From the NCBI RefSeq assembly GCF_000744095.1, contig NZ_JQLI01000008.1, positions 3,224,001-3,288,000 on the forward strand: a stretch of DNA of 64,000 bases. The letters are read 5' to 3'. Source of the stretch: Cupriavidus necator A5-1. Its GTDB lineage: Bacteria > Pseudomonadota > Gammaproteobacteria > Burkholderiales > Burkholderiaceae. The translations under genes and the position numbers were made by a program. Shown here piece after piece: positions 1 through 64,000 of this stretch. The first letter of the stretch is position 1. Each line of letters begins with the position of its first letter. The notes under the pieces were generated by a model. The model did no database searches. It was not told where the DNA came from and saw only the letters and a list, made by a program, of their open reading frames with translations.

Positions 1-655
1 GCTGCCGGACAACCTGACCATCGGCCTGCTGGGCCGCCGCCCTGACCTGGTCGCGGCACGCTGGCGCGTGGAAGCGGCGTCCAAGGACATCAACGTCGCC
101 AAGAAGGAATTCCTGCCGGACGTCAGCCTGACCGCCTTCGCCGGCCTGGCCGCGCTGGATCCGTCCAACCTGCTGATGGGTATCAGCCGCACCTTCGGCA
201 TCGGCCCGACCATCCGCCTGCCGATCTTCGAAGGCGGCAAGCTGCGCGCCAACCTGAAGGGCAAATACGCGGGCTACGACATCGCCGTGGCCAACTACAA
301 CCAGGCACTGGTCGATGCGCTGCGGGAAACCGCCGACACCATGACCAGCATCCGCAGCGTCGACCAGCAGATCCAGACGCAGCGTGAGGCGCTGGACCTG
401 GCCGAGCACGCCTACGCGCTGGCAACTACGCGCTACAAAGCCGGGCTGGGCACGCAGCTGACCGTGCTCAACGCGGAGAGCAACGTGCTGCAGCAGCGCC
501 GGCTTGCGACTGACCTGCAGGCGCGCCGGCTGGACCTGCAGATGGGCCTGATGAAGGCGCTCGGCGGCGGCTACCAGGAGCCTGATGAGGGCCACGAGGG
601 TCAAGCGAGCCACGCGCAACAACAGAACAACACCCAGGCGGGCGCCCGCGGCTGA
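1..655 (+). CDS. NodT-family outer-membrane efflux channel, 3' part
   Basis: C-terminal part of an outer-membrane factor (TolC/NodT family), open from the left window edge in the frame that begins at base 2. The start LPDNLTIGLLGRRPDLVAAR is the usual motif at the second half of the OMF repeat, followed by a long helical stretch (YDIAVANYNQALVDALRETA and onward) typical of the periplasmic tunnel. The protein would form the outer-membrane exit duct of a tripartite pump. It lies 44 bp upstream of an EmrA-like adaptor and an EmrB-like transporter on the same strand, so the three form one efflux operon. The tail after about residue 195 of the visible part is polar and Gln/Ala rich. The N-terminus, including any lipoprotein signal, is outside the window. 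Confidence 0.9.
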   Translation, partial: LPDNLTIGLLGRRPDLVAARWRVEAASKDINVAKKEFLPDVSLTAFAGLAALDPSNLLMGISRTFGIGPTIRLPIFEGGKLRANLKGKYAGYDIAVANYNQALVDALRETADTMTSIRSVDQQIQTQREALDLAEHAYALATTRYKAGLGTQLTVLNAESNVLQQRRLATDLQARRLDLQMGLMKALGGGYQEPDEGHEGQASHAQQQNNTQAGARG

Positions 656-699
656 TCCGCGCACCCAGTGATTGCAGACAAGATTCACCAGAGAACACC

Positions 700-1941
700 A
701 TGAGCAATAACCAGCAAGCGGCCGGCACCAACGCCCCCCAACCGGCACCGGCCACCCCCAACACCAACGGCAAGCGCAAGCGCATGCTGCTGTCGCTGAC
801 CGCGGCGGTCGTGGTCGCGGGCATCGGCTACGGCGTGTACTGGGGCCTGTATGCGCGCCATTTCGAAACCACCGACGATGCCTACGTCGCCGGCAACGTG
901 GTCCAGGTCACGCCGCTGGTGGGCGGCACGGTGGTGTCGATCGCCGCCGACGACACGCAACTGGTCACCGCCGGCCAGCCGCTGATCCAGCTCGACCGTG
1001 CCGATACGCAGGTAGCGATGGAACAGGCCGAGGCGCAGTTGGCGCAGGCCGTGCGCGAAGTGCGCACGCTCTACGTCAACAACGGCTCGCTCGCTGCCAA
1101 TGTGGCGATGCGCGAGGCCGACGTCGCCAAGGCGCGCGACGACCTGCGCCGCCGCCAGGCCATCGCCGGCTCGGGCGCGGTCTCCAATGAAGAGATCTCG
1201 CACGCGCAGTCCGCGCTCAAGGCAGCGGAATCGGCGCTGCTCGCCGCGCGCGAGCAACTCGCTTCGAACAAGGTGCTGACCGACCAGACCACGGTGGAGC
1301 AGCACCCCAACGTGCAGCGCGCCGCGGCCAACCTGCGCTCGGCGTACCTGTCGTTCGCGCGTTCGACCATGCCCGCGCCGGTGACCGGCTATGTCGCCAA
1401 GCGCTCGGTGCAGGTCGGCCAGCGCGTGGCCGCCGGTGCCCCGCTGATGGCGGTGGTGCCGCTGGACCAGGTCTGGGTCGACGCCAACTTCAAGGAAGTG
1501 CAGATCACTCACATGCGCATCGGCCAGCCAGTGACGCTGGAAGCCGACGTGTATGGCTCCAAGGTGGAGTACCACGGCAAGGTGGCCGGCTTCTCGGCCG
1601 GTACGGGCTCGGCCTTCTCGCTGCTGCCGGCACAGAACGCGACCGGCAACTGGATCAAGGTGGTGCAGCGCCTGCCGGTGCGCATCGCGCTTGACGCGCA
1701 GCAGCTCAAGGACCATCCGCTGCGCGTGGGCCTGTCGATGAATGTGACCGTCGACGTGCGCCGCGAAGAAGGCGCCGCCATGGTCAGCGCCGCGCCGGCC
1801 AAGCCGATGCAGACCGACGTCTATGAAAAGGTCGCACAGGACGCCGACCAGCTGATCTCGCGCATCATCGGCGCCAACAACGGCGGACACAGCACCGGCC
1901 TGCCCACTGCCTCCGCCAACGCCAAGCCCGCCCACACCTGA
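700..1941 (+). CDS. emrA: HlyD/EmrA-family membrane fusion protein of multidrug efflux pump
   Basis: Periplasmic adaptor of 413 residues. A polar N-terminus is followed by one membrane segment at about residues 29-50, then the family-typical stretch TTDDAYVAGNVVQVTPLVGG (biotinyl-lipoyl-like half), a long helical hairpin at about 105-210 rich in Ala/Glu/Arg, and the second lipoyl half with PVTGYVAKRSVQVGQ near residue 227. The beta-barrel region includes VWVDANFKE. This architecture matches EmrA, which links an inner-membrane MFS pump to an outer-membrane channel. The gene stops 2 bp before the emrB start and follows the OMF gene, which supports a complete pump. The substrate cannot be read from the sequence. 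Confidence 0.92.
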   Translation: MSNNQQAAGTNAPQPAPATPNTNGKRKRMLLSLTAAVVVAGIGYGVYWGLYARHFETTDDAYVAGNVVQVTPLVGGTVVSIAADDTQLVTAGQPLIQLDRADTQVAMEQAEAQLAQAVREVRTLYVNNGSLAANVAMREADVAKARDDLRRRQAIAGSGAVSNEEISHAQSALKAAESALLAAREQLASNKVLTDQTTVEQHPNVQRAAANLRSAYLSFARSTMPAPVTGYVAKRSVQVGQRVAAGAPLMAVVPLDQVWVDANFKEVQITHMRIGQPVTLEADVYGSKVEYHGKVAGFSAGTGSAFSLLPAQNATGNWIKVVQRLPVRIALDAQQLKDHPLRVGLSMNVTVDVRREEGAAMVSAAPAKPMQTDVYEKVAQDADQLISRIIGANNGGHSTGLPTASANAKPAHT

Positions 1942-1943
1942 TC

Positions 1944-3545
1944 ATGGCCAACTCCCTCACCGCCGCGCAGGCTGGCGGCAGCCAGGCGCCGGCACGGCCG
2001 GTGCCGCAGCAGCCGCAGCCGCTGACCGGCGGCAAGCTGGTGATCGGCACCATCGCGCTGTCGCTGGCCACGTTCATGAACGTGCTGGACTCGTCGATCG
2101 CCAATGTGTCGATCCCGGCGATCTCCGGTGACCTGGGCGTGGCGCCAAACCAGGGCACCTGGGTCATCACCTCGTTCGCGGTGGCCAATGCGATCTCGGT
2201 GCCGCTGACCGGCTGGCTGACCACGCGCTTCGGCGCGGTGCGGCTGTTCATCACGTCGATCTTGCTGTTCGTGCTGTCGTCGTGGCTGTGCGGCGTCGCG
2301 CCCAACCTGGAAACGCTGCTCGCCGCGCGGGTCCTGCAGGGTGCCGTGGCCGGCCCGATGATCCCGCTATCGCAGTCACTGCTGCTGTCGAGCTACCCGC
2401 CCGCGAAGAGCACCATGGCGCTGGCGCTGTGGGGCATGACCACGCTGGTGGCGCCGATCATGGGCCCGCTGCTGGGCGGATGGATCTCCGACAACATGAG
2501 CTGGCCGTGGATCTTCTACATCAACGTGCCGGTCGGCATCATCACCGCCTACGCTACCTGGGCCATCTACAAGGACCGCGAGACGCCGACCAGGGTGCTG
2601 CCGATCGACCGCATCGGCCTGGCGCTGCTGGTGATCTGGGTGGGCTCGATGCAGCTGATGCTCGACAAAGGCAAGGAGCTGGACTGGTTCCACTCGACCG
2701 AGATCGTGGTACTGACGCTGGTGGCGATCGTCGGTTTCCTGTTCTTCCTGGCCTGGGAAACCTATGAGAAGCACCCGATCGTCGACATCAGCCTGTTCAA
2801 GGGCCGCAACTTCAGTTCGGGCGTGGTGGCGATCTCGGTGGCGTACGGGCTGTTCTTCGGCAACCTGGTGATCCTGCCGCTGTGGCTGCAGACCATCGTC
2901 GGCTACACCGCGACCGACGCGGGCATCGTGATGGCGCCGGTCGGCATCTTCGCCATCCTCCTGTCGCCGCTGATCGGGCGCAACCTGCCGAAGATGGACG
3001 CGCGCTGGGTCGCCACCGCGGCGTTCATCACCTTCGGCATCGTCAGCCTGATGCGCTCGGGCTTCACCACGCAGGTGGATACCTGGACGCTGATGGTGCC
3101 GACGCTGATCCAGGGCGCGGCCATGGCGATGTTCTTTATCCCGCTGACGTCGATCATCCTGTCGGGCCAGCCGGCCGAGAAGATCCCGGCGGCCTCGGGG
3201 CTGTCGAACTTCGTGCGGATCACGTTTGGCGGCATCGGCGCGTCGATCTCGACCACGGTGTGGGAGAACCGCTCCGCCCTGCACCACGCGCAACTGGTGG
3301 AGCAGGTCAACCCCTACAACCCGGTCTACCAGAACCAGCTCAGCCACCTGACGCAGATGGGCATGAGCCAGGCGCAGGCGGTTGGCGTGATGGAGCGCAA
3401 TATCAGCCAGCAGGCGGCGATGCTGGGCGCCAACGATATCTTCTGGATCTCGGGGATGCTGTTCTTCGTGCTGATTGGCTTTGTCTGGCTGACGCGGCCG
3501 GCCAAGGGCGGTGGCGGGTCGGCGGATGCGATGGCGGCGCATTGA
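1944..3545 (+). CDS. emrB: DHA2-family MFS multidrug transporter (EmrB type)
   Basis: Inner-membrane proton antiporter of 533 residues, the usual EmrB length, with about 14 hydrophobic segments. Family signatures are visible: LDSSIANVSIPAISGDLGV in the first membrane helix (EmrB-type motif D1), GWLTTRFGAVRLF as motif A, and IMGPLLGGWISDNMSWPWIF as motif C of drug/proton antiporters. The start lies 2 bp after the emrA stop, so translation is probably coupled. It would drive export of toxic or hydrophobic compounds through the EmrA and NodT partners. The operon ends at a good intrinsic terminator directly downstream. No regulator is in the visible part; a MarR or TetR gene may lie upstream of the window. 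Confidence 0.93.
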   Translation: MANSLTAAQAGGSQAPARPVPQQPQPLTGGKLVIGTIALSLATFMNVLDSSIANVSIPAISGDLGVAPNQGTWVITSFAVANAISVPLTGWLTTRFGAVRLFITSILLFVLSSWLCGVAPNLETLLAARVLQGAVAGPMIPLSQSLLLSSYPPAKSTMALALWGMTTLVAPIMGPLLGGWISDNMSWPWIFYINVPVGIITAYATWAIYKDRETPTRVLPIDRIGLALLVIWVGSMQLMLDKGKELDWFHSTEIVVLTLVAIVGFLFFLAWETYEKHPIVDISLFKGRNFSSGVVAISVAYGLFFGNLVILPLWLQTIVGYTATDAGIVMAPVGIFAILLSPLIGRNLPKMDARWVATAAFITFGIVSLMRSGFTTQVDTWTLMVPTLIQGAAMAMFFIPLTSIILSGQPAEKIPAASGLSNFVRITFGGIGASISTTVWENRSALHHAQLVEQVNPYNPVYQNQLSHLTQMGMSQAQAVGVMERNISQQAAMLGANDIFWISGMLFFVLIGFVWLTRPAKGGGGSADAMAAH

Positions 3546-3567
3546 CCCGAATCCCCTGTTCTTGAGG

Positions 3568-3597
3568 AATGGCCCCTGTTCGGGGCCATTTTTTTTC
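3568..3597 (+). terminator. Rho-independent terminator of the emr operon
   Basis: Perfect 9-bp stem AATGGCCCC / GGGGCCATT with a 5-base loop, followed by a run of T. It begins 22 bp after the emrB stop codon. Confidence 0.93.
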
Positions 3598-3699
3598 ATT
3601 CCTTGGGCCGGTATGCGCAGACGCTCGCAACGGGCGAACCTGCGGAAATCCCTGCTTGTATTCCTTTCATCCTCCCCCTATGATTTGAAAACCAATTTA

Positions 3700-3727
3700 C
3701 GGAACCACGGTTCCGAAAAACGGAACC
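3700..3727. promoter_or_regulatory. Putative IclR-family operator: perfect palindrome plus an extra half-site
   Basis: CGGAACC AC GGTTCCG at 3700-3715 is a perfect inverted repeat with 7-bp arms and a 2-bp centre. A third copy of the half-site CGGAACC follows at 3721-3727. It sits 30-58 bp before the GTG start of the IclR-family gene and its operon. IclR-family regulators commonly bind GGAAC/GTTCC-type palindromes close to their own gene; that this one does is inference. Confidence 0.65.
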
Positions 3728-3757
3728 GACTTAGAAACCAGAGGGTGGAGTGACGGT

Positions 3758-4546
3758 GTGAGCATTCTTGAAGGCGTGGAAGGCGTGCTGGCCATGTTCG
3801 AACAGGGCCGGCACGAAATCACCTTCAACGACGTCATTGACGAACTTGACCTGGCCAAGAGCTCGGCTTCGCGCCTGCTCGCCCAGATGGTGCGCTACCG
3901 CCTGCTGGAACTGCAGCCGTCCACGCGGCGCTACCGCCCGGGCGTGCTGCTGATCCGCGCAGCCCAGGCCGCCACACAGGCGCATCCGTTCGACGAGCAA
4001 TGCCGCGAGATCCTGGCTGCGTTATCGGATTCCACGGGGTTCACCGCCTATCTCTCGATGCTCGACGGCATCGACACCGTGGTCCTGCAACGCCTGAACG
4101 GCAGCAACCCTGTGCAAGTGCTGTCACCGCCCGGCGCGCGTCGGCCGGCATTCACCACCGCGATGGGCCGGGTGTTGCTGTCGCGCCTGCCCGAGCCTGA
4201 ATTCAGCGCCCGGTACGGCGACGCGGACTGCAATCTGCCGGAAGCGCCGGCAGGCTGTCCCGCCACCGTCGCTGAACTGCGCGAGCGCGTGGCGATTGCC
4301 CGCCGCGAACGCAGTGCCATTGCCGTGAACGAAGGCATGCCGGGCATCGGCGCCGTGGCCACCACGCTGGCTGACCCGCTCTCTGGCGACGTGCGCGGCC
4401 TGTGCCTGTCGTTCACCGCGATGCAGGTGAGCCAGGCGCAGGCGCAGGCGTTGCGCGACACGCTGGTACGCGCGGTAGCGCCCTTAGGACAGCGCATCGG
4501 CGATCCGGTGTGGCTCCATGCCGCCGACACGGCCCCGCTCCTCTAA
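3758..4546 (+). CDS. IclR-family transcriptional regulator
   Basis: Regulator of 262 residues, the normal IclR length. The N-terminal winged helix-turn-helix covers about residues 5-65 (ITFNDVIDELDLAKSSASRLL is the HTH), followed by the IclR effector domain, which contains GARRPAFTTAMGRVLLS near residue 128 (the usual S..G..LA.TA.GKA.LA region) and AVNEGMPGIGAVATTLADPL near residue 190. The start is GTG at 3758 with GGGTGGAG a few bases upstream. It is the first gene of a five-gene plus-strand operon and stops 17 bp before the peptidase gene. A palindrome upstream suggests autoregulation. The effector is probably a substrate or intermediate of the encoded pathway, which is unknown. Confidence 0.9.
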   Translation: MSILEGVEGVLAMFEQGRHEITFNDVIDELDLAKSSASRLLAQMVRYRLLELQPSTRRYRPGVLLIRAAQAATQAHPFDEQCREILAALSDSTGFTAYLSMLDGIDTVVLQRLNGSNPVQVLSPPGARRPAFTTAMGRVLLSRLPEPEFSARYGDADCNLPEAPAGCPATVAELRERVAIARRERSAIAVNEGMPGIGAVATTLADPLSGDVRGLCLSFTAMQVSQAQAQALRDTLVRAVAPLGQRIGDPVWLHAADTAPLL

Positions 4547-4563
4547 ATCATCGCCCGATACCC

Positions 4564-5268
4564 ATGGAACTTCTCTTACTCAGCAACTCCAGCAGCGACG
4601 CCGGCTACCTGGTCCATGCCCACACGGCGATCAGCGAGCTGGCCGCGGGCCGCAAGACCGCATGCTTCATCCCTTTCGCCGGCGTAACACGCGACTGGGA
4701 CACCTACGAGACCCTGGTCGGCGACGCGTTGGCGCCGGTCGGTATCGACGTGCATTCGCTGCATCGGCTGGCCGAGCCGACTTCGGCCGTCCGTGCCATC
4801 GAGGCGGCCGACCTGATCGTCGTCGGTGGCGGCAATACCTTCCGCTTGCTGCAATGCCTGCGCGAGCGCGGCTTGCTGGCGCCCATTGCACGGCAGGTGC
4901 GGTCGGGAGCCGCGCGCTATCTCGGCTGGAGCGCCGGCACCAACCTGGCCTGCCCGACGATCTGCACCACCAATGACATGCCGGTGGCGGACCCTGGCGG
5001 CCTGGATGCGCTGGCGCTGGTGACCTTCCAGATTAATCCGCACTACCTCAGCGTGGTGGTGCCGGGCTTCCGCGGCGAAACGCGCGACCAGCGCCTGGCC
5101 GAGTTCACCACGCTGAAGCCTGAAGTACCGGTGCTGGGCCTGCCCGAAGGCAATTGGGTGCGCGTCTCGAACCAACGCATCGAGATGTGCGGCGCGCATC
5201 CCGCGCGGTGGTTCCGGGGCCCGGACATCGCTGACGTACAGCCCGGCGCGCTATCACTGCCGGGCTGA
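4564..5268 (+). CDS. pepE: Peptidase E (alpha-aspartyl dipeptidase, S51 family)
   Basis: Cytoplasmic serine dipeptidase of 234 residues, close in size to Salmonella PepE (229), which cleaves dipeptides with N-terminal aspartate. The nucleophile elbow GWSAGTN places the serine at residue 123. Asp138 and His160 (QINPHY) follow at +15 and +37, exactly the spacing of the Salmonella triad Ser120-Asp135-His157. An oxyanion-type GGGNTFRLL segment lies at about 88-96. The ATG at 4564 gives the canonical N-terminus MELLLLSNSS. It sits between the IclR gene and the DUF1177 gene. In this operon the enzyme may act on an aspartyl-type substrate brought in by the Bug receptor; that link is inference. Confidence 0.88.
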   Translation: MELLLLSNSSSDAGYLVHAHTAISELAAGRKTACFIPFAGVTRDWDTYETLVGDALAPVGIDVHSLHRLAEPTSAVRAIEAADLIVVGGGNTFRLLQCLRERGLLAPIARQVRSGAARYLGWSAGTNLACPTICTTNDMPVADPGGLDALALVTFQINPHYLSVVVPGFRGETRDQRLAEFTTLKPEVPVLGLPEGNWVRVSNQRIEMCGAHPARWFRGPDIADVQPGALSLPG

Positions 5269-5314
5269 CCCGGCCGCGCACCGACCTCATCCAAGCCTCA
5301 GGAAGTGAAGCAAC

Positions 5315-6238
5315 ATGTCCATCAAGCAGGTTATTGAATCGATCGAGCTGCTGTCGGCAGCGAATGTCGACGGCGAAACCGTGGCCGCACTGCTGCGTGC
5401 GCGTGGCGTTGCCGATGTCACCGTGACCCGCGTGGAAGAAAACGGCCTCTACACCGATTTCCTCGCCTGCACGCTTCCCGGGCAAAATCCGGACGCGCCC
5501 GCGCTGGGCGTGGTGGGCCGGCTCGGCGGCGTCGGCGCGCGCCCTGCCGTGACGGGCCTGGTTTCCGACGCCGACGGCGCTATCGTGGCGGTAGCCAGCG
5601 CGCTGAAGCTGGCCGACATGGCAGCCGGCGGCGACGTGCTGGCCGGGCCGGTGCGCATCCACACCCATATCTGCCCGCATGCCGCCACGCGGCCGCACCA
5701 GCCCGTGCCGATGATGAAGTCGCCGTTCGCGATGCGGAAGATGATGTCGCACGAAGTCCACCCGAAGATGGCGGCGATCCTGTCGGTCGACACCACGCGC
5801 GGCAACCGCTTCGTCAACCGCCGCGGCGTGGCGCTGACGCCGGTGGCCAGGCAAGGCTGGCTGCTGCGCCTGCCGGAGCGGATGCTGGACCTGATGGGAT
5901 GGGTCAGCGGCGAGTTGCCGGTGGTGTTGCCGTTGACCACCCAGGACATCACGCCGTATGAGAACGGCCTGTGGCACGTCAATTCGATCATGCAACCGGC
6001 CATCGTGACCCCTGCCCCGGTGGTAGGCGTTGCGCTGACCGCGCAGACCACGGTGCCGGGCTGCGCGACCGGCGTGACCAACGCTTTCGACCTCGATGTC
6101 GCCACGCGCTTCTGCATCGAGGTAGCGAAGCTGTTCGGCCAGGGCCAGTGCAACTTCTATGACGAGGCCGAGTGGGCCGAATTGCAGCGACGCTATGGCT
6201 CACTGGCCCATCTGCAGACCGTGGGAACCGAGGCATGA
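5315..6238 (+). CDS. DUF1177 family protein, function unknown
   Basis: Protein of 307 residues that I assign to the DUF1177 family from memory. There is no signal peptide or membrane segment, so it should be cytoplasmic. Notable segments are a His/Cys-rich stretch IHTHICPHAATRPHQPVP near residue 114, the Asp-rich PAVTGLVSDADGAIVAVASA near residue 75, and TTVPGCATGVTNAFDLDVAT near 247. The acidic and histidine clusters could bind a metal, as in aminopeptidase-like enzymes, but I cannot assign a catalytic site. It overlaps the next gene by ATGA, a strong sign that DUF1177 and AroM products act together. A hydrolase role beside peptidase E is possible but unproven. Confidence 0.75.
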   Translation: MSIKQVIESIELLSAANVDGETVAALLRARGVADVTVTRVEENGLYTDFLACTLPGQNPDAPALGVVGRLGGVGARPAVTGLVSDADGAIVAVASALKLADMAAGGDVLAGPVRIHTHICPHAATRPHQPVPMMKSPFAMRKMMSHEVHPKMAAILSVDTTRGNRFVNRRGVALTPVARQGWLLRLPERMLDLMGWVSGELPVVLPLTTQDITPYENGLWHVNSIMQPAIVTPAPVVGVALTAQTTVPGCATGVTNAFDLDVATRFCIEVAKLFGQGQCNFYDEAEWAELQRRYGSLAHLQTVGTEA

Positions 6239-6933
6239 GCGCGGCTGCCGCACGCCAGCTGCGCGTGGCATTCGTCACCATCGGACAGTCCCCAAGGACA
6301 GACGTGGTGCCACAGATGATTGCCGACCTGGGCCTGCCGGTCTCGGTTGAGGAATTCGGCATCCTGGACAGGTTGAGTCCCGACGAGATCTCGGCGCTGG
6401 CGCCCGCACCCGGCGAATACCGCTTTGCCAGTCGCCTGCGCGACGGCAACCAGGCGGTGATGGGCAAGCCGGTGGCCGAGGCAATGCTGGCCCGGCTGAT
6501 GACCTCGCTGGATGACGGTCGCTTCGACGCGCTGGTGCCGCTGTGCACCGGCACCGCGCTGCCGCCGATGCAGACGCTGGTCATCGAGCCGCAACAGGTG
6601 GTCGACCACCTGACCGTGGCGCTCGCCCAAGGGTGCAGGCGGCTCGGCATCGTGCTGCCGCTCGAAGCCCAGGTGAGCGGCTTCCATCTGATCCAGCCGG
6701 TGCCCTGCGAAGTGCGCGTCACGCATGCATCGCCTTATACCGACGCCAGCACCGACCGCTTCGCGCAGGCAGGCGCAACGCTGCGCGGCTGTGACCTGGT
6801 GGTAATGCACTGCATGGGCTACACCGAAGCCATGCGGGCCGAAGTCGCGCGCCATGCAAGCGCCCCGGTACTACTCTCCAACCGCATGGTGGCAACGCTG
6901 CTGGGCCAGGTGCTGAGTGGTGCAGGCGCCTGA
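6235..6933 (+). CDS. AroM-family protein
   Basis: Protein of 232 residues resembling E. coli AroM (about 225 residues), whose biochemical function is not established although the E. coli gene is in the TyrR regulon. The N-terminus RVAFVTIGQSPRTDVVPQM is characteristic. Other blocks are VPLCTGTALPP near residue 101, and GCDLVVMHCMGYTEAMR near residue 184 with a Cys-Met-Gly motif like that of Asp/Glu/hydantoin racemase-fold proteins. The start at 6235 overlaps the DUF1177 stop as ATGA; an in-frame start at 6172 would add residues lying inside DUF1177 and is less likely. The gene is not near aromatic amino-acid genes here, which argues against a shikimate role. Confidence 0.8.
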   Translation: MSAAAARQLRVAFVTIGQSPRTDVVPQMIADLGLPVSVEEFGILDRLSPDEISALAPAPGEYRFASRLRDGNQAVMGKPVAEAMLARLMTSLDDGRFDALVPLCTGTALPPMQTLVIEPQQVVDHLTVALAQGCRRLGIVLPLEAQVSGFHLIQPVPCEVRVTHASPYTDASTDRFAQAGATLRGCDLVVMHCMGYTEAMRAEVARHASAPVLLSNRMVATLLGQVLSGAGA

Positions 6934-7016
6934 ATCAGGGCGAGACGATATTCCTTTTTTGGGTAAGGGCAAGCCCGCTGACAGATTGCCCATGACAATG
7001 CTGGAGTGGAAGTAAC

Positions 7017-8009
7017 ATGGAAAAGCTGGCGAAGTGGATTGGGCCGCTGGTGCGCGGCATGATGTTGATCGGCGTGGGCGCAGCCGCGATGACGAGCGCG
7101 CAGGCGCAGGAGTGGAAACCGACCAAGCCGGTACGCCTGCTGGTGGGCTTTGCGCCGGGTGGCTCGGCCGACCTGCTGGCGCGCCTGGTACAGGCACCGC
7201 TGTCGGAAAGCCTGGGCGTGCCGGTCGTGGTGGAAAACGTGCCAGGCGCGGGCGGTAATATCGCCGCCGACAAGCTGGCCAAGTCGCCGGCCGACGGCTA
7301 CACCATCGGCATGGGCGCAGCCGGCGCGATGGCGGTGACCCACATGCTGAACCCTAAAGGCACGCCGTACAAGGCCGACGATTTTACGCCCGTCGCCATG
7401 CTCGCCACGCAGCCGAACGTGGTGATCGTCAGCCCGACCCTGCCGGTAAAGACGATGGCCGAGTTCGTCGCGTATGTGAAAAAGACGCCGCAGGTCACCT
7501 ATGGCACTGCCGGGGTCGGCACCTCGAATCACCTGATTGCCGAAACCATGCTGCACCGGCTGGGCATCGACATGGTTCACGCTCCGTACAAGGGCGCCAC
7601 GCCTGTCATTACCGACCTGATGGGTGGCCATATTGCCATGACGCTCGACAACATCACCACGGCGGCGGCGCTCGCCAGGACCGGCAAGGTCAAGGCCCTT
7701 GCTGTCACCAGCAGCAAGCGTTCGCCCTTGTTGCCGGACGTGCCGACGCTCGCCGAGAGCGGCCTGAAGGACTTCAACATGCCAACCTGGCAAGGCATCT
7801 TCGGACCGAAGGACCTGCCCAAGACCATCGTGACCCGCTACAACCAGGCGCTGACCAAGGCGCTGGAGAACCCGGAAGTCAGGAAGAAGATGGCCGAATT
7901 CGGCTCCGAGCCCGTGGGCGATACGCCGGAGCACTTCGCCAGTTTCCTGGTGCAGGATAGAAAGATGTGGGCCGACGTGATCAAGTCGGCGAAGATCACG
8001 CTCGAGTAA
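7017..8009 (+). CDS. Bug-family (TctC) periplasmic solute-binding protein
   Basis: Receptor of 330 residues. A signal peptide covers about residues 1-30 with a cleavage-like SAQAQ-E site. The mature protein starts with the family motif KPVRLLVGFAPGGSADLLAR and contains VENVPGAGGNIAADKLAKSPADGYTIG, both standard for Bug proteins. Domain 2 holds VTYGTAGVGTSNHLIAE and HAPYKGATPVITDLMGGHI. Bug proteins bind small carboxylates or amides and are very expanded in Burkholderiales, usually without linked TctAB membrane genes, as here. It is the last gene of the IclR operon, 83 bp after the AroM gene and just before a terminator, so its ligand is probably the substrate of the PepE/DUF1177/AroM pathway. 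Confidence 0.9.
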   Translation: MEKLAKWIGPLVRGMMLIGVGAAAMTSAQAQEWKPTKPVRLLVGFAPGGSADLLARLVQAPLSESLGVPVVVENVPGAGGNIAADKLAKSPADGYTIGMGAAGAMAVTHMLNPKGTPYKADDFTPVAMLATQPNVVIVSPTLPVKTMAEFVAYVKKTPQVTYGTAGVGTSNHLIAETMLHRLGIDMVHAPYKGATPVITDLMGGHIAMTLDNITTAAALARTGKVKALAVTSSKRSPLLPDVPTLAESGLKDFNMPTWQGIFGPKDLPKTIVTRYNQALTKALENPEVRKKMAEFGSEPVGDTPEHFASFLVQDRKMWADVIKSAKITLE

Positions 8010-8020
8010 TCCCTGCAAGG

Positions 8021-8052
8021 AAAACGGGGCGCAAGGGGGCCCCGTTTTCTTG
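8021..8052 (+). terminator. Terminator of the IclR-PepE-DUF1177-AroM-Bug operon
   Basis: Stem AAAACGGGGC (8021-8030) pairs perfectly with GCCCCGTTTT (8039-8048), with T-rich sequence after it. It lies 11 bp after the stop codon of the Bug gene. Confidence 0.85.
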
Positions 8053-8072
8053 CTTGCCCAGCGCTGCCTCCG

Positions 8073-8258
8073 CTAGCAGCTCTTCCCGAACAACTGATAG
8101 GCCGGGCAATAGCCCATCACGCCGGTCAGCAAAGGCACCAGCCCGATCCAGCCCCACAGCGTCCCGGGCCTGACAAAGACCAGTGCGATCAGCGCTGCGC
8201 CAACCACGATCCGGATCAGACGATCCGCGACACCAACGTTCTTGCAGAACAACATCTT
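8073..8258 (-). CDS. YgaP-like DUF2892 small inner-membrane protein
   Basis: About 61 residues if started at the ATG at 8258, which has AGGGAG at a good distance; the frame also has a TTG six codons earlier. The sequence NVGVADRLIRIVVGAALIAL is the usual DUF2892 (YgaP membrane domain) start, followed by a second hydrophobic segment (GWIGLVPLLTGVMGYCPAY) and a terminal Cys. The family has two short membrane helices and a conserved GxCPxY signature near the end, present here as MGYCPAYQLFG. It is often linked to rhodanese or sulfur proteins; here it stands alone between two terminators. Function unknown. Confidence 0.82.
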   Translation of the reverse strand, partial: KMLFCKNVGVADRLIRIVVGAALIALVFVRPGTLWGWIGLVPLLTGVMGYCPAYQLFGKSC

Positions 8259-8380
8259 TTGCTCCCTGTTTGCCAAGTAAACATAGCGAGCTTGCGCCTG
8301 GCCTCAGCGGAAACCTTTGACCAGACCACAACTGGCGCATCAGTCGATGCAGAACCGGATTAATCCGAGGGCCGCAGAAG

Positions 8381-8429
8381 AACAAAGAGGCCACGTGCCC
8401 CCGGTCGGTGCGGGCTCACGTGGCCTCCT
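8381..8429 (-). terminator. Terminator of the rimP-nusA-infB-rbfA-truB operon
   Basis: Perfect 11-bp inverted repeat GAGGCCACGTG (8387-8397) / CACGTGGCCTC (8417-8427) with a 19-base loop. On the minus strand it is followed by TTTGTTCTT. It lies 40 bp after the truB stop. The rest of 8277-8468 shows no gene. Confidence 0.75.
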
Positions 8430-8468
8430 TGCTGATGCCGGCAGGACGCTGCCGCGTTCCTGTGGCGG

Positions 8469-9416
8469 CTATAGCTTTACCAGTCGCTCAGGCCGCAATG
8501 CACCCTCACGCATGCGCGCCACGCCCAGCAGCCGCGCGGGCTCACCGGCATACACGCGCGCCAGCGCTTCCTCGGCCAGTTCGGTGCCTGCCGGCAAATC
8601 GCGCAGGGCGATGCGCTGGCCTTGCAGGAAGCGCCCCGCCGCTGCGTCGTCCAGATGCACCAGCACACACTTCTGCAGCAAAGCATCCACCGGCGCCAGC
8701 ATGGACGGGCGCCGCGCATCGTCCTGCAGTTCGATCTGTTCCAGCGTGACTGCGCCGTCCAGCGTCAGGTCACCGACGGCGATCCGGCGCAGCCCCGTCA
8801 GGTGCGCGCCACAGCCCAGCGCTTCGCCGATATCCTCGGCCAGGGTGCGGATATAGGTGCCCTTGCTGCAGGTCACGCGCATGCTGAATGCGGGCTCGTC
8901 GGGCAAGGCACAGTCGAGCAGCACGATCGAGCGGATGGTGACCCGGCGCGCCGCGCGCTCCACGGTCTGGCCGGCGCGCGCGTATTCGTACAGCGGGCGG
9001 CCGTCTTTCTTCAGCGCCGAATGCATCGGCGGCACCTGTTCGATCTCGCCGAGGAATCGCTGCAGCGCCTGCTCCACCGCGGCGCGGTCGCAGGTGACCT
9101 CGCGCACATCGAGCAGCTCGCCCTCGGCGTCGCCGGTGCTGGAACGGGCGCCGAGGCGCACCACGGCGTCATAGGTCTTGTCGGCTTCCAGCAGGTCCTG
9201 CGAGAACTTGGTGGCCTCGCCAAAGCACAACGGCAGCAGGCCGGTGGCGAGCGGATCGAGCGTACCGGTATGCCCGGCCTTGGCCGCGCGCAGCAGGCGC
9301 TTGGCGCGCACCAGCGCATCGTTGGACGACAGGCCCAGCGGCTTGTCGAGCAAGAGCACACCATGCACCTCGCGGCGCGGCAGGCGCGGCGGACGGTTGG
9401 CGTTGGAATCGGTCAT
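8469..9416 (-). CDS. truB: tRNA pseudouridine-55 synthase
   Basis: Converts U55 of tRNA to pseudouridine in the T loop. 315 residues, close to E. coli TruB (314). The N-terminal motif GVLLLDKPLGLSSNDALV is followed by GHTGTLDPLATGLLPLC, in which Asp54 is the catalytic aspartate. CSKGTYIRTLAEDIGEALG is the conserved motif III, and a C-terminal PUA-like portion follows. The start at 9416 gives the typical short N-terminus; the frame is open upstream to 9494 but that part is not TruB-like. It is the last gene of the nusA-infB operon, before a terminator. Confidence 0.96.
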   Translation of the reverse strand: MTDSNANRPPRLPRREVHGVLLLDKPLGLSSNDALVRAKRLLRAAKAGHTGTLDPLATGLLPLCFGEATKFSQDLLEADKTYDAVVRLGARSSTGDAEGELLDVREVTCDRAAVEQALQRFLGEIEQVPPMHSALKKDGRPLYEYARAGQTVERAARRVTIRSIVLLDCALPDEPAFSMRVTCSKGTYIRTLAEDIGEALGCGAHLTGLRRIAVGDLTLDGAVTLEQIELQDDARRPSMLAPVDALLQKCVLVHLDDAAAGRFLQGQRIALRDLPAGTELAEEALARVYAGEPARLLGVARMREGALRPERLVKL

Positions 9417-9440
9417 CGGAGGGAAACAGGGGGCGACGGC

Positions 9441-9463
9441 GATGCGGCCCTGAGGGCCACATC
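9441..9463. other. Intergenic hairpin between rbfA and truB
   Basis: GATG-C-GGCCC (9441-9450), loop TGA, then GGGCC-A-CATC (9454-9463): a hairpin with one mismatch and no U-run after it on the minus strand, so not a typical terminator. It may shape mRNA processing between the two genes. Confidence 0.5.
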
Positions 9464-9504
9464 GGTCAGTCCATGCGCCCATGCCTGGCGGCACGGGCGA
9501 CGGC

Positions 9505-9873
9505 TCAGTCGTCTTTCGAACGCGTGGCGTTCGCTTCGTTGATCAGCTTGGACATCTCGATGGCGTGTTCGACCGAGGTGTCGTGCAGGAAGCGCAGCGT
9601 CGGCACGGTATGGATGTGCAGGCGCTTGTACAGCAGCGAGTGCAGGAAGCCGGACTTCTCGTTGAGGATGGCTTCGGCCGTTGCCGCCTCGGCGCCCAGC
9701 ACGGTGAAGTACACCTTGGCGTGCGCGTAGTCGGGCGTCAGCGCAACGGACTGCAGCGTGACCAGGCCGAGGCGCGGGTCGCGCAGTTCGCGCTGGATCA
9801 TCTCGGCCAGGTCCTTCTGGATCTGGTCGGAGATGCGGAGATTGCGGGAGGAGATGCTGCCTTTCTTGGCCAT
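9505..9873 (-). CDS. rbfA: 30S ribosome-binding factor A
   Basis: Assembly factor that binds the immature 30S subunit and helps 16S rRNA 5'-end maturation. 122 residues, standard for proteobacterial RbfA. It has the KH-like fold signatures [20 protein letters not shown] at the N-terminus, [12 protein letters not shown] in the middle, and [20 protein letters not shown] towards the end. It lies between infB and truB, its usual place, with the whole run on the minus strand. Confidence 0.96.
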
Positions 9874-9896
9874 TCAATACTGTCTAGTCGAGATGA

Positions 9897-9922
9897 CAAC
9901 GGCAGGCCGAAGCCTGCCGTTG
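9897..9922. other. Intergenic hairpin between infB and rbfA
   Basis: Perfect 11-bp stem CAACGGCAGGC / GCCTGCCGTTG with a 4-base loop, in the short gap between the infB stop and rbfA. No T-run follows on the minus strand, so it is more likely an mRNA processing or stability element than a terminator. Confidence 0.6.
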
Positions 9923-9933
9923 CTTGCGACGCC

Positions 9934-12834
9934 TTACAGCGTACGCGCCACCTCGGTGATTTCGTACACTTCGAGCTGGTCGCCTTCCTGAACATCGTTG
10001 AAGTTCTTGATCGACAGACCGCACTCGAAGCCTTGCTTTACTTCCTTGACGTCGTCCTTGAAGCGCTTGAGCGAATCCAGCTCGCCATCGTGGATGACCA
10101 CGTTGTTGCGCAGCACACGCACCAGCGAGTTGCGCTTGACCAGGCCGTCGGTAACCATACAGCCGGCCACCGCGCCGATCTTCGGCACGCGGAACACCTG
10201 GCGCACCTCCACCTGGCCGATCGTGGTCTCGCGCTTCTCCGGCGCCAGCATGCCCGACATCGCCGCCTTGATCTCGTCTACCGCATCGTAAATGATGTTG
10301 TAGTAGCGGATATCGATGCCGTTGTGCTCGGCCAGCTTGCGCGCACCAGCGTCGGCACGCACGTTGAAGCCGATGATGACCGCCTTCGAGGCCGTCGCCA
10401 GGTTGACGTCGGACTCGGAGATGCCACCCACGCCGCCGTGCACGATCTGCACGCGCACTTCGTCGGTCGAAAGCTTCTGCAGCGACTGCACCAGCGCTTC
10501 CTGCGAACCCTGCACGTCGGCCTTGACGATCAGCGGCAGCGACTGCACTTCGCCTTCGGCCATCTGCTCGAGCATGTTCTCCAGCTTGGCGGCCTGTTGC
10601 TTGGCCAGCTTCACGTCGCGGAACTTGCCCTGGCGGAACAGCGCGATTTCGCGCGCCTTGCGCTCGTCCGGTAGCACCAGCACTTCTTCACCGGCGGCGG
10701 GCACTTCCGACAGACCCTGGATTTCCACCGGGATCGACGGGCCGGCTTCCTTGGTCGGCTTGCCGTTCTCGTCCAGCATCGCACGCACACGGCCGTAGGC
10801 GCTGCCAGCCAGGACCACATCGCCACGCTTGAGCGTGCCGCTGCTGACCAGGATGGTCGCGATCGGGCCCTTGCCCTTGTCGAGCTGGGCTTCCACCACC
10901 AGGCCCTTGGCCGGGGCGTCCACCGGGGCGGTCAGTTCCAGCACTTCAGCCTGCAGCAGCACCTGCTCCAGCAGGTCTTCGATACCGGTACCGGCCTTGG
11001 CGGACACCGGCACGAACGGCGAGTCGCCGCCGTATTCTTCCGGCACCACCTGCTCGGCCACCAACTCCTGCTTGACGCGGTCCAGGTTGGCTTCGGGCTT
11101 GTCGATCTTGTTGATCGCCACCACGATGGGCACGCCGGCAGCCTTGGCGTGCGCGATCGCTTCCTTGGTCTGCGGCATCACGCCGTCGTCGGCCGCGACC
11201 ACCAGGATCACGATGTCGGTGGCCTTGGCACCGCGGGCACGCATGGCCGTGAAGGCCTCGTGACCCGGGGTATCCAGGAAGGTGATCACGCCGCGGTCGG
11301 TTTCCACATGGTAGGCACCGATGTGCTGCGTAATGCCGCCGGCTTCGCCCGCGGCAACCTTGGTGCGGCGGATGTAGTCCAGCAGCGAGGTCTTGCCGTG
11401 GTCGACGTGACCCATCACGGTCACCACCGGCGGACGCGGCAGCAGCTCGGCGTCGGTGTGGTCTTCGCCATCCACCACCAGCAGCGCTTCCGGATCGTCC
11501 AGCTTGGCGGCAAACGCCTTGTGGCCCATTTCTTCCACCACGATCATGGCGGTTTCCTGGTCCAGCACCTGGTTGATCGTCACCATCTGGCCGAGCTTCA
11601 TCATCTGCTTGATGACCTCGGACGCCTTCACCGCCATCTTGTGGGCGAGATCGGCCACGGAGACGGTTTCAGGCACATGCACTTCACGCACCACCGGCTC
11701 GGTCGGCGCCTGGAAGCTGCTGCGGCTGTCGTCATGCTGCTGCTGCCTGCCGCCGCGGCCACGCGGGCCACCGCGCCAGCCGCCCACGCCGCCCGACGAA
11801 TCGCCGCGCGTCTTCAGGCCGCTGCCCTTCTTGCGCGAGCCTTCGTCCTGCCAGGTCGACGAAGTGCCGGCCTTGACGACCTTGCCCTTCTTGTCGGCGG
11901 TGGCGGTGGTGGTCGTGGCAGCCGGCTTCTTGTCACCCGGCTTGGCTTCGGCAGCGGTCGCGGAAACCGGCTTGACCGGCTTGTGCAGCGTGCCGGTCTG
12001 CTCGGCCTTCTTTTCCTCGGCCTTGCGCTCGGACGGCGCCTTCAGCACGCGTGCCGGCGCATTCAGCATCTGCTGGATGGCGCGGGCTTCGGCTTCGGCA
12101 GCCTCGCGGCGCTTGCGCGCGGCGACCTCCTGCTCGGCGCGGGCCTTGTCGGCGGCAGCCTTGGCATCGTCGGCGGCCTTCTGCGCCTCGGCGCGTTCGG
12201 CGGCGACGCGGGCCTTCTCGTCCTCGGCCTTCTTGCGCGAGGAGTCTTCCGCGGCCTCGGTCACGGCGCGCGACGCGGCAGCCTCTTCCTCCACCTTCTT
12301 GGCGGCAAGTTCGGACTGGCGGCGCTGCTCCGCTTCCAGGGCTTCCTGTTGGGCGCGGCGCTCGGCTTCCTCGCGCTCGGCTGCCTCGCGGGCGGCCTTG
12401 GCTTCGGCTTCCTGGCGCGCCAGCAGTTCGGCCTGGCGGCGTTCTTCCTCGTCGCGGCGTGCCTGCTCGGCGGCGTCGACGACCGGGGCCTGGGCCTCGG
12501 CAGCGTCAGCCTGTGCGTCGGGCTGGGCCTCGTCGCGCTTGATCAGCACGCGCTTCTTGCGCACCTCCACCTGGACCGTACGGGTCTTGCCGGTGGAGTC
12601 CGATTGACGGATCTCGGAGGTTTCGCGCTTGGTCAGTGTGATCTTCTTGCGGGCGCTGTCATCGGCCTGGCCGTGCGAACGCTTCAGATAGTCCAGCAGC
12701 CTGGTCTTATCCGATTCCGTGATGACGTCTTCTGGCGCAGCTTTGCCCACCCCAGCCGCCTGCAATTGTTCCAGCAGGGCAGCTGCGCTGCGACTCAGTT
12801 CTGCGGCCAGTTGGGCAACTGTTGTGCTTGCCAT
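9934..12834 (-). CDS. infB: Translation initiation factor IF-2
   Basis: GTPase that brings initiator tRNA to the 30S subunit and promotes subunit joining. 966 residues (E. coli IF2-alpha is 890). Order: N-terminal IF2-N domain (about 1-55); a long Ala/Glu/Arg-rich coiled segment (about 110-270); a basic Gly/Arg-rich linker ending near 370; then the G domain with G1 [10 protein letters not shown]3 DTPGHEAF and G4 NKID; then domains II-IV to the C-terminus [12 protein letters not shown]. The extra length lies in the charged N-terminal linker, which varies widely between species. Internal starts producing shorter isoforms, as in E. coli, are possible but cannot be judged here. Confidence 0.97.
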
Positions 12835-12925
12835 TCAAACCCTTTCAATGCTTGGTTTCTTCGTCGGGACAATCGTATGCGGAAAGCGCGCCCGGGCCAG
12901 TTGTTGGCCGGCCCGGCCGTGTCCC

Positions 12926-14401
12926 TCAGTTAAACCAATGTTCCCGTGCTTTCATGATCAGCGCCTTGGCTTCTTCCTCGTTGACGCCGGTCATCTCGAC
13001 CAGCTCGTCCACGGCCAGTTCGGCCAGGTCGTCACGCGTGTGGATATTGCCTTCGGCCAGCTTGCCGATCAGTTCCGGGTTCAGGCCGTCGAGCGAGCGC
13101 AGGTCCTGCGACACCTCTTCCACCTTTTCTTCCCGGGCCAGTTCCATCGTCAGGAGCGCATCACGCGAGCGATTGCGCAGCTCGTTGACGGTGTCTTCGT
13201 CAAAGGCCTCGATCTCCATCATTTCACTGATGGGGACATAGGCCACTTCTTCCAGCGTGGAGAAGCCTTCCTCGATCAGGATGTCGGCAACTTCCTCGTC
13301 CACGTCCAGCTTGGCCATGAACAGCTTGCGTACGACATCGCTCTCTTCGGCCTGCTTCTGCGCCGATTCTTCCTGGGTCATGATGTTGATCTGCCAGCCG
13401 GTCAGCTCGGACGCCAGGCGTACGTTCTGACCGCTGCGGCCGATCGAGACGGCGAGGTTTTCCTCGTCGACCACCACGTCCATGCTGTGCTTCTCTTCAT
13501 CGACCACGATCGACTGAACCTGTGCCGGTGCCAGCGCGCCGATCACGAACTGCGCCGGGTCTTCCGACCACAGCACGATGTCCACGGCCTCGCCGCCGAT
13601 CTCGTTGCGCACCGCCGTGACGCGGGTACCGCGCACGCCGACGCAGGTGCCGATCGGGTCGATGCGCTTGTCATGCGCCACCACCGCGATCTTGGCGCGC
13701 ACGCCCGGATCGCGGGCAGCGGCCTTGATCTCCAGCAGGCCTTGTTCCATCTCCGGCACTTCGTTCTCGAAGAGCTTGATCAGGAACTCGGGCGCGGTGC
13801 GCGACAGCTCGATCTGCGGGCCGCGCGCAGCGCGGTCCACATTCAGGATGTAGGCACGCACGCGGTCGCCGGTGCGCAGGTTTTCCTTCGGGATGATCTG
13901 GTCGCGGGCCAGCAGCGCTTCCACGCGGCCGGACTCGACGATCAGCCCCTTCTTGTCGGCACGCTTGACCGTGCCGGTCATGATCTTTTCGCCGCGATCC
14001 AGGTAGTCGTTCAGGATCTGCTCGCGCTCGGCGTCGCGGATGCGCTGCAGGATCACCTGCTTGGCAGCCTGCGCGCCGATGCGGCCGAACTCGACCGACT
14101 CGATCTGCTGCTCGATGTAGTCGCCCAGCTCGAGGCTGGGGTTCTCATCGCGGGCTTCGAACAGCAGGATCTGCTTGTCCGGCTCCTGCAGACCCTGTTC
14201 ATCGGGAACGACCAGCCAGCGGCGGAAAGTTTCATGCTCGCCCGACTCGCGATCGATCGCGACCCGGATATCCACGTCTTCCTCGAAACGCTTCTTGGTG
14301 GCCGAGGCGAGCGCCGCCTCCAGGGCACCGAATACCACATCCTTGTCGACGTTCTTCTCACGCGCAAGCGCATCGACGAGCAACAGAACTTCGCGGCTCA
14401 T
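12926..14401 (-). CDS. nusA: Transcription termination/antitermination factor NusA
   Basis: RNA-polymerase-associated pausing and antitermination factor, 491 residues (E. coli 495). An N-terminal polymerase-binding domain ([20 protein letters not shown]) is followed by an S1 domain with [14 protein letters not shown], two KH domains ([18 protein letters not shown] and [20 protein letters not shown]), and two C-terminal acidic repeat (AR) domains containing [16 protein letters not shown] and [14 protein letters not shown]. The start overlaps the rimP stop by 4 bp, so translation is coupled. It is the second gene of the operon. Confidence 0.97.
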
Positions 14402-14886
14402 TGCTTGTTCCCTTTTCTTTGATTTCCTTTGAAGTCGATCACCGGCACCAGGCGGGCCTTGTCGACATCGGATACGGCAAACTCCAGCAGCGCCGGGCCA
14501 TCCTTGCCCTCGAACTCCAGGCCGACCTTCTCCGCGTCCGCCTCCCCGGTGGGCGCCTGCAGGATCCCTGTGAAGTTCTTTTGCCCGTTGACCGGCAGGC
14601 GCAGCGTGATGCGCGCCTCCGCGCCGACAAAGCGGGCGTAATCGGCCAGCTTCTTCAGCGGCCGGTCAAGTCCGGGCGACGAGACCTCGAGGCGTTCATA
14701 GTCGACGTTCTCGACCGTAAACACGTGAGTGAGCTGGCGGCTCACCTTTTCACAATCCTCGATGGCAATGCCGGTTTCAGGCTGATCGATATAGACACGC
14801 AGCAATCCGGCCGGGGCACGCTCGAGCTCAACCAGCTCATATCCCATGCCGTTAAGGGTGGTTTCGATCAAATCTGCCAGATGCAC
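14398..14886 (-). CDS. rimP: Ribosome maturation factor RimP
   Basis: 30S assembly factor of 162 residues, usual size. N-terminal RimP motif [19 protein letters not shown], then [33 protein letters not shown], with the near-invariant SSPGLDRPL signature. A C-terminal SH3-like domain follows. It opens the rimP-nusA-infB-rbfA-truB operon, so the operon promoter should lie just upstream in 14887-15020; I could not pick out convincing -35/-10 boxes there. Confidence 0.96.
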
Positions 14887-15020
14887 TGTTATCCCGAGTA
14901 ATGGCTATCAACACCGTGGCAGGCAAACCCGCCGGTGCCGTCCGGGACGACCCTGCTGCAGCCCTGCCTGTCCGCCATCCGCGCCTCGCGCCGGAGCGCG
15001 GGGCCGAAAACGGGCGAACC

Positions 15021-15045
15021 AAAAAAAAATGGGCGCAATGCCCAT
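15021..15045 (-). terminator. Terminator of the scpB-rluB operon
   Basis: On the minus strand ATGGGC-ATTGC-GCCCAT is followed by at least eight T. It lies about 145 bp after the rluB stop. The remaining space of 14887-15189 shows no gene. Confidence 0.88.
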
Positions 15046-15189
15046 CATTCGCCCATCCCCGGTGAGGATGGCTTTTTGAATAGACTTGAATTATACGCTG
15101 ATTATGTCGAAAAGGCAAAAGCCAGACATAGTCGCACACTTTGCGCTGCGCCGGCGGGTGCTCTGCCCGCCGTGCGCAGCATTGGGCAC

Positions 15190-17058
15190 TCAGCGATTGC
15201 CGCCGCGGTTGCCCCCACGGTTACCGCCACCACCGCCGCCACCGCGCGGGTTGCGGTTTCCGCCTGGCTTTGCCGCCTTCGGCATCACATTTCCGTTGGC
15301 TTCACCGCCGCCTCGACGCGGCGGCGCCTTGCCCTGACCACCCAGGCCGGCGCCACCACCGCGCGCCTGGCGCGCGCCGGTGCCGCGCCCGCCGCCCAGA
15401 TTGGCCGCGTGCGAGGTCAGCAGCGTGGGGCCGTGGCTGATGTAGCCCATCGAGGTCTTCATCGGATCCGGCTGGCCGCCGCGGGCGCCGCCACGCGCAC
15501 CGCCCTGTTCGTAGCGCGGCAGGCCATCCATGCCGGTATGCATCGGCATGCCGGCGATGGCGGCTTCGGTGCGCTGCTTGCGCCCGCCGACCTTGGTCGC
15601 GCCCTTGCTGGGCTGCTCGCTCTTGCCCGGCACCTTCAGGCCGACACCGGCCATCAGCGCCTTGACGTCATTGGGCTCGACTTCCTGCCAGCGGCCGCGC
15701 TTGAGGCCGCGCGGCAGCAGGAACTGACCGTAGCGAGTGCGGATCAGGCGCGACACGGTCAGGCCGACCGCCTCGAACATGCGGCGCACCTCACGGTTGC
15801 GGCCTTCCGTCAGCGCCACGTGGTACCACTGGTTGACGCCCTCGCCGCCACCATCGGCAATGCGCAGGAAGTTGGCTTCGCCGTCATCCAGCTTGATGCC
15901 GTGCAGCAGGCGCTGGCGATCGGCCTCGGCCAGCTCGCCCAGCGTGCGCACCGCGTATTCCCGCTCCACGCCGTAGCGCGGATGCATGAAACGGTTGGCG
16001 ATATCGCCCGAGGTGGTGAAGATCAGCAGGCCTTCGGTATTGAAGTCCAGCCGGCCCACGGCGACCCACTTGCCGGTCTTGATGCGCGGCAGGTTGTCGA
16101 ACACGGTCGGACGGCCTTCCGGATCGGACTGGCTGACGATTTCGCCGGCCGGCTTGTGGTACAGCAGCACGCGCGGCGGCTTGGTCGACACCTTGCGGTG
16201 AATCAGCTTGCCGTTCACGCGAACCTGGTCGGCCGGCAGGATACGCTGGCCGATATGGGCAGGCAGTCCGTTGACCGAGACGCGGCCCTGCAGGATCAGC
16301 TCTTCCATCTCGCGGCGCGAGCCCAGGCCGCCCTCGGCCAGCACCTTGTGCAGCTTGGGAGCGTCGTCCTCGGCCGACAGCTCGCGCACCGGCTTGGCCT
16401 TGGTGCGCGGGATGACGGTGTCGTCCTTGTCGTACTGCTCGGAGATCACGAAGCGGAACAGGTCTTCGCTGCTCGCCGCGGTCTTTTCCGTGCCGGGCTG
16501 GGCCTGGCCTTGCCCCTTGCGCTGCGCCTGCGGCTTGGCGCCGTCCTTGCGGCGGCCCTGCTGGCGGGCGCCAGCCCCCTGCGCTTCGGCGGGCGCCGCC
16601 GCGCCCTTGCCGGCGCGCTGCTGGCCCAGCTTGCGCTTGCGGCCGGCCTGCTCGGGCTTGTCGGCGCCTTCACCCTTGGCTGCGCGGTCGATCTTCTCGG
16701 CCTTGGTGGTCGAGGCGTGCCCGCCCTGGCCACCCTCTCCCTGACCCGTCTTGCGCTTACCGCGGCCACGCTGGCCACCGCGCCCGCCCGCAGGCGCCGC
16801 CGCAGACGCGGCGCCCGGCTCGCCGGCCTCGCCTTGCGCCGGTGCCTCGGCACCTTCTGCGCGGCCGGCGTCGCGGTCCTGCGCGGCCTGGCGGCGCGAT
16901 GCCACCAGGTTCCTCAGCCCGCGGCGCAGCCCCTTGCGACGGGGCGCGGCTTCGCTGCCCGATCCGGGTTCTGCGGCGCCGGTATCGGCGGATGCGCCCG
17001 CATGGCGGGCGTCTTGCTCTACGGAATCAGACAAGGTATTCACTATCGGATGTTGCAT
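15190..17058 (-). CDS. rluB: 23S rRNA pseudouridine synthase B with long disordered ends
   Basis: RsuA/RluB-family enzyme expected to modify U2605 of 23S rRNA. 622 residues, about twice E. coli RluB (291). The catalytic core lies in the middle, about residues 225-460: an S4 domain ([20 protein letters not shown]), then [18 protein letters not shown] with the catalytic Asp, and [20 protein letters not shown]. The first roughly 225 residues are low-complexity, Gly/Lys/Glu/Ala rich; the C-terminal tail is Gly/Arg/Asn repeats (GGNRGGNR). Such basic tails probably add RNA affinity. Spaced 5 bp after scpB, a common pairing. Confidence 0.92.
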
Positions 17059-17063
17059 GTTGT

Positions 17064-18035
17064 TCAGTTCGGCACGCGCTCGTCGTGCTCGCTCGGGTGC
17101 GGCGGCGTACCATCTTCTGGCAGTTCGCTGCGCGCCCCGTCCGGATTGGGTTCGGCCTCGGCAGGTTCGATCAGGGCATCCGCGGGGTCAGCGCCTTCGC
17201 TGCCCTGCTGCCGCGGCTGGACGTCGAAACCATTGGCGGTTTCGGCGCCTTCACTTCTTTCGGTACTCTCGGTGCCTTCAGTGCTTTCACCGGCGACCGG
17301 CGTGGATACCACCTCGCCAGCCTCGGCCGCCAGCCCTTCCGGCTGGCCTGCAACGCCCTGCGCCATGGGCGGTTGTACCTCGGCGGCTTGCTGTTCCGCG
17401 GCCGGCGCCGGAACCGCCGCGGGATCGGCAAACGCCTCCTCGTCGGCGCTGGCGGGCTTGATCGCGGCCAGCTCCTCGAAATCGATGGCCTGTTGTTCCA
17501 GCAGGGCTGCCTGGGCCTGCGCCTGGGCATCCTCCAGCGGCGGCAGCTCATCCAGCGTGCGCAGGCCGAGATCGTCCAGGAACGCCTTGGTGGTCGCGTA
17601 CAGCGCCGGCCGGCCCGGCACGTCGCGGTGGCCGATGACCTCGATCCAGCTGCGGTCTTCCAGCTTCTTGATCACTTCCGTGCTGACGGTCACGCCGCGG
17701 ATCTCTTCGATATCGCCGCGGGTCACCGGCTGCCGGTAGGCAATGATCGCCAGCGTTTCCATCACCGCGCGCGAATACTTTGGCGGTTTTTCCGGATTGA
17801 GGCGATCAAGGTATTCACGCATTTCCGGGCGGCTCTGGAAACGCCAGCCGCTGGCTAGGGCCACCAGTTCCACACCGCGCTGGCGCCAGTCCTGGCGCAG
17901 CTCGTCGAGCAGCACGCGGATCGTGTCCGCACCGACGTCATCGTCAAACAGCCGTCGCAGATCATTGACGCGCAAGGGCTCCTGCGCGCAGATCAGCGCC
18001 GTCTCGAGGACGATCTTCGCCTCTTGGGTATTCAT
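17064..18035 (-). CDS. scpB: Segregation and condensation protein B with acidic C-terminal extension
   Basis: Kleisin-associated subunit of the SMC-ScpAB chromosome condensin. 323 residues if started at [20 protein letters not shown] (18035); the frame is open further up but that part is not ScpB-like. Two winged-helix domains cover about residues 1-175, including [20 protein letters not shown] and [20 protein letters not shown], both characteristic. After about residue 180 the protein is Glu/Ala/Gly-rich and probably disordered, a feature of several betaproteobacterial ScpB proteins. Followed 5 bp later by rluB. Confidence 0.93.
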
Positions 18036-18588
18036 GTTGATGGTGTGCAGCCTGTCTTTGCACCTGCTCCCGGACGGATCCGGGGCACCGGAGATTTTGG
18101 ATACAGCGATGCCGAATGCCATCGCCATCTCATTGCGCAGCTAACCCGGATGCCTGCTGCATCCAAGCCGTGCACTTCCCTTTCTTTGCATCGAGTGCCG
18201 GGTCGGTCCGGCAGGAGATCGTTCGCAGGCCGTCATGGGCCGGTCAGCGAACCCCTTGCGTCGCGCGCCCGCACTCAACGGACGATGCTGTCGGCGAACT
18301 GAACGCCTCGGACGCAAGAAAAAACGGATATCGGGAGCAAGGCCGGCATCTCCAACACCGCGGTGCCAGCCGGACTTTTGAGCCAGATCTTTTGAACCGG
18401 ATGGACCGCGGGCCGGGCCGGGCTTCGAAAACCTTCCGCTTCCCGTAGCCCCTGAGCGCCTTCTGGTATGAAAGCCGCCTGGCGCTGCTCGCCACATCGC
18501 GCCGCGCGATACCGCAATGTTGGCGATTGTATGGCATTCACGCCCCCGCCTGCAACCATCATCCGTTGCGTCGTGCGGCGCCGGCGCC
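18036..18588. other. 553-bp gap with no recognisable gene
   Basis: Open frames here (up to about 118 codons) are unconvincing: no family resemblance, no good ribosome binding sites, and they overlap one another on both strands. The only local structure I see is a short dyad, GGATGC-CTGCT-GCATCC at about 18149-18165. The scpB promoter must lie in this stretch, but no strong -35/-10 pair is evident. Confidence 0.6.
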
Positions 18589-19347
18589 TCAGAACACCAG
18601 GCAGAAACCCTGCTCGGCCAGGGAATGTGGCAGCAGCACCGCTCGGGCGATGCCCAGCCCGCCGAACGCCATCACCGCAACCCCAGCCCCCAAGCGTATG
18701 CCACGCCGCCTGGACAGCGTGCGCAGGTAGCCCGACAGGCCTGACAGCACCAGCAGGTTGGGCAGCGTGCCCAGCCCGAACACGCCCATCACCAGCGCCC
18801 CCGAGCCGGCGCTGCCTGCCAGCAGCGCCAGCGTCAGCGCGCCATAGACCATGCCGCACGGCACCAGGCCCCAGGCCAGCCCCACCCCATAGCGCCGCAC
18901 CAGCCCGCCACGGGCCCGCACGAATGCCGGCATACCGCCGGCCAGGCGGCCCAGCCGGGCAGCCACCGTAGCGCTGGCGCGTGCCGCCAGGCGCTCGAGC
19001 CAGGCCACGGTGAACGCATTGCCCTGGAGCAGCCGCCAGCCCGACCACAGCAGCATGGCGCTGCCCGCACCGAACAGCCAGCGCTGCACCGGCAGGTAGT
19101 CCTGCTTCCATGCGGTGGCGCCGACCGCGCCCAGCAACGCACCCAGCAATATATAGGTCGAGATCCTGCCGATGTGCATTGCCAGCAACTCACCGAACCA
19201 CGCGGCCCGGCTTTGCACGAAGCTCATCGTGGCGGCGGCGCCGCGGCGTTGTTCTATCGCCAGAGCAAGGCCGCCACACATGGCCGCGCAATGCACCCCG
19301 CCAAGCAGCGCCAGCAGAAAAACGCTAATAAGCACACCAAATGTCAA
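18589..19347 (-). CDS. DsbD_2 / SafE-type membrane protein linked to cbb3 oxidase
   Basis: Integral membrane protein of 252 residues with about six hydrophobic segments, commonly annotated as sulfite exporter TauE/SafE family. The first segment carries GGVHCAAMCGG, a HCxxMCGG motif typical of this subgroup and suited to bind copper. These proteins usually sit with cco (cbb3 oxidase) assembly genes, as here, and are suspected to help copper delivery to the oxidase; real sulfite export is doubtful. The gene is divergent from fnr with the start codons only about 36 bp apart. Confidence 0.82.
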   Translation of the reverse strand: MTFGVLISVFLLALLGGVHCAAMCGGLALAIEQRRGAAATMSFVQSRAAWFGELLAMHIGRISTYILLGALLGAVGATAWKQDYLPVQRWLFGAGSAMLLWSGWRLLQGNAFTVAWLERLAARASATVAARLGRLAGGMPAFVRARGGLVRRYGVGLAWGLVPCGMVYGALTLALLAGSAGSGALVMGVFGLGTLPNLLVLSGLSGYLRTLSRRRGIRLGAGVAVMAFGGLGIARAVLLPHSLAEQGFCLVF

Positions 19348-19382
19348 TTCTGACTCCCTGCCGCATCACATCGCACGGTAAA

Positions 19383-20150
19383 ATGTTGGGGTCGCGCCCT
19401 CGCAGCCATTCTTGCAGGTTCCAATTGCTCAACTCCATTCCCGTTACCGAGATGTCGCCCCGTTGCTCCACATGTGCGATGGGGCAACTGTGCCTTCCGG
19501 TAGGCATGTCCCAGCAAGACCTTGCGAAGATGGACACGCTGGTGCAGGAGCGCATTCGTGTTCATAAAGGTGAGACCCTGTATCGCATGGGCGATCCACT
19601 CACCGCTGTCTATGCCATCCGCTTCGGCACGCTGAAGACGCACGTCACAACCGAAGACGGCCGTTCGCAGATTACCGGCTTCCACCTGCCCGGCGAAATC
19701 GTCGGCCTCGACGGGCTGGGCGAAATGCAGCACGCATCGGATGCCACGGCGCTGGAAGATACCGAAGTCTGCGTGGTGCGCATGAACGAACTGCAGATCT
19801 TGTCCGCCGGGCTGCCGTCGCTGCAGCACCAGTTCCTGCGCCTGATGGGCAAGGAGATCACGCACGACCAGTTGATGCTCGTGACGCTGGGCTCGATGCG
19901 CGCCGAGGAACGACTTGCCGCCTTCCTGATCAACTTGTCCGAGCGCCTGTCGGCGCGCGGTTATTCAGCCTCCGAATTCGTCATGCGCATGAGCCGCGAA
20001 GAGATCGGCAGCTACCTGGGCCTGAAGCTCGAAACCGTCAGCCGCCTGTTCTCGCGCTTTGCCGAAGCGGGCCTGATCCAGATCCGCCAGCGCCACGTCA
20101 AGCTAGTGGACATCGACGGGATCAAGCAACTCTACAGCCGCTCCTGCTGA
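19383..20150 (+). CDS. fnr: FNR-type oxygen-sensing transcriptional regulator
   Basis: CRP/FNR-family regulator, 255 residues from the ATG at 19383; ATG at 19341 (14 more residues) or 19452 are alternatives, and none has a strong ribosome binding site. The [4Fe-4S] ligands are present: CSTCAMGQLC gives Cys28, Cys31 and Cys37, and Cys130 (TEVCVV) corresponds to E. coli Cys122. The cyclic-nucleotide fold includes ITGFHLPGEIVGLDGLG. The HTH SREEIGSYLGLKLETVSRLF has the E217-S220-R221 triplet that in FNR reads TTGAT. Matching boxes occur upstream of ccoN and ccoI, so it very likely activates the cbb3 cluster at low oxygen. Confidence 0.93.
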   Translation: MLGSRPRSHSCRFQLLNSIPVTEMSPRCSTCAMGQLCLPVGMSQQDLAKMDTLVQERIRVHKGETLYRMGDPLTAVYAIRFGTLKTHVTTEDGRSQITGFHLPGEIVGLDGLGEMQHASDATALEDTEVCVVRMNELQILSAGLPSLQHQFLRLMGKEITHDQLMLVTLGSMRAEERLAAFLINLSERLSARGYSASEFVMRMSREEIGSYLGLKLETVSRLFSRFAEAGLIQIRQRHVKLVDIDGIKQLYSRSC

Positions 20151-20198
20151 GCAGGCACCGCACTGCCATCGCCGGTGCGGCGATGGCAATTCCACTCG

Positions 20199-20444
20199 TC
20201 ATTCCAGTTCGTCGGTATCGCTGAGCCGGGTCGGCATGGTGTAGAGCGTCAGCCCGCTGGACAGCGCGCAGAACGCCCACGCCAGCAGGAAGCCGATCGT
20301 GTAGACCGACTCGCGCGACGCATCGACCGGGTGGCCGAAGAACTTCAGGTCGCCCGGATCCACGACCGAAAAGACCGTCGCGGTTGCAAAGCCCGCCATC
20401 AGGAACCCGGGCCACAGTACCCACATCAGCCAGCGCAGCCTCAT
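20199..20444 (-). CDS. Small membrane protein at the end of the cco cluster
   Basis: 81 residues with two hydrophobic segments: about 4-26 (WLMWVLWPGFLMAGFATATV) and about 49-68 (IGFLLAWAFCALSSGLTLY). The start overlaps the ccoH stop (20441-20444), so it is translationally coupled and part of the oxidase operon. I do not recognise a named family; similar small proteins are often predicted at this place in Burkholderiales. It could be an assembly or stability factor of the cbb3 oxidase. Confidence 0.75.
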   Translation of the reverse strand: MRLRWLMWVLWPGFLMAGFATATVFSVVDPGDLKFFGHPVDASRESVYTIGFLLAWAFCALSSGLTLYTMPTRLSDTDELE

Positions 20445-20650
20445 GGCTGCCTCGCTGCGGCAGGCTTGGGCGGCGCGGTCCCGACCCTCTCGACCACCAG
20501 TCCATGCCGCGTCGCACCCTGCACCGGCAGGTCAGGATGCGAGGACGCCAGCCAGATGGTCACGCCGCACGCCACCATCGCCACCAGCGGGCCGCTCATC
20601 AACAGCCACGGCCACGGTTCCTTCCACCACGGATTGCCTTGCTGATTCAT
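20441..20650 (-). CDS. ccoH: Short FixH/CcoH-like cbb3 oxidase assembly protein
   Basis: 69 residues from the ATG at 20650, which has GGGGGC at the right distance (an in-frame start at 20689 is less likely). The start NPWWKEPWPWLLMSGPLVAM is the FixH signature, followed by one membrane helix. FixH proteins are normally about 150-170 residues with a periplasmic beta domain; here the protein ends soon after GLVVERVG with a Pro/Ala tail, so that domain is missing. It lies between ccoG and the small membrane protein. CcoH is known to bind CcoN and support assembly, mainly through its membrane helix, so the short form may still work. Confidence 0.78.
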   Translation of the reverse strand: MNQQGNPWWKEPWPWLLMSGPLVAMVACGVTIWLASSHPDLPVQGATRHGLVVERVGTAPPKPAAARQP

Positions 20651-20712
20651 CTTGCCCCCTTCATCTGTAGCGGTGCGGCGCAGGCTCATGGCTGCGCCGC
20701 ACCATCCTAGCT

Positions 20713-22185
20713 TTACAAATCGCGCGGCACGATAAAACTGGTGGATTGCCGGATTTCGGCACTCCCCCGCTCCGTGCGTTCGCTCGTGACCGTCACGCTG
20801 ATCTTGTGCGTACCCTGCGCCGCGTTCTCAATTGGCACGCGGATGCGGATCGGCAACAGCCGGTTGGAGGTCGGCGCCAGCGCTTCGGCCTGCTTGTCGT
20901 ATTCGACCGTCAGGTTCTTCAGCTCGTCGCTGTCGGCGCGCACGCTGATGCGCATCGGTCCTTCGGTCGTGTTAATCAGCTGCAGCCGATAGACGTTCTC
21001 GATCCAGCGCCCTTCCACTTCGCGGCCCAGCGCGCCGCGGTCGCGGATGATGTCCACCTTCAGCGGCGTGCGCAGCGCAATCGAGGCCACGAAGCCCGCC
21101 ATCAGCGCGAGCCAGATCACCGAATAGATGATCACGCGCGGGCGCAGCAGCCGTTTGCGCGACGCCGCCGCGGACAGGGCCTTGCGCATCGCGTTTTCCG
21201 AGGTGTACCGGATCAGGCCGCGCGGATAGTCCATCTTGTCCATGACCTGGTTGCAGGCGTCGATGCAGGCGCCGCAGCCGATGCACTCGTACTGCAGGCC
21301 GTCGCGGATATCGATCCCGGTCGGGCACACCTGCACACAGATGCTGCAGTTGACGCAATCGCCCAGGCCCGCCTTGTAGTGGTCGGTCTTGCGCGAACGG
21401 CTGCCGCGCGGCTCGCCGCGGCCGACGTCGTAGGTCACGACGTAGGTGTCGCGATCGACCATCACGCTCTGGAAGCGTGCATACGGGCACATGTACTTGC
21501 ACACCTGCTCGCGCATAAAGCCGGCGTTGCCCCAGGTGGCGAATGCGTAGAACAGCATCCAGAACGCCTGCCATGGCCCGAGCGACAGGGCCAGCACCTC
21601 ACCGCCCAGCTCGCGGATCGGCGCGAAATAGCCGATGAAGGTAAAGCCGGTCCACAGCGCGATCAGTACCCACAGGAAGTGCTTGGTCGCTTTCAGGCGC
21701 AACTTCCGCAAGCTCCAGGGATCGCCGTCCAGCCGGATGCGCGCGATGCGATCGCCCTCGATCCGCCGCTCGATCCACATGAAGATCTCGGTGTAGACCG
21801 TCTGCGGACAAGCATAGCCGCAGAACAGCCGCCCCGCGATCGCCGTGAACAGGAACAGCGCCAGCGCCGAAATGACCAGCAGCACCGCCAGGTAGATGAC
21901 GTCCTGCGGCCACAGCACCATTCCGAAGATATAGAACTTGCGCGCCCCAAGGTCGAACAGCACGGCCTGGCGGCCATTCCATTGCAGCCAGGGCGTGCCG
22001 TAGTAGACCAGCTGGGTAAGGATCACCAGCCAGACCCGCCAGCTGGAAAACGCGCCGGTCACCGAGCGCGGATAGATCTTGCGGCGGACCTCGTACAATG
22101 TTTCGTCAGAGGATTCGCCAGGCACAGCCGCCGACCGCTGTGGGTCGGCCGCCCGGGCCATCTCTTGCCTCCCGGGTGCGTTCAT
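20713..22185 (-). CDS. ccoG: CcoG (FixG/RdxA) cupric reductase of cbb3 assembly
   Basis: Membrane iron-sulfur protein of 490 residues. About five membrane helices are followed by a double cluster domain with CVNCSICVQVCPTGIDI and CIGCGACIDACNQVMD, giving two [4Fe-4S] sites. The membrane part contains GRLFCGYACPQTVYTEIFMW, a conserved Cys motif, and the C-terminal periplasmic Ig-like domain begins near residue 360. CcoG in Rhodobacter reduces Cu2+ to Cu+ for CcoN assembly. It lies between ccoP and ccoH, the standard order. Confidence 0.94.
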   Translation of the reverse strand: MNAPGRQEMARAADPQRSAAVPGESSDETLYEVRRKIYPRSVTGAFSSWRVWLVILTQLVYYGTPWLQWNGRQAVLFDLGARKFYIFGMVLWPQDVIYLAVLLVISALALFLFTAIAGRLFCGYACPQTVYTEIFMWIERRIEGDRIARIRLDGDPWSLRKLRLKATKHFLWVLIALWTGFTFIGYFAPIRELGGEVLALSLGPWQAFWMLFYAFATWGNAGFMREQVCKYMCPYARFQSVMVDRDTYVVTYDVGRGEPRGSRSRKTDHYKAGLGDCVNCSICVQVCPTGIDIRDGLQYECIGCGACIDACNQVMDKMDYPRGLIRYTSENAMRKALSAAASRKRLLRPRVIIYSVIWLALMAGFVASIALRTPLKVDIIRDRGALGREVEGRWIENVYRLQLINTTEGPMRISVRADSDELKNLTVEYDKQAEALAPTSNRLLPIRIRVPIENAAQGTHKISVTVTSERTERGSAEIRQSTSFIVPRDL

Positions 22186-22234
22186 GGGCGTGGTCTCCCG
22201 CGGGCGGCCAGCGCCCGCTCACATGAGTCGCCTG

Positions 22235-23152
22235 TCATTGCCTGGCACCTCCGCCGGTATTGGACAGCCCCCAGACATAGGCGGTCAGCATCCGGATGCG
22301 CTCGGGCGTCAGGATCTCCTCATGCGCGGGCATATGGTTGTTGTGGCCCTTCAGGATGGCGTCGACAATGCTGGCTTCCGCGCTGCCATAGAGCCAGACC
22401 TTGTCGGACAGGTTCGGCGCACCGAGCGCCTGGTTGCCCTTGCCGCCGGCACCGTGGCAAGCCGCGCAGGTCGACTTGAAGGTGCCCTCGCCACGCGAGG
22501 CGCGGATCGGATCCGACGACAGGCCCGACAGAGAACGCACGTACTGCGCTACGTCCCCTGCCAGCTTGGCGTCGATGGTCGCGGCAAACGGCGGCATCAC
22601 GCCATTGCGTCCCTTTGTGATGGTCTGCTGGATCGTCTCCGGCTCGCCGCCATAGAGCCAGTCGCCGTCGGTCAGATTCGGGAAGCCGCGGCTGCCGCGT
22701 GCATCGGAACCATGGCACTGCGCGCAGTAGTTCAGGAACAGGCGCTGGCCGATCTCGCGCGCCTGCGGGTCGCCCGCCACCTGCTTGACGTCCATCTTCA
22801 GGTACTTGGCGTAGATCTCCTTCTGCATCTGCTCCTGCGCCGCGCGGTGGGCGGCCAGTTCGCCTTGCGTCGAGGACTTCAGCACGCCGGCGTACGAACC
22901 CAGCCCGGGGTAGAGCACCAGGTAGGCCAGTCCGAAAATGCAGGTCAGCAGGAACATCCACATCCACCAGCGCGGCAGGGGGTTGTTCAGCTCGCGCAGG
23001 TCGCCGTCCCAGACGTGGCCGGTGTCCTCGGTGGCGCCGGCGGTCTTGGTAATCTTGCGTTGCGAGAACAGCAGCCAGACGCACCAGACGATGCCGACGA
23101 GCGCGATCGCGGCAATGTAGTAACTCCAGAAATCGGAAAAGAAATCGCTCAT
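22235..23152 (-). CDS. ccoP: cbb3-type cytochrome c oxidase subunit III (di-heme)
   Basis: Membrane-bound di-heme cytochrome c of 305 residues. The N-terminal helix (YYIAAIALVGIVWCVWLLF) is followed by a second one at about 62-82. Heme motifs are CAQCH (Cys143, Cys146, His147) and CAACH (Cys229, Cys232, His233), each with a downstream Met suited as sixth ligand (GVMPPF and HMPAHE). It passes electrons from cytochrome c to CcoO and CcoN. Start is 2 bp after the ccoQ stop. Confidence 0.96.
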   Translation of the reverse strand: MSDFFSDFWSYYIAAIALVGIVWCVWLLFSQRKITKTAGATEDTGHVWDGDLRELNNPLPRWWMWMFLLTCIFGLAYLVLYPGLGSYAGVLKSSTQGELAAHRAAQEQMQKEIYAKYLKMDVKQVAGDPQAREIGQRLFLNYCAQCHGSDARGSRGFPNLTDGDWLYGGEPETIQQTITKGRNGVMPPFAATIDAKLAGDVAQYVRSLSGLSSDPIRASRGEGTFKSTCAACHGAGGKGNQALGAPNLSDKVWLYGSAEASIVDAILKGHNNHMPAHEEILTPERIRMLTAYVWGLSNTGGGARQ

Positions 23153-23154
23153 GG

Positions 23155-23319
23155 CTAGGTGTTCCGGCTCGATGTTGTCGTGGGTTCGTCAGGCAGCGCG
23201 AACGGCAGCATGGCGGATTCCCGATTGGCGGCCTGCCGGCCGGCGGACCACGCCCACCAGCAGATCCCCAGGAAGACGACCATCGACACGACGGTCGCAA
23301 TGGCAGTGATCATGGCCAT
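23155..23319 (-). CDS. ccoQ: cbb3-type oxidase subunit CcoQ (FixQ)
   Basis: 54-residue protein read from the sequence in the gap between ccoO and ccoP. One membrane helix (about residues 8-25, ending FLGICWWAWSAG) is followed by a polar tail that includes MLPFALPDE. This is the CcoQ pattern: single helix, W-rich end, then a conserved acidic-proline segment. CcoQ stabilises the CcoP contact with the CcoNO core. AAGGAG lies just before the ATG. 2 bp separate it from ccoP. Confidence 0.9.
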   Translation of the reverse strand: MAMITAIATVVSMVVFLGICWWAWSAGRQAANRESAMLPFALPDEPTTTSSRNT

Positions 23320-23322
23320 GGC

Positions 23323-23988
23323 TTACTCCTTGGCCGGTGCCGGGGCAGCGGCGGCTTCCACACGCACGTTGCGGCGGTTGGTGCCCAGCCCTTGCAGGTA
23401 GGCCACCAGCGCGTCTTCCTCGGTCTTGCCCTTGAGCGCGTCCGGCGCCTTGGCAATCTCGGCTTCGCTGTAGGGAACGCCCAGCCTGACCAGTGCGCGC
23501 ATGCGCGCCTGGATATCGTTGGTGGGCAGCTCTGCCTTTTCGAGCCACGGGTAAGACGGCATCACCGATTCAGGCACCACATCGCGCGGATTGCGCAGGT
23601 GGATGCGTTGCCAGTCATCCGAATAGCGGCCGCCGACACGCGCCAGGTCAGGCCCGGTACGCTTCGAGCCCCACAGGAACGGATGGTCGAAGACCGACTC
23701 GCCAGCGGTGGAGAAATGGCCGTAGCGCTCAGTCTCGGCCTGCAGCGTGCGCACCTGCTGCGAGTGGCAGCCGACGCAGCCTTCGCGGATATAGATATCC
23801 CGGCCCATCAATCGCAGCGGCGAATACGGGGTGATACCCGGATCCGGTTCGGTGGTGGAGTGCTGGAAGAACAGCGGCACGATCTGGACCAGACCCGCGA
23901 TGCTGACCACGAGGATCGTGCAGATGATCAGCCAGCCGATGTTCTTCTCCAGCGTTTCGTGGGAAAAGAATCTTTGTTTGTCGGACAT
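23323..23988 (-). CDS. ccoO: cbb3-type cytochrome c oxidase subunit II (mono-heme)
   Basis: Membrane-anchored mono-heme cytochrome c, 221 residues. One N-terminal helix (about 17-41: [20 protein letters not shown]) is followed by heme motif CVGCH (Cys71, Cys74, His75), with the typical [12 protein letters not shown] context and Met142 in SVMPSYPW as likely sixth ligand. The rest is the cytochrome fold. The C-terminus is Ala/Pro rich. Operon order N-O-Q-P is canonical. Confidence 0.96.
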
Positions 23989-24006
23989 CTTTCTATCCTG
24001 GATTGG

Positions 24007-25455
24007 TCAGTGGGCAGAGGCAGGAATGCTGGCCGGGATCGGGGCATCCACGGCACGCTTGCCGACGATGGTCTTGACCATGTTGTAAGCCATCAGCAGC
24101 ATGCCGGACAGGAAGCAGATGCCACCGAGCAGACGGATCAGGTAGAACGGGTACTTGGCCTTGACCGCTTCGACGAAGGCGTAGGTCAGCGTGCCGTCAG
24201 GCTGGGTGGCGCGCCACATCAGGCCTTCCATCACGCCGGCGATCCACATCGAGGCAATATAGAGCACCACGCCGATGGTCGCGACCCAGAAGTGCCACTC
24301 GATCAGCCGCACGCTGTACATCTGCTTCTCGCCGAACAGGCGCGGGATCAGGTAGTAGAGCGAACCGATGGAAATCATCGCCACCCAGCCCAGCGCGCCG
24401 GAGTGCACATGGCCGATGGTCCAGTCGGTGTAGTGCGACAGCGCGTTGACGGTCTTGATCGACATCATCGAGCCTTCGAACGTGGCCATGCCGTAGAACG
24501 ACAGCGCCACCACCAGGAACTTCAGGATCGGGTCGGTGCGCAGCTTGTGCCACGCGCCCGACAGGGTCATGATGCCGTTGATCATGCCGCCCCACGAGGG
24601 CGCTAGCAGGATCAGCGAGAACACCATGCCGAGCGACTGCGCCCAATCCGGCAGCGCGGTGTACTGCAGGTGGTGCGGGCCGGCCCACATGTAGGTGAAG
24701 TTCAGCGCCCAGAAGTGGACGATGGACAGGCGGTAGGAGTAGATCGGGCGCTCGGCCTGCTTGGGGATGAAGTAGTACATCATCCCAAGGAAGCTGGTGG
24801 TCAGGAAGAAGCCCACCGCGTTATGGCCGTACCACCACTGGATCATGGCGTCCTGCACGCCGGCGTAGGCCGAGTAGGACTTCCACAGCGACACCGGCAT
24901 CTCGATGTTGTTGACGATATGCAGCAGTGCGATGGTCAGGATGTAAGCGCCGAAGAACCAGTTGGCCACGTAGATGTGTTTGGTCTTGCGCTTGACGATG
25001 GTGCCGAAGAACACGATCGCGTAGGCGACCCAGACCGCGGTGATCAGCAGGTCGATCGGCCACTCCAGTTCGGCGTATTCCTTGGAACTGGTGATGCCCA
25101 GCGGCAGCGTGATGGCGGCGGCGACGATGACCAGCTGCCAGCCCCAGAACGTGAAGGCCGCGAGCGGGCCGCAGAACAGCCGGGCCTGGCAGGTACGCTG
25201 GACCACGTAGTACGACGTGGCGAACAGCGCGCTACCGCCAAAAGCAAAGATCACCGCATTGGTATGCAACGGCCGCAGGCGGCCGAACGACAGCCAGGGC
25301 GTGTTGAAGTTGAGTTCGGGCCAGATCAGCTGTGCTGCCAGCAGCACGCCGACGGCCATGCCGACGATCCCCCAGACTACTGTCATGACAGCGAACTGTC
25401 TTACGACGCCGTAATTGAAGGTGTCGACGCGTGAAGACGCGGCAGTGACATCCAT
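24007..25455 (-). CDS. ccoN: cbb3-type cytochrome c oxidase subunit I (catalytic)
   Basis: Heme-copper oxidase catalytic subunit with about 12 membrane helices, 482 residues. Histidine ligands for heme b, heme b3 and CuB are in segments such as [28 protein letters not shown] (CuB His) and [27 protein letters not shown] carries the heme b and b3 histidines. It reduces O2 to water with high affinity, giving microaerobic respiration. An FNR box lies about 80 bp upstream, so the operon is probably switched on at low oxygen. Confidence 0.97.
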
Positions 25456-25529
25456 TCAGACCCCCAAGCTTAGAGAAGAGAAAAAACCTACTGACGGTGT
25501 GACTTTAGAAAAACCGTGCTGTCGGTGCG

Positions 25530-25543
25530 TTGATCTTTATCAA
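25530..25543. promoter_or_regulatory. FNR box upstream of ccoN
   Basis: TTGATCTTTATCAA is a perfect match to the consensus TTGAT-N4-ATCAA. It is centred about 81 bp upstream of the ccoN start, a position suited to class II activation if the transcript starts about 40 bp downstream. Confidence 0.9.
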
Positions 25544-25606
25544 GTCGTTCAGGACGCCTGGTGAACCTCGCCGGCAATGCCGGGTCGGAGGCGCACGGCG
25601 GCGCGC

Positions 25607-25753
25607 TCACGGCTTGTCGTTGTCCAGCAAAATTGACTCGGCGGGCCGGTCCAGGTCGTCGTACTGCCCCGCATGCAACGCCCACCACAGCGCGCCAGCG
25701 ATCACCACGACCAGCACCAGGCTCATCGGCACCAGCAGGTAGAGTGTTTCCAT
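25607..25753 (-). CDS. ccoS: CcoS, small cbb3 oxidase maturation protein
   Basis: 48 residues read directly between ccoI and ccoN. One membrane helix with the CcoS signature: METLYLLVPMSLVLVVVIAG followed by ALWWALHAGQYDDLDRPAE. CcoS is needed for heme and copper incorporation into CcoN. Its start lies 2 bp after the ccoI stop, so it is translated with ccoI; the gap to ccoN holds the FNR box. Confidence 0.88.
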   Translation of the reverse strand: METLYLLVPMSLVLVVVIAGALWWALHAGQYDDLDRPAESILLDNDKP

Positions 25754-25755
25754 CG

Positions 25756-28467
25756 TCAGCTTCCCTTGCCCCCGGCACGCAGCAGGCGCCAGGCGTTGGC
25801 CACCACCAGCAGCGACGACAGGGACATGCCGATGCCGGCCATCCAGGCCGTGACAAAGCCTGTCGCCGCCAGCGGAATGGCGACCACGTTGTAGAAGAAG
25901 GCCCAGCCCAGGTTCTGGCGCACCACGCGACGCGTCTTGCGCGACATCGCCAGCGCGGTAGCGATCTCGGCCACGCCGCCATGAGTGAGCACCGCATCCG
26001 CACCAGCCTGCGCCAGCGGCGCACCGCTGCCGATCGCAATCGATACTTGCGCCTGCGCCAGCACCGGTGCGTCATTGATGCCATCGCCCACGGCCAGCAC
26101 CACCGCCCCGCCCTGCTGCAGGCGCGCGACGTAATCGCGCTTGCCTTCGGGTGTCACTTCGCCGGCCACGCAGTCGATGCCGAAGTGCGATCCCCACCAG
26201 TGCACGGCCGCGGCGTTGTCGCCGGAGACCAGGTGGCAGCGCACGCCTAGTTCGCGCAAGCGGGCGAGCAATTCAGAGGTCTGCTGCCGTTCGACATCGG
26301 CCAGCACGATGCGCGCTAGCGGGCCGGATTCCGACCCGAGCCACACCACCGTCGCACCAGGATGATCCGGCTCGCAGGTATCCACATCTGGCGGCTTGAA
26401 GTAGTGCGCGCTCTTTCGCTTGCCGATTGTGTGCTCCCTCTCCCGCCTGCGGGAGAGGGTTGGGGTGAGGGCCAGGCGTGTCGACGAAGTGAGGCAGTGC
26501 GGTATGCCACCTCCTGCCCTCACCCCCGGCCCCTCTCCCGCAGGCGGGAGAGGGGAGCAAACCTCCGGCATCTGAGCCACGAAATCGCCGCGGCCAAGCC
26601 TAAGCCGGCGGCCATCCACGATCGCCTCCAGACCCTGTCCAGGCACATTGCGCATGCCAGTGACCTGTAAGGACGATCCAGCGTGGTCTGCCGCTGCCAC
26701 CAACGCTCGCGCAATCGGATGCTCGCCGCCGCGTTCCATTGCCGCAGCCAGCCCCAGGCATTGCGCCTGATCCAGTTCAGCAAGTGGCTCAACCACTGCG
26801 ACCGCAAAGCGCCCTTCGGTCAGCGTTCCAGTCTTGTCGAGCACCACGTCGGTCACGCGCGCCAGCGTCTCCAGCGCATGGCCGCGCGTCAGCAACACCC
26901 CACGCCGCGACAGCGCCGCACCGGCCGCGGCCAGCGCCGCCGGCGTAGCCAGCGACAGTGCGCATGGGCAACTGACCACCAGCACCGCAATCGTCACGAG
27001 CAGCGCGCGCGAAGGATCGATCCACAGGCCCCACACCACGCCGGTCAGCGCCGCCAGTACCAGCAGCGTCGCCACGAACCAGCCCGCGACGCGGTCGGCC
27101 AGCGTCGCCAGGCGCGGCTTCTCCGCCAGCGCGCGGTCCAGCACGGCGACGATCTCGGCCAGGCGCGTGCCGGCGCCGACGCGCGTGACGCGCACTTCCA
27201 GCGGGCTTGCGGTGTTGTAGCAGCCGGCCAGCACGGTTTCATCGGCGCAGCGGCGCACCGGGCGGCTCTCGCCGGTCAGCATGGATTCATCGAGCTCGCT
27301 CGCGCCCGCCACCACGGTGCCGTCGGCGGGAACGATCTCGCCCGCCTTGACGCGGATAAGGTCGCCCACGCGCAGGCGCGCCACCGGCACGCGCTCGCCC
27401 GTGGCGCCCATGCCGGGCAGTCGTTCACAGGTGGCAGGCAGCTGGCGCGCCAGCATCTCGGCGCCGCTGCGCGACGCCTGCCGCACGCGCAGTTCCAGGT
27501 AGCGGGCCAGCAGCAGGAAGGCGACGAACATCGTCACCGAATCGAAATAGACTTCGCCGATGCCGCGCACGGTGGCCAGCGCACTGGCGACAAAGCCCGC
27601 GCCGATGCCGATGGCCACGGGCACGTCCATGCCCATATGCCGCTGGCGCATGCTGCGCCAGGCGCCGGCAAAGATCGGCGAGGCTGCATAGAACACGACC
27701 GGCAGCGTCAGCGCGAAGCTGGCCCAGCGCATCAGCTGCAGCTGGCCCGGGTCGATGGTGGCTTCATGAGTGTAGATCGGCCACGCGTACATCATCACCT
27801 GCATCATGCCGAGCATGGCCACGGCCATGCGCATCAGCAGGCCGCGGCGGGCGCGGCGGTCCTGCTGGTCGGTGCGCGAGACTTCGAACGGCCAGGCCAT
27901 GTAGCCGATGCCGGCCAGCGCGGCCAGCAGCCCCGCCACCGTCTGGGCGCCGTCGCGCCAGCGCACCACCACGCGCCGGGTGGCGACGTTGGCGACTGCG
28001 GATTCCACGCCCGGCTGCCGGCTCAGGTGCTGTTCGATCAGCCACGCGCAGGCGGCACAGCGGATGTTCTCCGGCGCCAGCGTGATCTCGGCGCGGCCGC
28101 CGTCCAGCGGCCGCACGAACTGGCTGCGCAGCTCAGGGGTGTCGTAGGCGGCCCAGATCGGCTCGGCCTCGCGCCGGGCATCGTCATCGATCGGGCGGGC
28201 AAAACGGGCTTCGTCGCCGTAGAGATGGGCAAAGCCGGCGGCGTGCAGCGTCTGGGCCAGGGCCTGGCATCCGCCGCAGCAGAACACGCGGCGGGTGCCG
28301 TCCAGCTCGGCGGCGAGCGGCTCCGGATCGGTCACGGGCAGGCCGCAATGGAAGCACGCAAGCTGCGCGCCGGTGCTGGCCAGGGCACTACCCGCCGGGT
28401 CGCGGAGCGCTGGCGAGGAGTTGGAGGCCAGCAGGCTGGCAGGGGGGCTGGTGGCTGGGGACGACAT
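25756..28467 (-). CDS. ccoI: CcoI copper-exporting P1B-ATPase with an inserted repeat in the N-domain
   Basis: Copper transporter that supplies Cu+ for cbb3 oxidase assembly; about 903 residues from ATG 28467. In order: an N-terminal Cys-rich metal domain (CFHCGLPV and VFCCGGCQAL), an HMA-like domain with IRCAACAWLIE, eight expected membrane helices including C500-P501-C502, TGES actuator loop, catalytic D544-KTGTLTEG, GEHP nucleotide motif and GDGINDAPVL. The nucleotide domain contains an in-frame insertion at about residues 637-678 (SPLPPAGEGPGVRAGG, LALTPTLSRRRERE), which is a translated copy of the repeat at 26434-26557 and is absent from relatives I know. The frame stays open, so activity may be retained. 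FNR box at 28518-28531. Confidence 0.93.
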   Translation of the reverse strand: MSSPATSPPASLLASNSSPALRDPAGSALASTGAQLACFHCGLPVTDPEPLAAELDGTRRVFCCGGCQALAQTLHAAGFAHLYGDEARFARPIDDDARREAEPIWAAYDTPELRSQFVRPLDGGRAEITLAPENIRCAACAWLIEQHLSRQPGVESAVANVATRRVVVRWRDGAQTVAGLLAALAGIGYMAWPFEVSRTDQQDRRARRGLLMRMAVAMLGMMQVMMYAWPIYTHEATIDPGQLQLMRWASFALTLPVVFYAASPIFAGAWRSMRQRHMGMDVPVAIGIGAGFVASALATVRGIGEVYFDSVTMFVAFLLLARYLELRVRQASRSGAEMLARQLPATCERLPGMGATGERVPVARLRVGDLIRVKAGEIVPADGTVVAGASELDESMLTGESRPVRRCADETVLAGCYNTASPLEVRVTRVGAGTRLAEIVAVLDRALAEKPRLATLADRVAGWFVATLLVLAALTGVVWGLWIDPSRALLVTIAVLVVSCPCALSLATPAALAAAGAALSRRGVLLTRGHALETLARVTDVVLDKTGTLTEGRFAVAVVEPLAELDQAQCLGLAAAMERGGEHPIARALVAAADHAGSSLQVTGMRNVPGQGLEAIVDGRRLRLGRGDFVAQMPEVCSPLPPAGEGPGVRAGGGIPHCLTSSTRLALTPTLSRRREREHTIGKRKSAHYFKPPDVDTCEPDHPGATVVWLGSESGPLARIVLADVERQQTSELLARLRELGVRCHLVSGDNAAAVHWWGSHFGIDCVAGEVTPEGKRDYVARLQQGGAVVLAVGDGINDAPVLAQAQVSIAIGSGAPLAQAGADAVLTHGGVAEIATALAMSRKTRRVVRQNLGWAFFYNVVAIPLAATGFVTAWMAGIGMSLSSLLVVANAWRLLRAGGKGS
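26434..26557. repeat. Double-hairpin repeat element, copy 1, inside ccoI
   Basis: Two inverted hairpins, CCCTCTCCCGC-CT-GCGGGAGAGGG at 26436-26459 and CCCCTCTCCCGC-AG-GCGGGAGAGGGG at 26530-26555, flank a core with ACGAAGT and TGCGGTATGCCA. The segments next to the hairpins, TTGGGGTGAGGGC and GCCCTCACCCCCGG, are also inverted, so the unit is a large imperfect palindrome. A second copy is at 41930-42054 in the opposite orientation. It looks like a non-autonomous REP-type doublet. Confidence 0.9.
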
Positions 28468-28517
28468 GGGGACCTTTTCTACCCGGTGCAGGGTATAGGG
28501 AGGTCCCGGCATCGACC

Positions 28518-28531
28518 TTGATATAGGTCAA
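28518..28531. promoter_or_regulatory. FNR box upstream of ccoI
   Basis: TTGATATAGGTCAA matches TTGAT-N4-ATCAA with one change in the second half (GTCAA). It lies about 57 bp before the ccoI start, so ccoIS is probably also FNR-activated. Confidence 0.78.
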
Positions 28532-28570
28532 TGCGGCCCGGCTATCGTCGCGCCGGGCCGGAAAAACCAC

Positions 28571-29668
28571 TCAGGTGAGCGAGGTGTCCATGATGCGGCG
28601 CTCGGACTCCAGGTACTCACGCGACTGCATCTCGATGATGCGCGACACGGTCCGGTGGAACTCGTTGGCCATCTGGCCCTCAGTGTAGAGCTCGTCCGCG
28701 GGCACTTCAGCCGACATCAGCAGCTTGACCTTATGGTCGTAGAAGACGTCGATCAGCCAGGTGAAGCGGCGCGCCTCCGACGACATGCGCGGCGTCATGC
28801 GCGGCACGTCGGACAGGATCACGGTATGGAACTGGGAGGCCAGCTCCAGGTAGTCGTTCTGTGAGCGCGGGCCGCCGCACAGCGTGGCGAAGTCAAACCA
28901 CACCACGCCGTTGGCCTTGCGCAGCGCACGCAGCTCGCGGTGCTCGATATGCAGCAGCGGCGACTCGTCGGCCACGCCGGCAATCGAGGTAAAGGCGTCG
29001 CGCAGGGCGGAACTGGCCTTGGCGCCGAGCGGCGTGTGGTACGCCTGCACCTGCTCCAGCGCGCGCTTGCGGTAATCGATGCCCGCGTCGACGTTGAGCA
29101 CGTCAAGCTTCTGCTGCAGCAGCGCGATGGCCGGCAGCACGCGGTCGCGGTGCAGGCCATCCGGATACAGCAGGTCCGGGCGGTAGTTGGAAGTCATCAC
29201 GAACTGCACACCGTTCTCGAACATCTGCTGCAGCAGGCGATGCAGGATCATCGCGTCGGCGACGTCGCTGACGTGGAACTCATCGAAGCAGATCAGCCGG
29301 AAGCGGCGCGCAATGCGTTTGGCCAGCTCATCCAGCGGATCGGGACGGCCGCGCAGCTCCTCGAGCTGGCGATGGACCTCGCGCATGAACTCGTGGAAAT
29401 GCAGCCGCGTCTTGCGCACCACCGGCACGCAGGTATAGAAACTGTCCATCAGGAAGGACTTGCCGCGTCCCACCCCGCCCCACAGGTAGACGCCCTTGGG
29501 CACCTCGGGACGAACCAGCAGCTTCTTCAGCGCGTTGTTGCGGCGGCTCTTGTAGGCCACCCACTCGTCGTAGCACTGCTGCAGCCGGGCCACGGCGCGC
29601 AATTGCGCTTCGTCGGACTGGTAGCCGCGCTCCTTCAGTTCCTTCTCGTAGTACTCGGTGACGTTCAT
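28571..29668 (-). CDS. zapE: ZapE / AFG1-like ATPase
   Basis: Cell-division-associated ATPase of 365 residues from MNVTEYYEKELKERGYQSDE (29668); E. coli ZapE is 375. The Walker A motif is GGVGRGKSFLMDSFY, and LICFDEFHVSDVADAMIL is Walker B with the family DEFxVxDxADA signature. It ends with FHRTVSRIIEMQSREYL. ZapE acts on the Z ring under oxygen limitation in E. coli. It is the last gene of the odhA-odhB-lpdA run, 90 bp after lpdA. Confidence 0.94.
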   Translation of the reverse strand: MNVTEYYEKELKERGYQSDEAQLRAVARLQQCYDEWVAYKSRRNNALKKLLVRPEVPKGVYLWGGVGRGKSFLMDSFYTCVPVVRKTRLHFHEFMREVHRQLEELRGRPDPLDELAKRIARRFRLICFDEFHVSDVADAMILHRLLQQMFENGVQFVMTSNYRPDLLYPDGLHRDRVLPAIALLQQKLDVLNVDAGIDYRKRALEQVQAYHTPLGAKASSALRDAFTSIAGVADESPLLHIEHRELRALRKANGVVWFDFATLCGGPRSQNDYLELASQFHTVILSDVPRMTPRMSSEARRFTWLIDVFYDHKVKLLMSAEVPADELYTEGQMANEFHRTVSRIIEMQSREYLESERRIMDTSLT

Positions 29669-29705
29669 GCTAAGGGGTCCCTGCGGGACGGCCCGCAAGT
29701 GAAAA

Positions 29706-29731
29706 CGGCGCGCCGCGGATGCGGCGCGCCG
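29706..29731. other. Intergenic hairpin between lpdA and zapE
   Basis: Perfect 11-bp GC stem CGGCGCGCCGC / GCGGCGCGCCG with a 4-base loop, no T-run. It lies in the 90-bp gap. Confidence 0.65.
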
Positions 29732-29758
29732 GTACACAGGCAATGCGAAGCATGCGCC

Positions 29759-31183
29759 TTACATATTAAGCTGACGCTTGTCGACGGCCAGCGCGGCTTC
29801 ACGCATGACTTCCGACATCGACGGGTGCGGATGGCAGACGCGGCCGATATCCTCGCTGGCGGCCTTGAACTCCATCGCCACCACGGCTTCGGCGATCAGG
29901 TCCGAAGCGTTGGCAGCCACGATATGCACGCCCAGGATCTCGTCGGTCTTGGCATCGGCCAGCATCTTGACGAAGCCTTCCGGATGGCCCATGCCCAGCG
30001 CACGGCCGTTGGCCATGAACGGGAACTGGCCCGCCTTGAACTCGCGGCCTTCGGCCTTGAGCTGGGCTTCGGTCTTGCCGACCCATGCGATTTCCGGGAA
30101 GGTGTAGATCACCCACGGAATGCAGTTGTAGTCGATGTGCGGCTTCTGGCCGGCGATGCGCTCGGCCACGGCCACGCCTTCGTCCTCGGCCTTGTGCGCG
30201 AGCATCGGGCCGCGCACCACGTCGCCGATGGCCCACAGGCCCGGCACCTTGGTGGCGCAGTGGTCGTCGACCTCGATGAAACCGCGCTGGTCCACGCCCA
30301 GGCCCACGGCTTCCAGGCCCAGGTTGTCGGTGTTGGGCACACGGCCGACCGACACGATCAGGCGATCGACTTCCAGCGTCTGCGCGGCGCCGTCCTTGTC
30401 GGTGTAGCCGACGGTGACGCCGTTCTTGCCGGTCTTGACTTCGGTGACATTGACGCCGAGGCTGAACTTCAGGCCCTGCTTGGTCAGCAGCTTCTGCGCT
30501 TCCTTGGCCACGCCTTCATCGCAGGCGCCCAGGAAGGCCGGCAGCGCTTCCAGCACGGTCACGTCGGCACCCAGGCGGCGCCACACCGAGCCCAGCTCCA
30601 GGCCGATCACGCCGGCGCCGATCACGCCCAGCTTCTTCGGCACGGACGGGAACTTGAGGGCGCCCTCGTTATCGCTGATGAGGTCGTTGTCGACGGGAAT
30701 GCCCGGCAGGTGGCGCGCCTTCGAGCCCGTGGCGATGATGACCTGCTTGGCGGTTACGACTTCACCGGCGATCTCGACCTGGAAGCCCTCGGCGGTCTTG
30801 CCGACGAACTTGCCGTAGCCCTTGAGCAGCGTCACCTTGTTCTTGCGGAACAGGAACTCGATGCCCTTGGTCATCTTGCCGACCACGTCGTCCTTGCGCT
30901 TGAGCATCTTGGCCACGTCGACCTTGACGTCGCCCACGGTGATGCCGTGGTCGCCCAGGTGGTGCTGGACGTTCTCGACCTCTTCCGAGGAAGCCAGCAG
31001 CGCCTTGGAGGGGATGCAGCCCACGTTCAGGCAGGTGCCGCCCAGGCGCGGTTCGCTCTTGGGATCGTCGTAGGCGTTGCCTTCGCAGCAGGCCACGTTC
31101 AGGCCCAGCTGGCCGGCACGGATCGCGGCGATATAGCCGCCGGGGCCGGCGCCGATCACCAGCACGTCGAATTGTTTGCTCAT
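29759..31183 (-). CDS. lpdA: Dihydrolipoamide dehydrogenase (E3) of the 2-oxoglutarate dehydrogenase complex
   Basis: FAD flavoenzyme that reoxidises the lipoyl group of E2 with NAD+. 474 residues. N-terminal FAD site [21 protein letters not shown], the redox-active disulfide in [16 protein letters not shown] (CxxxxC), the NAD site [20 protein letters not shown], and the C-terminal His-Pro-His motif [17 protein letters not shown], which completes the active site in the dimer. Third gene of the odh operon, 99 bp after odhB. Confidence 0.97.
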
Positions 31184-31198
31184 GGATTTCCTTTGTGG

Positions 31199-31221
31199 GC
31201 GCCGGCAGCATGTGCCGGCGC
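31199..31221. other. Intergenic hairpin between odhB and lpdA
   Basis: Stem GCGCCGGCA (31199-31207) / TGCCGGCGC (31213-31221), perfect 9 bp, loop of 5. No T-run. Confidence 0.6.
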
Positions 31222-31282
31222 GCCGTCAACACTGGAGATGCGGGATGCGCCCCGCGCGGCAGGCGCGCGGGGGGACCGGTGA

Positions 31283-32530
31283 TTACAGGTCCAGCAGCAG
31301 GCGGGCCGGATCTTCCAGCGCGTCCTTCATGGCGACCAGGCCCAGCACGGCTTCGCGGCCGTCGATGATGCGGTGGTCGTAGGACATCGCCAGGTAGTTC
31401 ATCGGGCGGATCACGATCTGGCCGTCTTCCACCACCGGGCGGTCCTTGGTGGCGTGCACGCCCAGGATGGCCGATTGCGGCGGGTTGATGATCGGAGTCG
31501 ACAGCATCGAGCCGAACACGCCACCGTTGGAGATCGAGAAGGTACCGCCGCTCAGTTCGTCCAGCGACAGCTTGCCGTCACGGGCCTTGACGCCGAACTC
31601 GGCGATCTTCTTCTCGATGTCGGCCAGGCTCATCTGGTCGGCATTGCGCAGGATGGGCACCACCAAGCCGCGCGGCGAACCCACGGCGATACCGATGTCG
31701 AAGTAGCCGTGGTAGACGATGTCGTTGCCGTCGATCGAGGCGTTGATCAGCGGGAACTTCTTCAGCGCGTGCACCGCGGCCTTGACGAAGAACGACATGA
31801 AGCCCAGCTTCACGCCGTGTTCCTTCTCGAAGCGGTCCTTGTACTTGTTGCGCAGGTCCATCACCGGCTTCATGTTCACTTCATTGAAGGTGGTGAGGAT
31901 GGCGTTGGTGGCTTGCGACTGGAGCAGGCGCTCGGCGATACGGGCGCGCAGGCGGCTCATCGGCACGCGCTCTTCCGGGCGGTCGCCCAGCGCGGCGAAG
32001 TCGACCGGAACCGAAACCTGCTGCAGTGCCGGCTTGGCCGCGGCCGGAGCCGGGGCAGCCTTGGCGGCCGGAGCGGCGGCGGCGGCCAGCGCATCACCCT
32101 TGGTGATGCGGCCGTCCTTGCCGGTGCCGGCAACCTGGCCAGCCGACAGGCCGGCTTCGGCCATCAGCTTGGCAGCCGACGGCATGGCCACGCCGCCAGC
32201 GGCGGCCGGAGCGGCGGCGGCGGCCGGTGCCGGGGCAGCGGCGGCAGGAGCCGGAGCGGCAGCAGCCGGTGCGGCGGCGCCAGCGGTGGCTTCGGTGTCG
32301 ATCTTGGCGATGATCTCATCGGCCACGACGGTGTCGCCGTCGTTCTTGACGATCTGCGAGAGCACACCAGCCGACGGGGCCGGCACTTCCAGCACGACCT
32401 TGTCGGTTTCGATTTCGATCAGGATCTCGTCCTGGGCGACGGCTTCGCCAGGCTTCTTCTTCCAGTTGAGCATGGTCGCTTCGGCGACCGATTCGGACAG
32501 TTGCGGAACCTTGACGTCAACAATAGCCAT
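31283..32530 (-). CDS. odhB: Dihydrolipoyllysine succinyltransferase (E2) of 2-oxoglutarate dehydrogenase
   Basis: Core of the complex; transfers the succinyl group to CoA. 415 residues: lipoyl domain 1-77 with the lipoylated Lys44 ([12 protein letters not shown]), an Ala/Pro-rich linker at about 78-120, E1/E3-binding domain ([20 protein letters not shown]) at about 121-155, another Ala/Pro linker, and the catalytic domain from about 180 with [16 protein letters not shown] at the end, holding the catalytic His. NNGG region [20 protein letters not shown] is also present. Between odhA and lpdA. Confidence 0.97.
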
Positions 32531-32577
32531 GGTTGTGAATTCCTCGTGTTATGCGTGTTGTCTTTATGCTGGCAGTG

Positions 32578-32608
32578 CCACGGCGAACACCTGCGCGCGT
32601 CGCCGTGG
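32578..32608. other. Intergenic hairpin between odhA and odhB
   Basis: Stem CCACGGCGA (32578-32586) / TCGCCGTGG (32600-32608), perfect 9 bp, loop of 13. No T-run. It lies in the 90-bp gap. Confidence 0.6.
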
Positions 32609-32620
32609 CTGCCGCTTGAT

Positions 32621-35473
32621 TTACTTGGTCAGAACAAAGCCCTTGAGCTTGGCGAAGGCAGCATCCAGCAGCGCCTTCTGTTGCTCGTTGTGCTTTGCGT
32701 AGTAGCCCACCGCCGGCGAAGCCGAGGCAGGACGACCGGCATAACCGAGCTTCTGGCCTTCCGTCATGTTTTCCATGATGTAGTGCTGCACGAAGAACCA
32801 GGCGCCCTGGTTCTGCGGCTCATCCTGGCACCACACGATTTCGGTGGCGTTCGGATACTTCTTCAGTTCCGCGGCCACGGCCTTGTGCGGGAACGGGTAC
32901 AGCTGTTCCAGGCGGATGATCGCGGCGTCGTTGGCCTCGCGTTCCTTGCGCGTGTTGACCAGGTCGTAGTAGACCTTGCCCGAGCACATGATGATGCGCT
33001 TGACCTTGCTCGCGTTCAGTTCTTCCTGGTCGGCGATCACGGTCTCGAAGTGGCCCTTGGCCAGCTCCGACAGCGACGACACGGCTTCCTTGTTACGCAG
33101 CAGCGACTTCGGCGTCATGATCACCAGCGGCTTGCGGAACAGGCGGATCATCTGGCGGCGCAGCAGGTGGAAGATCTGGGCCGGCGTGGTCGGCTGGCAG
33201 ACCTGCATGTTGTGGTCCGCGCAGAGCTGCAGGAAACGCTCGATACGGGCCGAGCTGTGTTCCGGACCCTGTCCTTCGTAGCCGTGCGGCAGCATCAGGG
33301 TCAGGCCCGAGGCGCGGCCCCACTTCACTTCGCCCGACGAGATGAACTGGTCGATCACCACCTGGGCGCCGTTGACGAAGTCGCCGAACTGGGCTTCCCA
33401 GATCACCAGCGCGTTCGGTTCGGCGGCCGAGTAACCGTATTCGAAGCCGAGCACGGCCTCTTCGGACAGCACCGAGTCGATCACCGTGAACGGTGCCTGG
33501 TTTTCCGACACGTTCTGCAGCGGCACGTAGCTGCCGGCATCCCAGCGCTCACGGGCCTGGTCGTGCAGCACGGCGTGGCGGTGGGTGAAGGTGCCGCGGC
33601 CGGCGTCCTGGCCGGTGATACGCACCGGATAGCCCGACGACACCAGCGAAGCGAAGGCCAGGTGCTCACCCATGCCCCAGTCCAGCGGCTGGTCGCCGCG
33701 GCCCATGTTTGCGCGGTCCCTGACGACCTTCTCCACCAGCGGGTGCAGCTTCAGCGTCTCAGGCGTGGTGGTGATGCGTTCGGCCAGGCGCTTCAGTTCG
33801 GTCACCGGCACGGCGGTGTCGGCGGCGTCGGTCCACTTGCGGTTCAGGAACGGCATCCAGTCCACGGCGAACTTGTTCTTGAAGTTCGACAGGACGGGGT
33901 CGGCGGTGTGCTTGCCGGCGTCCATCGCGGCGCGGTATTCCTTGACTTTCTCGTCGCCGAACTCGGCCGGGACCAGCTTCTGCGCCGCCAGCTTTTCGGC
34001 GTACAGCTTGCGCGTGCCGGGGTGCTGGCCGATCTTCTTGTACATCAGCGGCTGCGTGACCGCCGGGGTGTCCTGCTCGTTGTGGCCCAGCTTGCGGAAG
34101 CAGATGATGTCGACCACGACGTCCTTGTTGAATTCCATGCGGAAATCAACGGCCAGCTGCATGGCGTACACCACCGCTTCGGGATCGTCGCCGTTCACGT
34201 GCAGCACCGGGGCCTCGATCATCTTGACCACGTCCGTGCAGTACAGCGTCGAGCGGGCGTCGCGCGGGTCGGAGGTGGTGAAGCCGATCTGGTTGTTGAT
34301 GACGATGTGCATCGTGCCGCCCGTGCCGTAGCCGCGGGTCTGCGCGAGGTTCAGCGTCTCCATCACCACGCCCTGGCCGGCAAAGGCGGCGTCGCCGTGC
34401 ACCTGCACCGGCAGCACTTCCTTGTGGCCGACTTCGCCACGGCGTTCCTGGCGGGCCTTGGCCGAGCCTTCGACCACCGGGTTGACGATTTCCAGGTGAG
34501 ACGGGTTGAATGCCAGCGACAGGTGGACCGGGCCGCCGTCGGTCGAGACATCGCTCGAGAAGCCCTTGTGGTACTTGACGTCACCGGCCGGCAGGTCGTC
34601 GACGTGCTTGCCTTCGAATTCGGCGAACAGGTCGGCGGGCATCTTGCCCAGGGTGTTGACCAGCACATTCAGGCGGCCGCGGTGGGCCATGCCGATCACG
34701 ATTTCCTGCACGCCCTTGCTGCCGGCGTGCTGGACCAGTTCGTCCATGGCGGCGATGAAGCTTTCGCCGCCTTCCAGCGAGAAGCGCTTCTGGCCGACGT
34801 ACTTGGTGTGGAGGAAGCGCTCCAGGCCTTCGGCCGCGGTCAGGCGGTCGAGGATGTGCTTCTTCTTTTCCAGCGTGAAGACCGGCTTGGAACGCGTGGT
34901 TTCCAGGCGCTCCTGCCACCAGCGCTTCTGCGCCTGGTCGCTCACGTACATGAATTCGGCGCCGATGGTGCCGCAGTAGGTTTCGCGCAGGTTGTTCAGC
35001 AGATCGCGCAGGCTCATCGACTCCTTGCCAAAGTACGTATTGCTGGCATTGAAGACGATGTCGAGGTCAGCTTCGGAAAAACCGTAGAACGCGGGGTCCA
35101 GATCCGGCAGGGGCGGACGCTCCTGGCGCTTGAGCGGATCCAGGTCGGCCCAGTGCGAACCGATGTTGCGGTAGGCGGCGATCAGCTGGGTGGCAGCGAC
35201 GCGCTTGCGGCCCATGTCGGAATCGGCCGAGGCAACGATGGTCTTGATGGGGCCTTGCTTGGCGCGCTCGGCGAACGAGGCAACGATGGGAGCGTGGGCA
35301 ACGTCCCGACCGTTCGAGCCGTCGACGGCGGGAACGTTCTGCATGGCGTCGAAATACGAACGCCAGTTGTCGGGAACCGAGGCGGGGTTCTGGAGGTAGG
35401 CTTCGTACAGTTCTTCGACATACGGGGCGTTACCGCCGAAGAGGTACGAATTGCTCTGATACTGCTGCATCAT
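32621..35473 (-). CDS. odhA: 2-oxoglutarate dehydrogenase E1 component
   Basis: Thiamine-diphosphate decarboxylase that feeds 2-oxoglutarate into succinyl-CoA; 950 residues (E. coli SucA 933). N-terminal NSYLFGGNAPYVEELYEAYL is the family start. The ThDP site lies around VHGDAAFAGQGVVMETLNLA, and HIVINNQIGFTTSDPRDARS contains the metal- and diphosphate-binding Asn and the GFTT motif. The C-terminal transketolase-like domain ends with QKALLDAAFAKLKGFV. It opens the odhA-odhB-lpdA-zapE operon. The leader RNA in front (35475-35535) suggests translational control. Confidence 0.97.
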   Translation of the reverse strand: MMQQYQSNSYLFGGNAPYVEELYEAYLQNPASVPDNWRSYFDAMQNVPAVDGSNGRDVAHAPIVASFAERAKQGPIKTIVASADSDMGRKRVAATQLIAAYRNIGSHWADLDPLKRQERPPLPDLDPAFYGFSEADLDIVFNASNTYFGKESMSLRDLLNNLRETYCGTIGAEFMYVSDQAQKRWWQERLETTRSKPVFTLEKKKHILDRLTAAEGLERFLHTKYVGQKRFSLEGGESFIAAMDELVQHAGSKGVQEIVIGMAHRGRLNVLVNTLGKMPADLFAEFEGKHVDDLPAGDVKYHKGFSSDVSTDGGPVHLSLAFNPSHLEIVNPVVEGSAKARQERRGEVGHKEVLPVQVHGDAAFAGQGVVMETLNLAQTRGYGTGGTMHIVINNQIGFTTSDPRDARSTLYCTDVVKMIEAPVLHVNGDDPEAVVYAMQLAVDFRMEFNKDVVVDIICFRKLGHNEQDTPAVTQPLMYKKIGQHPGTRKLYAEKLAAQKLVPAEFGDEKVKEYRAAMDAGKHTADPVLSNFKNKFAVDWMPFLNRKWTDAADTAVPVTELKRLAERITTTPETLKLHPLVEKVVRDRANMGRGDQPLDWGMGEHLAFASLVSSGYPVRITGQDAGRGTFTHRHAVLHDQARERWDAGSYVPLQNVSENQAPFTVIDSVLSEEAVLGFEYGYSAAEPNALVIWEAQFGDFVNGAQVVIDQFISSGEVKWGRASGLTLMLPHGYEGQGPEHSSARIERFLQLCADHNMQVCQPTTPAQIFHLLRRQMIRLFRKPLVIMTPKSLLRNKEAVSSLSELAKGHFETVIADQEELNASKVKRIIMCSGKVYYDLVNTRKEREANDAAIIRLEQLYPFPHKAVAAELKKYPNATEIVWCQDEPQNQGAWFFVQHYIMENMTEGQKLGYAGRPASASPAVGYYAKHNEQQKALLDAAFAKLKGFVLTK

Positions 35474-35474
35474 G

Positions 35475-35535
35475 GGACGCTCACTATTCTCCGGGAATGC
35501 CGGAGTTCAGCGGGTTATTCAACCTTCCGCGACAC
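35475..35535 (-). promoter_or_regulatory. sucA RNA motif-like structured leader of odhA
   Basis: Two helices directly upstream of the start: nearest the gene, CTCCGG-CATTC-CCGGAG on the minus strand (35489-35505), where GGAG would act as Shine-Dalgarno sequence and is sequestered; before it, GCGG-AA-GGTT-GAAT-AACC-CGC (35510-35530). The sucA RNA motif is described as an element in the 5' UTR of sucA in Burkholderiales, which fits the place and layout. I could not align it to the covariance model. Confidence 0.65.
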
Positions 35536-35793
35536 GGCTTGACCGGTTAGCGGATTGCAAACAACTCTTGGGAGCCCAACTGAGGCGCTTACGCAAACGG
35601 CACCATTAGGTGCCGGATGTGCTGGCGTCCTCACAAGGCCCGAAAGGGCAAGTTGTGCGGGGAAGGACCTAAGTCTTCACGGCGGTAAGCATAGCATGTT
35701 TGCTTTGCAGGCATGTTGACTTTTCGCGATGCGAAACCCTGTGGCACGACAATTCGCCGCGCCATCGGCGCTTTAGTAACATCCGCACAACAA
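35536..35793. other. Upstream region of odhA
   Basis: No gene. Contains two more hairpins on the expected leader: GGCACC-ATTA-GGTGCC at 35599-35614 and GCCC-GAAA-GGGC at 35638-35649. The odhA promoter should be here; TATGCT on the minus strand around 35688-35693 is a possible -10 without a clear -35. Confidence 0.45.
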
Positions 35794-36561
35794 TCAGAAT
35801 CGCGGCTCTATCTGGTCCACCGCGTCGGTGATCAGTCCGTCGAGCCCCCATTCAAGCAATTGCGCCGCCCGCGTCGGGTCGTTCACGGTATAGCTGAGCA
35901 CCCGATAACCGGCCGCATGCGCGGCGGCGATGATGCCGGCATCGAGTTCGCGGTGGTTGGCATCCAGCGCCACGCAGCCCAGCCGGCGCAGCCGCTCGGG
36001 CCAGTCCGCGGGCAGCTTGTCGAGCAGCAGCGCGCGCGGCAGGTCAGGCGCCACACGCGCGGCGGCGGCCAGTGCCTCCTCGGAAAAGGACGACAGCAGC
36101 GGCGGCACTGCGGCGTCCGCCCACAGCGATTGCGCATCGAGCGCCACCGCCGCGCCGGTGCGGTCCTCGGTACCGGGCACCGGCTTGATCTCGATATTGA
36201 CCATGAAGCCGTTGGCCAGCGTATAGCGCGCGATGGCCGCCAGCGTCGGCACCGGCTCGCCGGCGTAGGCCGCGCTGTGCCAGCTGCCGGCGTCGAGCTG
36301 CGCGAGCTCGCCCAGCGTCAGCGCATCCACCCTGCCCTTGCCGCTGGTGGTGCGGTCGAGCGTGGCGTCGTGCATCAGCACCGGCTTGCCGTCGGCCGAC
36401 AGCTTCACGTCGAACTCGAACATCCGGTAGCCGAAGCCCGCGCCATGGCGGAACGCGGCCAGCGTGTTCTCGGGCGCGAGCTTGCCGGCGCCGCGGTGGG
36501 CGATGTAGCGGGGATACGGCCAGGCCCGCGCCGCTTGCTGGGTGTCTGCTGCGTGTGCCAT
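35794..36561 (-). CDS. ugpQ: Glycerophosphodiester phosphodiesterase
   Basis: Cytoplasmic enzyme splitting glycerophosphodiesters into glycerol-3-phosphate and alcohol. 255 residues, UgpQ size (E. coli 247). Motifs: RYIAHRGAGKLAPENTLAAF with the catalytic His-Arg and Glu-Asn, and VLMHDATLDRTTSGKGRVDAL with catalytic HD. Ends with GLITDAVDQIEPRF, near the family end. 1 bp after the ugpC stop, the last gene of the ugp operon. Confidence 0.95.
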   Translation of the reverse strand: MAHAADTQQAARAWPYPRYIAHRGAGKLAPENTLAAFRHGAGFGYRMFEFDVKLSADGKPVLMHDATLDRTTSGKGRVDALTLGELAQLDAGSWHSAAYAGEPVPTLAAIARYTLANGFMVNIEIKPVPGTEDRTGAAVALDAQSLWADAAVPPLLSSFSEEALAAAARVAPDLPRALLLDKLPADWPERLRRLGCVALDANHRELDAGIIAAAHAAGYRVLSYTVNDPTRAAQLLEWGLDGLITDAVDQIEPRF

Positions 36562-36562
36562 C

Positions 36563-37666
36563 TCAGTCCTCGATGCGCTTGCCGGTGTCCGGCGCGAAGA
36601 AATGCAAGTGGTCTGCCGATGACGTCACCGGCAGCCGGTCGCCGGCGCGCACGCGCGCATGGCTTTCCAGCCGCACCACCACCGGCTGGCCGCCGAGCGA
36701 GCCATAGGCGAAGGAATCCGCGCCGAGGGCCTCGACCACACGCACGTCGACCTCGGCAATAGCCTCATGCGCAGCGCACGGCTCGATGTGCTCGGGACGC
36801 AGCCCGAGCAGCGCCTGCTCCGGCAGGTGCAGGCCCATCGGCAGGTGCCCAAGCGTGGCCGTGGCCGCATCGCTGCCCTCCTTCGCCACCACGCGCATCT
36901 GCGCGCTGCTGTCGCCTGCGGCGTTGCGCACCACCGGGATCAGATTCATCGGCGGCGAGCCGATAAAGCCCGCGACGAAGGTGCTGGCCGGGCGCGAATA
37001 GACTTGCAGCGGCGTGCCGATCTGCTCCACGCGGCCGGCGTTGAGCACCATCATGCGGTCGGCCAGCGTCATCGCCTCGACCTGGTCGTGGGTCACATAC
37101 AGGCTGGTGGTACCCAGGCGCCGGTGCAGCTCCTTCAGTTCCAGCCGCATCTGAACGCGCAGCTTGGCGTCCAGGTTGGACAGCGGCTCATCGAACAGGA
37201 ATACCGCCGGCTCGCGCACGATGGCGCGGCCCATGGCCACGCGCTGGCGCTGCCCGCCGGAGAGCTGGCGCGGCTTGCGCTCCAGCAGCGCCGCCAGTTC
37301 CAGGATGCCGGCGGCGTGCTTCACGCGCTGCTCGATCTCGGCCTTGGGCATGCCGCGGATCTTCAGGCCGTAGGCCATGTTGTCGTACACGCTCATATGC
37401 GGATAGAGCGCGTAGTTCTGGAACACCATGGCGATGTCCCGCTCGGCCGGCTCCAGGTCGTTGACGACCTTCTCGCCGATATAAATCTCGCCGTCGGTGA
37501 TGGTTTCCAGCCCCGCCACCATGCGCAGCAGCGTGGACTTGCCGCAGCCCGAGGGGCCGACGATGACGATGAACTCGCCGTCGGCGATCTCCATGTCGAT
37601 GCCGTGCACGACCTGGACACTGCCGGCGTAGGTTTTCTGAACGTTGCGAAGCGACAGATTTGCCAT
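36563..37666 (-). CDS. ugpC: ABC transporter ATP-binding protein UgpC
   Basis: ATPase subunit of the sn-glycerol-3-phosphate importer. 367 residues. Walker [14 protein letters not shown], signature [15 protein letters not shown], Walker [14 protein letters not shown], switch His in VTHDQVEAM. The C-terminal TOBE domain begins near residue 235 and includes [11 protein letters not shown], typical of the CUT1/UgpC branch. Start is 51 bp after ugpE. Confidence 0.95.
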
Positions 37667-37717
37667 TGCTGTTTTCCTGCGGGCGACCGGCGTCCTCAGA
37701 CGCCATGTCGCATCGCC

Positions 37718-38566
37718 TTATTTTTCCGTTTCGACCAGGCCCTTGACGAACCACTTCTGCATCAGCACCACCACCACTGCCGGCGGGATCATCGCCAGCA
37801 TCACGGTGGCCATCACCAGGTTCCAGTCGGTGGCGGCATCGCCCGAGCGCGAGATCATCTGCGTCACGCCCACCACCACCGGCGTCATCGACTTCTGCGT
37901 GGTGATCAGGAGCGGCCAAAGGTACTGGTTCCAGCCGTAGATAAACTGGATCACAAAGAGCGCCGCGATGCTGGTGCGCGACAGCGGCAACACCACGTCC
38001 CAGAAGAAGCGCAGCGGCCCGGCGCCGTCGATGCGCGCGGCCTCGGCCAGTTCGTCCGGGATCGTCAGGAAGAACTGGCGAAACAGGAAAGTGGCGGTGG
38101 CCGAGGCGATGATCGGGATGGTCAGGCCGAAGTAGCTGTCCAGCAGGCCAAGGTCGGATACCACCTTGTAGGTCGGTAGGATCCGCACCTCCACCGGCAG
38201 CATCAGCGTGATGAAGATCAGCCAGAAGAAGGTCTTGCGCAGCGGGAACTTGAAATAGACGATGGCGAAGGCCGAGATGATCGAGATCGCGATCTTCCCG
38301 AGCGCGATGCCCAGCGCCATGATCAGGCTGTTCTTCATCATGGTCGAGACCGGCGAAGCGGCCTCGCCCACGCCCTGGAACAGCACGGTGCGATAGTTCT
38401 CGATCAGGTGGCTGCCGGGGATCAGTGTCATCGGCGCATCCAGCACCTCTTCGGCGGTCAGCGTCGACGCCACAAAGGTCAGGTACACCGGAAACACCAC
38501 CACCACGATGCCGAGGATCAGCACCGCGTGGGTCAGGAAATCGAGTAAGGGACGACGTTCTACCAT
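37718..38566 (-). CDS. ugpE: Glycerol-3-phosphate ABC permease UgpE
   Basis: Inner-membrane permease of 282 residues (E. coli UgpE 281), six predicted helices. The coupling-helix EAA motif is seen as [20 protein letters not shown] (about residues 185-205). Ends with the CUT1-typical [15 protein letters not shown]. Follows ugpA by 11 bp. Confidence 0.95.
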
Positions 38567-38577
38567 GGCTGTCTCCG

Positions 38578-39459
38578 TTAGTACTGGACCTTGCGTTCCA
38601 CGTAGCGGAACTGCACCACGGTCAGCGCGATCACGATCACCATCAGCACCACCGACTGCGCGGCCGAGCCACCGATATCCATGCCGCGGAAGCCGTCATG
38701 GAAGACCTTGTACACCAGCGTGTTGGTCGAATTGAAGGGGCCGCCGTGCGTGACCGCGTCGATGATCGCGAAGGTGTCAAAGAACGCGTAGACCACGTTG
38801 ATCACCATCAGGAAGAACGTGGTCGGCGACAGCAGCGGGAAGATGATCGACCAGAAGCGGCGCCACGGGCCGGCACCGTCGATGGCGGCGGCCTCGATCA
38901 GCGCGCGCGGGATGCTCTGCAGCCCGGCCAAAAAAAACAGGAAGTTGTAGCTGATCTGCTTCCAGGCCGCGGCCAGCACCACCAGCAGCAGGGCCTGGTT
39001 GCCGTTGAGCAGGAAGTTCCACTCGACACCCATCTTGCGCAGCACGAAGGACACCACCCCCAGCGTCGGGTTGAACATGAACATCCACAGCACGCCCGCC
39101 ACCGCCGGCGCGACCGCGTACGGCCAGATCAGCAGGGTCTTGTAGCCCACCGCCGCGCGGATCACGCGGTCGGCAAAGTAGGCCAGCGCCAGCGCGGTGG
39201 ACAGCCCCACTACCGTGACGCCGATGGCGAAGATCGCCGTGGTCTGGAACGACTCCACGTACAGCGGGTCGTTCCACAGCATGCGGAAGTTGTCGAGGCC
39301 GACGAACTCCAGGTTGATGCCGAAGGCATCCTGCTGCAGCATCGACTGGTACAGCGCCTGCCCGGCGGGCAGGAAGAAGAAGATCAGCGTAATGGCGATC
39401 TGCGGCAAGACCAGCAGATACGGCAGCCACGGCGAGCGGAAAACAACGCGTTTTTCCAT
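38578..39459 (-). CDS. ugpA: Glycerol-3-phosphate ABC permease UgpA
   Basis: Inner-membrane permease of 293 residues (E. coli UgpA 295) with six predicted helices and the EAA motif in [20 protein letters not shown]. The N-terminus [20 protein letters not shown] is UgpA-like. Pairs with UgpE. Located after ugpB with a 147-bp gap containing a hairpin. Confidence 0.95.
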
Positions 39460-39545
39460 AAACGGATTCCGACGGATGCCGCGGGTTGCGGCATCGGACT
39501 AGGTACGGAGCTGCGGCCAGCCCGATGGAGACGGCCACAATGCAA

Positions 39546-39572
39546 GCGGGCGGAGGTTTCGCCGCCGCCCGC
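39546..39572. other. GC-rich hairpin between ugpB and ugpA
   Basis: GCGGGCGG (39546-39553) pairs with CCGCCCGC (39565-39572), loop of 11. No T-run follows on the minus strand. Such hairpins after a binding-protein gene often protect the 5' part of the mRNA and allow higher receptor expression; this role is inferred. Confidence 0.6.
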
Positions 39573-39606
39573 CTGTCACATCAGCTTGATGACAATAGAC
39601 CCGGCG

Positions 39607-40923
39607 TTATTCGCGCGCGGTCTTCTGGAAGCGTTCAAGCAGGTCGTTGCCGCGGGCAACGGCCGAGTCCAGCGCTGCCTTGGGCTCCTTCTTGCCGGCC
39701 CAGACGGCTTCCAGCTCTTCGTCCACGACGGTACGGATCTGCACCATGTTGCCCAGGCGCACGCCGCGCGACTTGTCGGTGGTCTTGACCACCATTTGCT
39801 GCACCGACACGTCGGCACCCGGGTTCTTGTCGTAGTAGCCCGACTTCTTGGTCATCTCGTAGGCGGCCATCGTCACCGGCAGGTAGCCGGTGGCCTGGTG
39901 CCAGTCAGACTGGATCTCGGGGCGCGACAGGAAATTGAAGAACTTGGCCACGCCCTTGTACTCGTCCGGCTTCTTGCCGCCCATCACCCACAGCGAAGCG
40001 CCACCGATGATGGTGTTCTGCGGCGCGCCCTGCACCTCCGGGTAGTACGGCAGCTGCGCCACCGCGAAGGCGAACTTGGCGTTCTTGCGAATATTGGCCA
40101 GCGATGCCGACGAACCCGTGAACATCGCGCATTCGCCGTTATAGAACTTGGCCTGCGATTCCGCCTTGCGGCCGCCGTAGCTGAAGTAGCCCTTCTTCAC
40201 CATGTCCTGCAGGTTGGTGATGTGCTTGACGTGCAGCGGGCTGTTGAACACCAGGCGCGTATCGGTGCCGCCGAAGCCGTTGTTCTTGGTCGCGTACAGC
40301 GTGTTGTGCCACGCCGAGAAGCTCTCCAGGTGGACCCAGCCCTGCCAGTCGGTGGTGTATGCGCAGTTGGTGCCCGAGGCCTTGAGCTTGGCCGAGTACT
40401 GCATCACTTCCGGCCAGGTCTTGGGCGGCTTTTCCGGATCCAGGCCGGCCTTCTTGAAGGCGTCCTTGTTGTAGTAGAACACCGTGGTCGAGCTGTTGAA
40501 CGGGAACGACAGCATCTCGCCCTTGGACGAGGTGTAGTAGCCCGCCACCGCCGGGATGTAGGCCTTCTGGTCGAACTTCTCGCCGGCGTCCTTCATCACC
40601 GCCGAGACCGGCTTGATCGCGCCCTTGGCGCTCATCATGGTGGCGGTGCCGACCTCGAACACCTGCAGGATGGCCGGTGCGCCGCCGGCGCGGAAGGCGG
40701 CGATGCCCGCGGCCATGGTCTCGTCGTAGTTGCCCTTGTTGACCGGCACGACCTTGTAGTCGGACTGGCTGGCGTTGAACTTGTTGGCGATTTCGTTCAC
40801 CTTGTCGTTCAGCGCGCCCTGCATGGCGTGCCACCACTGGATTTCAACGGCGGCGTGAGCGCTGCCGGCCCCGGTCAGGGCGGCCAGCGCTGCAAGTTTG
40901 AGCACGGTACGGGAAAAGGACAT
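39607..40923 (-). CDS. ugpB: Glycerol-3-phosphate-binding periplasmic protein UgpB
   Basis: Extracytoplasmic receptor of 438 residues (E. coli UgpB 438). Signal peptide of about 24 residues with cleavage-like SAHA-AV. The mature start [20 protein letters not shown] is very typical of UgpB. Contains [20 protein letters not shown] and [20 protein letters not shown]. First gene of the operon, preceded by a Pho box. Takes up glycerol-3-phosphate and glycerophosphodiesters as phosphate source. Confidence 0.95.
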
Positions 40924-40970
40924 CAGTGGCTCCTGGTGTTGTCTGGTGGTCGGTCGAAAATCCCGACACT

Positions 40971-40990
40971 ATGTGATTCTTTTATGACAG
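40971..40990 (-). promoter_or_regulatory. Putative Pho box in front of ugpB
   Basis: On the minus strand CTGTCATAAAAGAATCACAT: the first half is a perfect PhoB 7-mer CTGTCAT, followed by AAAA and a poorer second half (GAATCAC, with TCAC conserved). It lies about 48-67 bp before the ugpB start. The ugp operon is under PhoB control in E. coli, so this is plausible. Confidence 0.65.
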
Positions 40991-41105
40991 CGGCATGTTA
41001 CGCCTGTCGCACCTGCGCAAGCAAATCAGCAACTTCACCAGTACACGGCATTTTGCAGTGCAATAACAGACGAAGACTGCGGGAGCGCAGTTACAATGGC
41101 CCGCC

Positions 41106-41897
41106 ATGCAATCCCTGAACAAGCTCTCTAATTCCGTGCTGCAGCGCGTGCGCGGCGTGCTGACCGATATCGACGGCACGCTGACCACCGACGGGCGCCT
41201 GCCCGCCTCCACCTACCTGGCGCTCGACGGGCTGCGCCGGGCCGGCCTGCATGTGATCCCGGTCACTGGGCGCTGCATCGCCTGGGCGGAAATCCTGACC
41301 CGGCTGTGGCCGGTCGACGCGATCGTCGGCGAAAACGGGGCCTTCTATTCGCACCTGCACAACGGCCGGTTGCAAACCCGTTTCCTCGACGATGCCGAGA
41401 CCCGCGCGCGCAACCTGGAGCGAATCCATGCGCTGGGCGAGCGGATCCTGCGCGAGGTGCCAGGCTGCGCGCTGGCTTCAGACCAGGCCTGGCATGCTGC
41501 CGACCTGGCGATCGATCATGCGGAAGACGTCAAGCCGCTGCCTGAGGACGCCGTGGCGCGCATTGCCGAAATCATGCGCGAAGCCGGCATGACCGCCACC
41601 GTCAGTTCGATCCACGTCAATGGTTGGTTCGGCCGGCACGACAAGCTATCGATGAGCAAGCTGTGTGTGGCCGAGCTGCTTGGCGAAGACCTGGACGCAC
41701 GCCACGACGAATGGCTGTTCATCGGCGATTCGGCCAACGATGCGAGCATGTTCGCGCATTTTCCGCTGTCGGTCGGGGTGGCCAATGTGCGGGAGATCCT
41801 GCCGCAGCTGCCGGTGCCGCCGGCTTATATCACGGCTGCTGCGGGCGGTGAGGGCTTTGCCGAGATGGCGCAGCGGCTGGTCGAGGCGCGTGGCTGA
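41106..41897 (+). CDS. HAD-IIB family hydrolase (Cof / sugar phosphatase type)
   Basis: Cytoplasmic phosphatase of 263 residues. Motif I is LTDIDGTLT with nucleophile Asp21 and acid/base Asp23; motif II is in HVIPVTGR; motif IV is WLFIGDSANDASMFAHF (GDxxND). The cap of type IIB lies between about residues 85 and 185. Relatives include sucrose-6-phosphate and mannosyl-3-phosphoglycerate phosphatases and Cof proteins; the substrate cannot be named. A TACAAT hexamer ends 10 bp before the ATG, so the transcript may start at or near the start codon. Divergent from ugpB, convergent with ntrC. Confidence 0.85.
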   Translation: MQSLNKLSNSVLQRVRGVLTDIDGTLTTDGRLPASTYLALDGLRRAGLHVIPVTGRCIAWAEILTRLWPVDAIVGENGAFYSHLHNGRLQTRFLDDAETRARNLERIHALGERILREVPGCALASDQAWHAADLAIDHAEDVKPLPEDAVARIAEIMREAGMTATVSSIHVNGWFGRHDKLSMSKLCVAELLGEDLDARHDEWLFIGDSANDASMFAHFPLSVGVANVREILPQLPVPPAYITAAAGGEGFAEMAQRLVEARG

Positions 41898-41929
41898 AGC
41901 GAGCGCGCCAAAGAAGAATGGCCGGTTTG

Positions 41930-42054
41930 CTCCCCTCTCCCGCTTGCGGGAGAGGGGCCGGGGGTGAGGGCAGGACTTGGCATACCGCAGCGAATGACTT
42001 CGTTGATACGCCGGCCCTCACCCCAACCCACTCCCGCAAGCGGGAGAGGGAGTA
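41930..42054. repeat. Double-hairpin repeat element, copy 2, between the HAD gene and ntrC
   Basis: Hairpins CCCCTCTCCCGC-TT-GCGGGAGAGGGG at 41932-41957 and CTCCCGC-AA-GCGGGAG at 42031-42046 flank a core whose reverse complement (with ACGAAGT and TGCGGTATGCCA) is nearly the same as the core of copy 1. It therefore lies in the opposite orientation to copy 1. It sits in the 196-bp gap between two convergent genes and could also serve as a terminator for both. Confidence 0.9.
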
Positions 42055-42093
42055 CACAAGGGGCACTGGTAGAAGCCTGAGTAGTTCGCCCGC

Positions 42094-43641
42094 TCAGTCG
42101 AAGCCCAGTTCCTGCAGCTTGCGAGTGATGGTGTTGCGGCCGATCCCGAGCCGGGTCGCAGCCTCGACGCGGCGGCCGCGCGTGACGCCCAGCGCGGCTT
42201 CCAGCACCGCCTTCTCGAAGCGTCGCGTCAGCGCGTCCATGACCTCCGGCTGGCCGGACTCCAGCATCGCGCGGGCCTCGCCGGCCAGCAGGCTTTCCCA
42301 ACCGGCCGCGGCCGAAACCGGCGCGACAGTGACGACCGGCGCGGGCCGGACCGCGGTGGCGGTGTCGCCCTCCGCCACCGGCACGGCAAACCCGCCATAG
42401 TCAGCCAGCTCGTGCGCGCCTTCGTATTCGGCGGCACGCACCTCGGCAGCACGCTCCGGCCGCGGCGCATTGATGGGCTCCGACGTCCCCGCTTCCAGCA
42501 TCTCTCGCGGCAGGTCCTTGACCTCGATGGTCTGCGCCGGCGCCATCACGGTCAGCCAGTTGCACAGGTTCTCAAGCTGGCGCACGTTGCCGGGGAACGG
42601 CAGCGTGCTGACGTAGGCCAGCGCCTCGTCGGACATGCGCTTGGGTTCGACGCCCAGTTCCTTGGCACTCTTCTGCAGGAAATGACGGGCCAGCAGCGTG
42701 ATGTCTTCCGGGCGTTCGCGCAGCGGCGGCAGGCGCAGCCGGATCACGTTCAGGCGGTGGAACAAGTCCTCGCGGAACAGCCCTTCCTTGACGCGCAGCT
42801 CCAGGTTCTGGTGCGTTGCAGCAATGACGCGGACATTGGCGCGCAGCGGGTTGTGGCCGCCGACGCGATAGAAGTTGCCGTCGGACAGCACGCGCAGCAG
42901 GCGCGTCTGCAGGTCGAACGGCATGTCGCCGATTTCATCGAGGAACAGCGTGCCGCCCTCGGCCTGCTCGAAGCGGCCGCGCCGCATGGTCTGCGCGCCG
43001 GTGAACGCGCCCCGCTCATGGCCGAACAGTTCCGATTCCAGCAGGTCCTTGGGGATGGCCGCGGTATTGAGCGCGATAAAAGGCCCGTTGGCGCGCGGGC
43101 TGTGCTTGTGCAGCGCGCGCGCAACCAGTTCCTTGCCGGTGCCAGACTCGCCGGTGATCATCACCGTCACGTTGGACTGCGACAGGCGCCCGATCGCGCG
43201 GAACACGTCCTGCATGGCCGGCGCCTGGCCGAGGATCTCGGGCGCGTCGACCAGGCGGTCGTCCAGCTCTTCCTCGCGCAGGCTTTCCTCCAGCGCGCGG
43301 CGGATCAGTTCGACGGCCTTGTCGACATCGAAGGGCTTGGCCAGGTATTCGAAGGCGCCGCCCTGGAACGCGGCCACGGCGCTGTCCAGGTCCGAGTAGG
43401 CGGTCATCACGATGACCGGCAGTCCCGGATGCCGCGCCTTGAGGGCCTGCAGCAGGTCCAGGCCGGAGCCGCCCGGCATGCGGATATCGGAGATCAGCAC
43501 CTGCGGCTGGTCTTCCTCCAGCGCGGCCAGCACGTCCCGCACATTGGTGAAGCTGCGCGAGAGCAGGCTTTCACGGGCAAGGGCCTTTTCCAGGACCCAG
43601 CGGATTGATTGATCGTCGTCGACTATCCAGATCGGCTTCAT
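42094..43641 (-). CDS. glnG: Nitrogen regulator NtrC (NR-I)
   Basis: Sigma-54 activator of 515 residues. Receiver domain with Asp52 as phosphorylation site (VLISDIRMPGGSG); AAA+ domain with Walker A GESGTGKE, GAFTGA sigma-54 contact loop, and DEIGDMPFDLQTRLLRV; Fis-type HTH at the end (ATRLGIGRNTITRKLQEL). The start at 43641 is preceded by a frame open further up, but MKPIWIVDDDQSIRWVLEKA is the family start. A linker of about 80 residues between AAA+ and HTH is longer than in E. coli. Pairs with NtrB upstream. Confidence 0.96.
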   Translation of the reverse strand: MKPIWIVDDDQSIRWVLEKALARESLLSRSFTNVRDVLAALEEDQPQVLISDIRMPGGSGLDLLQALKARHPGLPVIVMTAYSDLDSAVAAFQGGAFEYLAKPFDVDKAVELIRRALEESLREEELDDRLVDAPEILGQAPAMQDVFRAIGRLSQSNVTVMITGESGTGKELVARALHKHSPRANGPFIALNTAAIPKDLLESELFGHERGAFTGAQTMRRGRFEQAEGGTLFLDEIGDMPFDLQTRLLRVLSDGNFYRVGGHNPLRANVRVIAATHQNLELRVKEGLFREDLFHRLNVIRLRLPPLRERPEDITLLARHFLQKSAKELGVEPKRMSDEALAYVSTLPFPGNVRQLENLCNWLTVMAPAQTIEVKDLPREMLEAGTSEPINAPRPERAAEVRAAEYEGAHELADYGGFAVPVAEGDTATAVRPAPVVTVAPVSAAAGWESLLAGEARAMLESGQPEVMDALTRRFEKAVLEAALGVTRGRRVEAATRLGIGRNTITRKLQELGFD

Positions 43642-43743
43642 GTGCGTCGCTTGTCTGCTCGGTGTCATTTGGTCTTCCGCATGCCCGCCCACGGCGGGTA
43701 CACGATCACTCGCGGACGCCAGCGAAGCGGCTGGTGCAACGAG

Positions 43744-44922
43744 CTAGTGCAGCGGCAGCAGTATGCGGAAGTCGGTACAGCCCGGCCTGCTCTCGCATTC
43801 GATCAAGCCCTCGTGCTGCTGCACGAAGGTTTGAGCGAGTGTGAGACCGAGACCGCTGCCGCCATCCCTACCCGATACCAGTGGATAGAAAATGCGTTCG
43901 CGAATGTCTTCGGGGATTCCCGGGCCGTTGTCGATGACATGCAAGTCCAATGCCAGCTTGAACAGCCGCTTCGCAATCGTGACCTGGCGTGCGACGCGCG
44001 TGCGCAGCACGATCTGCGCATCACCGCGCGCGATGTGGTCGGCCAGCGCCTGCGCGGCGTTGTGCACGATGTTAAGCACCGCCTGGATCAGCTGCTCCAT
44101 GTCGCCCTGCAGCTCGGGCAGGCTGGCGTCGTAGTCGCGCACAATGTCCAGCCCGTTCGGGAACTCCGCCAACACCACCGAGCGCACGCGCTCGAGCACC
44201 TCATGGATATTCAGGCTCGACACGATATGCGGATGCCGGTGCGGCTCGAGCAGCCGGTCCACCAGCGTCTGCAGCCGGTCCGATTCCTTGATGATGACCT
44301 GCGTGTACTCGCGCAGCGAGCGCTCGGGCAGCTCGAACTCCAGCAGCTGCGCCGCGCCGCGGATGCCGCCGAGCGGGTTCTTGATCTCGTGGGCCAGGTT
44401 GCGGATCAGTTCTTTGTTGGCGGCGGTGAGGTCGAGGATGCGCTCTTCGCGGTCGCTGCGCACCTTCTGTTCGTTGGGCAGGATCTCCACCACCACGGTG
44501 TCGCCGACCGTTTCCAGCGCGGCGATCACCACGTGCACGTGGAGCGGCTCCTGCAGCGGCGGATGCAGGACCAGGTCCTGCCGGCGCACGTCGAACTGCC
44601 GCGTGACCACGGTATCGAGCATGCTTTGCAGCTCGTCGGAGCGGCCAAACAGGTCGGGCAGCTTCAGCTCGACCATGCCTTTGCGCGACACGCCGAAGGT
44701 CGCCTCGGCGGCCGGATTCGCGTAGACCACCTGCAGCCCCGGCTGCCGTACCAGCAGCACCGGGTTGGCCACCACGTCGAGGCCGGCATGGTAGGCCACT
44801 GCCCCCATGCTCAGCACCTGGGCACTGGCCTCGGGCTGGGCCAGGTCCGGTGCCGGCGTATCGCCACGGGCGCCGTCGGCACCGCTGACCTTGCGCGACA
44901 CACCGCGAATCAGACGACGCAT
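43744..44922 (-). CDS. glnL: Nitrogen sensor kinase NtrB (NR-II)
   Basis: Cytoplasmic histidine kinase of 392 residues. PAS domain at about 45-110 (NPVLLVRQPGLQVVYANPAA), dimerisation/phosphoacceptor NLAHEIKNPLGGIRGAAQLL with His178, then the ATPase domain with N box VLNIVHNAAQA, G1 VIDNGPGIPEDI and G2 GRDGGSGLGLTLAQTFV. Under PII control it phosphorylates or dephosphorylates NtrC. Start is 4 bp after the DUF4124 gene, so that gene is co-transcribed. Confidence 0.95.
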   Translation of the reverse strand: MRRLIRGVSRKVSGADGARGDTPAPDLAQPEASAQVLSMGAVAYHAGLDVVANPVLLVRQPGLQVVYANPAAEATFGVSRKGMVELKLPDLFGRSDELQSMLDTVVTRQFDVRRQDLVLHPPLQEPLHVHVVIAALETVGDTVVVEILPNEQKVRSDREERILDLTAANKELIRNLAHEIKNPLGGIRGAAQLLEFELPERSLREYTQVIIKESDRLQTLVDRLLEPHRHPHIVSSLNIHEVLERVRSVVLAEFPNGLDIVRDYDASLPELQGDMEQLIQAVLNIVHNAAQALADHIARGDAQIVLRTRVARQVTIAKRLFKLALDLHVIDNGPGIPEDIRERIFYPLVSGRDGGSGLGLTLAQTFVQQHEGLIECESRPGCTDFRILLPLH

Positions 44923-44926
44923 AAGA

Positions 44927-45481
44927 CTAGTCCTTCAGGTTGCCAAGCTCGCGCCGCAGCGACGCCGCATTGGCCTCGCTGCGCGCGATGTCGTCGCGCA
45001 GCGCCGCTGTGCGATCGAGGTATTTCTGATAGTTGCGCTCGTTGCCCTGGCGCTCCGGCTGGCCGTTGTTGTATTCGGCACGCAGCCCCTGGAGCTTGGC
45101 CTCTTCGGCCTGCAGCTCCTGCGTGAGCACCGCGCGGCGCTCGCTGTCGCGGCTTTTCTGCGTGGCACTGTCCACGCGCGGAAAGCTGGTGTTGCTGGTG
45201 CCGGCAGCGCTCTTGGACGGCGCCGCCACGCGCCCACCCGGCACGGTCACCACCTCGGGCAGGTTCAGCTTCTTGCAGCCCTTGCCGGCATTGCCGTTTC
45301 GGTACTCCGGCACGCCGTTGGGCCCGGTGCAGACATAGACATCGGAGGACTGCGCACGTGGCTGCCCCGCCCAGGTGCCCAGCGCCAGCGCCACGGCACT
45401 CACCAGAACAGGAATTCCGATACGAATTTGGTGCAATGACGTGGCCCGGCAGGTCGTGCGCGAAGTGGCGTCCATGGACAT
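44927..45481 (-). CDS. DUF4124-type secreted protein between glnA and ntrB
   Basis: 184 residues from the ATG at 45481 (45475 is the next). Signal peptide-like region (about residues 17-43, with VLVSAVALALGTWAG), then a short DUF4124-like module (SSDVYVCTGPNGVPEYRN, followed by GCKKLN), and a C-terminal helical part, about 105-180, rich in Glu/Arg/Gln that looks like a coiled coil (LTQELQAEEAKLQGLRAEYN). Probably periplasmic. Co-transcribed with ntrBC (4-bp gap). No known link to nitrogen control; similar genes are often seen at this place in the lineage. Confidence 0.78.
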   Translation of the reverse strand: MSMDATSRTTCRATSLHQIRIGIPVLVSAVALALGTWAGQPRAQSSDVYVCTGPNGVPEYRNGNAGKGCKKLNLPEVVTVPGGRVAAPSKSAAGTSNTSFPRVDSATQKSRDSERRAVLTQELQAEEAKLQGLRAEYNNGQPERQGNERNYQKYLDRTAALRDDIARSEANAASLRRELGNLKD

Positions 45482-45544
45482 GGCTTGAGGTTTGAACAGG
45501 GGGGTGGGATCGGGATAGGATCGGATTCCCCATTCTAGCGAGCA

Positions 45545-45580
45545 AAGCAAAAAGGGACAGCCGAAGCCGCCCCTTTCTGG
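45545..45580 (-). terminator. Terminator downstream of glnA
   Basis: On the minus strand AAAGGGGCGGC-TTCG-GCTGTCCCTTTTT: a hairpin with a stable TTCG loop and a T-run. It lies about 50 bp after the glnA stop, before the DUF4124 gene, so glnA is mainly expressed alone. Confidence 0.8.
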
Positions 45581-45629
45581 TGCAACTGTTGCCCGGTCAC
45601 AACCTGCGTCATTCCCGGGCAAGGGCCGC

Positions 45630-47045
45630 TTACAGCGAGTAGTACATCTCGAACTCGATCGGGTGCGTGGTCATGCGGAAACGCGTGACTTCTTCCATCT
45701 TCAGTTCGATGTAGGCATCGATCATCGAGTTCGAGAACACGCCGCCGCGGGTCAGGAACTCGCGGTCGTTGTCCAGGTACTCCAGCGACTGGTCCAGGCT
45801 CGAGCAGACGGTCGGGATCTTTGCATCCTCTTCCGGCGGCAGGTCATACAGGTTCTTGTCGGCTGCTTCGCCCGGGTGGATCTTGTTCATCACCCCGTCC
45901 AGGCCGGCCATCAGCAGCGCCGAGAAGCCGAGGTACGGGTTCATCAGCGGATCCGGGAAGCGGGTCTCGATACGGCGGCCCTTCGGGTTGGCCACATACG
46001 GAATGCGGATCGAAGCCGAACGGTTGCGGGCCGAGTAAGCCAGCTTCACCGGAGCCTCGAAGCCCGGCACCAGGCGCTTGTAAGAGTTCGTGCCCGGGTT
46101 GGTGATGGCGTTCAGCGCGCGGGCGTGCTTGATGATACCGCCGATGTAGTACAGCGCGAATTCCGACAGGCCGGCGTAGCCGTTGCCAGCGAACAGGTTC
46201 TGGCCGTCCTTCCACACGGACTGGTGCACGTGCATGCCCGAGCCGTTGTCGCCGACGACAGGCTTCGGCATGAAGGTGGCGGTCTTGCCGTAGGTGTGGG
46301 CGACGTTCTGGATCACGTACTTCTGCAGCTGGGTCCAGTCGGCGCGCTGCACCAGCGTGCTGAACTTGGTGCCGATTTCGTTCTGGCCCTGGCCAGCCAC
46401 TTCGTGGTGGTGGACTTCAACGGGGATGCCCAGCGATTCCAGGATCAGGCACATTTCCGAACGCATGTCCTGGAAGGTGTCGATCGGGGCCACCGGGAAG
46501 TAGCCGCCCTTCTTGCCGGGACGGTGGCCGGTGTTGCCGTGCTCGAATTCCTTGCCCGACGACCACGGGGCTTCTTCGGAGTGGATCTTCACGAAGCTGC
46601 CCTGCATGTCGACGTTCCAGGTCACGCCGTCGAAGATGAAGAATTCGGGTTCCGGGCCGAAGTAGGCGGTGTCGCCCAGGCCGGTGCTCTTCAGGTAGGC
46701 TTCGGCGCGCTTGGCGATCGAGCGCGGGTCGCGGTCATAGCCCTTGCCGTCCGACGGCTCGACTACGTCGCAAGTCAGCACCAGCGTCGGTTCTTCGTAG
46801 AACGGATCGACGTTGGCGGTATTCGGATCCGGCATCAGCAGCATGTCCGAAGCTTCGATACCCTTCCAGCCGGCGATCGACGAACCGTCGAAGGCGTGGC
46901 CGCTTTCGAACTTGTCTTCATCGAAGTGCGACACGGGCACGGACACGTGTTGCTCCTTGCCTTTGGTATCGGTGAAACGGAAATCGACGAACTTGACGTC
47001 GTTTTCCTTCACCAGCTTCATCACGTCTGCAACGCTGTGGGCCAT
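45630..47045 (-). CDS. glnA: Glutamine synthetase type I
   Basis: Makes glutamine from glutamate, ammonia and ATP. 471 residues (E. coli 469), beta-grasp N-terminal domain followed by the catalytic domain with [38 protein letters not shown] and [23 protein letters not shown] contains the Tyr adenylylation site, so it is likely regulated by GlnE. The start at 47045 gives [16 protein letters not shown], the usual N-terminus. Upstream are a sigma-54 promoter and NtrC sites. Confidence 0.98.
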
Positions 47046-47164
47046 GCCAATCTCCTGGATATTCGGCGGAAGTCTGAGAAAGCCAATTCTTGGGCCTGTC
47101 GCCACCGGCGCCGCTGCATAGTTGCCGCGCCGATCCGACCAGCCACGAAAGGACGAGGAATGTT

Positions 47165-47180
47165 AGCAGAAAGCATGCCA
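47165..47180 (-). promoter_or_regulatory. Sigma-54 promoter of glnA
   Basis: TGGCATGCTTTCTGC on the minus strand has the GG and GC pairs separated by exactly 10 bases. A start site about 12 bp downstream, near 47153, gives a leader of about 108 bases to glnA. Confidence 0.75.
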
Positions 47181-47334
47181 AGCAAACGCCCCTCTGCTAC
47201 GCCCAGCCCGAAAAATGTGCAATTCCGGCGAACCGCGCACCGTGTCGGGGTTGGCGAGTGACGTGGAGCGAGAACGACTCCTTGCCGGGTGGCGCACCAA
47301 TAACACGCGAAAATGTGTGGTGCCTCCCTATAAA

Positions 47335-47398
47335 ACACCATAATGGTGCAATCAGCAAGTTGTCGCACCGAATCAGTGCGTATGCACCAAAATCGGTC
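47335..47398. promoter_or_regulatory. Cluster of NtrC-binding sites
   Basis: Three dyads resembling GCAC-N7-GTGC: ACACCATAATGGTGC at 47335-47349, GCACCGAATCAGTGC at 47365-47379, and the weaker GCACCAAAATCGGTC at 47384-47398. Centres are roughly 190-240 bp upstream of the presumed start, suiting an enhancer for the sigma-54 promoter. The rest of 47046-47532 holds no gene. Confidence 0.75.
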
Positions 47399-47532
47399 GA
47401 AGCCTGCCCGCCGGTGGCGCGCTCCCGCGAGCAATCAGTCGCCGGGCGGTCGTAGCGCTATAGAATAGTGTGCTGCGGTCCTTCCGTCCGCCCCGGTTTG
47501 CCCCTATTCCATCCCTGAAATTTGTCACGCAG

Positions 47533-47997
47533 ATGACCACCCGAGACGATCTCCTCCAGGCTGCCAGCCAGCGCCAGCAACAAAACCAGCTCCCGTATTT
47601 CGGCGCGCTGTCGCCGCAGGAAGCCTATGCGCTGCTGCAGAACGACCCTTCCGCCGTGCTGGTCGACGTGCGCACCCAGGCCGAACTGGACTGGGTGGGC
47701 GGCGTCGACGTGCCCGACGCGCAGTTTGCGCACGTCGAGTGGATGACCTATCCGGGTGGCGCGCAGAACGGCCGCTTCCTCGACGAACTGAAAGCACGCG
47801 TGCCGGCCGATGTGCCGGTGCTGTTCCTGTGCCGCAGCGCCGCGCGTTCCAAGCACGCCGCGCGCGTGGCCACCGAAGCCGGCTACCACTTCGCCATGGA
47901 CGTGCTGGAGGGCTTCGAGGGCAACCGCGATGCGCAGCACCACCGCAAGACCGTCGAGGGTTGGTGCGTGCGCGGCCTGCCGTGGCACGGCGCCTGA
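47533..47997 (+). CDS. Rhodanese-like domain protein
   Basis: Single-domain rhodanese of 154 residues. It starts from MTTRDDLLQAASQRQQQNQL (47533) rather than from the upstream 47470. AVLVDVRTQAELDWVGGVDV is the first rhodanese motif, and VLFLCRSAARSKHAARVA has the catalytic Cys100 with a Cys-Arg-Ser-Ala-Ala-Arg-Ser active-site loop. No signal peptide. Likely a sulfurtransferase, partner unknown. Divergent from glnA, ends before a strong terminator. Confidence 0.88.
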   Translation: MTTRDDLLQAASQRQQQNQLPYFGALSPQEAYALLQNDPSAVLVDVRTQAELDWVGGVDVPDAQFAHVEWMTYPGGAQNGRFLDELKARVPADVPVLFLCRSAARSKHAARVATEAGYHFAMDVLEGFEGNRDAQHHRKTVEGWCVRGLPWHGA

Positions 47998-48017
47998 GCG
48001 CCGCCGCGGCGTGATTG

Positions 48018-48052
48018 AACAAAGGGGCAGCCTGGGCTGCCCCTTTGTTTTT
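48018..48052 (+). terminator. Terminator of the rhodanese gene
   Basis: Perfect 14-bp stem AACAAAGGGGCAGC / GCTGCCCCTTTGTT, loop CTGG, then T-run. It lies 20 bp after the stop. Confidence 0.93.
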
Positions 48053-48083
48053 GCTCCGCAGCGCGCCGTGCTCAGGCCTGCGC

Positions 48084-48908
48084 CTATGCCTGCGCGGATT
48101 CCCGCGCCGGTTGCTCCACCGTCTCGAAACCCATCGCCTGCACACCCTCGAGCAGCATTGCATAGGCCGGCGCGACCAGCTCGGCCGGACCCTTGACGCC
48201 CAGGTCGATATGCCGGCGCGCGAAGCGGTCGCCACGCTGCACGTCGCCCACCGACGGCAGGCTGAACACGCGCACGCCGGGATGCGCCGCCTCGACCTTC
48301 TCCATCAGCGGCGTCAGCGTGGACTCGGGCGCCTCGAACACATAGAAGGCGCGCTCCTGCTGCTGTACCTGGTGGAACAGGTGCGCATACTCGTGGTCCA
48401 GCACCCACTCCATCATCGGCCACGCCATCACCGGAAAGCCCGGCATGAAGTGGTGATGCGCCACCGAGAAGCCGGGGATGCGGTTGTAGCTGTTGGGGAT
48501 GATGCGCGCGCCCTCGGGAAACTCGCCCATCTTGAAGCGGTGCTGGTTCTCCGGCAGGTTCAGGTCGGCCTTGATCGGGTCGCCGTTGGCAGTCTCGGCG
48601 ATGCGCAACGCGATCTGCTCGCGCGCCTCGGGATGCAGCGCCAGCGGCACGCCCAGCGCGGCAGCGGCGCACTGGCGGGTGTGGTCATCCGGCGTGGCGC
48701 CGATGCCGCCGGTACAGAAGACCACGTCAGAGCCGGCGAACGTGCGCCCCAGCGTGGCGGTGATGCGGGCGCGGTCGTCGCCGACATACTCCGCCCAGTC
48801 CAGCGCCAGGCCGCGCGCGCCCAGCAGTTCGATGGTGCGGCGCATGTGCTTGTCTTCGCGCCGCCCCGACAGAATCTCGTCGCCAATGACGATCAGGCCA
48901 AAACCCAT
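48084..48908 (-). CDS. MoaB/MogA-type protein (competence/damage-inducible CinA N-domain family)
   Basis: Cytoplasmic protein of 274 residues. The N-terminal 165 residues are the MoCF-biosynthesis-like domain: GLIVIGDEILSGRREDKHM, then DVVFCTGGIGATPDDHTRQC, typical of CinA. The C-terminal deamidase domain of full CinA is not present; instead an about 100-residue region follows with FSLPSVGDVQRGDRFARRHI. It is close to the YfaY/CinA-like group, with ADP-ribose or nucleotide pyrophosphatase activity in some members. Not part of molybdenum cofactor genes here. Precedes the EI24 gene on the minus strand in sequence order. Confidence 0.82.
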   Translation of the reverse strand: MGFGLIVIGDEILSGRREDKHMRRTIELLGARGLALDWAEYVGDDRARITATLGRTFAGSDVVFCTGGIGATPDDHTRQCAAAALGVPLALHPEAREQIALRIAETANGDPIKADLNLPENQHRFKMGEFPEGARIIPNSYNRIPGFSVAHHHFMPGFPVMAWPMMEWVLDHEYAHLFHQVQQQERAFYVFEAPESTLTPLMEKVEAAHPGVRVFSLPSVGDVQRGDRFARRHIDLGVKGPAELVAPAYAMLLEGVQAMGFETVEQPARESAQA

Positions 48909-48920
48909 ATTGCCCTCGCT

Positions 48921-49820
48921 TCAGGAATTTTCGATGCGGCGCACGTCCGACGGCGCCAGGTCGATCACATCGCCGTCGGGCGACGGGCCGGCCGGCTGCG
49001 GGGCCGACTGCTCGGCCAACGTCGCGGCACGCTCGGCCCGCAGTTGCGCCAGCGCGCGCAGGCAGAAGTGGCCGAACCACAGCGCCGAGAAAATAAAGAT
49101 CAGCACGTAGAGCCACAGCGTGCCAGTTAGCACGAACGGGAACAGGAAGATCACCGCCGCCGACGACACCCACAGCAGCGTCGGCGCCGAGCCCAGCAGC
49201 CCCACCGCCACACCGATCACCAGCAGCGGCGTGCGGTGGCGGCGCACCAGCGTCTTGCGCTCTTCGGCGCTGGCATGGTCGGCGAGCGCGTCATAGGTCA
49301 TCACGCGGTAGGTCAGCCAGCCCCACAGCACCGGCGGGATCAGCGCGAAGAACGGCGGGATCAGCCACAGCGGCAGCGTCACCAGCACCAGCAACAGGAA
49401 GACGACGGTGCTGCCGAGCGAGTGGAACACGCTGCCGAGCACGCTGCCGCCATGGGCCTTGTCCAGCCCGGGATAGCTGCGCTCGAGATGACGCACTACC
49501 GCCGGCACCGAGAACACGCCGATAAACATCAGCATGGAGGCAATCACCAGCGGGATCGCCAGCGCAGCGACAAACAGCGGCGCGACCACGGCCCGCATCG
49601 ACTGCAGACCGAACCAGTCCAGCGCGCTGTAGATCCAGCTGGTCAGGATGGAGGTTTCAAGGAAGCCGCGCGTGGCGGTCATGATGGGGTCCCAGCCCCA
49701 CCAGAGCAGGCCGCCCCACAGCAGCGTGGCCAGGACGAAAGGCAGCACGGTCAGCATCAGCATGCGGGGATGCAGCTGGCTGACAAGCGCGCGGCCAAAC
49801 GAGCGGAAAATATCGTTCAT
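48921..49820 (-). CDS. EI24 / CysZ-like multi-pass membrane protein
   Basis: 299 residues from MNDIFRSFGRALVSQLHPRM (49820), an EI24 (etoposide-induced) family domain with about six hydrophobic segments, similar to CysZ (sulfate transport) but lacking linkage to cys genes. Segments such as LPLWLIPPFFALIPPVLWGW and WLTYRVMTYDALADHASAEE are conserved in the family. The C-terminal 40 residues are polar. Function in this organism unknown. The next gene, 12 bp downstream, is the CinA-like one, so the two may be co-transcribed. Confidence 0.8.
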   Translation of the reverse strand: MNDIFRSFGRALVSQLHPRMLMLTVLPFVLATLLWGGLLWWGWDPIMTATRGFLETSILTSWIYSALDWFGLQSMRAVVAPLFVAALAIPLVIASMLMFIGVFSVPAVVRHLERSYPGLDKAHGGSVLGSVFHSLGSTVVFLLLVLVTLPLWLIPPFFALIPPVLWGWLTYRVMTYDALADHASAEERKTLVRRHRTPLLVIGVAVGLLGSAPTLLWVSSAAVIFLFPFVLTGTLWLYVLIFIFSALWFGHFCLRALAQLRAERAATLAEQSAPQPAGPSPDGDVIDLAPSDVRRIENS

Positions 49821-49986
49821 GCAATCGATGGCAAACAGGAGGAAAGGCGCCGGGCGCGGCGGAAGTCCGTATGGAGGTCCAGATGTGCCGGACCGGCGGC
49901 GAGCCGGAACACTAGCATACGCCACTTGCCGCCGCGGCGCGCCATCGGGCGCCGCAGGTGGAGGACTGCCTCAAAACCGCCCCGCT

Positions 49987-50961
49987 TCAGCGCAGCCGCA
50001 GCAGACGCTTGATGCCGTACCACTGGTGGGCCAGGAAGCCCGCGCCGTAGTCGTAGCCCTTGCCCACCGGCGGTGGCAGCTGATCGCGGATGCCGGTCGG
50101 GTGGTAGGTCTCGGTGAAGACCGCGGTGCCGAACAGCATGTCCCACCACGGGAAGATCACGCCGAAGTTGCAGCCGCCCAGGCGCGTCGGGGCGCCGTCC
50201 GCTTCATGCCCGATACCTACCGCGTGGTGGGTGCGGTGAAAACGCGGCGAGATCAGCAGGCGCTCGCCGAGCGCGCCAAAATGCAGCCGCACGTTGGCAT
50301 GCTGCAGGCTCTGCAGCAGTTGCGACAGCGCCACCAGCAGCACGTACTGCGACGGCTCCACGCCGACGCCCAGCGCCACCAGCGCGAACACGAAGTCGCG
50401 CAGCATGTCGTCGAGCAGGTGGTTGCGGTTGTCGCTCCATAGCGTCATCTGGCGCTGGCTGTGGTGCACGGCGTGCAGCTGCCACCACCACCGGAACGTG
50501 TGCGACAGGCGGTGGTACCAGTAGTCGAGCAGGTCGAACAGCAGCAGGTAGACGAAGAAGCTGACCAGTGGCACCGAGGTCACGCCCGGCCACCAGTCCT
50601 CGACGTTGATGCGGTGCCAGCCCAGCAGCCGGACGTGGCCTTCAATGGCGTCGGTCAGCGGCGCCAGCAGGAAGAACATCGCCAGCCGGAACAGCCCGAG
50701 CCGATGGATCACCGTATAGAACATGTCGGTGCGGATCGCGGCGCGGTCGGACACCGGCTCGACCGGGCGCCACTTCTCCAGCGGACCCAGGATCAGCGCC
50801 ATCACGACGATCTGCACCAGTCCCACCAGCAGCCACTCCGTGCCGGTGAAGGCCTCCTCGGCATAGCGGCCAAACCCGAGGTCGTAGACCACGGGCAGCA
50901 CCACGTCCTGGAACAGCGTGCCTTCGACCATGCCGATCCAACCGTTGAGCGTCTCCCACAT
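49987..50961 (-). CDS. Sterol desaturase / fatty-acid hydroxylase family membrane protein
   Basis: 324 residues, four to five membrane helices, and the three His boxes of the di-iron family: HRLSH, HAVHHS, and HRTHH, in order, with a further H in DMLFGTAVF region absent. These enzymes use O2 to hydroxylate or desaturate lipids. Third gene of a probable operon after the beta-propeller and polysaccharide deacetylase genes; the start overlaps the previous stop by 1 base (TAATG). The lipid substrate is unknown. Confidence 0.85.
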   Translation of the reverse strand: MWETLNGWIGMVEGTLFQDVVLPVVYDLGFGRYAEEAFTGTEWLLVGLVQIVVMALILGPLEKWRPVEPVSDRAAIRTDMFYTVIHRLGLFRLAMFFLLAPLTDAIEGHVRLLGWHRINVEDWWPGVTSVPLVSFFVYLLLFDLLDYWYHRLSHTFRWWWQLHAVHHSQRQMTLWSDNRNHLLDDMLRDFVFALVALGVGVEPSQYVLLVALSQLLQSLQHANVRLHFGALGERLLISPRFHRTHHAVGIGHEADGAPTRLGGCNFGVIFPWWDMLFGTAVFTETYHPTGIRDQLPPPVGKGYDYGAGFLAHQWYGIKRLLRLR

Positions 50962-51830
50962 TACCGCCTGCCCTCCTGTTGTCCGTTGGCCGTGCTTGCT
51001 GCGTGGCGGGCAATCCAGTCACGGTAGGCCGGATGCTCGCGCAGCGTCGCGAAGCAGAAGCCCTTGCGCTCCAGGCCGGCAAGCAGCGGCTCCAGCACGC
51101 CGGGCGCCCAGGGGTCCTTGCGCGACCAGATGCCCAGGTGCGCCAAGGTGATGTCGCCGTCGCGCAGCTTGTCCAGTGCGCGTTCGAGCAGCATCGTGTT
51201 CGGATAGCGCTCCGAGGCCAACTCATCGCCCAGGAAACCCGCCGGCGCCCAGCCGACGTGGCGGAAGCCGCAATGCTCGCCCCACTGCAGCGTCTGCGGC
51301 GCGGTGCGGCCGCCCGGGGCGCGCCACAGCGGCACCATGTCGGCACCGGTCATGCCGCGGAAGGCCTCGGCGCTGCGGCGCAGCTCGCGGCAAAAGCCGG
51401 CGGCGTCCATCGCCATGTCCTTGCCCGCCTGCGCGCCGAACTGCGGCCGCATGGTCACCTGGCCAGCGCGCACGCTGCGCAGGTAGACGTGGTCGAAAGT
51501 ATGCGTGCCGAAAGCGTGGCCGTCGGCCACCAGCGCTTTCCAGTACGGCGCCCAGGACGGATCGAGCGAGCTGTCCTGTCGCACCGTCGGTTCGTTGGCC
51601 AGGAAGAAGGTCGCGCGGATATGGTGGCGGCGCAGCGTGTCGGCAATCAGCTGCGCCTGGCTCATGCTGCCGGTATCGAAGGTCAGGTACAGCGTGCCGG
51701 CCGGGCAGGACTTTGCCGCAGGCTGGCCTGCGTCGGCCGCGTGCAGCGCGGACGGCAACGCGCAGGCGAGCGCCAGCGCAGCCAGGATTTTCCTGAGACG
51801 CCCGGATCGCGAAGCCTTGGTGTCGCGCAT
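50961..51830 (-). CDS. Polysaccharide deacetylase family protein with altered first motif
   Basis: 289 residues from MRDTKASRS (51830). A hydrophobic N-terminal signal (about 14-36, KILAALALACALPSALHAAD) points to export. NodB-type signatures are found, but the first one reads TFDTGSM instead of TFDDG, so the metal-binding second Asp is Thr. Motif 2 HTFDH is present (HxxxH), and motif 3 is WRAPGG. Activity therefore may be reduced or altered. 19 bp separate it from the beta-propeller gene. Confidence 0.82.
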   Translation of the reverse strand: MRDTKASRSGRLRKILAALALACALPSALHAADAGQPAAKSCPAGTLYLTFDTGSMSQAQLIADTLRRHHIRATFFLANEPTVRQDSSLDPSWAPYWKALVADGHAFGTHTFDHVYLRSVRAGQVTMRPQFGAQAGKDMAMDAAGFCRELRRSAEAFRGMTGADMVPLWRAPGGRTAPQTLQWGEHCGFRHVGWAPAGFLGDELASERYPNTMLLERALDKLRDGDITLAHLGIWSRKDPWAPGVLEPLLAGLERKGFCFATLREHPAYRDWIARHAASTANGQQEGRR

Positions 51831-51849
51831 GGTCCCTGCCCTGCCTCGT

Positions 51850-52836
51850 TCAATACAGCGGCGCGCGCGTGCGGAAATAGATGCCGTGCGGCGAGCGCCC
51901 GACGCGCACGGTCTTGACCAGCTTGCGATTTGCCACATCGATCAGGCCGACCGAGCGCGCCCAGCGGAAGGTGACCCACAGCGTCTTGCCGTCGGCGGTC
52001 AGTTCCATGTCGTCCGGGCCCGGCGGCAGGCCGGTGATATCGCCTATCTTGGTCAGCGTCTGCTGGTCGATGATGCTGATGCTGCCGGTCACGCGGTTGC
52101 TGAGGAACAGGTGGCGCTTGTCGCCCACGGCGCGGAAGTTGTGCGCGCCCTTGCCGGTCTGGATCTGCTTGACGACGGTGCGGGTGCGCCAGTCGATCAC
52201 GGCCACATAGTCGGCGCCGGTCATGCCGACCAGCAGGTATTTCTGGTCCGGCGTGACCCAGATGCCCGCCGGCGCCGAGCCGGTCTCCATGCGCCACATC
52301 ACGTTCTGCGTGACCAGGTCGATGGCGACCACCTCGTTGGAATCCTGCAGCGTGATAAAGGCGATGCGGCTATCGGCGGTAAAGGCGATATGGCTGGGCG
52401 TCTTGGCCAGCGGGAACTGCTTGGCCAGCTTCAGCGCCTTGCCGTCCCAGCGATACAGGTCGACCCGGTCGAGCCGGTTGCCGGTGGCGACGAACCACTT
52501 CTGGTCCGGCGAAAAGCCGATCTGGTACGGGTCGTCGACATTCGGCACGCGCTGCTGGACCTTGCCGCTGACGGGATCCAGGAACACCAGGTCGTTGCCG
52601 ACCGCATTGGCCACGATCAGCGACTTGTCGTCCGGCGTGGCGATCAGGTGGTGCGGTTCCTTGCCAATCGGATATGTCTCCAGCACCTTCTGCGAATCCT
52701 TGTCGATCAGCGTGACCGTTGCATCACCCGAATTCAGGATCACCACTACTTCCGCCGATGCCGGTGCGGCCAGCAGGCCCAGCGCCAGGGCGCCCACCGT
52801 CAATCCACCAGCCACAACACGACGCAATGCGAACAT
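51850..52836 (-). CDS. YncE/YVTN-family seven-bladed beta-propeller protein
   Basis: Exported protein of 328 residues from MFALRRVVAGG (52836), with a signal peptide (about 1-28, ending AAPASA-E). About seven repeats of roughly 40 residues follow, with blades such as IDKDSQKVLETYPIGKEPHH and IDQQTLTKIGDITGLPPGPD. Such proteins often work in the periplasm with PQQ- or metal-dependent systems or bind DNA and ligands nonspecifically. First gene of a three-gene operon. Confidence 0.83.
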   Translation of the reverse strand: MFALRRVVAGGLTVGALALGLLAAPASAEVVVILNSGDATVTLIDKDSQKVLETYPIGKEPHHLIATPDDKSLIVANAVGNDLVFLDPVSGKVQQRVPNVDDPYQIGFSPDQKWFVATGNRLDRVDLYRWDGKALKLAKQFPLAKTPSHIAFTADSRIAFITLQDSNEVVAIDLVTQNVMWRMETGSAPAGIWVTPDQKYLLVGMTGADYVAVIDWRTRTVVKQIQTGKGAHNFRAVGDKRHLFLSNRVTGSISIIDQQTLTKIGDITGLPPGPDDMELTADGKTLWVTFRWARSVGLIDVANRKLVKTVRVGRSPHGIYFRTRAPLY

Positions 52837-52979
52837 AAGACCCGCTAAAAAGAATACCGAACCGGCGATTCTAACGTTTGGGCGCGGCAATCCGCTGACG
52901 TCGCGACTGACGACGGACAAGAATCAGCAGATTGTTGCGCCGGCACGACCAACGGCGGCCGGCACCGGCGCCTTACCCG

Positions 52980-55900
52980 TCAACGCTGCATCGATTCCCA
53001 CACTTTCTGCAGCCGCTTGACCGACATCGGCACCGGCGTGCGCAGCTCCTGGGCGAACAGCGCGATGCGCAACTCCTCCAGCATCCAGCGGAATTCCTCC
53101 AGCCGCGCGTCCTCGCCGCCCCGGCCCTGGGTGCGGAGCTGTTTTTCCGCCCGCAGCCACTGCTGCACCAGCGGCGCCATCTCCTGCATGCGCTGGCTGT
53201 CACGCCCCGGGTCGCCCTTGAGCTTGTCCACGCGCATGGCGATGCCCTTCAGGTAGCGCGGGAAATGGACCAACTGGCTGTACAGATTCTCGTCGATAAA
53301 GCGCTTGCCCATCAGCCGGCCGAGCTGGCTTTCCATATCGGCGTAGGCCGCGGGGAACGGCTTGGCCTGCAGCAGCTTGCGCGGCAGGCTGGCGTATTCG
53401 GCAAGGATGGCGCCTACCAGCCGCGCGATTTCCTGCGCCAGCAGCGACAGCCGGGTGCGCCCTTCGTCCTTGCGGGCATTGAACTCGGCCTCGTTGCGCG
53501 GCAGCGGCGCCTGCAGGCAAGCGCGTTCCAGGGCCAGCATCACGATCTGGTCGCGCAGCATCTCCTGCGTGCCCAGCGTCATGTACTGCATCGCCATCTG
53601 CTGCAGGCCCGGGATGTTCTTCTCGATGAACTTGACCTGATCGCGCAGCTGCAGCGCGAACAGCCGGCGCAGTCCCAGGTAGTGGATGCGTGCCGCTTCC
53701 TGCGGATCGTCGAAGACTTCCACGTCGCAGTGCGTGCCGCGGTCGACCAGCGCCGGGTAGCCGAACAGGGTCTGGCTGCCCTTGCGGATCTCCAGCAGCT
53801 CGGGCAGTTCGCCGAAGCTCCAGCCGGTCAGGTTCTCGTACTTGCCAGGCTCGGCCGCGGCCAGCGGCGCCGCCTGTTCCGGAGACTGGGTGGCGGCCTG
53901 TGCCGCGGCTTGCGCCGCGACCCGCTGGAACGACTGCTGTGCCTGCCCGCCCAGCTCGGCACGGAGCTGGGCCAGGTTGCGGCCCATATCGAGCTGGCGG
54001 CCGTGCTCGTCGATCACCTTGAAGTTCATCGAATGGTGCGCGGGCAGCGTTTCGAGCTTGAAGTCGGCGCGCTTGACCATAGTGCCGGTCTGTTCGCGGA
54101 CATCGGCAATCAGCACGTCGAGCAACTCGCCCTCTCCGAGCGGCTGGCGCGCAACAAACCCCGCTGCGTACTCCGGCAGCGGCACGCAGTGGCGGCGCAG
54201 CTTCTGCGGCAGCGACTTGAGCAGCAGGTGGACCTTCTCCTTGATCATGCCCGGCACCAGCCAGTCGGCCCGCTCCTGTCGCACCTGGTTGAGCGCGTAC
54301 AGCGGCACGGTCAGCGTCACGCCGTCGCGGTGGCTGCCTGGCTCGAAGTGGTAAGTCAGGCCCATGTCGACCCCGGCCACGCTCATGGTCTTGGGGAACA
54401 GGTCGGTGGTGATGCCGGCCGCCTCGTGCCGCATCAGCTCGTCGCGGTTCAGGTAGAGCAGCTTGCGGTCTCTGCCGCTCTCGGCCTGGTACCACTGCTC
54501 GAAGGTCGTCTGCTGGTTGATATCCGCCGGGATCGCGCGATCGTAGAAGGCGTAGATCAGCTCGTCGTCGACCAGCACATCCTGGCGGCGCGACTTGTGC
54601 TCCAGGTTCTCGATCTCGCGCACCAGACGCTGGTTGTGGGCGTAGAACGGCAGGCGCGTGTCGAACTCGCCCTCGACCAGCGCGCGGCGGATAAAGAGCT
54701 CGCGCGCTTCCTTCGGGTTCATCGGCCCGTAGTGGACGCGGCGATGCTGGTAGACCACCAGGCCGTACAGCGTGGCGCGTTCCAGCGCCAGCACCTGGCC
54801 GGCCTTCTTTTCCCAGTGCGGGTCGCTCCAGCTCACCTTGAGCAGGTGGCCGCCGATCTGCTCGAGCCACTCGGGCTCGATGCGCGCGAGCGTGCGTGCG
54901 AACAGCCGGCTGGTCTCGACCAGCTCGGCGGCCACGATCCAGCGGCCGACCTTGCGCGCGATCAGCGAGCCCGGCCACAGGTGGAACTTGATGCCGCGCG
55001 CGCCCAGGTATTCGCGGCCCTTGCCGTCGCCGTCCTCGATGCGGCAGCCGACGTTGCCGAGCAAACCCGTCAGCAGGGCCTTGTGGACCTGCTCGTAGGT
55101 GGGCTCGCTGTCGTTCAGCCGCCAGCCTTGCTCCGTGACCGTGGTCAGCAACTGCGAATGGACATCGCGCCACTCGCGCAGGCGCAGGTGCGACAGGAAG
55201 TTAGCCCGGCACTGATCCTGCAGCTGGCGATTGGACTTCTTGTGCGCGACCGCGTCCTCGAACCACTTCCACAGCCTGACCCAGCCCAGGAACTCGGACT
55301 TCTCGTCCATGAACTTGCGATGCGCCTGGTCGGCGGCTTCCTGCGCTTCCTGCGGGCGGTCGCGCGGGTCCTGTACCGACAGCGCGCTGGCGATGACCAG
55401 CACCTCGCGCAGGCAATGGTGCTCGCGCGCGGCCAGGATCATGCGCGCCACGCGCGGGTCCAGCGGCAGCTTGGCCAGTTGGCGGCCGGTGCCGGTGAGC
55501 TGGTTGGCGTCGTCGACCGCGCCCAGTTCCTGCAAGAGCTGGTAGCCGTCGGCGACGGCGCGGCCCAGCGGCGGCTCGATAAACGGGAAGGCCTCGATAT
55601 CGGTCAGCCGCAGCGCCTTCATGCGCAGGATCACCGCGGCCAGCGACGAGCGCAGGATCTCGGGGTCGGTGAAGCGCGGCCGGCCGGCGAAATCGGTCTC
55701 TTCATACAGCCGGACGCACACGCCGTTCGCCACGCGGCCGCAACGGCCGGCGCGCTGGTTGGCGGCAGCCTGCGAGATCGCCTCGACCTGCAGTTGCTCG
55801 ACCTTGTTGCGGTAGGAGTAGCGCTTGACGCGCGCCAGCCCGGTATCGACCACGTAGCGGATGCCCGGCACCGTCAGCGAGGTTTCGGCAACGTTGGTCG

Positions 55901-57047
55901 CCAGCACGATGCGACGCGCGTTCGACGGCTTGAACACCCGCTCCTGCTCCTGCACCGACAGCCGCGCGAACAGCGGCAGGATCTCGGTATGCGGCGGATG
56001 GTGCTTGCGCAGCGCCTCGGCGGCTTCGCGGATCTCGCGCTCGCCGGGCAGAAATACCAGCACGTCACCGGGGCCCACGCGGCACAGTTCGTCGACGGCA
56101 TCGACGATGCCATCGTAGAGGTCGCGCTCGCGGGCCTGAGCATTGCGCGGCGCGCCACCGGGGGGCACGTCCTCGGTGATCGGGCGGTAGCGCACTTCCA
56201 CCGGGTAGAGGCGGCCGCTGACCTCGATCACCGGCGCCGGCTTGCCGTTCGACGCGAAATGCTGGGCAAAGCGCTGCGCATCGATCGTCGCCGAGGTGAT
56301 GATCACCTTCAGGTCCGGCCGCTTCGGCAGGATCTGGCGCAAATAGCCAATCAGGAAGTCGATGTTCAGGCTGCGCTCGTGCGCCTCGTCGATGATGAGG
56401 GTGTCGTACGCGCGCAGCAGCGGGTCGTTCTGGGTTTCGGCCAGCAAAATGCCGTCGGTCATCAGCTTGACCGACGCGCCCGATGACATGGTGTCGTTGA
56501 AACGCACCTGGTAGCCCACATGCTCGCCCAGCGGCGTGCCGAGTTCCTGCGCGATGCGCTTGGCCGTCGAGGTGGCAGCGATACGCCGCGGTTGCGTGTG
56601 GCCGATCAGTCCCCCGCCCTCGCGACCCGGGCCACGCCCGATCGACAGGCAGATCTTGGGGAGCTGCGTGGTCTTGCCCGAGCCGGTCTCGCCCGACACG
56701 ATCACCACCTGGTTGGCCAGCAGCGTCGCGGCGATCTCGTCGCGGCGGGCCGAGACCGGCAGGGCCTCGGGGAAGGCGATCGGCGGCAGCGGGTTGGCTG
56801 GCCGCGGCGGGCGCGCCTCGCGGGGCCCGCGCGGCGGCCGCTGGCCGGGCTCGCCGGCAGGACGGGCGGCAGCGGGTTCGGGACGGCCGGCGGGTTGTTT
56901 TGCCGGGCTCCGGGCCTGGCCTCTGGCCGGCCGGGACTGGACTGGCGACTGGGCTGGGGACGCGGACTGGCCGGCACCGGCGCTCTGGCGCGGCGCGGCG
57001 GGCCTGGCGGGCTTGAGGGGCGGCTTGATGGGACGTTGTTCTGACAT
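52980..57047 (-). CDS. hrpA: ATP-dependent DEAH-box RNA helicase HrpA
   Basis: 1355 residues (E. coli HrpA 1300). Disordered basic N-terminal about 80 residues, then DEAH helicase core: Walker A GETGSGKTTQLPK, DEAH box TLIIDEAHERS, SAT (ITSATIDA), and motif VI QRAGRCGRVANG. After the HA2/OB-fold region (about 480-760) comes the DUF3418 domain. Used in mRNA and ribosome rescue in E. coli. Start 57047 overlaps the palindromic promoter region with argA. Confidence 0.94.
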   Translation of the reverse strand: MSEQRPIKPPLKPARPAAPRQSAGAGQSASPAQSPVQSRPARGQARSPAKQPAGRPEPAAARPAGEPGQRPPRGPREARPPRPANPLPPIAFPEALPVSARRDEIAATLLANQVVIVSGETGSGKTTQLPKICLSIGRGPGREGGGLIGHTQPRRIAATSTAKRIAQELGTPLGEHVGYQVRFNDTMSSGASVKLMTDGILLAETQNDPLLRAYDTLIIDEAHERSLNIDFLIGYLRQILPKRPDLKVIITSATIDAQRFAQHFASNGKPAPVIEVSGRLYPVEVRYRPITEDVPPGGAPRNAQARERDLYDGIVDAVDELCRVGPGDVLVFLPGEREIREAAEALRKHHPPHTEILPLFARLSVQEQERVFKPSNARRIVLATNVAETSLTVPGIRYVVDTGLARVKRYSYRNKVEQLQVEAISQAAANQRAGRCGRVANGVCVRLYEETDFAGRPRFTDPEILRSSLAAVILRMKALRLTDIEAFPFIEPPLGRAVADGYQLLQELGAVDDANQLTGTGRQLAKLPLDPRVARMILAAREHHCLREVLVIASALSVQDPRDRPQEAQEAADQAHRKFMDEKSEFLGWVRLWKWFEDAVAHKKSNRQLQDQCRANFLSHLRLREWRDVHSQLLTTVTEQGWRLNDSEPTYEQVHKALLTGLLGNVGCRIEDGDGKGREYLGARGIKFHLWPGSLIARKVGRWIVAAELVETSRLFARTLARIEPEWLEQIGGHLLKVSWSDPHWEKKAGQVLALERATLYGLVVYQHRRVHYGPMNPKEARELFIRRALVEGEFDTRLPFYAHNQRLVREIENLEHKSRRQDVLVDDELIYAFYDRAIPADINQQTTFEQWYQAESGRDRKLLYLNRDELMRHEAAGITTDLFPKTMSVAGVDMGLTYHFEPGSHRDGVTLTVPLYALNQVRQERADWLVPGMIKEKVHLLLKSLPQKLRRHCVPLPEYAAGFVARQPLGEGELLDVLIADVREQTGTMVKRADFKLETLPAHHSMNFKVIDEHGRQLDMGRNLAQLRAELGGQAQQSFQRVAAQAAAQAATQSPEQAAPLAAAEPGKYENLTGWSFGELPELLEIRKGSQTLFGYPALVDRGTHCDVEVFDDPQEAARIHYLGLRRLFALQLRDQVKFIEKNIPGLQQMAMQYMTLGTQEMLRDQIVMLALERACLQAPLPRNEAEFNARKDEGRTRLSLLAQEIARLVGAILAEYASLPRKLLQAKPFPAAYADMESQLGRLMGKRFIDENLYSQLVHFPRYLKGIAMRVDKLKGDPGRDSQRMQEMAPLVQQWLRAEKQLRTQGRGGEDARLEEFRWMLEELRIALFAQELRTPVPMSVKRLQKVWESMQR

Positions 57048-57053
57048 TGGCCG

Positions 57054-57065
57054 GGATTATAATCC
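57054..57065. promoter_or_regulatory. Palindromic divergent -10 element between hrpA and argA
   Basis: GGATTATAATCC is a perfect 12-bp palindrome; it contains TATAAT on both strands (57058-57063 on plus; 57056-57061 on minus). Only 23 bp separate the two start codons (57047 and 57071), and neither has a Shine-Dalgarno-like sequence. Initiation about 7 bp after each -10 would give transcripts starting at or within about 2 bases of the ATG. The -35 regions are weak (TTGTTC at 57036-57041 on plus). Confidence 0.6.
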
Positions 57066-57070
57066 GCGAC

Positions 57071-58534
57071 ATGAACGCCAGAACCGACGCGCCCCAGCCG
57101 GCGCCCTCCTCTTCCGCGCCGGGGGAGCCGCCCGCCACGGCCGAACTGCCCCCGCCCGCCCCGGCCTCCCCTGTGCCCGCCACCGCGCCGGTGGTCGCCA
57201 GCGCCGACGCCATCGACCGCAGCGGCCCCGACCACCAGCAGTTCGTCGACTGGCTGCGCATGGTGGCGCCGTATATTCACGCCTTCCGCGGCAAGACCTT
57301 CGTGATTGCCTTTGCTGGCGAGCTGGTCAAGTCGGGCGTGCTCAACGCGCTGGTCAACGACGTCGCACTGCTACACGCGATGGGCATGCAGATCGTGCTG
57401 GTGCACGGCTCGCGCCCACAGGTTGAGGAACAGCTGGCGCTGCGCCAGGTTGAGTCGCAATTTGTCGACGGCGTGCGCATCACCGACAACGCGGCGCTCG
57501 AATGCGCCAAGGAAGCCGCCGGCGAGCTGCGCCTGGATATCGAGGCCGCCTTCAGCCAGGGCCTGCCCAATACACCGATGGCCGGCGCCCAGCTCTCGGT
57601 GATTTCCGGCAACTTCGTCACCGCGCGCCCGGTCGGCATCGTCAACGGCACGGACTACCAGCACACCGGCCTGGTGCGCAAGATCGACGCCGAGTCTGTG
57701 CGCATGTCGCTGTCGCACGGCAAGGTGGTGCTGCTGTCGCCACTGGGCTTCTCGCCTACCGGTCAGGCCTTCAACCTGTCGATGGAAGACGTGGCCAGCG
57801 CCACCGCCACGGCACTGAAGGCCGACAAGCTGATCTTTATCACCGAGGTGCCGGGCGTGCCCGACCCGGTCGGCAAGCTGATGCAGGAAATGTCGCTGCG
57901 TACCGCGGTCGAGCGCCTGCAGAACAACCACTTGCCGCGGGACGTCGCCAACTACCTGCAGCACCTGGTCAAGGCGCTCAAGGGCGGTGTGCCGCGCGCG
58001 CACCTGATCCCCTACTCGCTCGACGGCTCGGTGCTGCTGGAGCTGTTCCTGCACGACGGCGTCGGCACCATGCTGTCCGACACCGACCTGGAAAGCCTGC
58101 GCGAAGCCACGCTCGACGACGTCGGCGGCATCGTGCAGCTGATCGAGCCGCTGGAGCTGGACGGCACGCTGGTGCCGCGCGGACGCCACCTGATCGAGCG
58201 CGATATCGGCAACTTCTCGGTGATCGAGCACGACGGCGTGCTGTTCGGATGCGCCGCGCTGTACGACTACCCGCGCGAGAACATGGGCGAGATGGCGTGC
58301 CTGACGGTCTCGCAGGAAGCCCAGGGCACCGGCGACGGCGAGCGCCTGCTCAAGCGCATCGAGCGCCGCGCCCGCGCGCTCGGCCTGGACAAGCTGTTCG
58401 TGCTCACCACCCGCACCGAGCACTGGTTCCTCAAGCGCGGCTTCGTGCACGCTACCGTCGACGACCTGCCCGAGGACAAGCGCAAGCTCTACAACTGGCA
58501 GCGCAAGTCCATGGTGCTGATGAAAAAGCTGTAA
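57071..58534 (+). CDS. argA: Amino-acid N-acetyltransferase (N-acetylglutamate synthase)
   Basis: First enzyme of arginine synthesis. 487 residues from the ATG at 57071; the frame opens 8 codons earlier with TTG. A low-complexity Pro/Ala-rich N-terminus of about 60 residues is followed by the amino-acid-kinase-like domain (FVIAFAGELVKSGVLNALVN, IVLVHGSRPQVEEQLALRQV) and from about 340 the GNAT acetyltransferase domain (LTVSQEAQGTGDGERLLKRI, WFLKRGFVHATVDDLP). The kinase-like part binds arginine for feedback inhibition in E. coli. Confidence 0.95.
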   Translation: MNARTDAPQPAPSSSAPGEPPATAELPPPAPASPVPATAPVVASADAIDRSGPDHQQFVDWLRMVAPYIHAFRGKTFVIAFAGELVKSGVLNALVNDVALLHAMGMQIVLVHGSRPQVEEQLALRQVESQFVDGVRITDNAALECAKEAAGELRLDIEAAFSQGLPNTPMAGAQLSVISGNFVTARPVGIVNGTDYQHTGLVRKIDAESVRMSLSHGKVVLLSPLGFSPTGQAFNLSMEDVASATATALKADKLIFITEVPGVPDPVGKLMQEMSLRTAVERLQNNHLPRDVANYLQHLVKALKGGVPRAHLIPYSLDGSVLLELFLHDGVGTMLSDTDLESLREATLDDVGGIVQLIEPLELDGTLVPRGRHLIERDIGNFSVIEHDGVLFGCAALYDYPRENMGEMACLTVSQEAQGTGDGERLLKRIERRARALGLDKLFVLTTRTEHWFLKRGFVHATVDDLPEDKRKLYNWQRKSMVLMKKL

Positions 58535-58635
58535 CGCCGTAGGGGCAATCTGCGCCTAGTCGCGACCGGTCGCCCCGCTTGGCTACAATAGCGCCAGCGC
58601 CTCAGCAAAGTCTAACGAACGTACAAGGAGTCCCC

Positions 58636-58908
58636 ATGGCCCGCACGGTCCATTGCATCAAGCTGAACAAGGAAGCCGAAGGCCTCGACTTCCCGCCGCT
58701 GCCCGGCGAACTGGGCAAGAAGATCTGGCAAAGCGTGTCGAAGGAAGCCTGGGCCGGCTGGCTCAAGCACCAGACCATGCTGATCAACGAAAACCGCCTG
58801 AACATGGCCGATGCGCGCGCGCGCCAGTACCTGCTCAAGCAGACCGAGAAGTACTTTTTCGGCGAAGGCGCCGACCAGGCGCAAGGCTACGTGCCGCCGC
58901 AGTCCTGA
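58636..58908 (+). CDS. yggX: Fe(II)-trafficking / oxidative damage protection protein YggX
   Basis: 90-residue YggX family protein (E. coli 91). Start at 58636 with AAGGAG nine bases earlier (frame open upstream). [20 protein letters not shown] and then [20 protein letters not shown] are near-invariant, and [20 protein letters not shown] fits the C-terminal part. Thought to protect iron-sulfur clusters from superoxide. Ends before a good terminator. Confidence 0.96.
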
Positions 58909-58928
58909 TCCGGACCGCCATCCAAGAC

Positions 58929-58959
58929 AAAGGGGTGCCTCAGGCACCCCTTTTTTTTT
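58929..58959 (+). terminator. Terminator of yggX
   Basis: AAAGGGGTGCC-TCA-GGCACCCCTTT hairpin followed by T-run; stem of about 11 bp. Sits between the convergent ends of yggX and rpiA. Confidence 0.9.
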
Positions 58960-58981
58960 GCTGTGTAGCGGACGACTGCGC

Positions 58982-59668
58982 TCAGTAGTCCGTACGCTGC
59001 ACGCCGTCGCCGGTGCCCAGCAGCAGCACATCCGCGCCACGCAGCGCGAACAGGCCCACCGTGACCACGCCCGGCACCTGGTTGATGGCCGACTCCAGGC
59101 CGCGCGGGTCGTCGATCTTCAGCCCGGCCACATCCAGGATCACATTGCCGTTGTCGGTCTTGTAGATGCCGCCTTCCTTGGTCATGCGCAGGCGCGGCTG
59201 GCCGCCCAGGGCCTGCAGTTTGCGCGCGACCGCGGCACGTGCCATCGGAATCACCTCGACCGGCAGCGGGAACGTGCCCATGGTCTGGACCAACTTGCTG
59301 CCGTCGGCGATGCAGACGAAGCGCTTTGCCACCGAGGCCACGATCTTTTCGCGCGTGAGCGCGCCGCCGCCGCCCTTGATCATGGCGCCGCTGGCGTCGA
59401 TCTCGTCGGCGCCATCGACGTACACGGGAATCTCATCGACCTCATTCAGGTCCAGCACCTTGAAGCCGTGCTGCTGCAGGCGGCGCGTGGAGGCCTCGGA
59501 ACTCGACACCGCACCTGCGAAACGCTCCTTGAACGCCGCCACGGCGTCAATGAAGAGGTTGGCGGTGGAGCCGGTGCCCACGCCGAGCACGGCGCCTTCG
59601 GGAACTTCCTGCTTCACGTAGTCGGCGGCGGCTTGCGCCACCAGCGCCTTGAGTTCATCCTGAGTCAT
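58982..59668 (-). CDS. rpiA: Ribose-5-phosphate isomerase A
   Basis: Interconverts ribose-5-phosphate and ribulose-5-phosphate. 228 residues (E. coli 219). Motifs: [43 protein letters not shown] with catalytic Asp, and [20 protein letters not shown] with the catalytic Lys/Glu region. Start at 59668 by MTQDELKAL; the frame stays open far upstream into the region opposite tal, which is not RpiA-like. Divergent from tal, a sensible pentose-phosphate pairing. Confidence 0.97.
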
Positions 59669-59816
59669 GACAACAGCCAGATTGCGTTGGGGAGAAGACG
59701 CGTAGTGTAGCGGATTGCGGCGGCATGGCTCGCGGGCGACGGTACAATGGACCAGACCCGGGCAGCCTGTAGCCCCTCGGATGCCCGCAGACGATTCAGC
59801 CCACGACATAGCGACC

Positions 59817-60773
59817 ATGAACCAGCTCGAACAACTCAAGCAGTTCACCACGGTGGTGGCCGATACCGGCGACTTCCAGCTGATGAAGCAGTACACCCCG
59901 CAGGATGCGACCACCAATCCATCGCTGATCCTGAAGGCGGTGCAGAAACCCGAATACCGGCACCTGCTGGAACAGGCCGTGCGGGACCACCACGGCAACG
60001 GCGGTGTGGATGCGGTGATGGACGAAGTGCTGATGACCTTCGGCTGCGAGATCCTGGCGATCGTGCCGGGCCGCGTGTCGACCGAGGTCGATGCGCGCCT
60101 GTCGTTCAACACCGAGGCCACCGTGGCCAAGGCGCGCCACCTGATCCAGCTCTACGAGCAGCGTGGCATCGCACGCGAGCGCGTGCTGATCAAGATCGCC
60201 TCCACCTGGGAAGGCATCCGCGCGGCGGAGATCCTGCAGCGCGACGGCATCCGCTGCAATATGACGCTGCTGTTCTCGCTGGTGCAGGCGGTGGCCTGCG
60301 CCGAGGCCGGCGCGCAGCTGATCTCGCCCTTCGTCGGGCGCATCTTCGACTGGTACAAGAAGCAGGCGGGCGAGCAGTGGGACCCGGTCGCCAACGGCGG
60401 CGACAACGACCCGGGCGTGCGCTCGGTGCGCCAGATCTACGACTACTACAAGAGGTTCGGCTACCCGACCGAGGTGATGGGCGCCAGCTTCCGCAGCACC
60501 GCGCAGATCCTGTCGCTGGCCGGCTGCGACCTGCTGACCATCAGCCCCGAGTTGCTCGAGCAACTGGCCGCCGGCCAGGGCCCGGTCGAGCGCAAGCTCT
60601 CCGTGGACCAGGCGCAGGCCGCCAATATCGCCCGCATCGCGGCCGACGAGCCGTCCTTCCGCTGGCAGCTCAATGAAGATGCGATGGCCACCGAGAAGCT
60701 GGCCGAAGGCATCCGCCTGTTCGCGGCGGATGCGGTCAAGCTGGAAAAGCTGATCGGGGAGATCGCGAAGTAA
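59817..60773 (+). CDS. tal: Transaldolase
   Basis: Pentose-phosphate enzyme, 318 residues (E. coli TalB 317). [20 protein letters not shown] at the start, Schiff-base Lys in [20 protein letters not shown], phosphate-binding [11 protein letters not shown]. Start at 59817; a longer frame starts at 59715 but the N-terminus then is not transaldolase-like. Divergent from rpiA across about 148 bp. Confidence 0.97.
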
Positions 60774-60806
60774 GAGGTGTCCGGGCGGCAACGCCCGGAC
60801 GCAGGC

Positions 60807-61574
60807 TCAGCCGGCCGAGGGTGCCGGTTGCGGCCACAGCAGCGGCAGGCATTCCCCTGCCGCCGCAGACAGCACGATATCCGCGGTCTGGTCCAGCACC
60901 GACGGCTGCGGATTCACCACGATCACCGGCGCGCCATGCTCGCTGGCCACGCCGGGAAACCCCGCCGCCGGATACACCAGCCCCGAGGTGCCGACCACCA
61001 GGCACAGGTCGCAGGTCTGCGCCGCATGCTCGGCGCGGTAGCGCGCCACGCGCGGCAAATCCTCGCCAAACCACACCACGCCCGGACGCATCAGCGCGCC
61101 GCACAGGTTGCAGCGTGGCGGCTTGCCGGGCAGCGCGGTGGCCTCGTTGCAGCGCCCGCAACCGTCCAGCCATTTGTTGGCGAACAGATTGCCGTGCAGC
61201 TCGATCACGTGATCGCTGCCGGCGCGCTGGTGCAGGCCGTCGACGTTCTGCGTGATCAGCGTGATCGATTTCTGCGCGGCCAGCGCCACCAGCGCGTGGT
61301 GCGCCGGATTGGGCTGCACGGCCGCGACCAGTTCGCGCCGGTGCAGGTACCACTCCCACACCAGCGCGGACTGGCGGCGGTAGGCGTCTTCGCTGGCGAG
61401 CTCTTCGGGATCGAACTGTTCCCACAGCCCGGTCATGGCGTCGCGGAAGGTCGGCACGCCGGACTCGGCCGAAATTCCGGCACCGGTCAGCACGAAGATG
61501 TTCTTCGCGCCCGCGATCAGCCGGCGCGCTTCCTCAAGTCCTGGCACAGCGGAGTGGTCGGAATCGCCTGCCAT
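60807..61574 (-). CDS. cobB: CobB-type sirtuin, probable desuccinylase / deacetylase
   Basis: NAD-dependent protein deacylase of 255 residues from MAGDSDHSAV (61574). GAGISAESGVPTFRD binds NAD, TQNVDGLH follows, catalytic His127 lies in LHGN, and the zinc site is Cys139, Cys142, Cys155, Cys158. Tyr76 and Arg79 (WYLHRR) make the Y-x-x-R pair that marks class III sirtuins such as SIRT5 and E. coli CobB, which remove succinyl and malonyl groups. Precedes rlmB by order of the operon (4-bp gap after rlmB stop). Confidence 0.92.
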   Translation of the reverse strand: MAGDSDHSAVPGLEEARRLIAGAKNIFVLTGAGISAESGVPTFRDAMTGLWEQFDPEELASEDAYRRQSALVWEWYLHRRELVAAVQPNPAHHALVALAAQKSITLITQNVDGLHQRAGSDHVIELHGNLFANKWLDGCGRCNEATALPGKPPRCNLCGALMRPGVVWFGEDLPRVARYRAEHAAQTCDLCLVVGTSGLVYPAAGFPGVASEHGAPVIVVNPQPSVLDQTADIVLSAAAGECLPLLWPQPAPSAG

Positions 61575-61578
61575 CGGC

Positions 61579-62322
61579 TCAGCGCGGCAGACGCCGCTGG
61601 CGTACCGCCTCGTACAGGCACACACCGCTGGCCACCGAGACGTTGAGGCTTTCCACGCCACCCGCCATCGGAATGCCGACCAGCTCGTCGCAGGTCTCGC
61701 GCGTCAGGCGGCGCATGCCCTCGCCTTCGGCCCCCATCACGATCGCGGTCGGGCCCTTGAAGTCGATCTCGTACAGTGACTTCTCGGTATCGTCGGCGGT
61801 ACCGATCACCCAGATGCCGCGTTCCTGCAGTTCGCGCAGCGTGCGCGCGAGGTTGGTGACGGTGATGTAGGGCACGGTCTCGGCCGCGCCGCTGGCGACC
61901 TTGGCCACGGTGGCATTGAGGCCGACGCTGCGGTCCTTGGGTGCGATCACCGCGTGCGCGCCGGCGCCATCGGCCACGCGCAGGCAGGCGCCCAGGTTGT
62001 GCGGATCGGTGACGCCATCGAGCACCAGCAGCAGCGGCGTGCCCTCGATGCCGTCGAGCAGTTCATCCAGGTTCAGCGCCAGCGCCACGTCTTCGGCGCG
62101 CGCCACCACGCCCTGGTGGCGGTCGGTGCCGGCCATGCCGCGCAGGCGCTCGGCATCGACGGGATGCAGGCGCACGCCCAGGCTCTCGGCCAGGCGGACG
62201 AAGTCCTGCATGCGCCGGTCGCGGCGGGCGGATTCGATATAGACGTCGGATACGCCCTTTGCGTCCTGGCGCAGGCGTGCGGTCACGGCGTGAAAGCCGA
62301 TCAGGAGTTTGTTTTTAGCCAT
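61579..62322 (-). CDS. rlmB: 23S rRNA (guanosine-2251-2'-O)-methyltransferase
   Basis: SPOUT methyltransferase, 247 residues (E. coli 243), from [20 protein letters not shown] (62322). N-terminal substrate-binding L30e-like domain, then the knot with [20 protein letters not shown] (motif 1), [14 protein letters not shown] (motif 2) and [20 protein letters not shown] (motif 3). The classical rnr-rlmB order is kept. Confidence 0.96.
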
Positions 62323-62407
62323 GGGCGCGATTGTACTCGCCCCGGCCCGCACCGCCGCGCAAGGCACGGCGGCGGGGTGGCGGCGGCCATTGCGGCCGCC
62401 GCAGGCT

Positions 62408-64000
62408 TCAGCGCTTGCGCGGGGTGCGCAGGCTCTTGGCGGGCGCCTTGCCCGCCGGCTTGGCCGTGCGCGACTTGGAGGCCGGCTTGTGCGGCTTTTC
62501 CAGGTGCGAGGGCTTGGGCTTGGCCGCGCGCTTGGCCGGCTTGCCACCGGTCTTGACGTGCGGCCTGAGCGGCGTGATCACGGCCTCGAATACCGGCTGC
62601 TCCTCGATCACGCGGTCCAGCGTCTCGTCGAACGATTCCTCAGGCTTGGACGAGCCACCCAGCAGCGCCGCCAGCTGGCGGCCCTTCTTGCGCGCCGGCA
62701 CCGCATGGGCGGCGGGCACGCGCGGCTGGGTCTCAGTGCCGGGCACGCGGGCACGCAGGGTTTTGGCCGACGGTTCCTGCACCAGGCGGAAATCGATCTT
62801 GCGTGCATCCAGGTCCACACGCGAGACCTGCACGCGCACGCGGTCGGTCAACCGGTAGCGGATGCCGGTGCGCTCGCCGCGCAGCTCGTTGCGGGCCTCG
62901 TCGTACTGGAAGTAGTCGCTGCCCAGTTCGGTCACGTGGACCAGGCCTTCCACGTACAACTCGTCGAGTTGCACGAAGATGCCGAACGAAGTCACGGCGC
63001 TGACCGTGCCGGCGAAGTCGCTGCCGAGCTTGTCGCGCATGAAGTAGCACTTGAGCCAGGCCTCGACATCGCGCGAGGCCTCGTCGGCACGGCGCTCGTT
63101 GGCCGAGCAGTGCAGGCCGAGTTCGTCCCAGATCGCTTCGTTGCGCTTGGCGCGCGCCGCCGTCAGTTCGGCCTTCTGCTCTGCGTCCCTGGCCTGCAGC
63201 TTGCGCGCCTTGGGCGAGATCGCCGTATTCAGTTCGGTGCCGTGGGCGAAGGCCGGCTGGTACTTGGTATGCGCCAGCACCGCCTTGATCGCGCGGTGCA
63301 CCAGCAGGTCCGGATAGCGGCGGATCGGGCTGGTGAAGTGCGCATAGGCTTCATATGACAGGCCGAAGTGGCCGATATTGTCCGGGCTGTACACCGCCTG
63401 CTGCATCGAGCGCAGCAGCATGGTCTGCAGCATCGGCGCGTCGGGGCGGGACTTGATCTTGTCCATCACCTCGGCATAGTCCGACGCCTGCGGCTTGTCG
63501 CCGCCGCCGAGCGACAGGCCGGCGGTGCGCAGGAACTCGCGCAGATTCTTCAGCTTTTCTTCACTGGGGCCGGCGTGGATGCGGTACAGCGCCGGGTGCT
63601 TGAAGCGTTCGAGGAAGTCGGCCGCGCACACGTTGGCGGTCAGCATGCATTCCTCGATCAGCCGGTGCGCGTCGTTGCGCGTGCGCGGCAGGATCTGCTC
63701 GATCTTGCCCTGCGCGTTGCAGACGATATAGGTCTCGGTGGTATCGAAGTCGATCGCGCCGCGCGCGCGCCGCGCCTTGAGCAGGACCTGGAACAGCTCG
63801 TACAGGTTCTGCAGGTGCGGTACCAGTTCGCTGCGCTTGTGCGCCTCGGGACCCTTGGTATTGGACAAGACCGACCAGACCTCGTTGTAGGTCAGGCGCG
63901 CGGTCGAGTGCATCACGGCCGGGTAGAACTGGTAGCCCTTGACTTCGCCCTTGGCGGTGATCACCGCATCGCACACCATGCACAGCCGGTCCACGGTTGG
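62408..64000 (-). CDS. rnr: Ribonuclease R, 3' part of the gene
   Basis: 3'-to-5' exoribonuclease; about 531 C-terminal residues visible, open at the right window edge. Contains the RNB catalytic domain end ([17 protein letters not shown] is characteristic) and the S1 domain [20 protein letters not shown], then a Lys/Arg/Pro/Ala-rich basic tail of about 115 residues. The N-terminal cold-shock domains and the RNB start lie beyond the window. Confidence 0.96.

Follow-up and report, generated by a model that had tools for sequence, protein, structure and literature searches.

In the genome of Cupriavidus necator A5-1, a palindromic repeat lies within ccoI, a gene of cbb3 oxidase maturation, and the question arises of what the repeat is, how it came to be in frame there, and whether the gene product still works. 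The window analysed was a stretch of 64,000 nucleotides; the features at issue are collected in Table 1. The ccoI product matched the Pfam families PF12156, PF00403, PF00122 and PF00702, scored over the cut-off of the NCBIfam models TIGR01525 and TIGR01511, and had the features of a CcoI/FixI P1B-type ATPase (N-terminal metal-binding domains, DKTGT, GDGIND and a cbb3 gene neighbourhood). The adjoining ORFs at 24007-25455, 23323-23988 and 22235-23152 are presumably ccoN, ccoO and ccoP, respectively. The open frame of ccoI had 923 codons and was stop-free across the repeat. A second ccoI was not found in the genome, the next P-type ATPase being 36% identical in the first matched piece and 46% in the second, C-terminal piece.

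Table 1. Positions in the window of ccoI, of the repeat and its parts, and of a second copy of the repeat
Feature	Position	Strand	Basis or description
ccoI	25756-28512	minus	heavy-metal P-type ATPase of cbb3 oxidase maturation, 918 aa from first ATG
Stretch of ccoI unalignable to nearest relative	26374-26575	minus	approximately residues 647-713; predicted disordered
Full repeat	26415-26575 (about)		homology to other copies; ends less conserved
Double-hairpin core of repeat	26434-26557		sequence, repeat search, folding
Hairpin 1, arm of long inverted repeat	26436-26459		repeat search
Hairpin 2, arm of long inverted repeat	26531-26554		repeat search
Second copy of same repeat	41926-42087		intergenic between convergent ORFs; missing from nearest relative (G035)

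The two arms of the repeat in ccoI, 24 bp each, were fully complementary to each other, and each was also a hairpin by itself, within a whole repeat of about 160 bp of the double-hairpin type. Folding of the strand at 26425-26570 gave -101.7 kcal/mol vs. a mean of -66.6 for shuffled sequences (z -8.4; none of 200 shuffles folded as well). Arms, folding and stop-free frame confirmed the initial annotation in placing a double-hairpin repeat of about 124 bp within the translated frame of ccoI; gene, frame and domain were rightly named there, and support was found for a mobile-type palindromic repeat that keeps the frame of CcoI within the nucleotide-binding domain. The core corresponded to residues 652-693 of the ORF counted from the first ATG, whereas the residues 637-678 reported at first fit a downstream ATG (residue 16) as the start. 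The unalignable stretch measured 202 bp vs. 43 bp in the nearest relative (G035), with a net gain of 159 bp or 53 codons. A non-homologous patch past the repeat, also reported at first, was seen, but consisted mostly of the repeat's own weakly conserved ends and of a diverged linker (26374-26414), because homology of this copy to other copies reached 26575 and homology to the ccoI of relatives restarted at 26576.

The hairpin pattern TCTCCC-N6-GGGAGA (at most one mismatch) occurred 203 times in the A5-1 genome vs. 6 times for the reversed control pattern. The ccoI repeat had at least 91 matches in its own genome at E ≤ 0.001 (both strands of the same copies counted; 40 of 178 candidates scored), and by the merging rule there were 38 own-genome places of 100 bp or more. 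Alignment of 33 distinct full-size copies (34 rows, one duplicate) gave a common layout of hairpin, G-rich tail, spacer, complementary tail and second hairpin; the copies end near TGCTCCC and GGGGAGCAAACC, past which conservation faded across 10-25 bp. Relatives of the repeat were present in 59 of 60 Cupriavidus genomes, own genome counted, with copy numbers that are not comparable across genomes because only the best candidates per genome were scored. The initial annotation is to be corrected in that the repeat is not unique to ccoI and is spread genome-wide, in many dispersed palindromic copies per genome, as expected of a repeat of the REP/BIME type. No Rfam family lay over the repeat (22000-45000, gathering threshold), the only match there being the sucA RNA motif RF01070 (35478-35560, minus strand, 86 bits). 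The plasmid collection yielded one matching record, whose best match spanned 2% of ccoI. No paper on this Cupriavidus repeat family was found in the open-licence PMC literature.

In its accessible part, the study of Di Nocera et al. (2013; PMC3733652) describes in-frame intragenic REPs, dimers included, in many species, and REP clusters in Thauera and R. conorii that encode 43-82 residues, and reports GTAG- and CGTC-tagged REPs as mostly intergenic, with a preference for convergent or same-direction spaces. The Cupriavidus repeat resembles the REPs so described in being high-copy and palindromic, in preferring the same convergent and same-direction spaces, and in having an in-frame copy inside a known protein. 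It differs from the GTAG and from the CGTC superfamily in that the respective tag was within 10 bp of the stem ends in 0 of 48 Cupriavidus hairpins in either case, and with both tags missing it was filed in neither; the words Cupriavidus, Ralstonia and Burkholderia are absent from the main text of PMC3733652. Rickettsia palindromic elements, according to the same accessible part, are translated in frame inside proteins and are in this respect alike, but occupy many genes, whereas the Cupriavidus repeat was in frame at 1 of 75 places examined. With REPINs and BIMEs, as the available portions of PMC3116915 and PMC2817692 present them, it shares two opposite palindromes around a spacer, many copies and non-autonomy, but no cognate RAYT was tied to it. 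Enterobacterial RU elements, to go by the title and available portion of PMC2759123, are likewise small repeats (103-168 bp) with open reading frames and intragenic copies, but belong to another host group; the likeness is one of description. The Cupriavidus repeat looks like a REP dimer or a BIME.

Placement was classed with a codon model at 75 distinct own-genome places, which were drawn from 60 own-genome loci (the window and 59 other stretches) and are part of the genome's places. Convergent spaces held 25 places, same-direction spaces 48, a divergent space 1 and a gene 1; the classing is approximate, the model having been trained on seven window genes, one of them represented by the stretch of ccoI that precedes the insert. 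Locus L127 was dropped from the counts as the same copy as that at window position 41924. Such extragenic placement in convergent and same-direction spaces, with divergent promoters avoided, fits a REP/BIME-type repeat. In 18 of the 48 same-direction places the repeat was in one frame but interrupted by stops, and of the 75 places ccoI alone had a single best coding frame shared by both sides and free of stops. Codon-model scores at ccoI were low (0.20 on the side outside the training, 0.06 on the training side), and the signal wavered when flanks were shorter or nearer to the insert, one side preferring a different frame with 165-bp flanks; protein homology, not codon score, fixes the ccoI frame on both sides.

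An earlier scan of 144 places (duplicates and copies of other species included) gave 31 where the two sides agreed on the best coding frame; at least one stop was present in 29 of these, the remaining 2 being the ccoI place counted twice. In locus L228, tried as a second in-frame copy, the two sides shared one best frame (with an offset of one), yet stops within that frame led to its rejection. Long open frames through the repeat were numerous in a peptide search of 60 genus genomes; 20 of the qualifying loci, chosen by eye, were scored together with 4 own-genome loci including ccoI, and the frame of the element was the best coding frame on both sides in 0 of these 24. The nearest was ccoI, best on one side and 0.04 behind an antisense frame on the N-terminal side, so that ccoI would not stand out by this test alone. 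Loci from three genomes (L229, L230, L231) had the repeat close to the beginning of a long open frame that continues for another 651 codons; in these loci it probably precedes the true start and belongs to the 5' leader of a single gene.

Most full-size copies could be read through in several frames. The one read in ccoI ('-0') was open in 24 of 33 copies and the core length was divisible by three in 11 of 33, so that the sequence of the repeat permits an in-frame fusion; the rarity of such fusions despite this suggests selection against insertions in genes. The insertion had been called unusual, which holds within the A5-1 genome (one place in 75), but in-frame intragenic REPs were already published (PMC3733652, accessible part).

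The element was present in 0 of 51 distinct related CcoI sequences aligned, and the orthologue alignment that the initial annotation had proposed gave a lineage-specific segment. The 51 sequences resulted from 59 rows (29 from the genome search and 30 of the 80 loci of a second collection, with 50 loci left out) by merging identical proteins from the two collections; L091 was excluded for its unclear start, and L072 was kept though partial (405 aa), with its loop length counted and its motif scan ending short of the loop. Between residues 646 and 717, the loop numbered 70 residues in A5-1, compared with 10-51 (median 18) among relatives, and the insertion therefore struck a loop already free to vary. 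Low-complexity expansions, TGT-type and ALVPP-type, were observed in the same loop in two other species (L023 and L059).

Comparison of G035 with window positions 18000-53000 gave just two unaligned stretches above 30 bp, that in ccoI and that of the second copy; each held a copy of the repeat, and both copies were also missing from two further relatives. Gain in the A5-1 lineage is therefore favoured. At the site of the second copy, G035 had a terminator-like inverted repeat with runs of A and T (by eye), which the repeat seems to have split or replaced. No target-site duplication was seen by eye at the repeat copies. One Y1_Tnp match was found, in a RAYT-like protein at 1435-2163 of locus L125 on contig C3 (221 kb), which scored 46 bits with the REP_Tyr_transpos model (cut-off 80) and had no hairpins of the repeat family around it. 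It was the sole Y1 transposase-like protein found, and no mobilising enzyme could be tied to the repeat family.

In an AlphaFold model of CcoI (34-row alignment; mean pLDDT 81.8, pTM 0.75), the insert had a pLDDT below 50 and no predicted secondary structure (model residues 607-669, ORF residues 652-714). The N-domain was predicted to fold confidently on either side (pLDDT 86-95 in ten-residue blocks before 600 and after 670, model numbering), with the insert flanked by a short helix (597-601) and a strand (676-682), and the match of CcoI to a CopA structure was likewise interrupted there (query 585 to 689). The dN/dS (NG86) of A5-1 ccoI vs. L010 was 0.13 in residues 50-645 and 0.06 in residues 717-915, as low as that of L010 vs. 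five element-free relatives (0.08-0.13), a measure that would miss function lost only long after the lineages split. A modified ATPase regulation, which had been suggested, was unsupported, as the site is a naturally variable loop, predicted to be disordered, with selection by dN/dS unchanged. The simplest reading of sequence and model is that CcoI most likely still works, with a longer floppy loop; the insert would be translated and the insertion would have been nearly neutral.

It is thus quite likely that the Cupriavidus repeat entered ccoI after the split from the nearest sampled relative, and that the pump has about 53 extra residues and most likely works. Observed directly in its favour were the family of the repeat, relatives with an empty site, the stop-free frame, the low dN/dS and the natural variation in loop length. 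A non-autonomous REP/BIME-like palindromic repeat would have been mobilised in trans by some enzyme and would have landed, following that split, in the N-domain linker between the 'GDFVA' short helix and the 'TVVWLGS' strand, whose length varies across species. The approximately 53 added residues would probably be disordered and the pump most likely functions as before; it would still be made because the added length is divisible by three and no stop interrupts the frame used.

A divergence peak approximately 1 kb wide (about 25950-26900) was centred on the insertion in ccoI. Next to the repeat, identity to G035 fell to 82.8% and 76.5% in two 200-bp bins, the most divergent pair among 183, vs. 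93-99% in most neighbours, and the top four of 341 100-bp bins for private A5-1 substitutions were the four closest to the repeat (6.8-9.0%; mean 1.2%). Private changes amounted to 31 of 333 sites in residues 510-650 vs. 9 of 1152 in residues 50-500; 19 of the 31 were from G/C to A/T and 2 the reverse, and 10 were nonsynonymous. The GC3 of A5-1 ccoI dropped to 64-73% in residues 540-650 and 716-750. G035 likewise had raised private substitution in those bins (2.7-6%), and reached its maximum elsewhere (bins of 7.0-7.4%), away from any insertion studied. Private changes of L010 in residues 510-650 were at 14 of 316 sites, and single GC3 bins near 71-72% were also present in L013 and L014, so that part of the peak is fast evolution of the loop region. 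Flanks of the second insertion were near baseline and had no divergence peak, which disfavours a general mutagenic effect of the repeat; hypermutation linked to insertion, tried as a general property of the repeat, was rejected as unsupported.

The repeat may instead have arrived in a ccoI segment of about 1 kb recombined from an unsampled Cupriavidus, a possible but unlikely course that differs from the favoured explanation solely in the route of arrival, so that the probabilities of the two overlap. It would account for the extreme bins on both sides of the repeat, the clustering of private substitutions next to it, the low GC3 and the lack of such a peak at position 41926, but no donor for 26576-26830 was found in the 59 other genus genomes, the best match again being G035 (78%), nor in an earlier search among 30 genus genomes without G035. 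Trees (20 rows and 24 rows) argue in the same direction, as A5-1 ccoI grouped with L010 in the divergent part (90% ultrafast bootstrap), on a branch of 0.153 vs. 0.007 in the N-terminal part, its position being without support when the upstream side was used alone; the region also evolves fast in other species (L010-L011 identity approximately 80%). The peak, the feature here that most deserves renewed attention, may stem either from import out of an unsampled lineage or from mutation raised locally. An association between repeats, indels and clustered substitutions has been published (PMC3114760, accessible part). A direct link between repeat and peak, whereby the palindrome or recombination raised the local substitution rate and ccoI was remodelled around a now functional disordered loop, is improbable.

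Entry of the repeat into a gene that goes on working has also to be weighed against damage. Approximately 53 foreign residues within the ATP-binding domain, and a raised rate of private substitution nearby that includes the nonsynonymous changes counted above, would be expected if the insertion were a recent inactivating or weakening mutation and ccoI were beginning to decay; this is improbable, as the frame is open throughout, conserved motifs are kept, dN/dS is low on either side and relatives tolerate loops of up to 51 residues. Co-option of the inserted peptide or of its mRNA hairpin for the regulation of CcoI could explain a very stable hairpin in the message and the sole place of 75 with a coding frame kept open, but the peptide is predicted to be disordered and is absent from all aligned relatives, and selection that purged other copies would equally explain the rarity of in-frame ones, which makes co-option very improbable. 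An artefact of assembly or sequencing might be suspected at a repeat in an assembly listed at 5.43% contamination; its probability is close to negligible, the best near-full-length match to another copy being 91% (40 of 178 candidates scored), with 95-98% just in pieces of 53-64 bases, the net length preserving the frame and the listed completeness being 100%.

The insertion in ccoI is an uncommon accident of an already described type, with the gene not visibly broken, and what is known of CcoI stands unchanged. The case shows cleanly how a bacterial palindrome can turn into protein sequence, with family, empty site and selection on the host gene all readable. It points to this N-domain loop of CcoI as one where insertions are permitted, and supports the view that fusions of repeat and protein survive where a loop already tolerates a change in length.
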